The notes under the pieces were generated by a model. The model was not told where the DNA came from. It saw nothing but the letters and a program-made list of their open reading frames with translations, and made no database searches. This document shows, one piece after another, positions 1 to 36,809 of a stretch of DNA of 36,809 nt. Both the position numbers and the translations under genes were made by a program. The DNA is from a virus: IMG/VR virus record IMGVR_UViG_3300025286_000054, positions 1-36,809 of that record. One strand, written 5' to 3'. Numbering within the stretch: position 1 is the stretch's first letter; every line of letters begins with the position of its first letter.

Positions 1-1
1 C

Positions 2-163
2 CCTCCTACCCCGGGAACTCCCCCAGCGGGGGGGCCGCCGACCATGAACCCAGCAGTGATGCCGCCGGCTATGCAGGGCGTCCCGCCGCCGCCTCCCACT
101 CCACAAGCTGGGCCACTCGTGCCGCCAGGCACACCGAGGCCAGGCGCTAGAGGAGGGGAATAA
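2..163 (+). CDS. Portal protein, C-terminal end (continues from the right edge)
   Basis: This is an open frame without its own start that ends at TAA 161-163. It encodes a proline/glycine/methionine-rich tail with short runs such as PPPPPTP. The frame at the right edge (portal gene starting at 35152) stops after two bases of a codon. Base 1 supplies the third base and the frame then continues here, with the same Pro/Gly composition on both sides of the join. The joined protein would be 606 residues. The tail is probably disordered; its role is unknown. The next gene starts directly after the stop codon, and its Shine-Dalgarno (GAGGAGGGG) lies inside this tail, so translation of the two is probably coupled. 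Confidence 0.8.
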   Translation, partial: PPTPGTPPAGGPPTMNPAVMPPAMQGVPPPPPTPQAGPLVPPGTPRPGARGGE

Positions 164-2374
164 ATGGCACACACTCCTAGTGCCTTTGAGAAGGAAGAGT
201 TTCGGGGGCGTGAGGACACGCTCCATCCCGGTCTCTATGGCGACCATGAAATTCTTACCATTATGGCAAAAAAAGCTCCTTTCGGCCCCCCCAAAGAGGT
301 CTTCTGGACGATGCAAGGGGAGAACGCACGCTTTCGCCATGCGATGGATGAATACGCCGAAATGCTTGGCGGCGATGACCCCCTTGCTGATTATGACTAT
401 GAGGAGTATGGCGGGGAAGGTGGAGAAGATTGGGTATTCGATGAGGACTTCTTCACCCCGGAAGAGGGCGCAGCGTTGGAGAAGAGCTTTGACGCTATGG
501 AAGATGGCGACATGGGGCAGGGACTCAACGACATAGGGGATATAGTCAGTTCCGCTTGGGACTGGGCTAGTGATCTCGGCAGCAGCCTTTGGGGCTTAGG
601 CGGCGATATCGTTGAGGGGGTTGGTGGTTTAGCGGAGGGCATATTCAGGGATATCGGGGAAGCAGAGGCAGCTAAGTTGGCGGCTTGGGAGGAAATCGGT
701 GAGGGGGTTGGTGATATCGGTAGTACCCTTTTGGATTTTTTTACTCAAGAGGCACCCCTGCCAACCTATTCTATGGACGAGTCCTTTTACGACCCGGATT
801 ATTTTGACCCGGACTGGGAAGAATACGACCCGGTTCCTGGGTTAGTACCCACATATCCCACTATGTCTGAAGGCAACTTCGACATGCTGGGCAGACGTAT
901 TGGAGAACCACCCTATCTTGCCGATCAGAGAGAACTATTCATAGAGCTAGATAAAGCATATGCCTCAAGCAATCCTATGAGCATGATTCGGGATCTGATG
1001 GATGCTGGGATTACGGATAGTGATATTCAGGCTTGGATGGATACGCCCAACTGGATAGGAATAGGAGATTATAATTTTCAAGTTGGGTTAGCACGGGAGT
1101 TTGGGATACCACCCGCTGATGGGATACAACCCTCACCTCTCGTAGCAAGACCAAGGCCTACAGATGAACCGCTTCCGTCTGGGAAACCAGGAAAGCCTAC
1201 CAGAGAGGACTTCCCCCCAGGTGTGGCTGGTGACGTACTCTTCGATTTGGAAGGGGCTAAGGAACCATCCGCTGATGGGATACCACCCCCGGTAACAACC
1301 ACTGATCTGGTAACAGGGGTACCAACCACTGATGGGGTACCAACCACTGATGGGACAAAACCCACTGCTTTAGGGGCGGGCATAGCAGAAGGGGCGGCCG
1401 TAACCCCGGGAGATTATGATATCGCAACGGAGAATCTCAGGGCAAGGTTCTTCGCTACGATGTATAAACAGCCAGGGGTGGGACAAGCAAGCCGGTCTGA
1501 ACTTAATAATTTGCTTGAGCAAACCCGGCTTCTCTTCTTCCTGGAACAGGGGGAAACAGCTTGGCAGAACGTTAAGAAAGTGGATGCCCCGGCTATGGAA
1601 GGACATTACGAGACGTATCTTAATGAATATCTTGCACGGCCATTTGCACAACGGCTCAACCCAACAAAAGGGGACAAGGACTTCTATGCCCTTCTCAGGG
1701 ACGTGAGTGAGATATATACGAAGTCTAAAGTGAGCCCAGACTTTGAAGATAAAGATGCAGCAGACTGGACCGAAGAAGAGAAAACTAAGAAGCTATGGGT
1801 GGAGGGCTTGTTTGGGGATGGATATGAGACAGAGCGTGATACGCTAGTTAAGCTGGGCCTCACTCGCGGGGGTATGGGGCGCTTTTCCCGACAGATCCAT
1901 AAGGCTGCCCAGAATCAAATGAACTATTTTCGGGATATCGGGTGGACGGAAGAAAAGATCTTTGACTACATGACGGAGGGGATGAAGAAGTCACAGGAAC
2001 CACCTCCTCAAATAGACCCGGGTTGGTCGGGTGATGAGGAATGGGATGGTACCCTAGGATTTGAGGGCATGCCGAAAGATGTAGCAACTAATGTTCAAAC
2101 ATATGCCGGGGCCCTGTCGCGGCCCTCAGGTGTGCCTAAGAAGTCCATGTTGGGCAACATGGTTCCTATGAAGCTATTGGATCTCCCAGAAGCCCCGCCT
2201 GTAGCTGTACAACTACGGCTTAATGATATAGCTAAAAAACTAGACCCCCAGCATCAGCCTCAATGGTATCAACTCGGGGCACATCGGGGCAAAATGAGTA
2301 AATGGGACTGGGAGAGGGGTGGGTATAAAGAGGGCGGATGGACACTATCGCCTAATCAGGGCTCTTTGGCCTAG
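164..2374 (+). CDS. Large structural protein of unknown function, 736 aa, between portal and ejection-protein genes
   Basis: ATG lies immediately after the portal stop, with GAGGAGGGG 5-13 bases upstream. I do not recognise the family. The first ~110 residues are very acidic. Residues ~130-165 are glycine-rich with alternating hydrophobics (WDWASDLGSSLWGLGG) and could form an amphipathic, membrane-interacting helix. Residues ~325-420 are a low-complexity Pro/Thr/Asp linker containing a six-residue tandem repeat (GVPTTD). The C-terminal ~300 residues look globular and helical. Its place between portal and the giant 1714-aa gene suggests a virion component, perhaps an internal or ejection protein. 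A weak resemblance of the segment around RFSRQIHKAAQNQMNYF to part of the 111-aa product at 3052 hints at shared ancestry but is not secure. Confidence 0.75.
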   Translation: MAHTPSAFEKEEFRGREDTLHPGLYGDHEILTIMAKKAPFGPPKEVFWTMQGENARFRHAMDEYAEMLGGDDPLADYDYEEYGGEGGEDWVFDEDFFTPEEGAALEKSFDAMEDGDMGQGLNDIGDIVSSAWDWASDLGSSLWGLGGDIVEGVGGLAEGIFRDIGEAEAAKLAAWEEIGEGVGDIGSTLLDFFTQEAPLPTYSMDESFYDPDYFDPDWEEYDPVPGLVPTYPTMSEGNFDMLGRRIGEPPYLADQRELFIELDKAYASSNPMSMIRDLMDAGITDSDIQAWMDTPNWIGIGDYNFQVGLAREFGIPPADGIQPSPLVARPRPTDEPLPSGKPGKPTREDFPPGVAGDVLFDLEGAKEPSADGIPPPVTTTDLVTGVPTTDGVPTTDGTKPTALGAGIAEGAAVTPGDYDIATENLRARFFATMYKQPGVGQASRSELNNLLEQTRLLFFLEQGETAWQNVKKVDAPAMEGHYETYLNEYLARPFAQRLNPTKGDKDFYALLRDVSEIYTKSKVSPDFEDKDAADWTEEEKTKKLWVEGLFGDGYETERDTLVKLGLTRGGMGRFSRQIHKAAQNQMNYFRDIGWTEEKIFDYMTEGMKKSQEPPPQIDPGWSGDEEWDGTLGFEGMPKDVATNVQTYAGALSRPSGVPKKSMLGNMVPMKLLDLPEAPPVAVQLRLNDIAKKLDPQHQPQWYQLGAHRGKMSKWDWERGGYKEGGWTLSPNQGSLA
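1316..1351 (+). repeat. Tandem 18-bp repeat, two exact copies
   Basis: GGGGTACCAACCACTGAT occurs at 1316-1333 and again at 1334-1351, encoding GVPTTD twice inside the Pro/Thr linker of the 736-aa protein. A related CGCTGATGGGATA is present at about 1110 and 1269. The pattern suggests linker growth by slippage. Confidence 0.85.
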
Positions 2375-2402
2375 CCTGGAAAGTTAAAAAGGAGATATAG
2401 AC

Positions 2403-3041
2403 ATGGTAACTGGTTTTACTGAGTGGGAACGTCCATCGTGGTTGCCAGCGCGGGAGTGGACTCCAGCGCAGGAGTGGGGTCGAATCACAGGTCGTCAGGA
2501 CCCATATTGGGAGGCCCGTGCGCCTATGGAACAACTAGGCCAACGGCTCCAGGCAAGATATCTGCTCGGAGCACCCGGGATGATAAGCGGCGACTGGTCT
2601 GTTGAGCCGACCTTTGAAGATTATATCGGTAGCTTCATTGGTGGTCTTGGGGCAGGACAGTCTGGTGGCATGCCTTGGAGAGCAAACACCTATGAGGCTT
2701 TGTTAGGACGTGCGCAGCAGGCGGCAGCGGCTACCAGGCGACCTGTAGGGGAATATATGACTGGGTTTGGAGATCCAGAGAGTGATCCTTACAGAGAAGC
2801 AGCATGGTATGCGGGTATGTTTAATCCGACACAAACTCAGTCTGCGGCGGAGAATCAACTGGCCGCAGCGACTCTTCTCGCACAGCAAAGGCAAGGCGCT
2901 GGGACTCCATACACAGGGGCAATGGGTAGGGCCATAGCAAACGCCTTGGCGGAGCAGCAGCGATACCGACAAGATATAGGCCGGCCGGAAGGCACTTTTC
3001 TGGATTGGTATCTTAGTCAACGCAACGGAGCTGCAGCATGA
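2403..3041 (+). CDS. Hypothetical structural protein, 212 aa
   Basis: The start is well marked: AAGGAGATATAGAC precedes ATG. No family is recognised. The N-terminus is rich in Trp and Pro (WERPSWLPAREW). The middle is Ala/Gln-rich and probably helical (residues ~95-190, with AAENQLAAATLLAQQ). There is no signal peptide and no obvious catalytic motif. It lies in the rightward late block with short gaps on both sides, among portal, ejection and capsid genes, so a head or ejection role is the likeliest inference. Confidence 0.7.
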   Translation: MVTGFTEWERPSWLPAREWTPAQEWGRITGRQDPYWEARAPMEQLGQRLQARYLLGAPGMISGDWSVEPTFEDYIGSFIGGLGAGQSGGMPWRANTYEALLGRAQQAAAATRRPVGEYMTGFGDPESDPYREAAWYAGMFNPTQTQSAAENQLAAATLLAQQRQGAGTPYTGAMGRAIANALAEQQRYRQDIGRPEGTFLDWYLSQRNGAAA

Positions 3042-3051
3042 GGTATAGCTA

Positions 3052-3387
3052 ATGGCAACTACATTTCAGAGTTTCAGTCCTGATTGGTGGAGTCAGGTTC
3101 TTCAGGAGTTTGAGCCTGCCCAGTACTACAGCTCTCCTGCGGGGCTGGGCTTTGCCGGTAGGAGCCCTCGGAGACGGAGATTCTTTGAGGATGCCTATCA
3201 GGGCACCATGCAAGACTATTACCAAGCAGCAGGCACCGCTATGCGGCAAGGACTAGAGCCAACGACATTCATGGAGTTCCTTGAAACGAACCCGTGGACT
3301 GCACGGTACGGGCGCTTGCCTCAAACTACACGGGGAATGACCGGGGTGATGGCTAGTCCGAGGACAAGGTTCCTGTATAACTTCTAA
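3052..3387 (+). CDS. Hypothetical small structural protein, 111 aa
   Basis: ATG is 10 bases after the previous stop, and TGAGGT just upstream serves as the ribosome binding site. The product is aromatic-rich, with a basic patch (RSPRRRRFF) near residue 45 followed by an alternating Tyr/Gln helix. The stop codon TAA overlaps the ATG of the giant downstream gene by one base (TAATG), so the two are probably translationally coupled. Function is unknown; context suggests a virion or assembly protein acting with the 1714-aa product. Confidence 0.65.
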   Translation: MATTFQSFSPDWWSQVLQEFEPAQYYSSPAGLGFAGRSPRRRRFFEDAYQGTMQDYYQAAGTAMRQGLEPTTFMEFLETNPWTARYGRLPQTTRGMTGVMASPRTRFLYNF

Positions 3388-6300
3388 TGGGCGACTTAAG
3401 TCAAGAAACGATTGATAGGATACGGCGTATCAAGGAGCGGCAAGCCGCCCGAGAGCGCGGGTCACAAGTTGTAGCGCCTGAGCCCATGCCTATGCCTGGG
3501 AGCACGGGACCAAAGGCCCCTGAATGGTGGGAGCGTCATGTGACTCCTTGGGCTGAAGAGACTCTGGCTCCTTGGGCTGAAGAGAAACTAGGGACTATTG
3601 CCCCTCTAATTGCTAGTCGATGGCAGGGGCTGGAAGAAGCCGCCCCATTTATGGGACCACCTGGGGCTCTTATTGAGTACGGCCCAGAGATATTACGTGG
3701 ATTGGATATAGGGTGGAGATTGCTTGGCTTAGGTGTTACGGGTGCGCCAGAAGCTATACCTGTTGCTGGGCCGGCTATGGCCCTGGGCCGTAGAGTCCTA
3801 GATGCCAGAGACCCCGGTAGAGAGCCTCTTCCATTTGAGCTACCGAGATCAGAGAAGATCCCTGGTGCAGCCAAGGCTTTCTGGGGAGGGCTTGCCGAAG
3901 AAGGCGATATAGGGACTCGACTGGAAAGAGCCCTTGAGGCTGCCCAAGATGAATTGGAGGCAGGGTGGGGTTATTGGCTTGCCTCAGAGGCTATTACGGG
4001 TGCGGTAGCTCCGTTTGGTTTAGCTAGAGGCGGGGCAGTGTTGGGGAGGGCTGCGACACCACTGGCGCAAACATTGACTCGCCCTGTTGCCAGAGTAGCC
4101 CCTCGTGCTGCGCCATCTATAGCGCGTGGCATTGAGGCAGCTGCGCGTGGCTTAGGAAGGGGGGCTCAGGTCCCGTGGCAGGCAGAAGAGGCGGTCGGAC
4201 GAGTAATAGCTGCACCATTTAGGGGCGCAGTGAGACGGTTCCGAGGCAGAGGGCCAGGAGGAGTGGTAGAAGAAGCCCTTGAGGAAGTCCCAGGCGGCGC
4301 AATAACTCCAGAAGACGTAGCTGTCACTGACGCAATCCTTGGGACACCCACCACCGCACGCCCTGGTGCGGCTGCTGTGAGGGATGTGGCTGAGGAAGCG
4401 CCTGGAATACCAGAGCGGTACACTAGGGAGTGGCGCTTTGGAGAACCCCCGGGTAGAGGTCTAGCTATGGGGGTAACAGGAGTGCCTCTTAGGGGAGCAA
4501 GGGAGCAAGCCGAATACCTACTTACTACGCGACAAGGATTGAAGGCAGCAATAAGTCAACGCAAGAAGATGATTATTGACGAAGGCAAAGCCAGGAGGCG
4601 GTCTGCTGGACTGGGCGCAAAACAAAAAAGATTGGCTGAGTATGGTAAGGCGATTGAGGTTCACAAGCAAGAGGTAAGACAGTTACAGGATAGGCTTGAT
4701 GCTATGCCAACACCACCGGTCGAGCCTGTTCTGCCTTCGCAGGCGTTGGTTCGTTTAGATCCAATAAAGCAAGCGCAGGTGGACCTAACTAAGAACATCA
4801 GAGCAGTGGAGCCAACAGTTATCGAGGAAGAATTCAGGAGAATTCTACCAGACGTGCTGGAGCAGACAAAAACAACGCCAGATGAGTATTGGGATTTGCG
4901 GAGAGCAAGCCCAGGGACTGATTATTTAGATGCCAACCGTCTGGCACGGGAGGCGGCTGATAGTAGGCTGGCGGATATGAGGCTGGCAGGTCAGAACGAG
5001 ATCAATGAGCGTGCATTCCGTCTATGGAAGGAAGGGAAGCTAGTAAGCCTAGAGGGTTGGGAGATGCCCAAGTTTGCTACTGTCCCTGACGAACAAGCGG
5101 GTCCTTTCATCGCAAAGGCTGGCGGTTCGCCACCGCCCCCACCACTGGACCCTCCTACGGCTGGGGGCATATCTCCTAAAGCAGATGATATATTTGCTGA
5201 AATAGATAGATTCGCAACTCCTGACGAGTTGAAAAAGATTGCCAAATCGCCAACTAAAAGAATTCTAACTGTCATGCGCCGTCATGAAGCAGGAATCACC
5301 GCTGATTTGTCAGAAGCATGGCTAAGGGTGAAAGAAGGAATTCCAGATTCAGTCACCGGCCAGAAGGGCTTGGGAGAGGATAGCCTTATTGACCTGGGGC
5401 TGGCGGTAAATATCGAGGGGCGTGCGGTTATCAAAAAGTCAGCTATCCCTGAGATAGATGCCCTGAACTTGGCTCTGCATGAGGGAGGCCCTGTGCCTCC
5501 GAGACTGCAAGGCCAGTATGACGAGCTAAAGCGTTTTACAAATTGGGAGGAAATGGACCGCCTGAACTTTGACCCAGATATGCCCGTCATAGATGAATAC
5601 TTCTATCGGGGATGGAAAATGTCTGAGGAGTTGACAGCGGCTGTTGCGCAGCGACCCAAGGGAGCCGTCGGCTGGCCGGCTAACTTTACCAAGCCTCGCA
5701 ACAAGGCTACCTATTCAGAGATGAGGGCAGCGGGATATGAACCACTGGTATGGAATCCGTATGAACAGTGGCGTATTTCAGTTCAGCAGGGAATACGCCA
5801 CCGCCAGCAAATGATGCTGGTAATGATATTGAAGCGAAGTAAATTGGCATTGCCTACTGTTGGTCGTGGTCAACGAGGGAAGGTAACGGTAATGCCTGAT
5901 GAGATAAAGGACTGGAGAACGCCTAAAATCGGCCCGGCGTTTGAGGGTAGGTCCTATGATCCGGGCGGAGGCATCATTGGGGATTTTAAGTCAGGTGCTT
6001 GGGTTACCCATAAAGATACGGCGAGGCGGTTGGAAGCCATGTATCCCGAACCGTTTGTATTGACGCAAACCGTTCTTGGCAAAGAGATAGACATTATCAA
6101 AGCTATTGATGCCGCTACGTTCATTCCGAAACGGGTGAAGCTGTTCATCTCTTTCTTCCAGCACATAGACTTCCTGCAAAGGAGTTTCCATGGTGCTTGG
6201 ATGGGAATGATAGATCAGATCGATGCTGGCTTCCGTGCGCCAGGCGCAGCGGGAAAAATCAAAGGGATTTTAGCCGCAGCACGGCCATTAGCGGTATGGC

Positions 6301-8531
6301 CCAAGAGTGCCTATAAACTGTTCAAGGCGGAGGTTTCTCCAGCTTACAGGCAGGCACTAAGGAAAGAGCTACTAAGTACAGAACCATTAGTACCTGGCCG
6401 CCCTGGCCTTCATAACAAGGCGATTATGGAGGCGGGCCTATCTACTGTTGACCCGACCATTGTCCCAGTAAACATGGCTGGCTTTGCGAGTGAGGCGGCT
6501 GAGGAGATCGGAATGTTGGGGGTACCGGCTGTCATCCGCCTCATAAAGCAGATAGAGAGTGCTACGCGCCGAGGGCTATTCGACGGGTGGTATCCATCAG
6601 CAATGTTAACAGACATTAAAAACAACTGGGCTCCTGCGGCAGCGCGGAAGTTCCCGGATCTGAATGACGAGCAATTAGCTGGCGTGATCGCAAAAGAGAT
6701 AAATAAAAAGTATTCCACCATACCTGTGAGCCAGAGTATATTCCAGGGTAGGTTTATGCGATTCTTCCTGCAAAGGGTATTCTTCTCCGTTGGGGAATCT
6801 GAAGGGCTGCTCCGCCAGGGCGCATCACTTATTACAGGGCCATACAAAGCTCTGTGGGCGAAACATTGGTTGGGTGCCTATATGTCGCTTATAGCACAAG
6901 CAAACATTATTCATTATCTTAGTACGCGGGGCACTGATGACAAAGCGTGGTGGGAAGGTGAGCACCTTCCACTAGATCGGTTTATGCCCCTATCCACGGA
7001 AAACTGGGGGCCTTTCCCATTTGGATACAGACGGGAGTTCGCTGCACCTACTATTCCGATTAAGGGGCGTAGCGGAACAGAAGTCATCTTAGATCTTGTC
7101 GGGCAGATGGATACGGTGTTTAGGGTTCTTGATCCAATAAGTTTCCTCTCATCCAGGGAGTCTGTCCCTGTGCGGGCGGCATGGAACCAAATTACCGGGA
7201 AAGACTTCTTTGGGGCTCCTATCACCAGAGTTGGCCCTACTGTGTTGGGCATTGAGGGCATCTACTCTCGGATAGCCTCTGCGCTTGTAGATATAGGTGC
7301 CCCTATTGGCGCAGGCCAGGCAGTAGTTGATATCGCTCGTGAACGCATACCTTTGGTGGGAGAACTGTTGCCGCCAGGGGAAGAACGCCTTGGATTCTGG
7401 CCGCAGTTACTCCAAGCGACTGGCATTGGTCTTAGGGCAGAAACTACGCCGGACTTGTTACGCCGCATGGCAAGAGAGAGTGGTGAGGTGGTGCAGCTAT
7501 CAACACATCCCAGGTTCGGCCAGCCTATTAGGGAATGGGATGAGATGACAAAGCCTCAACAGAGAAGTGCTATTGAGAAATTTGGCGACGTTGGTGAGGA
7601 TATGGAGGAAGAACTAGCTTGGAGAACAGAAACTGGAGCCTTAAGGGGTACGGAGGGAGCTGTACTCCGGCAGAAGCGCACTGAGTTAGAAGATGAGACG
7701 GCAGGCGTTATGGAGAAGGTTGCCGAGCAGTATCTAAGGATGCCGCGTGAAACAGGGGAATTTGTTGCGGAAGACGCTAGAAATGCAATTGGTAAGGCAC
7801 TTAGTAAGCATTATTTTGAGTTAGACGTCATATATGTGGATGTTGGTGAGGATGAGGAGCCGGAAGAAAACACGCTGCGTCACCATATGTGGCGATACCG
7901 CCAGATATTTGCGGAGTTCGGGGAAGACGGTCCAGGGACCGATGAAGAGTGGGAAGATTTCAATAAAGCAGTGGCGAAGTTCTGGCGTAACACACCCGAA
8001 GAGGACGTGGGCTTGGTATTGGGAGAAATGCGGCAACTGGAGTTGAAGTTCCCTGAAGAAATCCGAAGGGTGCTGGAGGCCAAACGCTACGCTAGTGCCT
8101 TTAAGATGGATATTAACGGAATACGCTACTCCTACTGGGACTTAGATACTCTCCCTGAAGTGGAGAAGGACATTCTCGATAAAAGCTGGACAAACCTGGG
8201 TTCATATGATGTGACAATTGCGGATGTACGCGACTATATCCAGAGATCTTCTGCCGCACGCAGCGCAGGGAAAATAAACCCTCGTAGTCAGGCCATTGAT
8301 AAGGCTTTCAGAGACTCCAATAGCGACGGCGGCGTGTTGTTTGAGATAAAGAAGGATTTTGAGAAACAGGCACCCGAGGAATGGCTGGGTGCGATGTTCG
8401 ATGCGGGCTATTATTTTAAGAGTAAGGGATGGCTCTGGAAGAATATAGGTAAGTATCTGCGAGAAGGCTACGAGTGGGGGCAATATCCCTATAAAGATCT
8501 CTATGAGGAAGCGTTGATTGCGAATAGATAA
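3387..8531 (+). CDS. Giant probable internal virion / DNA-ejection protein, 1714 aa
   Basis: This is by far the longest gene. The N-terminal ~300 residues alternate Ala/Gly-rich hydrophobic and basic helices and contain a short duplication (PWAEETLAPWAEE). Residues ~390-440 are a Lys/Arg/Gln coiled-coil-like segment, and ~576-593 is a proline-rich linker (GGSPPPPPLDPP). Residues ~920-1290 carry hydrophobic segments and phrases (HIDFLQRSFHGAW, FLQRVFFSVGE, GKDFFGAPI) that resemble large phage virion proteins sometimes labelled polyvalent proteins. The last ~300 residues are charged and helical. I see no catalytic motif. Size, amphipathic helices and position favour a protein injected with the DNA. 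That role is inferred; the coding call is firm. Confidence 0.7.
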   Translation: MGDLSQETIDRIRRIKERQAARERGSQVVAPEPMPMPGSTGPKAPEWWERHVTPWAEETLAPWAEEKLGTIAPLIASRWQGLEEAAPFMGPPGALIEYGPEILRGLDIGWRLLGLGVTGAPEAIPVAGPAMALGRRVLDARDPGREPLPFELPRSEKIPGAAKAFWGGLAEEGDIGTRLERALEAAQDELEAGWGYWLASEAITGAVAPFGLARGGAVLGRAATPLAQTLTRPVARVAPRAAPSIARGIEAAARGLGRGAQVPWQAEEAVGRVIAAPFRGAVRRFRGRGPGGVVEEALEEVPGGAITPEDVAVTDAILGTPTTARPGAAAVRDVAEEAPGIPERYTREWRFGEPPGRGLAMGVTGVPLRGAREQAEYLLTTRQGLKAAISQRKKMIIDEGKARRRSAGLGAKQKRLAEYGKAIEVHKQEVRQLQDRLDAMPTPPVEPVLPSQALVRLDPIKQAQVDLTKNIRAVEPTVIEEEFRRILPDVLEQTKTTPDEYWDLRRASPGTDYLDANRLAREAADSRLADMRLAGQNEINERAFRLWKEGKLVSLEGWEMPKFATVPDEQAGPFIAKAGGSPPPPPLDPPTAGGISPKADDIFAEIDRFATPDELKKIAKSPTKRILTVMRRHEAGITADLSEAWLRVKEGIPDSVTGQKGLGEDSLIDLGLAVNIEGRAVIKKSAIPEIDALNLALHEGGPVPPRLQGQYDELKRFTNWEEMDRLNFDPDMPVIDEYFYRGWKMSEELTAAVAQRPKGAVGWPANFTKPRNKATYSEMRAAGYEPLVWNPYEQWRISVQQGIRHRQQMMLVMILKRSKLALPTVGRGQRGKVTVMPDEIKDWRTPKIGPAFEGRSYDPGGGIIGDFKSGAWVTHKDTARRLEAMYPEPFVLTQTVLGKEIDIIKAIDAATFIPKRVKLFISFFQHIDFLQRSFHGAWMGMIDQIDAGFRAPGAAGKIKGILAAARPLAVWPKSAYKLFKAEVSPAYRQALRKELLSTEPLVPGRPGLHNKAIMEAGLSTVDPTIVPVNMAGFASEAAEEIGMLGVPAVIRLIKQIESATRRGLFDGWYPSAMLTDIKNNWAPAAARKFPDLNDEQLAGVIAKEINKKYSTIPVSQSIFQGRFMRFFLQRVFFSVGESEGLLRQGASLITGPYKALWAKHWLGAYMSLIAQANIIHYLSTRGTDDKAWWEGEHLPLDRFMPLSTENWGPFPFGYRREFAAPTIPIKGRSGTEVILDLVGQMDTVFRVLDPISFLSSRESVPVRAAWNQITGKDFFGAPITRVGPTVLGIEGIYSRIASALVDIGAPIGAGQAVVDIARERIPLVGELLPPGEERLGFWPQLLQATGIGLRAETTPDLLRRMARESGEVVQLSTHPRFGQPIREWDEMTKPQQRSAIEKFGDVGEDMEEELAWRTETGALRGTEGAVLRQKRTELEDETAGVMEKVAEQYLRMPRETGEFVAEDARNAIGKALSKHYFELDVIYVDVGEDEEPEENTLRHHMWRYRQIFAEFGEDGPGTDEEWEDFNKAVAKFWRNTPEEDVGLVLGEMRQLELKFPEEIRRVLEAKRYASAFKMDINGIRYSYWDLDTLPEVEKDILDKSWTNLGSYDVTIADVRDYIQRSSAARSAGKINPRSQAIDKAFRDSNSDGGVLFEIKKDFEKQAPEEWLGAMFDAGYYFKSKGWLWKNIGKYLREGYEWGQYPYKDLYEEALIANR

Positions 8532-8597
8532 TACCGCTATATGTTGTGGGCTTTACAGATTAGTGTAATATGTGTAGTGGAAAAGGAGTGATGTAAT

Positions 8598-9365
8598 ATG
8601 GTTATGTCAACGGAACCACAGGAATTGGACGAATCTGTAGGTATCATAGAACCCGCTGTCGCAGAGGAAGAGAGCCTGGTTGAAGAGCCAGAGGCTCCTA
8701 TTGAAGCTGCGCCTACTGAGGAAGCAACAGTTGCTCCTACTGAGGCTGCTCCTACTGAGGGTGCAGGCAGTTTCGCAGGGGTCGCAGCAACACCACCCCC
8801 GCTACCGGCTGCTCCGGAGGTTGACCAGAAGGCTATTCAGGAGTTACAGCAACGCCGAGTTGCGGAGCAGGAGCGTACATGGCGGGAACAGGTGGGGAAG
8901 CAGGCACGGACCTATGAGCAGCAGCTACAGGAATCCGGGTACATGCCTGAGCAGGCCCGTGACCAAGCCCGACGCTATGTGCAGCAGGAGCAGAAGTTTC
9001 GGAAGCAGGACGAAGAGGCCGCCAGTATGATTGGGTACATCCAGGGCCGCCAGACAGCGGCTATCCATTTCATGAAGAAGCATGGACTGGCGGATAAACA
9101 GATGCTTGATGACTTCGCGGCTCTTCAGCAGACGAACAACCCGACGGAGATGGAGAAAGAAGCCCAACGCATAAAAAATGACCGGGCTCTCAGGGCAGAG
9201 AATGCGCAACTAAAACAGGGTCGAGTAGCACCGCAGACTTTTGATAACAGTCAAGGTGCAGCGGAAGCGTCGTCGAGTGACAATCGTCTCCTAGATGCTT
9301 ACAATGCGGGAGACAGGTCTGAAGCGGCGGTCCGAGCGGCGAGAAGACTAGCATTAGGGTCATAA
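8598..9365 (+). CDS. Capsid scaffolding protein (probable), 255 aa
   Basis: ATG follows AAAAGGAGTGATGTAAT, a strong ribosome binding site at slightly long spacing. The first ~85 residues are Glu/Pro/Ala/Thr low complexity. Residues ~85-215 are strongly helical and rich in Gln, Glu, Arg and Lys (coiled-coil-like), and the C-terminus ends in a short basic helix (AAVRAARRLAL). Acidic disordered head, coiled-coil body, basic tail and a position 16 bases before the major capsid gene are the usual signature of phage scaffolds, whose basic C-terminal helix binds the capsid protein. The 66-base gap upstream contains no clear terminator; a weak TTGTGG-N16-TAATAT promoter-like pair is present. Confidence 0.82.
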   Translation: MVMSTEPQELDESVGIIEPAVAEEESLVEEPEAPIEAAPTEEATVAPTEAAPTEGAGSFAGVAATPPPLPAAPEVDQKAIQELQQRRVAEQERTWREQVGKQARTYEQQLQESGYMPEQARDQARRYVQQEQKFRKQDEEAASMIGYIQGRQTAAIHFMKKHGLADKQMLDDFAALQQTNNPTEMEKEAQRIKNDRALRAENAQLKQGRVAPQTFDNSQGAAEASSSDNRLLDAYNAGDRSEAAVRAARRLALGS

Positions 9366-9381
9366 CCGAAGGAGGTTAAGA

Positions 9382-10245
9382 ATGGCACAGACAGCAACGA
9401 CGGGCAATCTGGAAAATGCCCAGAGGATCATTATCGCATCGGCGCGATATACAGAGGAGCATAACGCTCCAGCTATGGCACTTGCGGAGCAGTTCATTCT
9501 GCCCAAGGGTTCCAAGCAGGTGACTGTTCCCAAGGTAGGGCAAATGAGTATGTCCGACCTGGTTGACGGTCAGGACATTGTGGATGAGGAAGATATCGGG
9601 ATGACCACGGTAGACCTCACGGCATCAGAGGTGGGAGCCAAGATCATCATCACCGATAAGTTGGCGCGACAGAGTTCTGAGAACGTGTTCAGCATCATAG
9701 GTCGTCAGCTTGGCGACGGCATGGCACGGAAGAAGGACACCGACATGACGGCGCTTTACTCTGGTTTCAGCACCGACATTGGGGCTGCGGGCCGGCCCAT
9801 GAGCCTCGCCAACGTGTCTGCAACCGTTGCCTATGCCAAGGGCAACAAGTTCGGGTCACAGGTCTACATCGTCCAGCACCCGTTTGCGGTGTGGGATGTT
9901 GCGAACACAGCAGTGACGGCATCTAGTACCTACCCTGTGCCACACGGATGGTCAGAGGACCTGCTGGGGAACTTCTTCAGCGGACTCCGCCCCATCAACG
10001 GGGTGCCGATCTTTGAGGACGGCAATATCAGCATCGACTCCAGCGACGACGCTGTTGGTGTCTGCTGCGACAAGACGGCCCTTGCCGTACTGAAGAGCGT
10101 AGAGACCCGGACAGAGCGCCAGAGGGATGCTTCCCTCCGGGCCTTTGAGGTCGTTATGACCTCTGATTACGGCGTCTTTGAGCTGGATGATAGCAAGGGT
10201 GTCGCCCTCACGTTGGACGCAGGTACGCCCGCAACCTCTTCCTAA
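9382..10245 (+). CDS. Major capsid protein, HK97-fold type, 287 aa
   Basis: The start is marked by GGAGGTTAAGA before ATG. The product has the look of a short HK97-fold capsid protein: a brief N-terminal arm, a P-domain-like stretch (KQVTVPKVGQMSMSDL), a long spine helix (ENVFSIIGRQLGDGMARKKD, residues ~98-118), then the A-domain segment with HPFAVWDV and a central strand near FEDGNISI. It would form the icosahedral shell, assembling on the scaffold encoded just upstream. The gene appears richer in G+C with more C-ending codons than its neighbours, as expected for a highly expressed gene. Confidence 0.9.
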   Translation: MAQTATTGNLENAQRIIIASARYTEEHNAPAMALAEQFILPKGSKQVTVPKVGQMSMSDLVDGQDIVDEEDIGMTTVDLTASEVGAKIIITDKLARQSSENVFSIIGRQLGDGMARKKDTDMTALYSGFSTDIGAAGRPMSLANVSATVAYAKGNKFGSQVYIVQHPFAVWDVANTAVTASSTYPVPHGWSEDLLGNFFSGLRPINGVPIFEDGNISIDSSDDAVGVCCDKTALAVLKSVETRTERQRDASLRAFEVVMTSDYGVFELDDSKGVALTLDAGTPATSS

Positions 10246-10260
10246 GTAGAGGAGTAGGAA

Positions 10261-10638
10261 ATGGCAATAACAACTAAGGAACGCACTGAGTTGAGACAGG
10301 ACTTGGTAGGCCAGGGCTACCACTGGGATTACATTGATGAGTGGCAGCCCAAGGTGTCTCTGTATAGACACCGTGCGATGATATCCCCAAGCGGGGACCT
10401 GGTTAGTGATGTCGGGACAAAGCTAGACAACCTTCTCGGCAATCCAGACTATGTGAGCCGCAAAGCGAGGCAGGGGTTATACCCCTGGCCTCCCGGGGAT
10501 ATATGCACATGCCGGTGGTGTGCAGAGAGGAAGCCTGAGCCTTCATCCGTAGCGCCTTCCGTAGAGAAGGTGGTGGAAGAGGACAGGTCGCCCAGAAGAG
10601 GGAAAAGGCGAATAGGGCCTTTCTCCCAGCAGAGTTAG
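10261..10638 (+). CDS. Hypothetical protein with CxC-x2-C motif, 125 aa
   Basis: ATG is preceded by GAGGAGTAGGAA. The first ~60 residues include aromatic and charged segments (GYHWDYIDEW). Residues ~82-92 hold CTCRWCAERK, a three-cysteine cluster that could bind metal with a distant ligand. The C-terminal ~35 residues are basic and serine-rich, probably disordered. It lies directly after the major capsid gene, where small head-completion or decoration proteins are common, but I do not recognise the family. Confidence 0.7.
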   Translation: MAITTKERTELRQDLVGQGYHWDYIDEWQPKVSLYRHRAMISPSGDLVSDVGTKLDNLLGNPDYVSRKARQGLYPWPPGDICTCRWCAERKPEPSSVAPSVEKVVEEDRSPRRGKRRIGPFSQQS

Positions 10639-10648
10639 GTGTAACGAT

Positions 10649-10680
10649 TGGCCGTGCCTAGCGTAAAATCATAACGGCCA
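10649..10680. other. Inverted repeat in the gap after the post-capsid gene
   Basis: TGGCCGT (10649-10655) and ACGGCCA (10674-10680) are exact inverted repeats separated by 18 bases. A second short one, CGGG...CCCG, follows at about 10684-10700. They lie in the 81-bp gap between the 125-aa and 248-aa genes. No T-tract follows, so this may be a weak terminator or an mRNA-processing or stability structure rather than a classic intrinsic terminator. Confidence 0.4.
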
Positions 10681-10719
10681 TTCGCGGGACTTAGAGCCCG
10701 TTAAGTAAAGGAGAACGAA

Positions 10720-11466
10720 ATGGCATTTCCAGACTTTGTAACAGGAATGGCAGGATGGGAAAAGGTGGTTACCTCGGCGCAAAAGCACCCCCTTGGCACC
10801 CAAATGGTGATAAGGGACAGGTTGTTCAGGTATGTAGAGAACGCTGGAACAGAGATTGGCGAAGGTCTTTTGGTATCCCAGAAGACTGGTGTTGCCAACC
10901 ATGATGATGACCTTGCTGTGGCATCTACGGCTGCTGCTGGGGCTACAAGTGTTTCCATAACTCTTGGAGGCACTGCGGCTGAAAAGAATCTGTACAAAGA
11001 TGGCTATATCTTTAACAACACGGCTGCTGGGACTGCGGCTCTGATGTATAGGGTTGCCTCACATGCCTTAATAGCTTCTGGTGGCACAGGAACTATCTAC
11101 CTTGATGAGCCAGATGGGCTTGTTAACGCATGGACGGCTGGCACAGACGTTGTGGGTTTGATACCTAGTCCGTGGAAAGATGTGGTTGTGTACCCAACAA
11201 CGGCTACTGGATATGCCGTCGGAGTAAGTTGCAACACAATAACAGCAAGCTACTATGGCTGGATTCAGACCCGTGGGCCATGCCTTGCAATGATCGACGC
11301 TGCGGCTACTACAGCGGTGGGGACTGCGCTTATGGCTCCCACAAACCATGTAGGTCAGATGGAACTTCTGACATTTGAGAATGAGGACTATCCGGTATTA
11401 GCTACGACAGGCTCCCTTGCTGCCGTAGACAATGAGTGGGCGGTAGTGTTTCTGCGTATCGAGTAG
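10720..11466 (+). CDS. Phage head-associated protein of a capsid-linked family, 248 aa
   Basis: The start is well marked by AAAGGAGAACGAA. The sequence is Ala/Thr/Gly-rich and strand-like, with landmarks PDFVTGMAGWEKVVTSA at the N-terminus, VVVYPTTATGYAVGV near residue 150, ITASYYGWIQTRGPC near 175, and a terminal VVFLRIE. The pattern recalls a family I have met beside capsid genes of environmental phages, always without a tested function. Beta-rich composition, likely high expression and location suggest a capsid decoration or minor head protein; this is inference. Confidence 0.75.
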   Translation: MAFPDFVTGMAGWEKVVTSAQKHPLGTQMVIRDRLFRYVENAGTEIGEGLLVSQKTGVANHDDDLAVASTAAAGATSVSITLGGTAAEKNLYKDGYIFNNTAAGTAALMYRVASHALIASGGTGTIYLDEPDGLVNAWTAGTDVVGLIPSPWKDVVVYPTTATGYAVGVSCNTITASYYGWIQTRGPCLAMIDAAATTAVGTALMAPTNHVGQMELLTFENEDYPVLATTGSLAAVDNEWAVVFLRIE

Positions 11467-11471
11467 TAAAT

Positions 11472-11831
11472 ATGGCAACTGAGTTGTGGACTCCGGCGGG
11501 GACTACCTATAATGGAGTAACCCCCGCCGGTAGGAATATGGAAACGGGCGGCCGTATAGTGTCCCACCAGGTACGGGTGGAGGCTAAGGACTGCTTTGGT
11601 AAGGTGCATAAGCAGCTTATCCGCGTGCTTGCTGATGACAATACGTCGCAGGCAGAGATAGAAGACATGATGGGCTACGCTACGGAGAACTTCGTGGCTG
11701 AGGTGCGTAAAAAGTATACCAAGCGCCCTCCCACAGAGGATGAACGTAAGCAGATAGGCCGTTCTCTGAATGAGTTTCTGAAGCACCGAACAAAGCGTAG
11801 GGCGAGCTCGTCCAATAAGTTGTATTTTTAA
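11472..11831 (+). CDS. Hypothetical protein, 119 aa
   Basis: I chose the ATG at 11472, six bases after the previous stop. The frame is open up to an ATG at 11436, but that would overlap the upstream gene by 31 bases; neither start has a strong ribosome binding site. The product has a short strand-like N-terminus, a central VEAKDCFGKVHKQLIRVLADD segment and a helical, very basic C-terminus (KHRTKRRASSSNK). The basic tail could contact DNA or RNA. No family is recognised; context is head genes. Confidence 0.65.
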   Translation: MATELWTPAGTTYNGVTPAGRNMETGGRIVSHQVRVEAKDCFGKVHKQLIRVLADDNTSQAEIEDMMGYATENFVAEVRKKYTKRPPTEDERKQIGRSLNEFLKHRTKRRASSSNKLYF

Positions 11832-11841
11832 GGAAGAGGAA

Positions 11842-12039
11842 ATGGAACAACAGACAGATATACCTATAAGCGTTATAACTGATGATATCCAAGCCGTTTT
11901 GCGGTCTAATCCTTTAATGGCTGTTCAGGTCCAGAACCAGGCGCTGATGCGTAGGGTTAAAGAGATGGATAATGAGATAGCCAGGTTGACCACGGAGCTT
12001 GAGAAAGCGCAGAACGGCAAGTCTGCGAAGGGGGGTTAG
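11842..12039 (+). CDS. Small coiled-coil protein, 65 aa
   Basis: ATG is preceded by AAGGAAGAGGAA. After a short polar head the protein is one predicted helix with heptad-like spacing (residues ~30-57, MRRVKEMDNEIARLTTELEKA), then a Lys/Gly tail. It is probably a dimer or trimer. Small coiled-coil proteins in capsid clusters can be head-assembly helpers, but nothing here fixes a role. Confidence 0.65.
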   Translation: MEQQTDIPISVITDDIQAVLRSNPLMAVQVQNQALMRRVKEMDNEIARLTTELEKAQNGKSAKGG

Positions 12040-12041
12040 CC

Positions 12042-12164
12042 ATGCCAACTGTTAAGGGCAAGAAATTCCCTTACACGGCGGCAGGGACTGCCGCTGCCAA
12101 GCGTTATTCTAAACAAACAGGCAAAAAGATGACCCAGAAGAAAAAGAAAAAGGGAGGGTATTAA
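12042..12164 (+). CDS. Very basic 40-aa phage protein
   Basis: This short gene starts at ATG 12042, with AAGGGGGG upstream and only two bases after the previous stop. The protein begins MPTVKGKKFPYTAAGTAAAK and ends in a lysine cluster (QKKKKKGGY); about one third of its residues are Lys or Arg. Small proteins with a similar opening (M-x2-V-x-G-K-x-[FY]-x-Y-T) and lysine-rich tail occur in structural clusters of many phages, with no established function. DNA binding or packaging aid is a guess. Codon structure, position and spacing make it very likely to be real. Confidence 0.75.
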   Translation: MPTVKGKKFPYTAAGTAAAKRYSKQTGKKMTQKKKKKGGY

Positions 12165-12167
12165 ATC

Positions 12168-12608
12168 ATGGTAATGATGCCACCTGGCGGAATAAGACCG
12201 CCTGGACCTCCTCCTGGGCCCCCTGGCCCTCCGGGACCTGGCGGACCGGGTGGGCCGGGAGCAGACCCTGTTTTTGCAGCGGCACTTAAAATGGTCATGC
12301 CTACTCTCCAGAGTATTATGGCGACGCTCACCCCACAGGAGGCTCAACGAGTCTTGGCTGGTGGGCCTGGTGGCCCTGGTGGGCCTGGGAGGCCAGGGCC
12401 TGGTGGGCCGGGGCCGATGCAACGCCCAATGCGGGGTCCTGGGCCTATGCCCGGACGAGCAGCCCCGGGTGGGCCACCAAGGCCAGTGCGGGGAGCTATG
12501 CCCAGGCCGGCGGCTCCTGTACGAGGTGCGGCCCCAGCGAGAAGGAGAAGGGCTGCGGCCCCTGCGCGTGCTCCGGCACGACGGGCTGCCCCAGCTCGTC
12601 GGCGCTAA
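12168..12608 (+). CDS. Collagen-like Gly-Pro-rich protein with arginine-rich tail, 146 aa
   Basis: ATG follows GGGAGGGTATTAAATC. Residues ~7-32 and ~65-105 are collagen-like Gly-Pro-x tracts (PPGPPPGPPGPPGPGGPGG). Between them is a short helix (residues ~35-62, ALKMVMPTLQSIMATLTPQE). The last ~40 residues are Ala/Pro/Arg repeats ending ARRR. Phage collagen-like segments are known from tail fibres and other virion proteins, where they can trimerise. This one is a stand-alone head-region gene with a polycationic end, so it may bind DNA or decorate the capsid. Composition resembles the portal tail (bases 2-163), which is curious. Confidence 0.75.
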   Translation: MVMMPPGGIRPPGPPPGPPGPPGPGGPGGPGADPVFAAALKMVMPTLQSIMATLTPQEAQRVLAGGPGGPGGPGRPGPGGPGPMQRPMRGPGPMPGRAAPGGPPRPVRGAMPRPAAPVRGAAPARRRRAAAPARAPARRAAPARRR

Positions 12609-12631
12609 ACTGCAATTTATGAGGGACGAAC

Positions 12632-13897
12632 ATGCCAGCAATACAGGGGCGGACGCGTAAGCAATTACGACAGGACATAGGCCATGCCCTCGGTGCAATC
12701 TATGTGTCTGCTGCCTCAAGCAGCGGCAGCACCACAACACTACTGGATAACACCCTTGTCCTTGGCGGCGCAGATACCCAGATAGGGAAGTGGATACGGT
12801 TCACAAGCGGAAGCAATGATGGGGATACTCGCCGTGTCGCTGATTCCTCTATATCCAGCAACATCACGACCCACACATTCGCACCGGCAGCTACATCTGC
12901 CACGGCCTCTGAGTCATATGAGTTATGGGATGATGCCTACAGCCCAGACACTATTGATGAATTCATCAACCAGGCCATTCAGGGGGCAACCGGGTGGGTC
13001 TATGACCCCATAGAGAACATTGAGTTGCATGGAGATGGGAAGCAGGCACGGTTTGATATCCCGTCAAACATCTCCATGATCTCCAAGCTGGAGTACCGCC
13101 ACAAGGTGAGTTCCACACGGATTCATGCTGCTGGAGCTACCTTTGACGAGACGACTGACGGCGACTTCACCCAGTCACTGGACACCAAGGACAAGAAACA
13201 GGGGTCTCAGTCCCTGAAGATGGTCATAGCCTCTGGTGCTTCTGCTGGAGACTTTGTGACGGATAGTATTACCAGCAAGGATATCTCAGGGTATGACACG
13301 GTTGAGATGTGGGTCAAAAGCACCGTAGCGACAAGTGCAGGCAACCTAAAGCTGCTCCTTGATGATACGGCTTCTTGTGCCAGCCCCCTCGAAACGCTCA
13401 GCATCCCTGCCCTATCGGCAGATACCTGGACATTCGTGAGGATGTCCCTCGCAAACCCAGAGACAGACACAGCAATCATATCTGTGGGCTTAGAATACGA
13501 TGCTGATATCGGAGCCGTTACGGTGTGGATAGATGATATCGTAGCCGTAGCGAACGATACCGCTGAATGGACAACGCTGGACCGTCGCTACTGGAAGATA
13601 GACAAGGAGGCCCGTGACCTCATCCTTGTCCGTGATGGGCAATGTGTAGTTGGGAATACCTTAATAAAGATTACTGGAGGCGACAAGCCTGCGCTGCTAA
13701 CATCTGACTCAACGGCCACTGAGATTGACGAGGATTACATCATAGCCGGTGCGGTCAATCTGGCTCTACTATCGACTTCTGGTGGCCCATCCACCGATCC
13801 TGATGCCAAGAGGCAACTCAGTGCCTACTGGGCGCAGCAAGCCGAGAGGGCTCGTAGGGCATTCCCGATGCTTGTTAATGTCAGGTCGGTTGACTGA
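12632..13897 (+). CDS. Head-to-tail adaptor-like protein with inserted jelly-roll domain, 421 aa
   Basis: ATG lies after GAGGGACGAAC. Residues ~1-145 start with a helix (TRKQLRQDIGHALGAIYV) and strand-rich region, then a helical stretch (DTIDEFINQAIQGATGW) typical of adaptor-like connector proteins. Residues ~150-310 resemble a carbohydrate-binding-type jelly roll (DTKDKKQGSQSLKMVI, DTVEMWVKS, DTWTFVRMSL, VTVWIDDIVAV). The last ~100 residues return to a strand/helix region ending in a charged helix. Adaptors sit under the portal and start the tail; order before the beta-propeller gene supports this. The domain insertion is read from strand pattern and is moderately secure. The stop overlaps the next ATG by one base. 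Confidence 0.65.
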   Translation: MPAIQGRTRKQLRQDIGHALGAIYVSAASSSGSTTTLLDNTLVLGGADTQIGKWIRFTSGSNDGDTRRVADSSISSNITTHTFAPAATSATASESYELWDDAYSPDTIDEFINQAIQGATGWVYDPIENIELHGDGKQARFDIPSNISMISKLEYRHKVSSTRIHAAGATFDETTDGDFTQSLDTKDKKQGSQSLKMVIASGASAGDFVTDSITSKDISGYDTVEMWVKSTVATSAGNLKLLLDDTASCASPLETLSIPALSADTWTFVRMSLANPETDTAIISVGLEYDADIGAVTVWIDDIVAVANDTAEWTTLDRRYWKIDKEARDLILVRDGQCVVGNTLIKITGGDKPALLTSDSTATEIDEDYIIAGAVNLALLSTSGGPSTDPDAKRQLSAYWAQQAERARRAFPMLVNVRSVD

Positions 13898-15852
13898 TGG
13901 CGAATTCGGTTGTTGAGGCCAATGAAGTCTTCCTCAACGGAGTGTACTACCCCACTACCCGCCCGGTAAGATCCACGCTGGCATCTATTTACCCAGCCAA
14001 GGTAGTCATTGGTGATACCACAAAGGACTCCAACCTTCGGTCATCCATCATTGCCTGGTCTGACTGGCGTGGCGGCATCGGTGTCAACCGCATGGAGGGT
14101 GCTGGAGAGGCCAACAGGGCGTGGTACAGTACCTGCCAACTGCGATATAAGAATCACCTTGTTCTGCCTGGGCTAGCCACTGAGTCCGCCAGCCCCACCC
14201 ATAGCCTCACAGATGCTACGATAGGGGCTATCAACACGCTTTCTGATGAGGTCTATGCCTTCTGGAACGGCTCGGTATCGGAGAGTCCGAAGCTCTTCAA
14301 GTACAACAATACTGGTGACAGTTGGGGTTCTGCACTAACCCAGAGTGCCACCGACCAGGTAACAGACAGTGTTGTGTTCACAGACTCAGAAGGCACAACG
14401 TACCTGGTATTTGCCCACTATGATACCAATGGGAGCGGGTATACCTACTCCTCAGACGGCTCTAGTTGGACTACTGATACCACAGACACAAAGTTTGTGA
14501 CTGTTTGGGACGAACGTTTGTGGGGAATATCACACAGTGGGCAACTCTGGTATGCCAGGGGTAGCTCTTCCTCTATTAACACTGAGGTGAATGACGCTGT
14601 TCTGCCGTTGCCTGATGGGTCTATTACAAAGCTCTTCGTAGCCAGGAATGCGGCCGGGATACCTATCATCTACGCCTCAACTACACAGGGTTTGTTCGCC
14701 CATAACGCGGACAACGCCATGTGGGAGGCAACCCAGATGGACTTCCCTATCCACCCGGACAATGGCAAGGGCACGGTGCGGTGGCGCGACTCAGTGTACA
14801 TCCCTAGTGGAAATGGAATCTACCGGTACATCAATGGGAACAACGCAGCGGTTATCACGGTAGTGGGTCCCGATAGGGATGACGGCCTGCCTTCTGACAA
14901 GCGTGGTGCTATTCGCCATATGGCAGGGTCCCACAATGAGTTGCTTGTAGGTATTGATGCCAGCGCAGCTCCTAGCACTATCTCATCGACATCAATACCC
15001 TATCAGTGGGTAAGCCACCAAGGTTCGTCAGTCATACCTCCAGACACAGGATTTAGTACTATCCTGGGCTATAACGACATGGGATGGGAGACAAAGTGGC
15101 AGTCGGCCACATCAGGCAAGGGCTTTGACTCCATCCATGTCTCTGATGCCTACTCCAAGTACCGTGCCTGGTGGGGGCATAACAACATCGTTCATTTTAT
15201 GGATCTCCCCAAAGATATTATCAACCCATCAGAGGTATCTGAGTTTGCGTATGCCTTACAGGGAATCCACGAGACACCGTGGTTCAATGCGGGGCAGAGT
15301 GAAGTTGACAAGCTGGCGCTCAGCTTACGCATTGAGGCGCAAGACCTCACCTCTACCGAGAAGATCAAGGTGGAGTACGCCACGGACTACTCTGAGTCTT
15401 ACACCACAGCCGTGGGTACGCTGGACTCCACTGAGATGGGGGCAGCTTCAGGAACCTACACCTATACATTTGGCAGTAGCTACGGCACGGCGTTCAGGAG
15501 CATCAAGTTCAAGCTGACGTTGGATCGCTCTACAGCCACAACGACAGGACTTGAGAAGTTTGAGACACCAGATGTGGTATCCCTTACCTTGGAGTACCGC
15601 AAGAAGATTGCAGCCAAGTGGGGCCACACGGTGGAAGTTGACCTAAACAATGAGTACAAGGGCAATGTGCCAAAGGACCTCCGTTCTAACCTGATTAGCG
15701 CCATTGAGAGTACGACGTTGGTTGAGTTCACCTTCCGGGATGACAGTGGGGGCACGAGGAATTATTATGTTGATGTCGTTGCGGCGCAGGGTATGGAATT
15801 TACGGGTTATGATGAACGTGGGTCTACTACAATACAGGTTGTGGAGCCATAG
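13897..15852 (+). CDS. Beta-propeller tail protein, nozzle-like, 651 aa
   Basis: ATG overlaps the previous stop (CTGATG), indicating coupling. From residue ~10 to ~430 the protein has repeated short strands with aromatic and Ser/Gly turns (VYAFWNGSV, TTYLVFAHYD, ERLWGISHSGQLWYA, SVYIPSGNGIYRYING, NELLVGIDAS), the look of a six- or seven-bladed propeller. The remaining ~220 residues are a beta-sandwich-like region (KIKVEYATDYSES, LTLEYRKKIAAKW). Propellers of this size form the tail nozzle in T7- and P22-like phages, attached to the adaptor encoded just upstream. The role is inferred from fold and order. Confidence 0.65.
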   Translation: MANSVVEANEVFLNGVYYPTTRPVRSTLASIYPAKVVIGDTTKDSNLRSSIIAWSDWRGGIGVNRMEGAGEANRAWYSTCQLRYKNHLVLPGLATESASPTHSLTDATIGAINTLSDEVYAFWNGSVSESPKLFKYNNTGDSWGSALTQSATDQVTDSVVFTDSEGTTYLVFAHYDTNGSGYTYSSDGSSWTTDTTDTKFVTVWDERLWGISHSGQLWYARGSSSSINTEVNDAVLPLPDGSITKLFVARNAAGIPIIYASTTQGLFAHNADNAMWEATQMDFPIHPDNGKGTVRWRDSVYIPSGNGIYRYINGNNAAVITVVGPDRDDGLPSDKRGAIRHMAGSHNELLVGIDASAAPSTISSTSIPYQWVSHQGSSVIPPDTGFSTILGYNDMGWETKWQSATSGKGFDSIHVSDAYSKYRAWWGHNNIVHFMDLPKDIINPSEVSEFAYALQGIHETPWFNAGQSEVDKLALSLRIEAQDLTSTEKIKVEYATDYSESYTTAVGTLDSTEMGAASGTYTYTFGSSYGTAFRSIKFKLTLDRSTATTTGLEKFETPDVVSLTLEYRKKIAAKWGHTVEVDLNNEYKGNVPKDLRSNLISAIESTTLVEFTFRDDSGGTRNYYVDVVAAQGMEFTGYDERGSTTIQVVEP

Positions 15853-15861
15853 GAGAAGGAA

Positions 15862-16155
15862 ATGAGACTGGATGCAGGAGTGGTAACGGTCACGTCAGCA
15901 GGCACAGCGGTGCAGGCCAACAACGTAACGAACAGGGTTAAGCACGCTAAGTTCAAGGCACTGGCTGGGAACTCAGGGCTGGCCTATGTTGGGGTATCTG
16001 ATGTTTCAGCCTCGTTGGGATATGAGTTAAGTGCCGGCAACGAGATCGAGTTCAACTTTGGGGAGTTTGGCGGCACTGTTCCAGCGAGTGTGTTTTATGC
16101 AGATGCTGCCACCAACAGCGATAAGGTGTGCTGGACGATGATCCTAGAGGGCTGA
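15862..16155 (+). CDS. Small beta-rich virion protein, 97 aa
   Basis: ATG is preceded by AGGAGAAGGAA. The protein is nearly all strands (VVTVTSAGTAVQ, NSGLAYVGVSDVSAS, EIEFNFGEFGGTVPASVFYADA) with a compact sandwich-like pattern, and no signal peptide. Similar short proteins of the form 'GLAYVGxSDV...GYEL' are frequent beside tail genes in environmental phages. It is likely a tail or head accessory protein; function is unknown. Confidence 0.7.
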   Translation: MRLDAGVVTVTSAGTAVQANNVTNRVKHAKFKALAGNSGLAYVGVSDVSASLGYELSAGNEIEFNFGEFGGTVPASVFYADAATNSDKVCWTMILEG

Positions 16156-16170
16156 TATGGCAGGCAATAG

Positions 16171-16566
16171 GTGACAACGCAGGCACAAGTACAGATTCCT
16201 AGCAACTGGCCTGGTTCTATACCTGAGTATGTTGCCTATCAGACGTTCATTGAGCTTGGCCGTAGGCCGGGAGAGGATTTCACCTACCAGTCTCCGCTCA
16301 TGGGCGGGCGTATGGATAAGGGCGGAATCATCTTGGACTTCTTGTTCACTAACCCGCCAGATTTGGCAGTAAATGTCCAGGGTGTATACTACCACTATGA
16401 GTTTGGTGTGGAGGCAAAGGCTAGGGACATCATGGCGCGAGCAAGTTTAGCGGGACAGAACCTGACGCTAGTGTTCATTGATGATGATGATTTAATGTCA
16501 GATCCCACATATTACTGCCGAGAGGCTCTTAACTACCGAGATCATTCCCGACTAGGAGGGGGCTGA
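16171..16566 (+). CDS. Vsr/DUF559-like endonuclease-fold protein lacking a key acidic residue, 131 aa
   Basis: The frame opens at GTG 16171; no in-frame ATG precedes it. A five-codon ORF (ATG 16157, stop overlapping the GTG) lies just upstream. The product follows the order of very-short-patch-repair/DUF559 nucleases: Q40, G-x-I-x-LDF (D56), hydrophobic strand then G71 and YYHY, D86-x3-R90-x2-L-x-G, and a final strand FIDDDDL. The expected Glu of the strand normally written [IV]-E-[VI]-[DE]-G reads N68-V-Q-G here, so cleavage activity is doubtful. It sits between the tail-propeller and fibre genes, where it may be a structural or DNA-binding derivative. The stop overlaps the tail-fibre ATG by one base. 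Confidence 0.6.
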   Translation: MTTQAQVQIPSNWPGSIPEYVAYQTFIELGRRPGEDFTYQSPLMGGRMDKGGIILDFLFTNPPDLAVNVQGVYYHYEFGVEAKARDIMARASLAGQNLTLVFIDDDDLMSDPTYYCREALNYRDHSRLGGG

Positions 16567-19163
16567 TGACTATTAATTTTGGCGGCAATGTCTATGATGA
16601 CGCAGGCAGTGCCGTAAGCGGTGCCAGCGTTAAGCTGCTTGAGACTGGGACCACCACGCAGGAAGGCTCTACTGTCACGACTGACTCAGCTGGACGTTGG
16701 GACTTCACCGAGGCTGACCAGGACCGCTATGATGTTGAGATAACCAAGGGCAGCTCAGTCAGGCGCATCAAGTGGAGTGACGAGATCTCCCTTCAAGAGA
16801 TAGATGTCCGCAACAACACGGGTGCAACCACCCCCGCTGCCACTTTCACGAACCTAACCAACAATGCTGCTAATCAGGTTGCAGTCTTTAGTGGTGCTAA
16901 TTCCACGAAGGCAGACGATGATGAGATATATCTCTCCTTCAAACTTGCTGATTCTGCTGGGAACATTGATGAGTTTGCCAGGATGACCGTGGTGGCAACA
17001 GACGTAACATCTGGCAGTGAAGATGGACAGGTTGAGTTTGACGTTATGAAGGGTGGTAGCCTTATAAAGGCGTTCACTATTTCATCCTCTGACGCAGGGG
17101 CACAATCTATAGACTTCAACCAAGACTCCATAACATTTGGTACTGGCACAGCAGCTACAGATATCACTCTAACCTTTGATGCTGAGTCAGCAGATGGTGT
17201 CATCACCTGGATGGAAGACGAGGACTACTTCAAGTTCTCTGATGACATCCTAATGAACAGCACTGAGAAGATACAGTTCTACGATACGGCTATCTATATC
17301 TACTCATCAGCTGATGGTCAACTGGACCTTGTTGCTGACACAGAGATACAGATAGCAGCCACCACGATAGATATCGACGGAGCTGTGGCTTTCAATGGAG
17401 CCCTAACCGGCATTACTAACATAACCCTATCCGGAACACTGTCAGATGGGAACTACACGTTTGACACTAGCGGTAACGTATCAGGGCTAGGCACAGTTGC
17501 ATCAGGGGCCATCACCTCGTCCGGCATCATCAAGACCGATAATGCAACCGAGGCCACGTCTACTACTGACGGCTCTCTCCAGACAGATGGTGGCCTGAGC
17601 GTGGTGAAGGACGCAGTGTTCGGGGATGATGTATTCCTCCTCTCAGATAGCTCCGTGTTCAACATGGGGGCAGGGAGCGACTTCACTATTACCCATGACG
17701 GAACCACCGGGGCAACTCTTGCAGGGAACCCAATCACCATCACGTCAGCGGCGGCTTCCACTTGGTCTACCAGTTCAGGTGCGCTGACCATCACGTCTGG
17801 CGCGGCACTCAACCTGAACCCTACTAGCGGCTCTGCGATCCTCCTTGATGGGACTATCAGTGTTGATGCGGGTGTAGTTACAGGTGCAACAGCAATTACA
17901 AGTGCGACTATTGATGCTACTACGGACTTTACGATAGGAGATACAGTAATCACTGATGGAGTCATCACTGATTCATCAGGACTTCAGTTAGTAGCTAACC
18001 TAGATATAGATGGAACAGCGGATATATCTGGAGATTTGACACTTTCAGGTGGTGCTGATGGGGCATTGCAGTTTACCAATGCTGGCGAGAACTCTATCAA
18101 GATCCCGGACAACCAAGCTAGTGCGCTTATTATCGAAGAGGCGAACAACGCGTATATAACATTCGTTACTACGAATAGTTCTGAAGCTATTACCGTAGCT
18201 AAGGCTACAACCTTCTCAGCAGGCATAGCCAATTCAGGAACTATTGCTGCTGGCACATGGAACGGCACAGCAATAGCTAGTGGCTATATAGCCGCAGATG
18301 CAATTACCGGGGCTAAAATAGCCGACGATGCAGTTGATTCTGAACATTATACTGATGGTTCTATTGATAATGCCCATATTGCTGATGATGCGATTGATAG
18401 TGAACATTATGCTGATGGATCTATTGATAACGCACATATAGCTGACGATGCCATAGATAGCGAACACTATGCAGATGGGTCAATAGATACCGCGCATATA
18501 GCTGATAATCAAATAACCCTTGCTAAAATGGCTGGGGGTACTGACGGCCAGATCATAACATATGACGCATCTGGCGATCCTGTTGCAGTAGGTCCAGGAA
18601 CTGACGGCCAAGTGTTAACCTCAACTGGCGCTGGTAGCCCCCCAGCATTTGAAGACGCTAGTGGTGGTACTGGTGCCCTCACTCGTGTGGGTGGCAACAC
18701 GACAGAGGCGACCACCACAAGTACAAGTGCTGTGGATTTATTATCGGTCTCAAGTTTGAGCATTGGTGTTGCCTCCCCAATAATGCTGATGGTGAGTGGT
18801 AGAAAAACAGCGGGAGCGGCTGACGACGTAGCAATGGGCCTAAAGCTAAACTCGACGATTCTTGGAGAGGCTTCAACGAACACGGCAGCCATTTGGGGCG
18901 GCACGACGAATGACCGTATAGAAAGTGGTTTAGTCTGGATTATGATACCACCTAGAAGCTCGGCTTACCCTAGAGCTATCCTCGGAATTAGGGAAACCTA
19001 CGCAGCAGATGCTACTGGCGTAACTGGCACTGTTAACGTGTGTCGGGATAACGATATACCAACGGCCACCATAACCGACGTCGTGATACGTGGAATTACA
19101 GACAACTCCTCGAATACGTTGGCCGCTGACGAACTTCACGTCTATACTCTGGCAGATAGCTAG
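16566..19163 (+). CDS. Tail fibre / host-recognition protein, 865 aa
   Basis: ATG overlaps the previous stop (TGATG). Residues ~1-80 form an Ig-like domain of the carboxypeptidase-regulatory type (GNVYDDAGSAVSGASVKL, GRWDFTEADQDRYDVEI), often used to attach fibres. Residues ~90-580 are Ser/Thr/Asp-rich repeating strands, as in trimeric fibre shafts. Residues ~586-645 are three 20-residue units (ADDA-x-DSEHY-x-DGSIDNAHI). Next comes the phrase GTDGQVLTSTGAGSPPAFED, common in marine and soil phage fibres, then a ~150-residue beta-rich tip ending in HVYTLADS. The tip probably binds the host surface; the receptor cannot be told from sequence. Confidence 0.8.
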   Translation: MTINFGGNVYDDAGSAVSGASVKLLETGTTTQEGSTVTTDSAGRWDFTEADQDRYDVEITKGSSVRRIKWSDEISLQEIDVRNNTGATTPAATFTNLTNNAANQVAVFSGANSTKADDDEIYLSFKLADSAGNIDEFARMTVVATDVTSGSEDGQVEFDVMKGGSLIKAFTISSSDAGAQSIDFNQDSITFGTGTAATDITLTFDAESADGVITWMEDEDYFKFSDDILMNSTEKIQFYDTAIYIYSSADGQLDLVADTEIQIAATTIDIDGAVAFNGALTGITNITLSGTLSDGNYTFDTSGNVSGLGTVASGAITSSGIIKTDNATEATSTTDGSLQTDGGLSVVKDAVFGDDVFLLSDSSVFNMGAGSDFTITHDGTTGATLAGNPITITSAAASTWSTSSGALTITSGAALNLNPTSGSAILLDGTISVDAGVVTGATAITSATIDATTDFTIGDTVITDGVITDSSGLQLVANLDIDGTADISGDLTLSGGADGALQFTNAGENSIKIPDNQASALIIEEANNAYITFVTTNSSEAITVAKATTFSAGIANSGTIAAGTWNGTAIASGYIAADAITGAKIADDAVDSEHYTDGSIDNAHIADDAIDSEHYADGSIDNAHIADDAIDSEHYADGSIDTAHIADNQITLAKMAGGTDGQIITYDASGDPVAVGPGTDGQVLTSTGAGSPPAFEDASGGTGALTRVGGNTTEATTTSTSAVDLLSVSSLSIGVASPIMLMVSGRKTAGAADDVAMGLKLNSTILGEASTNTAAIWGGTTNDRIESGLVWIMIPPRSSAYPRAILGIRETYAADATGVTGTVNVCRDNDIPTATITDVVIRGITDNSSNTLAADELHVYTLADS
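18321..18500 (+). repeat. Three 60-bp tandem units in the tail fibre gene
   Basis: Units at 18321-18380, 18381-18440 and 18441-18500 encode almost the same 20 residues (ADDA-x-DSEHY-x-DGSID-[NT]-AHI). At DNA level the second and third units differ in about half their codons, nearly all silently, so protein sequence is conserved while nucleotide identity is lost. Confidence 0.9.
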
Positions 19164-19172
19164 GAGAAACTA

Positions 19173-19691
19173 ATGCTTTACATCTTTCGTGGCCCAACCC
19201 CGCTGAACCTTATAGCTGGAGACATCCAGACTGCAATTCATGCACAAGTTGCGCCGTGCGAACATGCTCCCAGCGTGCAGCACCGCCAAGATGGATGCTA
19301 CGACCTCCAATTTCGGGAGGAGACCCTGACGGAGATACACAACCGACTGAGTAAGGAGAACGGCATCAGTGTTGCGGTGGTTCAGGATATGCTAACACGC
19401 GATGTGGCGGGGTTTGATGCCACCCCCAAACAGGTAGTCATTGGGGCAACACGAAGGTCTGGGACTCACCCTGTGTTCATAAGCCCGAATCTCGTGAAGG
19501 ACGACGGCAATCAGGTCACTCTGGCAGACTTCCCGGCCACGTTTAGTTTTGGCAATGGAGTGACCTGCAATACTCCTATTACGTTCCGGGACGGCAGTGT
19601 ACGGATAGTGTCCTGGGCATCGTTCCCTGCGAGCAGTGAGGCAGCCGCAGCCGCTAGGCGAGCGACGCTTCAGCAGTTGGTAGAGGGATAG
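19173..19691 (+). CDS. Hypothetical tail-region protein, 172 aa
   Basis: ATG is preceded by AGGAGAAACTA. The N-terminal ~75 residues mix strands and a helix with two cysteines (C30, C43), the middle (residues ~76-110) contains VVIGATRRSGTHPVFISP, and the end is a helix of alanines (SSEAAAAARRATLQQLVEG). I recognise no lysis-enzyme motif. It could be a fibre chaperone, tip accessory or cell-wall-active protein; nothing decides. It lies directly downstream of the fibre gene in the same direction. Confidence 0.65.
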   Translation: MLYIFRGPTPLNLIAGDIQTAIHAQVAPCEHAPSVQHRQDGCYDLQFREETLTEIHNRLSKENGISVAVVQDMLTRDVAGFDATPKQVVIGATRRSGTHPVFISPNLVKDDGNQVTLADFPATFSFGNGVTCNTPITFRDGSVRIVSWASFPASSEAAAAARRATLQQLVEG

Positions 19692-19732
19692 TCCAAGTAC
19701 ACAATAGGCTATCAAGCTAGAAACGGTGAGAT

Positions 19733-19912
19733 ATGGATATAGGTAAAATCAGACCACAGATCCTCTGCGCCATCCTATGTGGCACAGTCTTTAGCGTCGT
19801 AGCTATTTTCGTTGGCGCAAAAATGGAAGCTGTTGAGGTTGTTACTGGTGTGATTGGCGGGATTTTTGGCTTCCTTGGTGGTGTGAGCTTAAAGGTTCTG
19901 GAGAACGAATAA
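19733..19912 (+). CDS. Holin-like two-helix membrane protein, 59 aa
   Basis: ATG 19733 follows ACGGTGAGAT. The protein has a short basic head (MDIGKIRPQ), a hydrophobic helix at residues ~10-29 (ILCAILCGTVFSVVAIFVGA), a short charged turn (KMEAVE), a second glycine-rich helix at ~35-53 (VVTGVIGGIFGFLGGVSL) and a charged tail (KVLENE). Two membrane helices and charged ends in under 70 residues fit class II-type holins, which form membrane lesions at lysis. It lies after the tail genes, the usual place for lysis genes, and four bases before the next ATG. An endolysin was not recognised nearby, so the holin role is probable rather than proven. Confidence 0.7.
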   Translation: MDIGKIRPQILCAILCGTVFSVVAIFVGAKMEAVEVVTGVIGGIFGFLGGVSLKVLENE

Positions 19913-19916
19913 AAGA

Positions 19917-21233
19917 ATGAACATAATCAAATGGGTGGTGAGTCTCCTGTACTGGCCCTTCCGTAAGATATTCAGTGCTGTCCGGTGGTCCTTAGAGAAG
20001 CTGATGGCATCTATTCTGTGGCTTCTTCTAAGCCTCTGGAAGATGCTGCGGTTGATTGCCGCTGTGCCCCATATGTTGTGGAGAGGGCTAATGGCAACCC
20101 CCCATATGTTGTGGGTGGCTATGTGTATGGTATGGAGGTTCGCCCTGGCTCTGCCCGGGAACCTCTGGGCAGGATTGCTGGCAATACCTGGACTTATCCG
20201 GCGTGGGATACGCACACTGGTGCGTTGGCTGTTGACCCCTCCCCGATTGGTATGGCGCGGCATTGTGGCGGTAGCCAGAATGATTCGGAGGTCGCCCAGG
20301 AAGGCTTATGAGTCGGTGCGACATGCTAGGGATTGGTTGCTGAGAAAGGTGGCATATTTACAAGAAGAGTCAGCCAAGTGGCGCACCCTATTTTCTATTA
20401 TTAAAAGCCCCTATACCGTCCTGCGTAGCCTGGGCCTAAATCCTCAGATGGCCGCAACTATGTTATTCGGAGCGACAGCCGTGACCACTGGGGTGGCCGT
20501 GAATGAAACTATATTCTCGGAAAAAAGTTTCTCTCGTGGCGACCCTGGCGTGTATAGCGCACCGCTCGATACGCCAGTCTTTTATGAGGAGTCATTTAAT
20601 ACGCTGCGCCTCGACCTAGGCTCAACGAGTGTCGGCCTCGTGGAAATCACCGACGTAAGTTTGAACTCCTACACTGGTTCAGCCCTGCCAAGCGGTGAGA
20701 CTAATGTAATTCATGTCGGTGGGATGCCCACGGTGGCTGACCCTGCCTTTGCAGAAACATTTTTAGAGGTGGGAACGCTAGAGGCAGACAGGTGGCGTTG
20801 CGAAACCCTGACCATCTCAAACTCTCAGGTGAATAAACTTATAATCAAATCTATGGTTTCAGACGGGCAAAGCATTGCGCCTGTTGCGGGAACCCCCCGT
20901 GACCGAGGCATAAACGGTGGCAATCGTGCCGATGATATGAAAACCCAATCTGGATATTACGACATGCTAAAAGTGACCGCAGCTAGCACTGGTCAGAATG
21001 GTTTCATCGACCACCTGAGAATAAGTAACGTATATTCGCGTGCTGGAGGTTGCCTTATAGACAGGGTCAAAGCTGGGACCATGATTATCAGCTACGGGGT
21101 AATCGGGGGTGATTCCTCGCTAACGACGAAGGCCTTTACTGTCGCCACGAGCGTAATCTTCAAATCATTTGAGAATGAAGGCAATGTTGAAGTTGTGATG
21201 GCTGTCCCTGCCATAGTGGATATGACGCAATAA
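19917..21233 (+). CDS. Protein with Trp/Arg-rich amphipathic membrane region and beta-rich C-terminus, 438 aa
   Basis: ATG lies four bases after the holin-like gene. Residues 1-~145 are almost entirely Trp, Leu, Ile, Arg and Pro. Short helices are broken by prolines at 11-19-residue spacing (PHMLWRGLMAT, PHMLWVAMCM, PGNLWAGLLAI, PPRLVWRGIVAVA) with Arg/Lys on one side. This looks like an amphipathic, membrane-interfacial structure, not a simple transmembrane protein. A hydrophobic segment follows at ~177-195. Residues ~205-438 are beta-rich (TLRLDLGSTSVGLVEITDVSL, KAGTMIISYGVIGG) like a helix/sandwich receptor or spike domain. Context suggests lysis or a tail-tip membrane-penetration protein. 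I know no family with this architecture. Confidence 0.65.
   Translation: MNIIKWVVSLLYWPFRKIFSAVRWSLEKLMASILWLLLSLWKMLRLIAAVPHMLWRGLMATPHMLWVAMCMVWRFALALPGNLWAGLLAIPGLIRRGIRTLVRWLLTPPRLVWRGIVAVARMIRRSPRKAYESVRHARDWLLRKVAYLQEESAKWRTLFSIIKSPYTVLRSLGLNPQMAATMLFGATAVTTGVAVNETIFSEKSFSRGDPGVYSAPLDTPVFYEESFNTLRLDLGSTSVGLVEITDVSLNSYTGSALPSGETNVIHVGGMPTVADPAFAETFLEVGTLEADRWRCETLTISNSQVNKLIIKSMVSDGQSIAPVAGTPRDRGINGGNRADDMKTQSGYYDMLKVTAASTGQNGFIDHLRISNVYSRAGGCLIDRVKAGTMIISYGVIGGDSSLTTKAFTVATSVIFKSFENEGNVEVVMAVPAIVDMTQ
20067..20114 (+). repeat. 15-bp direct repeat coding the PHMLW motif
   Basis: CCCCATATGTTGTGG occurs at 20067-20081 and 20100-20114, exactly 33 bp apart (11 codons). It encodes P-H-M-L-W twice within the amphipathic region. 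The 11-codon period equals three helical turns, so the repeat keeps the same face of a helix. Confidence 0.85.
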
Positions 21234-21262
21234 TGGGGTGAGCTAGGAATAGGAGGAATAGG

Positions 21263-21466
21263 ATGAACTGGTTACTGAAGTTGTTGCCGGCGGATAAACG
21301 GGCTCTCTTGGAACTAGCCATTCGGATTACGTCCTCGTTGGACACGGCGTCAGAGCGTAGGGCCGTGGCCGAGTACGGACTGGAGATGCTCAAGGACCAT
21401 AAAGTGACAGTGGGGGAGTGGGCAAAGTTCGGATCTAAGCTCGGCATCTTGAAAGGCCCTCACTAA
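21263..21466 (+). CDS. Small helical protein at the end of the late block, 67 aa
   Basis: ATG follows AGGAATAGGAGGAATAGG, a doubled ribosome binding site. The protein is helical and charged, without a membrane segment (MNWLLKLLPADKRALLELAI, then KDHKVTVGEWAKFGSKLGIL). The end phrase 'VTVGEWAKFGSKLGIL' recalls short proteins at the lysis end of other phages, but no function is known. It is the last rightward gene before the convergent hairpin. Confidence 0.7.
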   Translation: MNWLLKLLPADKRALLELAIRITSSLDTASERRAVAEYGLEMLKDHKVTVGEWAKFGSKLGILKGPH

Positions 21467-21486
21467 ACAGCCCCTCCACGGCCCCT

Positions 21487-21558
21487 GCCCTACCCAGACT
21501 ACCCCTTAGACCCCAGAGGGGCCTCTATGGCGCTGCTAAGGGGTGTCTGGGCGTGGGC
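21487..21558. terminator. Long hairpin between converging operons, probable bidirectional terminator
   Basis: CCCAGAC-T-ACCCCTTAG (21493-21509) pairs with CTAAGGGGTGTCTGGG (21536-21551), a 16-bp stem with one bulged T. The stem extends outward through GCCC/GGGC (21487-21490 with 21555-21558) and possibly ACAGCCC (21467-21473) with GGGCTGT. It sits between the rightward stop at 21466 and the leftward stop at 21566. There is no strong T-tract on either side, so the stem may act with Rho or as an mRNA end protector. Confidence 0.75.
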
Positions 21559-21565
21559 TGTAGGT

Positions 21566-21856
21566 TTATATCAACTCCTTGTACGCCTCTTCCAGGTTGT
21601 CCGGTCGCACAATCTTGGCCTCAACTCCCGGGACCTGGGACAACGCGCCTAGCCACGCCTCCTGTAATGGGCTGACCAAACCCTTGTTAGTCTTTAGTTC
21701 CCAGAACAATAGTCTGTCCCCACGAACCATGCACAGGTCCGGGAAGCCGGCAGGGCTGAACTTGGACAGCCATGTGTGGTAAACCAACCAGTTCAGCTCC
21801 TTAGCTTCCTTGACGATGTTGTGCGACAGCTCCTTCTCGGACATCTGCTCCATCAT
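21566..21856 (-). CDS. VRR-NUC domain nuclease, 96 aa
   Basis: This leftward gene starts at ATG 21856 after GGAGGACAG, overlapping the previous stop (ATGATGG). It is a complete, minimal VRR-NUC (PD-(D/E)xK superfamily) domain: E8 in the first helix, G-F-P-D40-L in the first strand, W-E53-L-K55-T in the second, and Q65 with W68 in the following helix. All catalytic positions are present. Stand-alone VRR-NUC proteins of this size are known from phages and include structure-specific nucleases; Holliday-junction or branch cleavage during replication is plausible. It is the last gene of the early block. Confidence 0.85.
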   Translation of the reverse strand: MMEQMSEKELSHNIVKEAKELNWLVYHTWLSKFSPAGFPDLCMVRGDRLLFWELKTNKGLVSPLQEAWLGALSQVPGVEAKIVRPDNLEEAYKELI

Positions 21857-22155
21857 CTGTCCTCCAAACGCTCCCTTGCGAAGTCGGCCTGGACCTGGGC
21901 GTCAGATGGGTCTTCGTCAGTACCGCTTTTAGGAGTGTCATTCGCGTTACTCCTGGATTCTTCCAGCCTCCTCTCTAGCAGCCTAAGTTCCTTCGCTAGG
22001 TCAATCTCAGACAGAGCCAAGGTTTTGTTGTAGCAGCAAATCAACCCGCAGACCCACACAGAATAGGGCTGCATTCTAATACCCCCAAACTGCGCGATGC
22101 CAGTGTACTGTGCGGGAACCTCCGCAACCGACATAACCGATAGTATCTCACTCAT
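21853..22155 (-). CDS. Hypothetical protein with coiled-coil and acidic tail, 100 aa
   Basis: ATG 22155 follows AAGGAGGATCACAAC, a leader nearly identical to that of the next gene upstream. The first ~45 residues contain strands and two adjacent cysteines (GLICCYNKT), residues ~47-70 are a Leu/Glu/Arg heptad-like helix (SEIDLAKELRLLERRLEE), and the end is Asp/Glu-rich. The stop overlaps the VRR-NUC start by four bases, so the two products may work together. No family is recognised. Confidence 0.65.
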   Translation of the reverse strand: MSEILSVMSVAEVPAQYTGIAQFGGIRMQPYSVWVCGLICCYNKTLALSEIDLAKELRLLERRLEESRSNANDTPKSGTDEDPSDAQVQADFARERLEDR

Positions 22156-22387
22156 GTTGTGATCCTCCTTTGCTTAAACCAGTCTTTTTACTACCAGTCT
22201 TTTTACTACCAGTCTTTTTACTACGGGGTTTACGAGAGCCAGGTGGCTTCCAGTTCACATCCCAACACTGCACACACAGGCCGTCTCCCAGCACGACATC
22301 GTAACTGTGGCAGTTGCGGTGGTTCTGGCAATCCCCAAACGATTCAATAGGGAAGTCGCCCATTAACGATTCAATAATTGCCTTCAT
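22148..22387 (-). CDS. Zinc-binding-like protein with KKTGS repeats, 79 aa
   Basis: ATG 22387 follows AAGGAGAATCACAAC. Cysteine and histidine are spaced as C20-x2-H23-x2-C26-H27 ... C38-x2-C41, consistent with a zinc-stabilised fold. The C-terminal third is basic and includes three tandem copies of a five-residue unit (KKTGS), a likely disordered nucleic-acid-binding tail. The gene lies between the sigma-like gene and the VRR-NUC pair. Function is unknown; DNA or RNA association is inferred from charge. Confidence 0.65.
   Translation of the reverse strand: MKAIIESLMGDFPIESFGDCQNHRNCHSYDVVLGDGLCVQCWDVNWKPPGSRKPRSKKTGSKKTGSKKTGLSKGGSQHE
22179..22223 (-). repeat. Three exact 15-bp tandem repeats
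   Basis: CCAGTCTTTTTACTA is repeated at 22179-22193, 22194-22208 and 22209-22223. On the coding strand the repeats give the KKTGS tail. Exact identity between copies points to recent slippage, in contrast to the diverged fibre repeats at 18321. Confidence 0.9.
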
Positions 22388-22400
22388 GTTGTGATTCTCC

Positions 22401-22910
22401 TTATTGTTGTGACTGCTGATAAAGGCCGGGGAAGGACCTGAGTTTCCGCAGGGCTCTCATCCCTGTCTGTTGAATGGATTGTTTACTCACGCCCAGGTCG
22501 TCAGCAATGGCCCGGAAGGTCTGACCTGGCTCGCCACCCAAGCCGAAACGCTGCACAATGATATTTCTGTGCTGTTTATTCAGTATGCCAAGGGCAGCGT
22601 CCACTTGCTGTTGCAAGATGGCAGGGTCACTGTGGAGCCCGACCTTACTCAGGAAATACTGCCGGCGTAGATTCGCAATGTTAGGCGCGGTAGCAGCATC
22701 TGTGATTACCAGGTCCATTTGGTAGGCCCCCGGTAGTAACGCCTTACCGCACTCACAGGCTACCCTGTATGACACAACTGACACCCTGTCGCCAGATAGA
22801 TACCGAGTTCTCCGCGTACCTGTCACCCGCGCCGTATGGTGGTAATGGCTACTGTAGCGGGAATGAGTCATTACCACCGTATCACCGGCAAAAAACTTTC
22901 TATTTGCCAT
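22401..22910 (-). CDS. Sigma-70 region 4 protein with novel N-terminal domain, 169 aa
   Basis: I start at ATG 22910 (MANRKFFAG); the frame is open further upstream, but that part lies inside the preceding gene. Residues ~104-158 match sigma-70 region 4: R115 in NKQHRNIIVQRFGLGGEPGQ, then IADDLGVSKQSIQQTGMRAL, the HTH that contacts the -35 element, ending in LRKLRSF. Regions 2 and 3 are absent. Residues ~1-70 look like an SH3/KOW-type barrel (FFAGDTVVMTHSR) with C52-x-C54. It could redirect host RNA polymerase to phage promoters or act as an anti-terminator or regulator. The domain pairing is unusual. Confidence 0.8.
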   Translation of the reverse strand: MANRKFFAGDTVVMTHSRYSSHYHHTARVTGTRRTRYLSGDRVSVVSYRVACECGKALLPGAYQMDLVITDAATAPNIANLRRQYFLSKVGLHSDPAILQQQVDAALGILNKQHRNIIVQRFGLGGEPGQTFRAIADDLGVSKQSIQQTGMRALRKLRSFPGLYQQSQQ

Positions 22911-23337
22911 TCGGCACACCCCTTTCACAGGCCCTGCAACGCACCACAGCGGCCTCCTGGCACCCATCAGCCCCCATAACACACTCAGTAGTCGAAAAGA
23001 CCGCCCTGTAGGCCTTCTCAAGGCGGTCCCAGAGGTCAAGGTGGGTCATGAGCCACTCGTGTGCCGCCATCATACGGAGCTGCGACTGAACCAGGCGCTC
23101 CCTAGTCCCGTCCGGGTCTGTCGTGATTGCTAGTATGTCCTTGGAGTTCTGCTTCAGTATCGCAGCGGTTGTCGTGGCTTGATGCTTGTCGTAATTCACG
23201 GCATCAGGGTCTTGTTTCAGTTTCAGCCCGCCATCGCCGGGTATGAGCCGTAGCCCACTGGTATGTGCCATCTCGATAAGGCTGATGCCCTTCTCCAAGG
23301 ATCCAAGGTCTGCTTTTACGCTGGAGTTATTGTCCAT
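22900..23337 (-). CDS. TubC-like domain protein with C-terminal cysteine cluster, 145 aa
   Basis: ATG 23337 follows GAGGGGGACGA. Residues ~18-72 follow the TubC N-terminal docking-domain pattern seen in phage and plasmid replication proteins: helix, GLRLIPGDGGLKL hairpin, helix ending ILKQNSKDILAI. Residues ~80-115 are helical (LRMMAAHEWLMTHLDLW). The end has C118, C125, C133 and C136 (C-x6-C-x7-C-x2-C), a possible zinc site. The gene overlaps the ATPase gene upstream by 22 bases and the sigma-like gene downstream by 11, so it is probably translated with both. A helicase- or primase-associated role is inferred. Confidence 0.6.
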   Translation of the reverse strand: MDNNSSVKADLGSLEKGISLIEMAHTSGLRLIPGDGGLKLKQDPDAVNYDKHQATTTAAILKQNSKDILAITTDPDGTRERLVQSQLRMMAAHEWLMTHLDLWDRLEKAYRAVFSTTECVMGADGCQEAAVVRCRACERGVPNGK

Positions 23338-24605
23338 TCGTCCCCCTCTGCTACGGTAGGTATGCCGTACTGTTGGTTGCCGTTGGAAAGATGTTTGATA
23401 AGCGATCCGTCACGCACCAGCCGTTCGAGCACTGTCCTAGCTACGGCATCACTCACGAGCTTCTTTTCCGTGGAGAGTTCTTCAGCCATCTCCGTCACGG
23501 TGTACGTTGCAGCGCCGTTGCGACCAAACGTGTTCAGGACACGTTGAGGGATAGATTGTTCTGCTTCCAGGGGGGTATCTCGCACGTCCTTCCGAGACAC
23601 AGCCACCTGTTCGGGGTCAGCAAAGTACAGTTCAAACCCCAGATCTTTTATCATCTTAGAGTTGTTCGACTTCCTGTGGAATAACCCGAACACAAGCCGG
23701 TCGGCTTCGGGCTTCTGGTCTTTCTTTATCTCGAAAATCTGCCTACCTTCATTGAATTTATAAACAGATCCGAATAAGTATCCTTCCTTATTTGTGTGGT
23801 CCACGCAGAGGCTGGTCACTCGCAAGCTACGCAGGGCCCTGAACATACCCAGCACTATGTCGGCTGATTCCGGTTCTCCCATGCAGGCAGCACCGAGGGA
23901 ATCCAGCACCACGAATGATATCTCCCTTCTCATGACGATGGACTTGACTGTCTCTATATCGATGGCAAGACCTTGGTTCATCGACTTGTACCACACGCCT
24001 GATTTAGTCTCGAACCCAAGCCCTTTGCGAATCATTGTGATCCGTGTTCCCAGTTCACCCAAGTCAGTCTCCCAGTCCAGGTAAAGGACGTTGGCTGGTT
24101 CAACCACAAACCCACCGTGGTTCATTCCTGCATCAGCTAGGACGGCGAGGTACTGGGCGAACCAGGATTTCCCAGAACTCCCAGGTCCATAGATCAGCGT
24201 GGGGTTCATGTGCTGTACGACTGGCTCGACGAGCCATTTGGATTCTGCGGAAATTATCTTGTCCCCGGTGAGCTGTACCTCTGGTAGTCCTGTACGGAAA
24301 TCATTAAGTGCAGCGGTGCAGCACTGTTCCACTACCTGCTTCCACCGCACCTGGTCGTCCTCTTCTTGCAGGACCTTTATCATGGAGTTCTTTGATGTCA
24401 CAGACGTGAAGCCCACGTTCCCTGTGAGTAGGTGCCCGCCACCAACTGGGCGTGAGGAGGTCCAAGTGATCTCGCCCTTCTCAGCCTTCTTATCCATCCG
24501 GGATACCTCTGCCTGGATATGCAACCCAGGCCAGTGGAACATATACAGCCCATCAGAACCCGTCATGTCAAAGGTATAGTCAGCTGTTGCGGCGTCTTGG
24601 TTCAA
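23316..24605 (-). CDS. RecA-fold replication ATPase (RepA/AAA_25-like), 429 aa
   Basis: The frame opens at TTG 24605, overlapping the preceding gene by 26 bases; an alternative ATG lies at 24566 without a clear ribosome binding site. Residues ~1-80 are a strand-rich domain. The RecA-like core spans ~120-345, with Walker A GPGSSGKS (140-147), the second acidic motif VLYLDWET (173-180), Walker B FVVLDS (231-236) and a VDHTNKEG motif (268-275). Residues ~353-425 are a winged helix (ATYTVTEMAEELSTEKKLVS). This is the RepA/RecA-like helicase arrangement, so it is the most likely replicative helicase or initiator. No polymerase is present, so host enzymes would do the synthesis. Confidence 0.8.
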   Translation of the reverse strand: MNQDAATADYTFDMTGSDGLYMFHWPGLHIQAEVSRMDKKAEKGEITWTSSRPVGGGHLLTGNVGFTSVTSKNSMIKVLQEEDDQVRWKQVVEQCCTAALNDFRTGLPEVQLTGDKIISAESKWLVEPVVQHMNPTLIYGPGSSGKSWFAQYLAVLADAGMNHGGFVVEPANVLYLDWETDLGELGTRITMIRKGLGFETKSGVWYKSMNQGLAIDIETVKSIVMRREISFVVLDSLGAACMGEPESADIVLGMFRALRSLRVTSLCVDHTNKEGYLFGSVYKFNEGRQIFEIKKDQKPEADRLVFGLFHRKSNNSKMIKDLGFELYFADPEQVAVSRKDVRDTPLEAEQSIPQRVLNTFGRNGAATYTVTEMAEELSTEKKLVSDAVARTVLERLVRDGSLIKHLSNGNQQYGIPTVAEGDEWTITPA

Positions 24606-24828
24606 CAGACATACCCCCCTTCATTTTAGGTGCCGGTAGGACATATTGTGGCTTAGGTTTCTGTTTAGGTTCCACCCACTCACCGCTCTCACGCAGGTAC
24701 CGCTCCGCCTGTTGGAAATCATTGGCCCGACGCATCTCAGCGAGTAGCCTACCCTGCTGTTCCTGATTCCAGCAGTCATCACACCAAGAAGGGGCATGGG
24801 GAAAGTCGAGATCCTTATGCGTTGCCAC
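24580..24828 (-). CDS. Hypothetical protein with CxxC motif, 82 aa
   Basis: The start is GTG 24828 with GGGGG ten bases upstream. C16-x2-C19 lies in PSWCDDCWNQEQQG, followed by a charged helix (residues ~24-52) and a Pro/Lys-rich tail (PKQKPKPQYVLPAPKMKGG). The short length with one CxxC pair suggests half of a metal site, perhaps completed by dimerisation. It is placed between the nuclease and ATPase genes and overlaps the latter, so a replication-accessory role is possible. Confidence 0.6.
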   Translation of the reverse strand: MATHKDLDFPHAPSWCDDCWNQEQQGRLLAEMRRANDFQQAERYLRESGEWVEPKQKPKPQYVLPAPKMKGGMSVEPRRRNS

Positions 24829-24831
24829 TCC

Positions 24832-25530
24832 TCAGTTCCCCCTTTTCGTCAGTAGATGTAGTTCCCGGGAGGCAGCGAACAACTTGCTACCATACGCCAG
24901 GTCCACCTCCACAACATCAACGTAGCTGCCGTCACGCATAACATATGCTATGCAACCGAATTGGATAGGAGTGTACAAGCTCCCCATCGCCGTGATTGCG
25001 TCTGCGTAGGCTGCTAATTGCGCGACTTCGTGGAGATAGCCGCCATTTTTCTCATATGATTCTCTCTCACGGGTTTTCCAGTCGTAAATCGTGACGGTGC
25101 CGCTGTCGTTGAGTGCTAGCGCGTCCGCCGTGCCTCCGTACCCAGGCTCCAGGCCGGGGTGGTACAGGAATGTCTCAGAGGCCAGCCATGCTTGTTGGCC
25201 CAACTTGTTATACCAGGCAACGAACAATGGACTCTCATCTATGGTGCCGCGCCTTATGTAGTCGTCTATTGCACGGTGGAGTTCTGTGCCACTGTCGAGT
25301 GCCTCTTTACTGAGCCGCCGAGGGGCGTCCAAGTCACCACCATTTTCGCGGGCCATCTTGAGCGCCCAGTTGAGGCCGATCGGGAATGTGTCACCAGGGA
25401 TGTGCTTCACCAGTGACGTGACCGACCTCATTTTGGGACCGCCATCCACCCAATACTGATGATTGCCGTTGCGATTGATGTTAACCACAGAGCCGCTAGC
25501 TAATGGATGTTGCTGTGTTTCTGTTGCCAT
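24832..25530 (-). CDS. RecB/Cas4-like PD-(D/E)xK nuclease, 232 aa
   Basis: ATG 25530 follows GGAGGTATCCT. The motifs occur in the RecB-family order: G-T-E-L-H85-R-A-I-D-D in the first helix, G-G-T-A-D136-A-L-A-L in a strand, then I-Y-D150-W-K152-T and E168-V-A-Q171-L-A-A-Y-A. H85, D136, D150 and K152 make a complete active site. There is no Cas4-type cysteine cluster. It is probably a DNA exo- or endonuclease for recombination or replication repair, in the same operon as the SSB-like gene 12 bases upstream, with which it may act. Confidence 0.85.
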   Translation of the reverse strand: MATETQQHPLASGSVVNINRNGNHQYWVDGGPKMRSVTSLVKHIPGDTFPIGLNWALKMARENGGDLDAPRRLSKEALDSGTELHRAIDDYIRRGTIDESPLFVAWYNKLGQQAWLASETFLYHPGLEPGYGGTADALALNDSGTVTIYDWKTRERESYEKNGGYLHEVAQLAAYADAITAMGSLYTPIQFGCIAYVMRDGSYVDVVEVDLAYGSKLFAASRELHLLTKRGN

Positions 25531-25542
25531 AGGATACCTCCT

Positions 25543-26094
25543 TTACAGGCTACCGAAATCGTCTTCTTCAAGGGTGTCTTCTTCTTTTGGTAGGTGCCTT
25601 GCCCTGACGCCTTCCCACGCTAGGATAGCGTCCTCAACTGCCTTGGCTACTGTAGTGTCACCTCGTAGTAGATCAATGGCTCCCTTGAATATCACCTGGT
25701 CCACTATCAAAGTATCCCGGTCATTGGGATTAGTAGGATTCTTGGGGGCCTGTGCTGGGGCCGCTGCTGGTGCTGCCGGGGCAGCCTTGGGGACTGGGCT
25801 ACTGCCAAGGACCGTGACCTTGCTAGGTTTGTACTGCTTGACCCCGTTGTATTCGCCCTTCGGCTCGGCGATGGCCTGGATAGTGACCCCTGCGATATCA
25901 ACCGGCAGGCCGTTCATAAACGCAGGGAGCTTGGAGTCGTCGCCCCACGGCTGCTCAACGCCATTCTCAGGGAATATGGTTAACTCAAACGTCTCCTCTG
26001 CACCCGCCACTATTACCTTGGCCGGGCGGTTGCCGCTTGGATGGTAGTAGTTCGTAACCTCTCCGGTTAAAACTTCCTGGTCTTTACTAGCCAC
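25543..26094 (-). CDS. Single-stranded DNA-binding-like protein with acidic tail, 183 aa
   Basis: The start is GTG 26094, six bases after AGGAGG, which decides it. Residues ~5-97 form an OB-fold-like series of strands (EVLTGEVTNYYHPSG, AKVIVAGAEETFELTIF, VDIAGVTIQAIA). Residues ~98-125 are a Pro/Ala linker (KAAPAAPAAAPAQAPK), ~126-165 a helical region, and the end is EEDTLEEDDFGSL, an acidic tail with a terminal hydrophobic residue like those of SSBs that recruit partners. Operon context with a RecB-like nuclease and replication ATPase supports this. Sequence identity to classic SSB is not evident, so the call rests on architecture. Confidence 0.6.
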   Translation of the reverse strand: MASKDQEVLTGEVTNYYHPSGNRPAKVIVAGAEETFELTIFPENGVEQPWGDDSKLPAFMNGLPVDIAGVTIQAIAEPKGEYNGVKQYKPSKVTVLGSSPVPKAAPAAPAAAPAQAPKNPTNPNDRDTLIVDQVIFKGAIDLLRGDTTVAKAVEDAILAWEGVRARHLPKEEDTLEEDDFGSL

Positions 26095-26365
26095 GAGTAA
26101 CCTCCTCTATTGGTTCTTTAATCATTCTAAGGTGATCCCTTAAAGGTGAGTCCTGTATCTCCTTGGCGCTGTCCAACTCATGCCTCAAGTAAAGGAATGT
26201 GCGGCCAACGTGGTGGGCAGGAACCCAGCCCTGCCGTTGGAACCGGCCAAACGTGTACTTGTTGAGGCCGAGATGTTCTTGGGCCTCCCGTGGATTCAGC
26301 AGTGTCACCTTCGCTATGCCATTGGATATCTGAAGGTCCCGCTCTGGAATTGAAATCCTGATCAT
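26087..26365 (-). CDS. Excisionase/MerR-type winged-helix DNA-binding protein, 92 aa
   Basis: ATG 26365 follows AGGAAGGAGTGGCTA and overlaps the previous stop (TAATG). Residues ~22-70 match the helix_turn_helix_17 pattern: LLNPREAQEHLGLNKYTFGR, an invariant-type W47-V-P, then GRTFLYLRHELD, where the sheet and final helix close the wing. With no integrase in sight it is more likely a transcription or replication regulator than an excisionase. It overlaps the SSB-like gene by eight bases. Confidence 0.75.
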   Translation of the reverse strand: MIRISIPERDLQISNGIAKVTLLNPREAQEHLGLNKYTFGRFQRQGWVPAHHVGRTFLYLRHELDSAKEIQDSPLRDHLRMIKEPIEEVTRG

Positions 26366-26610
26366 TAGCCACTCCTTCCTGGCGGCTCACAAGTGAGGCA
26401 TTTAAAGCGATACCCGTCCTTGTCCTTGATGAACGTGGCTCCCAGGATCGGTTCAACCTTCTGCCCACATCGTTCACACGTCCAAGACAGCAATTTTCCT
26501 AAGTTGTATCCCACATTAACCTCCAGTAGATAGATTCCAGTATGTGCGTCCGATTCTAACACCATCCCTAGGCAGGTGTCAATCCACCCTCTGTGGGCAC
26601 AGACTGCCAT
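26365..26610 (-). CDS. Zinc-ribbon protein, 81 aa
   Basis: C45-x2-C48 (WTCERCGQKVEP) and C71-x2-C74 (FKCLTCEPPG) form a zinc-ribbon pair separated by ~22 residues of strands. The N-terminal ~40 residues include two further cysteines (C4, C13). No catalytic motif is seen. It is one of several tiny cysteine-rich genes in the early block and is coupled to the HTH gene downstream. Confidence 0.7.
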   Translation of the reverse strand: MAVCAHRGWIDTCLGMVLESDAHTGIYLLEVNVGYNLGKLLSWTCERCGQKVEPILGATFIKDKDGYRFKCLTCEPPGRSG

Positions 26611-26622
26611 ACGATACGGCTG

Positions 26623-26742
26623 TCAACCCCCATTGACGAGCGGAGTACCACAGCGGGGACAGGTGTAGTATGTCCCTGCAAGCCACCGGTAATTACACCT
26701 CGGGCAAACCAAAGTTAGGTTCATGCCGTCACTGTTACCCAT
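26623..26742 (-). CDS. Zinc-ribbon microprotein, 39 aa
   Basis: This short gene lies between the 111-aa gene and the 81-aa zinc-ribbon gene. AAAGGAGGCGAATG precedes ATG 26742 with ideal spacing; an adjoining ATG at 26745 is closer to the ribosome binding site. The product carries CPRC-NYRWLAGTYYT-CPRCG, two symmetrical CPxC knuckles 11 residues apart, and almost nothing else. It is a bare rubredoxin/zinc-ribbon knuckle pair, probably binding one zinc and acting as a protein- or nucleic-acid-binding adaptor. It ends TGA 26623-26625. Confidence 0.8.
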   Translation of the reverse strand: MGNSDGMNLTLVCPRCNYRWLAGTYYTCPRCGTPLVNGG

Positions 26743-26760
26743 CATTCGCCTCCTTTGGCA

Positions 26761-27096
26761 TTAGCTATGGCTCTCAAATAGGTCGGGGTCCTCGCAGTAC
26801 ACTCGGATGCCCTCTGCCAGACTCTCCGCATCGGCCCAGTCTGCACCAGCGCCCCACGCGATCCCGATACGCCCGAGGCTGTGTATGTACAGTGCTTGGC
26901 CACACTCATTGTTATTGAGCAGCAGACCCCCTTTCTCCTCATCTACCTGGACGATGATGGCCGTCTCGATGCCCTCCTCCCCTCTCTCTAGTGCTGCCGT
27001 CATCTCCTCTCGCAGGTCGAGGGCCGTCAACGCCTCTCTGGGGTAGTAGGCATACCCAATTCCCCTTGGTAGGTTACTCGGCCTATGGCTACCCAT
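26761..27096 (-). CDS. Hypothetical protein, 111 aa
   Basis: I choose ATG 27096, seven bases after AGGAGG and overlapping the previous stop by one base (TGATG); a GTG three bases earlier is also possible. The product alternates helices and strands (REALTALDLREEMTAALERG, ETAIIVQVDEEKGGLLLNN, LGRIGIAWGAGADW) and is acidic overall. I do not recognise the family. It lies in a run of small coupled early genes. Confidence 0.65.
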   Translation of the reverse strand: MGSHRPSNLPRGIGYAYYPREALTALDLREEMTAALERGEEGIETAIIVQVDEEKGGLLLNNNECGQALYIHSLGRIGIAWGAGADWADAESLAEGIRVYCEDPDLFESHS

Positions 27097-27308
27097 CACT
27101 CCACCTCCTGGCCTGTGGCATCCGAAATCTCCAATTGTGCCAGTGCGATGGCTCTTGCTGTGTCTACGTCTTGCTCTGACATTCCTACGGCCTCGATAAG
27201 TTCTTCAGTCATCCCGACTACCATCTGGGATTTCTCGTCCGTTGCCGCAGTCAGTGCCAGATAGATACCTAGCGTTACCGCCTCTAGATGTGTTTGCGGA
27301 TCTTGCAT
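27096..27308 (-). CDS. Small acidic helical protein, 70 aa
   Basis: The frame extends upstream to about 27356, but the strong AAAGGAGGAGAGTG before ATG 27308 and the one-base overlap with the previous stop (TGATG) decide the start. The product is helical and acidic (HLEAVTLGIYLALTAATDEK, then MTEELIEAVGMSEQDVD). No motif is recognised. Possibly a small inhibitor or adaptor, which is speculative. Confidence 0.65.
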   Translation of the reverse strand: MQDPQTHLEAVTLGIYLALTAATDEKSQMVVGMTEELIEAVGMSEQDVDTARAIALAQLEISDATGQEVE

Positions 27309-27511
27309 CACTCTCCTCCTTTGGCCTTGGCTATGAGTTGTTTTGCGTGACGCCAATTACCACTTGGGTCGCAATCCGCAAACCGTGTCCACGCATCCCG
27401 GCCCTCTTCCAAGCTATCGAACCCGTCATCAGCGAACTCCTCGTCCTTCTCAATCAACAGTGCCTCCAACGCCGCTAGCAACTCAGGTGCTTGTGTGTGC
27501 TTATTCAACAT
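27308..27511 (-). CDS. Small hypothetical protein, 67 aa
   Basis: ATG 27511 lies six bases after GAGGGAG and is preferred over the TTG at 27517. The product begins with an amphipathic helix (APELLAALEALLIEK), has an acidic middle and ends HAKQLIAKAKGGE. Short phage proteins with an 'ELLAALEALL ... AKAKGGE' outline are common and uncharacterised. It is coupled at both ends to neighbours by short overlaps. Confidence 0.7.
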   Translation of the reverse strand: MLNKHTQAPELLAALEALLIEKDEEFADDGFDSLEEGRDAWTRFADCDPSGNWRHAKQLIAKAKGGE

Positions 27512-27794
27512 ATTCAACTCCCTCTATAAACTTGTCTCCTACTACAGCCCCCGCCTTAATCCATAGGCGTAAGTTGTAGGACAGGGAGCCAATCCGTTTC
27601 TTGGTTTTACCGTGTACCTCATAGACAATGGGGTTCTTCCAGTTACCGCTGCCTACATCCCATTCATCTTGATACTCTTGTGCCTTTGCCCGTAGGTCTT
27701 GAAGCGTATCAGCCTCAATCCATTCTGGGTCTGATATAGGGGCATACTGCCGTTTGTCAGGATTTCCTGCTGTTGAAACGTAGCATGTATACAT
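27501..27794 (-). CDS. Hypothetical protein, 97 aa
   Basis: ATG 27794 follows AAAGGACGCAGATACG. The product starts with strands (MYTCYVSTAG), has a Glu/Asp/Gln helix (DTLQDLRAKAQEYQDEW), then a Lys-rich strand region (VYEVHGKTKKRIGSLSYNL). The tail overlaps the start of the next gene by 11 bases. No family is recognised. Confidence 0.65.
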   Translation of the reverse strand: MYTCYVSTAGNPDKRQYAPISDPEWIEADTLQDLRAKAQEYQDEWDVGSGNWKNPIVYEVHGKTKKRIGSLSYNLRLWIKAGAVVGDKFIEGVEYVE

Positions 27795-27855
27795 CGTATC
27801 TGCGTCCTTTCTATTTCCTTGGTTAAACCGCCGAGTTCCGTTTCCTATGTATGTG

Positions 27856-27933
27856 TTATTTCACCTCCATGTAAGCCATCACTCGGATGATCTTGAATAT
27901 GTCCTGAGCTCGTCCGGTGAGTGTCAGTTTCAT
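27856..27933 (-). CDS. Possible 25-aa microprotein behind a stable hairpin
   Basis: ATG 27933 follows AGAGGTAACAGC, almost the same leader as the genes starting at 28879 and 29103. The frame encodes MKLTLTGRAQDIFKIIRVMA plus YMEVK, a single amphipathic helix, and ends at TAA 27856-27858. A C(UUCG)G hairpin lies directly before the ribosome binding site. The copied leader argues for real translation; the tiny size leaves doubt. Confidence 0.5.
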   Translation of the reverse strand: MKLTLTGRAQDIFKIIRVMAYMEVK

Positions 27934-27945
27934 GCTGTTACCTCT

Positions 27946-27971
27946 GGGGCCAGGCCCGAAGGCCCAGCCCC
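27946..27971 (-). other. Hairpin with C(UUCG)G tetraloop
   Basis: On the transcribed minus strand GGGGC pairs with GCCCC and GGCC with GGCC around a UUCG loop closed by C-G, with a 2x2 internal loop. It lies between the 133-aa gene and the 25-aa ORF, and its foot touches the AGAGGT ribosome binding site. No T-tract follows, so mRNA stabilisation, processing or translational control fits better than termination. Confidence 0.7.
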
Positions 27972-27981
27972 GATAGTTTAT

Positions 27982-28383
27982 TTAGAGCCCTTGCAAGTCT
28001 CTGTGTCGCTCTCCGGATTCAACCGCATCCTCGACCTGGGCATAGACAGTATCCGCCATGCGTTCTTTACGCTCTTCTGCCTGGATGCGTTTCAACTCTG
28101 TGATGATGGACTGGCGATGTCGCATCATCTGGTCAACCACCTTGCCTGGTAGCTTCCAGATAGCCCCTCTGTACTCCACTTCATGGGTGAAGACACTCAG
28201 GTTCTTGCTGGTTCCCACCTCTCGGTCTGTCCGTACAAGGTAGTTGTGGTATTCCTGGCCCGCTTGGTCACTATCAGAAGAGAGCGTCATAACCTCGATA
28301 GGGACCACGCTTATCCGCTTGGCATGGCCTGGGTACGTCCCAGACCGCCGTACAGGGGCCTTCCCTTTCCTACGCCTACTCAA
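27982..28383 (-). CDS. Hypothetical basic protein, 133 aa
   Basis: The start is TTG 28383, placed four bases after GGAGGTG, which makes it convincing despite the rare codon. The first ~25 residues are very basic (SRRRKGKAPVRR). The middle has strands (ISVVPIEVMTLSSDSDQAG, SVFTHEVEYRGAIWKLPGK) and the C-terminal ~50 residues are one charged helix (RQSIITELKRIQAEERKERM). Possibly nucleic-acid binding. Structured element A lies immediately upstream. Confidence 0.65.
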   Translation of the reverse strand: MSRRRKGKAPVRRSGTYPGHAKRISVVPIEVMTLSSDSDQAGQEYHNYLVRTDREVGTSKNLSVFTHEVEYRGAIWKLPGKVVDQMMRHRQSIITELKRIQAEERKERMADTVYAQVEDAVESGERHRDLQGL

Positions 28384-28407
28384 TATGCACCTCCGATGCT
28401 ATTGTGT

Positions 28408-28458
28408 TAATCCGCCCGGCATAGGGGACCGCCTCCGGTCCACTATGACAGTGGATTA
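28408..28458 (-). promoter_or_regulatory. Structured intergenic element A (stop-codon-proximal)
   Basis: TAATCC (28408-28413) and GGATTA (28453-28458) bracket 51 bp. Inside are GCCCGGC (28414-28420), a GGACCG/CGGTCC hairpin (28426-28431 with 28436-28441), and a TCCACT/AGTGGA hairpin (28439-28444 with 28450-28455). The last two share bases 28439-28441, so they exclude each other. It begins right after the stop of the 139-aa gene and precedes the ribosome binding site of the 133-aa gene. Element B at 28901 shares its blocks. Confidence 0.6.
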
Positions 28459-28459
28459 G

Positions 28460-28879
28460 CTACCTAACCGAGCAAGGCACAAAACTGGAATAGTTGGTAT
28501 CATTCATTCCCGCCCCGCTATCGGCTATATAAAGGCTGCATCCTCTGGGGTCGCCCTGATGGTAGAAGTCCAAGCCGTTACGCTTGCAAACTTCCGCAAC
28601 CCTACGAAGCGCGCCGGTTTCTAGGTCATTAACCCTTGCCGTGTACGAGCGACCGCTAAACATATGTATATCGTGGTAGGGAATATCAGTGAGTTCATCT
28701 CTAATCAATGCGACCGTAGCGTAATCTGTGGTCCATCCACATGTGCGCTCTGCCCAGCGGTTTAACGTTAGCTCCGCCCTGCGTAGTGTCTCCGCGTCGT
28801 CAAAGTCAATGCGGGCCCCTGTGTGCTTGTAATGCCTGGCCATCAGGTCTCGCGTTTTGTCCCATGCTGTATGCGTCAT
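28460..28879 (-). CDS. Hypothetical protein, 139 aa
   Basis: ATG 28879 follows AGAGGTGACAGC. Residues ~28-60 contain a helix with Arg/Glu spacing (AETLRRAELTLNRWAERTCG). Residues ~92-120 read ALRRVAEVCKRNGLDFYHQ followed by GDPRGCSLYIA, a pattern I associate with small uncharacterised phage and plasmid proteins. Possible ligand or nucleic-acid contact at the DPRGC loop is speculative. The stop adjoins structured element A. Confidence 0.65.
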   Translation of the reverse strand: MTHTAWDKTRDLMARHYKHTGARIDFDDAETLRRAELTLNRWAERTCGWTTDYATVALIRDELTDIPYHDIHMFSGRSYTARVNDLETGALRRVAEVCKRNGLDFYHQGDPRGCSLYIADSGAGMNDTNYSSFVPCSVR

Positions 28880-28900
28880 GCTGTCACCTCTGATGATTGG

Positions 28901-28957
28901 TTAATCCCGCCCGGCGCTGGCCACAGCGTCCAGCTATGGCCAGGGACAGAGGATTAA
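28901..28957 (-). promoter_or_regulatory. Structured intergenic element B (related to element A)
   Basis: TTAATCC (28901-28907) and GGATTAA (28951-28957) bracket 57 bp. Shared with element A are GCCCGGC (28909-28915), CTATG (28934-28938) and GACAG (28945-28949). Here the internal pairs are CTGGCCA/TGGCCAG (28917-28923 with 28937-28943) and, excluding it, GCTGG/CCAGC (28916-28920 with 28930-28934). The TAA stop of the 49-aa gene is part of the outer GGATTAA arm. It precedes the 139-aa gene's leader. Confidence 0.6.
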
Positions 28958-29103
28958 CTATTCTTGGCTGCGTTGGCCGCGTCTATAATCGCCTCAATTA
29001 GGGGTAGAGCGGCGTCGCCCGTTTTCTCTGCGTTTCGTAGCTCCGATTCTAGGATGTCCAGCAGGAATTCGCAGAGGCTTTCATCTAACGTGATTATCTT
29101 CAT
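28954..29103 (-). CDS. Small acidic helical protein, 49 aa
   Basis: ATG 29103 follows GGGGTGACAGC and overlaps the previous stop by four bases (ATGA); an upstream extension of the frame to 29157 is inside the preceding gene and lacks a ribosome binding site. The product is helical (LCEFLLDILESELRNAEK, LPLIEAIIDAANAAKNS). No motif is recognised. Confidence 0.65.
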   Translation of the reverse strand: MKIITLDESLCEFLLDILESELRNAEKTGDAALPLIEAIIDAANAAKNS

Positions 29104-29441
29104 GCTGTCACCCCTTCGACCGTGTACGTGGCTATGATGTCGTGGCAATCGCCACAAACCAGGTGCTGATCGTTGTTACACACGCATTGCCAATCCCAGT
29201 CGTGGTCACATGTGCCGTCTTCGAAGACTGACGGCTTCTCTGCGTTGAAGAGTGGATTCGGCGCGACTGTACTGTCATACACTAAGCCGTTGAAGTACGT
29301 TACCTGATATTCAATTAGGTTGTGTTCACTGATTCGAACCGAACCGCCTCCGCCACGTCGTAGACTTTCCGACTCCGCCCATTTAGCCGTGCAGTCTATG
29401 CAATGGACATTACCCTCATATGTGTATGCCTCTATGTTCAT
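29100..29441 (-). CDS. Cysteine-rich zinc-binding-like protein, 113 aa
   Basis: ATG 29441 follows CGAGGTGGCGAC and overlaps the previous stop by four bases. C14-x2-C17 lies near the N-terminus (GNVHCIDCTAKW). Near the end are C78, C86-x-C88, C96-x2-C99 and several His, as in HLVCGDCHDIIA. Together these could bind two zinc ions. Similar cysteine-rich proteins opening with 'AYTYEGNVHCIDC' occur in other viruses of prokaryotes, with no known role. Confidence 0.65.
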   Translation of the reverse strand: MNIEAYTYEGNVHCIDCTAKWAESESLRRGGGGSVRISEHNLIEYQVTYFNGLVYDSTVAPNPLFNAEKPSVFEDGTCDHDWDWQCVCNNDQHLVCGDCHDIIATYTVEGVTA

Positions 29442-29803
29442 GTCGCCACCTCGTAAATGTATGGCGTGAACTTGTTCACTTCTCTAATAAGTCTATGCCA
29501 CTCTTCACCTGTCCAGTTATACCACCCATCTTCCCAATCCTGTTCATTGTATGGGCGAAAGCAGTCATCGCCCTCGTGGTCAACTGTATCAAGCGGAGAC
29601 CCTGCCAATACGAAACTTCCATCATTCAGTTTGACGTCCCCTTCTCCATCGGTACAGGTTGTATCTCTGTTGATTTCTCTCAGCATCTCTTCCAAAGTCC
29701 AAACCCTAATCGTGGTGGCCCCTGTAAAGTCACCGCCACCTTCGCCATTGGATTCAACCAGAAACCTCCTGGTAAATATCGTCGTCACTTTTGTTTCCTT
29801 CAT
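29438..29803 (-). CDS. Hypothetical acidic protein, 121 aa
   Basis: ATG 29803 follows AAGGAGAGAG. The product has an N-terminal strand pair (KVTTIFTRRFLVES), a Glu/Arg helix (VWTLEEMLREINRD), an acidic loop region, and a Trp/Tyr-rich stretch (DWEDGWYNWTGEEWHRL). The total charge is strongly negative, a property shared by several DNA-mimic inhibitors, though nothing else supports that reading here. No family is recognised. Confidence 0.65.
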   Translation of the reverse strand: MKETKVTTIFTRRFLVESNGEGGGDFTGATTIRVWTLEEMLREINRDTTCTDGEGDVKLNDGSFVLAGSPLDTVDHEGDDCFRPYNEQDWEDGWYNWTGEEWHRLIREVNKFTPYIYEVAT

Positions 29804-29821
29804 CTCTCTCCTTGTATCTTC

Positions 29822-30031
29822 TTAGCTTCCTTGATCCCAACCGCATTGCGTACATTCCATCCACAAGAATTTGAGTATCTCCCCCTCATGTGGCGTGTAG
29901 CCATGTTCTAATGTCTCTCCGGTAGCAAAGACCGCTTCCCCTTCCACTGAGAACTCCCCACATTCATGGCACGCATCTCCTTCTAGTCTATCTGTGAACC
30001 ATCGTTTACTTGCCACTTTAGGTCTAGCCAT
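29822..30031 (-). CDS. Zinc-finger-like protein, 69 aa
   Basis: ATG 30031 follows AAAGGAGATAGGA. C21-x2-C24 (GDACHECGEF) and C60-x2-C63 (MECTQCGWDQ) flank a strand-rich core, a plausible single zinc ribbon. The first ~14 residues are basic (ARPKVASKRW). It belongs to the set of small cysteine-pair proteins in this block; nucleic-acid or polymerase binding is typical of such folds, but unproven here. Confidence 0.7.
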   Translation of the reverse strand: MARPKVASKRWFTDRLEGDACHECGEFSVEGEAVFATGETLEHGYTPHEGEILKFLWMECTQCGWDQGS

Positions 30032-30052
30032 TCCTATCTCCTTTCGCTTGTA

Positions 30053-30259
30053 TTACGCTATGCGCTTGATTGGTAGGTCATGTGGACTTTCGTGCAGTAC
30101 ATCGCCCACTTGTGGTTGGCTGATAATCCACTCTCTTATGAAATCCTCAGTATCCTCTTGCAGTGCTAGGGTTGGGACTGACAAGGATGCTATCAATTCC
30201 TTTTCGGTAGCAACCCACGCGTCAGTGCAGGATCTATCATCTATTCTATAGACAGCCAT
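30053..30259 (-). CDS. Small hypothetical protein, 68 aa
   Basis: ATG 30259 follows AAAAGGAGAACGGA, which directly continues from the CAATCGATTG motif. The product begins MAVYRIDDRSCTDAWVATEK, has an acidic helix (ALQEDTEDFIREWIIS) and ends HDLPIKRIA. No motif is recognised. Confidence 0.65.
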   Translation of the reverse strand: MAVYRIDDRSCTDAWVATEKELIASLSVPTLALQEDTEDFIREWIISQPQVGDVLHESPHDLPIKRIA

Positions 30260-30270
30260 TCCGTTCTCCT

Positions 30271-30290
30271 TTTACCAATCGATTGTTATT
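30271..30290 (-). promoter_or_regulatory. CAATCGATTG leader motif, copy 1
   Basis: On the minus strand AACAATCGATTGGTAAA precedes AAGGAG and the 68-aa gene. The core CAATCGATTG is a perfect 10-bp palindrome. This copy occupies the gap between the stop of the 59-aa gene and the ribosome binding site. Confidence 0.65.
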
Positions 30291-30292
30291 TC

Positions 30293-30472
30293 CTACACTC
30301 CTGACGTCCAGTCGGTGAAGCCAAGCCTCTTCGCCCATTGTTTCAACGCCTCGCCCATTTCATCGTCTGGTTCAAGATCATATAGACGACCTATAATCTC
30401 AGCGTAGCTTGCGCAACCTACGCCGTTGCCGTCTTTGTCCTCTTCGGGAAAGTTTTCAAAGTAAATAAGCAT
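30293..30472 (-). CDS. Small acidic protein, 59 aa
   Basis: ATG 30472 follows AAAGGGGTGAGAG; the frame ends at TAG 30293-30295. The product is MLIYFENFPEEDKDGNGVGC, a helix (ASYAEIIGRLYDLEPDDE), then ALKQWAKRLGFTDW. Codon pattern, spacing and ribosome binding site mark it as real. Function is unknown. Confidence 0.7.
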   Translation of the reverse strand: MLIYFENFPEEDKDGNGVGCASYAEIIGRLYDLEPDDEMGEALKQWAKRLGFTDWTSGV

Positions 30473-30511
30473 CTCTCACCCCTTTCCGGCCATTGGCCGT
30501 TGTCAATTTGG

Positions 30512-31255
30512 TTACCTTTGGACTACGAATCCGGCGGTATCTTTGCGCGCTTTGCCTTTGGCGTATAGGTGAACTACTACGCCGTTGGCATCGTTGAATC
30601 TAACGTCCGACTTGTCGCCGTCGATAACTTTCCACCTAGAACCGTCAAGCGCGGTGTAGCGTTTCGGCGGTGTACCGTGTGGCTTTGTGCTGTAGACTAC
30701 GGCGACGCGCCGCCCATTGCGTAAATTCTCCAAGACTTCCGGTTCGTTAGACTCTGAGCGTGAGAACGTCAAGTCATAGTTATCCGGTAGCGACTCGGTC
30801 GGGCGCTTGGCATATGGATACTTGGTGTAGTCGTAGAATTGAATGTCGGGATAAAGGCCCATGATGCTATTGGCTACCTTTGCGCCGTTGACGCGTATCG
30901 GTGTCTTTTCCCATAGCACGTCACTGGTACCGTTCAGGCGTACCGCCGGAATCATGCCGCGCCGCTCTGCCTTGCGCCGCAGTCGCGCAATCTCAAATAT
31001 CAACTTGGTAAAGTATTGTTCGCGGTGGTCCATGAACAATTCTGTCCGCGCTTGGCGTGCGTTTTGAACATTGTCAAACACGCCACGTCCGGCAGTGTTG
31101 AGACAAGCTACCGCGCAGGCGTCCGATGCATACGCGCATAGGTTAGCTATGCCTGACTGCGTGTGTGGCTTCAAGTATTGAACCGCAGTCAGCACTCCAA
31201 GCTCTACGCCTTTGATTGTTTTTGTGTCGTTCTCTATTGTTAGTAAGTCGCCCAT
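30512..31255 (-). CDS. GP88-type phage protein with conserved cysteines, 247 aa
   Basis: ATG 31255 lies after AAAAGGAATAAAGGAA and a CAATCGAT motif. The sequence matches, from memory, a widespread phage family often labelled 'gene product 88'. Landmarks are C40-x6-C47-x3-C51 (NLCAYASDACAVACLNTAGR), NVQNARQARTELF, AVRLNGTSDVLWE, DIQFYDYTKYPYAKRP, LTFSRSESNEPE, VAVVYSTK, VIDGDKSDVRF and KARKDTAGFVV. The three cysteines plus ordered Asp, Ser and Arg positions suggest an enzyme, perhaps with a metal or Fe-S centre, but no activity has been assigned to my knowledge. It is the best-conserved gene of the small-gene cluster. Confidence 0.8.
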   Translation of the reverse strand: MGDLLTIENDTKTIKGVELGVLTAVQYLKPHTQSGIANLCAYASDACAVACLNTAGRGVFDNVQNARQARTELFMDHREQYFTKLIFEIARLRRKAERRGMIPAVRLNGTSDVLWEKTPIRVNGAKVANSIMGLYPDIQFYDYTKYPYAKRPTESLPDNYDLTFSRSESNEPEVLENLRNGRRVAVVYSTKPHGTPPKRYTALDGSRWKVIDGDKSDVRFNDANGVVVHLYAKGKARKDTAGFVVQR

Positions 31256-31274
31256 TTCCTTTATTCCTTTTCCT

Positions 31275-31292
31275 TTTACCTATCGATTGTTA
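31275..31292 (-). promoter_or_regulatory. CAATCGATAG leader motif, copy 2
   Basis: On the minus strand TAACAATCGATAGGTAAA leads into AAGGAAAAGGAATAAAGG before the 247-aa gene at 31255. The second half of the palindrome differs by one base from copies 1 and 4. Confidence 0.65.
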
Positions 31293-31296
31293 CGTC

Positions 31297-31497
31297 CTAC
31301 TTGACCCTCTGTATTCGGCCATCTAATATCGTGAGTTCTGCAAACCAGTTCCGCACCATTGGGTTCGGCCCAACTACCGCATATGTGCCGTCACCTTTGT
31401 ACTCGTCCCCAAAGAAACTCGTCTCAATGAAATGCGGGACTGTTCCAACGGCCCCCTTCAATTCTTTCTTAGTCTTGAATCCTTCTATTCCTAACAT
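31297..31497 (-). CDS. Small phage protein, 66 aa
   Basis: ATG 31497 follows AAAAGGAGAAAAGAG and a CAATCGAT motif. The order GFKTKKELKGAVG, HFIETSFFGDEY, GTYAVVGPNPMVRNWFAELT and DGRIQRVK is a pattern I have seen in small uncharacterised phage proteins, in which VGPNP-x2-R-x-WFA is the most constant part. A binding role for that loop is possible; function is unknown. Confidence 0.7.
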   Translation of the reverse strand: MLGIEGFKTKKELKGAVGTVPHFIETSFFGDEYKGDGTYAVVGPNPMVRNWFAELTILDGRIQRVK

Positions 31498-31509
31498 CTC
31501 TTTTCTCCT

Positions 31510-31527
31510 TTTACCTATCGATTGTTA
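31510..31527 (-). promoter_or_regulatory. CAATCGATAG leader motif, copy 3
   Basis: TAACAATCGATAGGTAAA on the minus strand is followed at once by AGGAGAAAAGAG and the ATG at 31497. The sequence matches copy 2 exactly across 18 bases. Confidence 0.65.
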
Positions 31528-31531
31528 TAAT

Positions 31532-31588
31532 TCAAGTTCCTTGAATAACACATGGATACTTGGTGTAGTCTTGGAGTTCCTTCTCCAT
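31532..31588 (-). CDS. Possible 18-aa ORF carrying a duplicated fragment of the GP88-type gene
   Basis: ATG 31588 has only a weak upstream GGATAG. The frame encodes MEKELQDYTKYPCVIQGT. The DNA ATGGATACTTGGTGTAGTC (31552-31570) also occurs at 30814-30832 inside the 247-aa gene, in the same strand and frame (DYTKYP). It may be a gene remnant rather than a translated product. Confidence 0.35.
   Translation of the reverse strand: MEKELQDYTKYPCVIQGT
31552..31570. repeat. 19-bp direct repeat, second copy (first at 30814-30832)
   Basis: ATGGATACTTGGTGTAGTC is identical at 30814-30832 and 31552-31570, and the flanking CA also matches. Nineteen identical bases 738 bp apart on the same strand and in the same frame are unlikely by chance and suggest a small duplication. 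Confidence 0.8.
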
Positions 31589-31599
31589 ACCGAACTATC

Positions 31600-31875
31600 C
31601 TATAGCGCGTCAATCTGCGCCAGGAAGACTTGCACTTCGTCTTCAGTAAGCCATCCCACTACGCTATCGTGCCGGTGTTCAGTAATGGGTGTTTTTACAA
31701 TCTTGTCGTCGTACATAATCGCCAATTCCCAAAGCCCATCATCACCGCCGTAAGAGAAACGATGACATATCACCGACGCGCTGTATCGGGAACCTTCAAA
31801 GCGATAGATCCGCTGTATCCCACCGAGCTTGTGATATTCCTTAGATGGTTCATACCACCGCTGAACCTTTGCCAT
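31600..31875 (-). CDS. Hypothetical protein, 91 aa
   Basis: ATG 31875 follows GGGGGTAGGAA and a CAATCGATTG motif. The product looks like a small alpha/beta fold: RWYEPSKEYHKLGGIQRIYR, strands ASVICHRFSYGG and LWELAIMYDD, then a helix DEVQVFLAQIDAL. A single cysteine and several His make no clear site. No family is recognised. Confidence 0.65.
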   Translation of the reverse strand: MAKVQRWYEPSKEYHKLGGIQRIYRFEGSRYSASVICHRFSYGGDDGLWELAIMYDDKIVKTPITEHRHDSVVGWLTEDEVQVFLAQIDAL

Positions 31876-31887
31876 TTCCTACCCCCG

Positions 31888-31907
31888 TTTACCAATCGAT
31901 TGTTATT
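31888..31907 (-). promoter_or_regulatory. CAATCGATTG leader motif, copy 4
   Basis: AATAACAATCGATTGGTAAA on the minus strand precedes CGGGGGTAGGAAATG of the 91-aa gene and follows the stop of the 18-aa cysteine-rich ORF by six bases. It matches copy 1 over 20 bases. Confidence 0.65.
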
Positions 31908-31912
31908 TTTCG

Positions 31913-31969
31913 CTAGTCGCATGGTTCGTTGTGGTCATGCCGGACGTTACAGGTCATGCATGGACTCAT
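31913..31969 (-). CDS. Possible 18-aa cysteine/histidine microprotein
   Basis: ATG 31969 follows GAGGTGAAATC, with a four-base overlap (ATGA) onto the 41-aa gene. The frame reads MSPCMTCNVRHDHNEPCD, with C4-x2-C7, H11, H13 and C17, enough ligands for one zinc ion in 18 residues. It ends TAG 31913-31915. The ribosome binding site and coupling favour translation. Confidence 0.5.
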   Translation of the reverse strand: MSPCMTCNVRHDHNEPCD

Positions 31970-32091
31970 GATTTCACCTCTATATTCGCAAGCCGTTGTA
32001 ATTCGGTTTGCATAGGTACCAAGTCAAGGACTTGGTACTTCGCCGTTTTAGGCGTTGCGGTTTTCTTCGTGTCTTTCGTCTTTGTAGTCAT
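31966..32091 (-). CDS. Small lysine-rich protein, 41 aa
   Basis: ATG 32091 follows AAGGAATAGGAAT and a degenerate CAATCGATAA motif. The product opens with a Lys/Thr-rich segment (TTKTKDTKKTATPKTAK) and closes with a short helix (MQTELQRLANIEVK). No family is recognised. It ends TGA 31966-31968. Confidence 0.6.
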   Translation of the reverse strand: MTTKTKDTKKTATPKTAKYQVLDLVPMQTELQRLANIEVKS

Positions 32092-32102
32092 ATTCCTATT
32101 CC

Positions 32103-32113
32103 TTATCGATTGT
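32103..32113 (-). promoter_or_regulatory. CAATCGATAA leader motif, degenerate copy 5
   Basis: CACAATCGATAAGGAATAGG on the minus strand precedes the 41-aa gene. It keeps ACAATCGATA but lacks the GGTAAA part, which is replaced directly by the ribosome binding site. Confidence 0.5.
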
Positions 32114-32220
32114 GAAATTTAGTTTTGAGACGACACGACAATATACGGCACTGCTAGTCGTCAATCATCAAGCCACAGTTCCTGGTAGGCGTAGGCTGGC
32201 ACGCCTTATTCTTCTATTGC

Positions 32221-32493
32221 TCATCCCATAGGCGTATCCTTAATGGTCTTAGCGTGGCTAGTTCGATGGGTAAATGGTGGGTGCGCGTGTTTCCGGCCAT
32301 TTAGGTATGACGTACGTCGCACCTTGCCAACTGTGACGATACCGTCACCATAGTCACACCACATACTACGGACGTTGTAGCTACTGAAGACGTGGCTATC
32401 TTGTAGGTTGACAGTTTCAAACTTCATACCTTGACGCCTTGAGTCCTCGTAGCGTTTCTTCCGTGCCTTACTGGCTGTAGCGTGTTTACCCAT
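32221..32493 (-). CDS. First early-block protein, basic, 90 aa, probably leaderless mRNA
   Basis: ATG 32493 has no ribosome binding site; a promoter's -10 box ends nine bases upstream. The product starts with a very basic helix (GKHATASKARKKRYEDSRRQ), has a middle strand region with one Cys (SMWCDYGDGIVTVGKVRR) and a His/Lys-rich end. Basic charge and first position in the early operon suggest a nucleic-acid-binding or host-takeover protein; that is inference only. The ATGA at its stop could restart translation into a weak 18-codon frame (32168-32224). Confidence 0.65.
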   Translation of the reverse strand: MGKHATASKARKKRYEDSRRQGMKFETVNLQDSHVFSSYNVRSMWCDYGDGIVTVGKVRRTSYLNGRKHAHPPFTHRTSHAKTIKDTPMG

Positions 32494-32502
32494 GACCGCT
32501 AT

Positions 32503-32531
32503 ATTATGGCACGTTCAACGACTAAAGGCAA
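32503..32531 (-). promoter_or_regulatory. Early leftward promoter (sigma-70-like)
   Basis: On the minus strand TTGCCT (-35, 32526-32531) is separated by 17 bases from CATAAT (-10, 32503-32508). The predicted transcription start falls within about three bases of the ATG at 32493, implying an mRNA with almost no leader. Confidence 0.75.
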
Positions 32532-32540
32532 TGCTTTCTA

Positions 32541-32601
32541 GGTAAATAAACGGGTAAAGAAAAACGGCTGAGCTTTACTGGGAGTTTACCTGGGGTTTAC
32601 T
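32541..32601. promoter_or_regulatory. Phased TTTAC/GGTAAA operator-like array
   Basis: GGTAAA occurs at 32541 and 32553 (12 bp apart), and TTTACT/TTTACC/TTTACT at 32574, 32585 and 32596 (11 bp apart), in opposite orientation. All lie on nearly one face of the helix just upstream of the early -35 box, where an activator or repressor would bind. Confidence 0.6.
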
Positions 32602-32651
32602 AAAAACCTTACGCCCACCATCCCTTAAAAAGCCTAACGCCCAGCACGCCC

Positions 32652-32742
32652 GTTCTACAGAACACCCGTTCTGCCTAGCACAAGCCAGGCGAACGCCCGT
32701 TCTGCTAGGGCGCTAGCACCTTTGTTCTGGGAACGTTTGTTC
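32652..32742. promoter_or_regulatory. Three GAAC-N4-GTTC palindromes (LexA/SOS-box-like operators)
   Basis: GAACACCCGTTC (32660-32671), GAACGCCCGTTC (32691-32702) and GAACGTTTGTTC (32731-32742) share the GAAC-N4-GTTC form of Gram-positive LexA boxes, spaced 31 and 40 bp (about three and four helical turns). Extra half-sites give GTTCTACAGAAC (32652-32663) and GTTCTGGGAAC (32724-32734). Confidence 0.7.
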
Positions 32743-32795
32743 TGGGGTGAGCGTGGCGAGAGAGGGAGAGCGTGATAAGAGTTCTGCTTCCTTTA

Positions 32796-32813
32796 GTTCT
32801 GGTTCTGGTTCTG
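32796..32813 (+). repeat. GTTCTG triple repeat
   Basis: GTTCTG is repeated three times head to tail, with further single copies at 32724 and 32781. It is the same half-site core found in the LexA-like palindromes, so it may be a remnant or extension of that array. Confidence 0.6.
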
Positions 32814-32957
32814 GTTGCTTTGTTATAGGTTGTGGTTATGTGTGTGTAGTATGTGGTATGGCTTAGAACGGTGGTGAGGGGTGTGACGGTACCCTTGCCA
32901 AAGTTTTTTCTCTTAAAAGCGTTTTGCCTGGTCCTGTGGAGCTCTGGGGAGGATCCG

Positions 32958-33202
32958 GTGTTATGCCGTGTTATACTGATGTTATACTCGTGTTAGGTTG
33001 ACATAACATTTAAGGGATATTTCGTGATGAATTGTGGATTTCGTGCCTGATATAACATGTTATACCGTGTTATATAACATGTTAGGTTTACATAACTAAT
33101 ATAGTTCGAAGTAGTATGTTTATATCTGGGTTGCTGGTTATAATAATATAACATAAACCCCCCCCCCTTAAGGGGGGGTTAGGTGTTATATTGTTATATA
33201 AC
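32958..33202. promoter_or_regulatory. AT-rich palindrome and direct-repeat field, possible origin or operator
   Basis: Perfect palindromes are TATAACATGTTATA (33051-33064), TGTTATATAACA (33068-33079), TAACATGTTA (33075-33084) and GTTATATAAC (33193-33202). TGTTAGGTTGACATAAC (32991-33007) recurs as TGTTAGGTTTACATAAC (33080-33096). TGTTATAC recurs near 32968-32988. A TATAAT box lies at 33139-33144 for rightward transcription, without a good -35. Confidence 0.6.
33156..33180. other. C10-TTAA-G7 hairpin
   Basis: AA plus a run of ten C (33158-33167), TTAA, seven G (33172-33178) and TT form a stem of at least nine pairs. It lies inside the AT-rich field, 66 bases before the first late gene. It could be a transcription roadblock, a single-strand initiation structure or a protein site; the homopolymers are also prone to sequencing and replication error. 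Confidence 0.7.
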
Positions 33203-33245
33203 GCTAGCATATAGCTAGGGAGAGGGATTGATAAGGGAGAGGGAA

Positions 33246-33776
33246 ATGACAAACGATACTGGCAGCTACAGCATTGGGCTGACGAATGATGAGCGTCGTG
33301 CGGCCAAGGAGGTTAGGCAGGCATCATTTTTGAAGGCATACCGGAAGATTGGGACACGTAGTGGGGCGTTCCGGGTTGCTAAGGTGTCGAAGGACATGTA
33401 TGACCGGTGGATGAAGAGGGATGCTGATTTCACTAAGGCGGTATTGGAGGCTCGGCAGGAGTTTGGGGAGTATTTGGAGGAGATAGCACTTGAGCGGGTA
33501 AAGAACCCTGACAAGAACCGTGGGAGTGACGTATTGCTTCTAGGGTTATTGAATGCTAATCTGCCGCAGAAGTTCCGTCCTCAGTTCGCCATGAGTGAGG
33601 ACTCGGCTAAGGACCTGATTGTTGAGTGGCGTAAGGCGGCGCAGTCCATGAAGCGTGGGGATGGGGACAGGAAGGAGCAGGAAGAGTTGCCTGAGAGTGT
33701 GGAGAGGACGTTAGCGGAGTTATTGGAGAAACGCAGGGACACCCCTCAAGAAAGCGAAAAGCAAGAAGGCAGTTAG
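33246..33776 (+). CDS. terS: Terminase small subunit, 176 aa
   Basis: I choose ATG 33246, placed after AAGGGAGAGGGAA; the frame also allows a TTG at 33228. Residues ~22-60 form the DNA-binding helix-turn-helix (ASFLKAYRKIGTRSGAFRVA, then KVSKDMYDRWMKRD), the usual recogniser of the packaging start. A central helix (TKAVLEARQEFGEYLEEIAL) would build the oligomer ring, and the acidic/basic C-terminus contacts the large subunit. First gene of the rightward block, directly before the large subunit. Confidence 0.82.
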   Translation: MTNDTGSYSIGLTNDERRAAKEVRQASFLKAYRKIGTRSGAFRVAKVSKDMYDRWMKRDADFTKAVLEARQEFGEYLEEIALERVKNPDKNRGSDVLLLGLLNANLPQKFRPQFAMSEDSAKDLIVEWRKAAQSMKRGDGDRKEQEELPESVERTLAELLEKRRDTPQESEKQEGS

Positions 33777-33798
33777 TTCTAATGCCGGGTGAAAAGAT

Positions 33799-35151
33799 GT
33801 GACGACACTCACAAAGAGGCCTGAATTACGCGATTACCTTTTTGAGAAGGTTGGTTTCGCGCCGCTGGATGAACAACGGCGCATTCTTGAGTCTGCGTAC
33901 CGGTTCACGCTTGTGGCAGGGGGTGAGCAGGCCGGGAAGAGCCTTGTGGCGTCAAAGTATTTACTATCACGGTTCGCAGAGACGGAGGAACGGGGCCTCT
34001 ACTGGCTCGTTGCAGCCGACTACGAACGGACCCGGGCAGAGTTCGACTATCTCTTGGCAGATTTCAGTGCCCTGGGGATTCTCAAGGAGGCATCTAAACG
34101 GGTTGACCCAGGGCACCTTCTTCTTGCGGATGGCACCCGTATTGAGACGAAATCCGCAAAGGACCCCAGGACTCTTGCCATGCGGGCCCCTAACGGGATC
34201 ATAGGGTGTGAGGCGAGCCAGCTTGACTTGGAGACATTCTTCAGGCTCAGGGCGAGGTGCGCCCCAAAACGCGGCTGGATGTTCCTATCAGGGACATTTG
34301 AGGGGTCGCTTGGATGGTATCCACAGATGTTCACCGCCTGGGCCTCCGGGGCAGACAAGGAGGCCAGGGCATTCTCTTTGCCCAGCTACACAAATACGCA
34401 TCTCTACCCCAATGGGGTGAATGACCTAGAGATACAACGGCTGAGAGAGGTATCCAGCGACAACTTCTTCATGGAACGGATAGAGGGGACGCCTTCGCCG
34501 CCCGAAGGACTCGTGTTCCCAGAATTTAGACCAGACGCCCATATAAGTGAGGTGGAATATGAGAAAGGCGATCCAGTACATCTTTGGATGGACCCGGGCT
34601 ATGCTGGGGCATATTCCGTTGTCGCAGTCCAAGTCAGGGGGGAGCAGATCTGTGTCATCGACGAGATCTACGAACAAGGACTCGTCACCGAAGACATCAT
34701 CGAAGTCGCCCAAACCCGTGACTGGTGGACCGACGTTAGGTTCGGGGTCATCGACATCGCAGGAACCCAGCACCAAGCAATGGCAGCGCCAGCAGAGGTC
34801 TGGCTGGAAAGGACAGGACTCTACCTATCCTCCCAAAAAATACGGATCAACGAAGGAACAGAACGGCTCAAGGGGTGGCTCAAGATAGACCCCAAAACCC
34901 ACGCACCAAGGATAGTCTTCAACCCTAGATGCCACGGTATCCTCTCAGAGTTCGGCTCCGCGCCGAACCCGTTTGACGGCCAGACCAAGGCGTACAGGTG
35001 GAAAACAGACCGGGAAGGGAATATAGTTGGCGAAATCCCCGAAGACAAGTATAATCACAGCGTAAAGGCGGTTATTTACGGCCTTATAGACCGATTTGGA
35101 TACGGATATGTCGAAGGACGTGACCGAATCCGCGTGAAAAGGTGGGCATAA
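33799..35151 (+). CDS. terL: Terminase large subunit (packaging ATPase and nuclease), 450 aa
   Basis: The start is GTG 33799 after GGGTGAAAAGAT; the ATG two bases earlier is followed at once by a stop. Walker A is GGEQAGKS (41-48). Walker B appears as GIIGCEA (133-139), keeping the catalytic Glu but with Cys in place of the usual Asp. The coupling motif SGT lies in FLSGTFEGSLGW. The RNase H-like nuclease has Asp in WMDPGYAGAYSVV, in FGVIDIAGTQ and in EDKYNHSVKAVIYGL. It cuts concatemers and pumps DNA through the portal encoded just downstream. At 450 residues it is near the usual length. Confidence 0.92.
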   Translation: MTTLTKRPELRDYLFEKVGFAPLDEQRRILESAYRFTLVAGGEQAGKSLVASKYLLSRFAETEERGLYWLVAADYERTRAEFDYLLADFSALGILKEASKRVDPGHLLLADGTRIETKSAKDPRTLAMRAPNGIIGCEASQLDLETFFRLRARCAPKRGWMFLSGTFEGSLGWYPQMFTAWASGADKEARAFSLPSYTNTHLYPNGVNDLEIQRLREVSSDNFFMERIEGTPSPPEGLVFPEFRPDAHISEVEYEKGDPVHLWMDPGYAGAYSVVAVQVRGEQICVIDEIYEQGLVTEDIIEVAQTRDWWTDVRFGVIDIAGTQHQAMAAPAEVWLERTGLYLSSQKIRINEGTERLKGWLKIDPKTHAPRIVFNPRCHGILSEFGSAPNPFDGQTKAYRWKTDREGNIVGEIPEDKYNHSVKAVIYGLIDRFGYGYVEGRDRIRVKRWA

Positions 35152-36809
35152 GTGGCCAGACGTAAACCGGAAGATATTATCGAACTGGTTGAGGCTCACT
35201 ATGATGCTACTGAACCCCTCCGCCAAAGGATGCAGGACGACCATGCACTCTATCGGCTAGAGCCGTATGACGCAGGCGAAGGGTATCAGAGCTATACCAG
35301 TAACGACCCCCAGACATTCGCCGAGAAGGTGATTGGCTGGATTACCGGCGCGGAGATGACGGTGCGTATCCCGCATGACGGGGCCGACCCCGCCCTCCGG
35401 GAACGCAACGACATGAAGGAACGGTTCCTTATCGGCATACTGCGTGCCGCAGACGAACGGCTCTGCCGCCTTATGCTCCCTATCCTGCGTGACCAGATAG
35501 GCTGGTACTCCGTTCTCAGGGGCTGGTATGCAGGTCGGGCCCTCCTGGCTAAACGTGAGGATGGCTCAACCTATGTCGATATCACACCCTGGGACCCACT
35601 CCATACATATTGGTGTACGGGGCCTGATGGGCTTGAATGGGCCTGCTATAAGGTGCCGAAGACCAAGAGCCAGATATTCTCCCAGTACAACATCAAAGTA
35701 GATTGGGAAACTCCCCATACCGCAGACGGTATAAACGTCTACGACTTCTATGATAAGGAGTTCAATACCCTTCTGATCCATAACGGCTCGAAGAACCAGC
35801 CGCTGGTAAGGGTGATCAAGAAACAGATAAGGCATGGCGCAGACCAGGTGCCGGCCTTTCTTGGCCCGATAGGGGCGAACCCCTATATCGTAGCGTTGTC
35901 ACAGTCCACTATGGAGGACACTATCGCCGATGTCGGCGAATCAGTGTTCAGCGCCACACGGGACCTCTACCCGAAACATAACCTGATGATGAGCACATTG
36001 CTTGAACTGACCGCACGCAGCAGGCGGCAGGGGCTTATTGTACGCAGCAGGGACGGAACGAAATCCCTTGATGAAGACCCCTATTTGGAAGGGTCGGAGA
36101 TATCACTTGCCCAGAACGAGAATGTTGAGCCGCTGGGTCTGCTGGAGATGGCGAAGGAAACAGGCGCGTTTATGAGCCTCGTCTCAGGAGAGATGCAGCG
36201 CGGCTCCATCCCGCACTCGGTGTACGGCGAGCTGCCGTTCCAGCTTTCTGGGTTCGCTATCAACACGCTCCGCCAAGGCGTGGAGACTGTGGTTAATAAA
36301 TACCTTCGCGGCGTTGAGAAGGCTTACCAGATGATATTCAACCTCATCTCGGACCAGTACGCAGCAGGGGCATTCAAGTCTATGGAAGTCTCCGGGATGG
36401 ACAGGAACCGGGTGTATTTTACCGAGGAGGTCAGCCCAGACAGCCTGAAGAACACAGGCCAGCCGGTTGTTAACCTCATCGGGCAACTGCCACAGGACGA
36501 TATGACCAGGTACTCTATGGCCCAGATCGCACGGGAGGGTCCAACACCACTGCTGTCTGACCGTGCGATCCGGGACAGGATTCTGGCGATACAGGACGCA
36601 GACCAGATGGACGACTCCATCAAGGAGCAGTTGGCAGAGAGGATGCTGCCCGAGGCGGCGCTCTGGACACTGCTCCGCGCTTCAGAGCGTCAAGGGCGCG
36701 ATGACTTGGCGCGGTTCTATGTCGGTGAACTGACATCCCTGATCATGCAGAAACGCCAGGAAGCGGAAAAGCGTAACGCTGAGATGGGTGGTGGTGCCCC
36801 CGGCGGTCC
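35152..36809 (+). CDS. Portal protein, N-terminal 552 residues (continues at base 1)
   Basis: GTG 35152 directly follows the terminase stop (TAAGTG). The frame is open to the right edge. Features are an N-terminal helix (RRKPEDIIELVEAHYDATEP), ASP-rich wing strands, a region with WDPLHTYWCTGPDG and YKVPKTKSQ, long stem helices (residues ~360-410, LPFQLSGFAINTLRQGVETV), and a C-terminal coiled helix (TSLIMQKRQEAEKRNAEMGG) leading into the Gly/Pro tail that ends at base 163. A dodecameric ring for DNA passage is the family role. Gene order (terminase, portal) and size (606 residues joined) support the call. Confidence 0.88.
   Translation, partial: MARRKPEDIIELVEAHYDATEPLRQRMQDDHALYRLEPYDAGEGYQSYTSNDPQTFAEKVIGWITGAEMTVRIPHDGADPALRERNDMKERFLIGILRAADERLCRLMLPILRDQIGWYSVLRGWYAGRALLAKREDGSTYVDITPWDPLHTYWCTGPDGLEWACYKVPKTKSQIFSQYNIKVDWETPHTADGINVYDFYDKEFNTLLIHNGSKNQPLVRVIKKQIRHGADQVPAFLGPIGANPYIVALSQSTMEDTIADVGESVFSATRDLYPKHNLMMSTLLELTARSRRQGLIVRSRDGTKSLDEDPYLEGSEISLAQNENVEPLGLLEMAKETGAFMSLVSGEMQRGSIPHSVYGELPFQLSGFAINTLRQGVETVVNKYLRGVEKAYQMIFNLISDQYAAGAFKSMEVSGMDRNRVYFTEEVSPDSLKNTGQPVVNLIGQLPQDDMTRYSMAQIAREGPTPLLSDRAIRDRILAIQDADQMDDSIKEQLAERMLPEAALWTLLRASERQGRDDLARFYVGELTSLIMQKRQEAEKRNAEMGGGAPGG

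Follow-up and report, generated by a model that had tools for sequence, protein, structure and literature searches.

The intercistronic RNase III sites of T7-type phages are long hairpins with an asymmetric internal loop, situated between small early genes. Integron attC sites are palindromes with a variable middle that lie directly after a stop codon. T4-type phages have mobile regulatory cassettes (PeSL), which Arbiol is said to have described in 2010 (cited in PMC4177764); these are border stem-loops linked to module shuffling. The ESAS/SAS sequences of cluster K mycobacteriophages are imperfect inverted repeats (ESAS arms of 17 bp, spacer of 4-13 bp) found in several copies just upstream of start codons, in larger intergenic gaps of the non-structural half of the genome (PMC3203893). 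Phages also carry hammerhead type II and twister ribozymes (RF02276, RF02684; PMC3088659, PMC10085705); ribozymes of more than one class cluster at similar locations, and searching there revealed new classes (PMC10085705).

Here we describe two elements, A and B, of an uncultured phage. The window, that is, the whole 36.8-kb virus record that was analysed, looks circular because the near-identical contig L008 crosses its ends. Similarity of the terminase, GP88-like and exonuclease genes places it in a large uncultured phage group, so far known from metagenome contigs alone, many of whose samples may, judging by the sample numbers, be deep-sea viral. A terminase search of bacterial genomes gave no relative, and the only matches were distant phages. 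The genes around A and B form an early leftward block, or operon, of small genes on the minus strand, and the sense RNA of both elements is therefore the reverse complement of the given strand. The features of the region are the following.

27946..27971, minus strand: third large stop-to-SD gap, a plain hairpin GGGGCTGGGCCTTCGGGCCTGGCCCC immediately ahead of the SD, which belongs to a 25-codon ORF
27982..28383, minus strand: 133-aa gene downstream of A, TTG start at 28381-28383, no known family
28384..28407, minus strand: tail of A to the SD, which reads CCTCC on the plus strand (28390-28394) and serves the 133-aa gene
28408..28458, minus strand: element A, outer stem TAATCC/GGATTA (28453-28458 with 28408-28413)
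28447-28451 and 28414-28420, minus strand: internal loop of A, CTGTC / GCCGGGC
28420-28447, minus strand: inner hairpin of A, CATAG.GGACCG/CGGTCC.CTATG
28460..28879, minus strand: 139-aa gene between B and A, ATG start at 28877-28879, no known family
28880..28900, minus strand: tail of B to the SD, which reads CCTCT on the plus strand (28887-28891) and serves the 139-aa gene
28901..28958, minus strand: element B, outer stem GTTAATCC/GGATTAAC (28951-28958 with 28900-28907)
Within B, minus strand: internal loop CTGTC / GCCGGGC
28917-28943 in plus-strand numbering, minus strand: inner hairpin of B, CTGGCCATAGC/GCTGTGGCCAG
28954..29103, minus strand: 49-aa gene upstream of B, its TAA stop inside the outer stem of B, no known family

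The sequence blocks of A and B are absent from the third gap (27946-27971). Elsewhere in the window, a start-associated repeat, reading AACAATCGATAGGTAAAAGGAG in sense and containing the palindrome CAATCGATTG, lies directly before gene starts in four copies (30256-30294, 31260-31298, 31495-31533 and 31873-31911).

A and B resemble the T7-type sites in hairpin form and early-gene placement, with no sequence relation; the folded RNA of A has about 20 base pairs and that of B about 24, which fits the size of RNase III processing sites, for which they are candidates only. With attC sites they share the palindrome, the variable middle and the position after a stop codon; the core sites RYYYAAC/GTTRRRY are absent, with one mismatch each in B, and the elements E1-E7 of relatives, described below, are further off. 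PeSL carry an early promoter, whereas the gaps of A and B hold none above chance. The likeness to ESAS/SAS takes in the imperfect inverted repeat with variable spacer, the site just upstream of a start codon, the several copies and the larger gaps of the non-structural half; A and B differ in starting at the upstream stop codon, in their interrupted two-part stem and in their unrelated sequence, and have neither GGGATAGGAGCCC at the start codon nor 17-bp inverted repeats of the consensus (PMC3203893). The hammerhead II and twister ribozymes of relatives agree with A and B in slot, strand and size, but both cores are missing from A and B, and covariance models of the conserved core of each gave no match there. 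Nothing in the window reached the Rfam gathering score; A and B match no Rfam family, and the best permissive match in their region was a Brucella sRNA (E 0.05).

The initial annotation had presented A and B as related elements that start at stop codons and lie before the next ribosome binding site. On the coding strand each occupies the whole gap from a stop codon to the next SD, at which both end: A begins 1 nt past TAG (28460-28462), and the first stem of B contains TAA (28954-28956). Four of the blocks said to be shared were recovered on the plus strand (A / B): TTAATCC (28407-28413 / 28901-28907), GCCCGGC (28414-28420 / 28909-28915), GACAG (28447-28451 / 28945-28949) and GGATTA (28453-28458 / 28951-28956). 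CTATG, listed with them, is not an equivalent block: the inner hairpin of A has it as an outer arm, and in B it lies within that hairpin. In sense, both elements read UAAUCC-N-CUGUC, a hairpin that differs between them, GCCGGGC-GG(G)AUUAAC and a common tail to the SD, with UAAUCC-N-CUGUC as the common 5' side and GCCGGGCGG(G)AUUAAC as the common 3' side.

The similarity extends beyond those blocks and takes in the tail as far as the SD (ATTAAC.CAAT..CATC.GAGGTG). Global alignment of A with B gives z = 9.9 against dinucleotide shuffles, and none of 1000 shuffles reaches the real score; with two sequences only, the outer stem is displaced by one base in the alignment. As judged from this alignment, A and B are shown to be paralogous copies of one element. 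Paralogy of the downstream genes was ruled out as a source of the similarity, the 133-aa and 139-aa proteins being unrelated to each other. The 139-aa gene, with B on one side and A on the other, is present only in contigs near-identical to the window and is predicted to be an exchangeable cassette.

If RNA structure is what is selected, further copies with compensatory changes are to be expected. Pattern scans of viral contigs found the sequence type of A and B confined to the lineage of the window, in two near-identical contigs. The outcome is mixed: no copy of this type lies further afield, but relatives hold elements of the same layout. Two sequences, A and B, are too few for covariation statistics, and the relatives are fragmentary contigs, in which the absence of an element means little. 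Viral matches in L001 and L004 were chance hits. The sole match in bacterial genomes (L297:7115-7175) looks like a chance match in coding sequence, which, reading it by eye, we take to resemble rpoB.

Against shuffles, the whole elements fold on the sense strand with z of -4.0 (A) and -5.0 (B). The inner hairpins, which differ in sequence, are both perfect or near-perfect (z -4.1 in A and -5.2 in B). All folding was at 37 C with proteins and pseudoknots left out; the energies would differ for cold-water hosts. Two internal hairpins in each element had been proposed to exclude one another. Instead, one nested sense-strand structure dominates, with an MFE frequency of 0.46 (A) and 0.42 (B). Structures that avoid all inner MFE pairs are weaker by 10.7 (A) and 8.0 (B) kcal/mol, and those without any MFE pair by 10.7 and 14.4 kcal/mol; a near rival fold (3.6 kcal/mol) exists only for B on the non-coding strand. 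The SD of A is partly paired in a local hairpin, GCAUC/GGUGC. Masking the stop-codon region, which mimics a terminating ribosome, leaves predicted SD exposure at 0.62 in A and takes it from 0.65 to 0.60 in B. With alternatives 8-14 kcal/mol weaker, no predicted SD switch and no Rfam riboswitch match, a riboswitch-like function is not supported. The same holds for an attenuator: A and B lack a U-tract terminator, and promoter signals do not rise above chance.

The proposal of selection on structure fares better, since the inner hairpins of A and B differ yet re-pair, as do those of seven same-layout elements in relatives, whose downstream hairpin adds compensatory changes. On the coding strand, G-U pairs outnumber A-C pairs by 11 to 3 (one-sided p 0.03), an excess that points weakly to the sense RNA as the selected form.

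The seven elements (E1-E7) occur in contigs related to the window by their exonuclease: four at successive gene borders of L121, one in L122 and two in L170. A first pattern scan for this type gave mostly chance matches in GC-rich contigs and was real only in these three. Each element has the upstream stop codon at its start, a nested two-part stem, a variable but re-paired inner hairpin and the SD at its end, a layout that A and B also have. All seven keep a hairpin just downstream, CAGYGC...GCRYUG followed by GAGA, in which C-G has become U-A in one element and G-U in two. In most of them this hairpin and the 3' arm of the outer stem share bases, and exclusive pairings therefore exist in the E family, unlike in A and B. 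As read from alignments, the hairpin and GAGA are absent from A and B. An nhmmer profile of the E elements did not report A or B; the family link therefore rests on layout and on the similarity of B to E5 and E6 (pairwise z 5.7, which hairpin composition may inflate). B contains CCUGGCC...GGCCAGCGC, as do E5 and E6, and here too composition may account for part of the match. A and B may descend from the E family.

Gene order in L121 is P-E1-Q-E2-X-E3-Y-E4-Z and in L170 is P-E7-X-E6-Z; genes Q and Y are thus missing from L170, each together with one element. The 3' halves track the downstream gene (E7 matches E2 at 32/34 positions, E6 matches E4 at 35/36). The 5' half of E6 matches E3 at 20/22 positions, following the upstream gene, but E5 scores equally, and the 5' half of E7 is ambiguous. 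Blocks of DNA homology between the contigs start and stop inside elements, where the breaks of gene gain and loss fall. Given halves that follow their neighbour genes and homology blocks that end within elements, comparison of the contigs identifies the E elements as cassette borders.

In other relatives the same slot holds self-cleaving ribozymes, all on the sense strand.

L014:6135-6202, sense: hammerhead II, Rfam 46.9 bits, over cut-off
L059:1502-1573, minus strand (sense): hammerhead II, Rfam 43.5 bits, over cut-off
L107:1663-1717, minus strand (sense): Twister-P5, 37.9 bits against a cut-off of 37.6
L300:1501-1571, sense: weaker hammerhead II, 32.8 bits, below cut-off

Those of L014, L059 and L107 start 0-9 nt from a stop codon and are followed by an SD; the L300 hammerhead is placed likewise. 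L059 and L107 are close relatives of the phage (terminase identity 86% and 79%). Among 50 contigs of relatives, 4 gave a ribozyme match; many of the 50 are without this region. Intergenic elements at about 2038 of L107 (minus strand), 3865 of L110 (minus) and 554 of L122 (plus) align with the L014 hammerhead II. They share GAAA, a variable hairpin, UA, an 8-bp covarying hairpin with loop GGUUAGCCG, and CUGAUGA; stem II is weak or missing, and they fall below Rfam thresholds. These are possibly degenerate or unusual hammerheads.

Since relatives put self-cleaving ribozymes in the same gap, A and B probably take part in cutting neighbouring messages or keeping them apart, and not in switching. 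We tentatively favour, at somewhat less than even confidence, the reading that they are intercistronic structured RNA elements which separate or process messages at the borders of exchangeable gene cassettes; the slot ribozymes, the long interrupted helix and the keeping of stems rather than sequences lead us to it, and any cutting step is inferred. Counted towards this reading are the stop-to-SD placement, the A-B alignment (z 9.9) with unrelated downstream proteins, the fold z-scores, the E layout and its homology blocks, the slot ribozymes and the G-U bias. Counted against it are the E profile that did not report A or B and the small number of relative contigs with a ribozyme match. RNase III or another double-strand RNase could cleave the interrupted helix, which has roughly two turns; alternatively, the helix might cut itself or merely block exonucleases. 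The outcome would be a separate message with a clean SD for each small gene. Recombination within the element, a second role compatible with the first, would let gene cassettes be exchanged. If this is correct, RNA elements, self-cleaving ribozymes among them, punctuate the phage group's early operon of small genes that can be exchanged, which would give the puzzling ribozymes of phage genomes a natural role and explain cassette swapping without broken expression. A, B and E1-E7 would then be concrete candidates for new processing signals or ribozymes.

The borders might instead work as DNA, a role already suggested for other boundary elements of phages: the conserved arms would serve as short homologies for recombination that swaps small genes, and the hairpin would be incidental. 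The absence of Q and Y from L170, each with one element, the look of its remaining elements as hybrids of two L121 elements, and the flanking of the 139-aa gene by B and A all agree with this, but re-paired inner hairpins, strand-specific placement, G-U bias and slot ribozymes would go unexplained, and we consider it unlikely. In another reading, the next SD stays buried in the structure until a ribosome that terminates at the upstream stop opens it. This is suggested by masking in four E elements, which raises predicted SD exposure from 0.16 to 0.70 (E4), 0.54 to 0.76 (E5), 0.44 to 0.65 (E6) and 0.17 to 0.63 (E7), by anti-SD pairing in 7/7 E elements and by small local SD hairpins in A and B. 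Such coupling is nevertheless rather improbable: masking leaves A and B unchanged, E1 moves the opposite way, E2 and E3 hardly move, and A and B have no competing fold.

By analogy with ESAS, A and B could bind a protein, of phage or host, that acts in translation start or in message stability. The inverted repeat, whose arms are conserved and whose spacer varies, beside a conserved start-associated tail, and the several sites per genome in the non-structural half invite the comparison (PMC3203893), yet no binding protein is known, the two arms do not repeat a single site symmetrically and the sequence is unrelated to the cluster K consensus, which makes this improbable. We regard as distinctly improbable an undescribed self-cleaving ribozyme class, comprising A and B or all stop-to-SD elements of the phage group, that would cut the early polycistronic message between genes. 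In relatives, hammerhead and twister ribozymes occupy the slot in which A and B lie, several classes of ribozyme share such places (PMC10085705), and the internal loop CUGUC / GCCGGGC is conserved between two stems; but with only two sequences that conservation may be recent copying, the loop is not shared by E elements, and no known class is matched. Strong GC hairpins after stop codons could also be ordinary intrinsic terminators or chance hairpins. This is very improbable, since blocks are shared by two gaps and A and B lack the U-tract, whereas terminators of L010, in the same phage group, do carry T-runs. A promoter or terminator at A and B is rejected.

Two further structures were seen beside genes of relatives. 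At about 1150-1165 of L122, an element remnant (GGCGCTGAGAATCAAATG) precedes gene Z, the remainder of the element being gone. At 9797-9860 of the syntenic relative L010, a stop-codon hairpin of the same layout has an outer stem CTAGTTA/TAACTAG, an internal loop and an inner stem.
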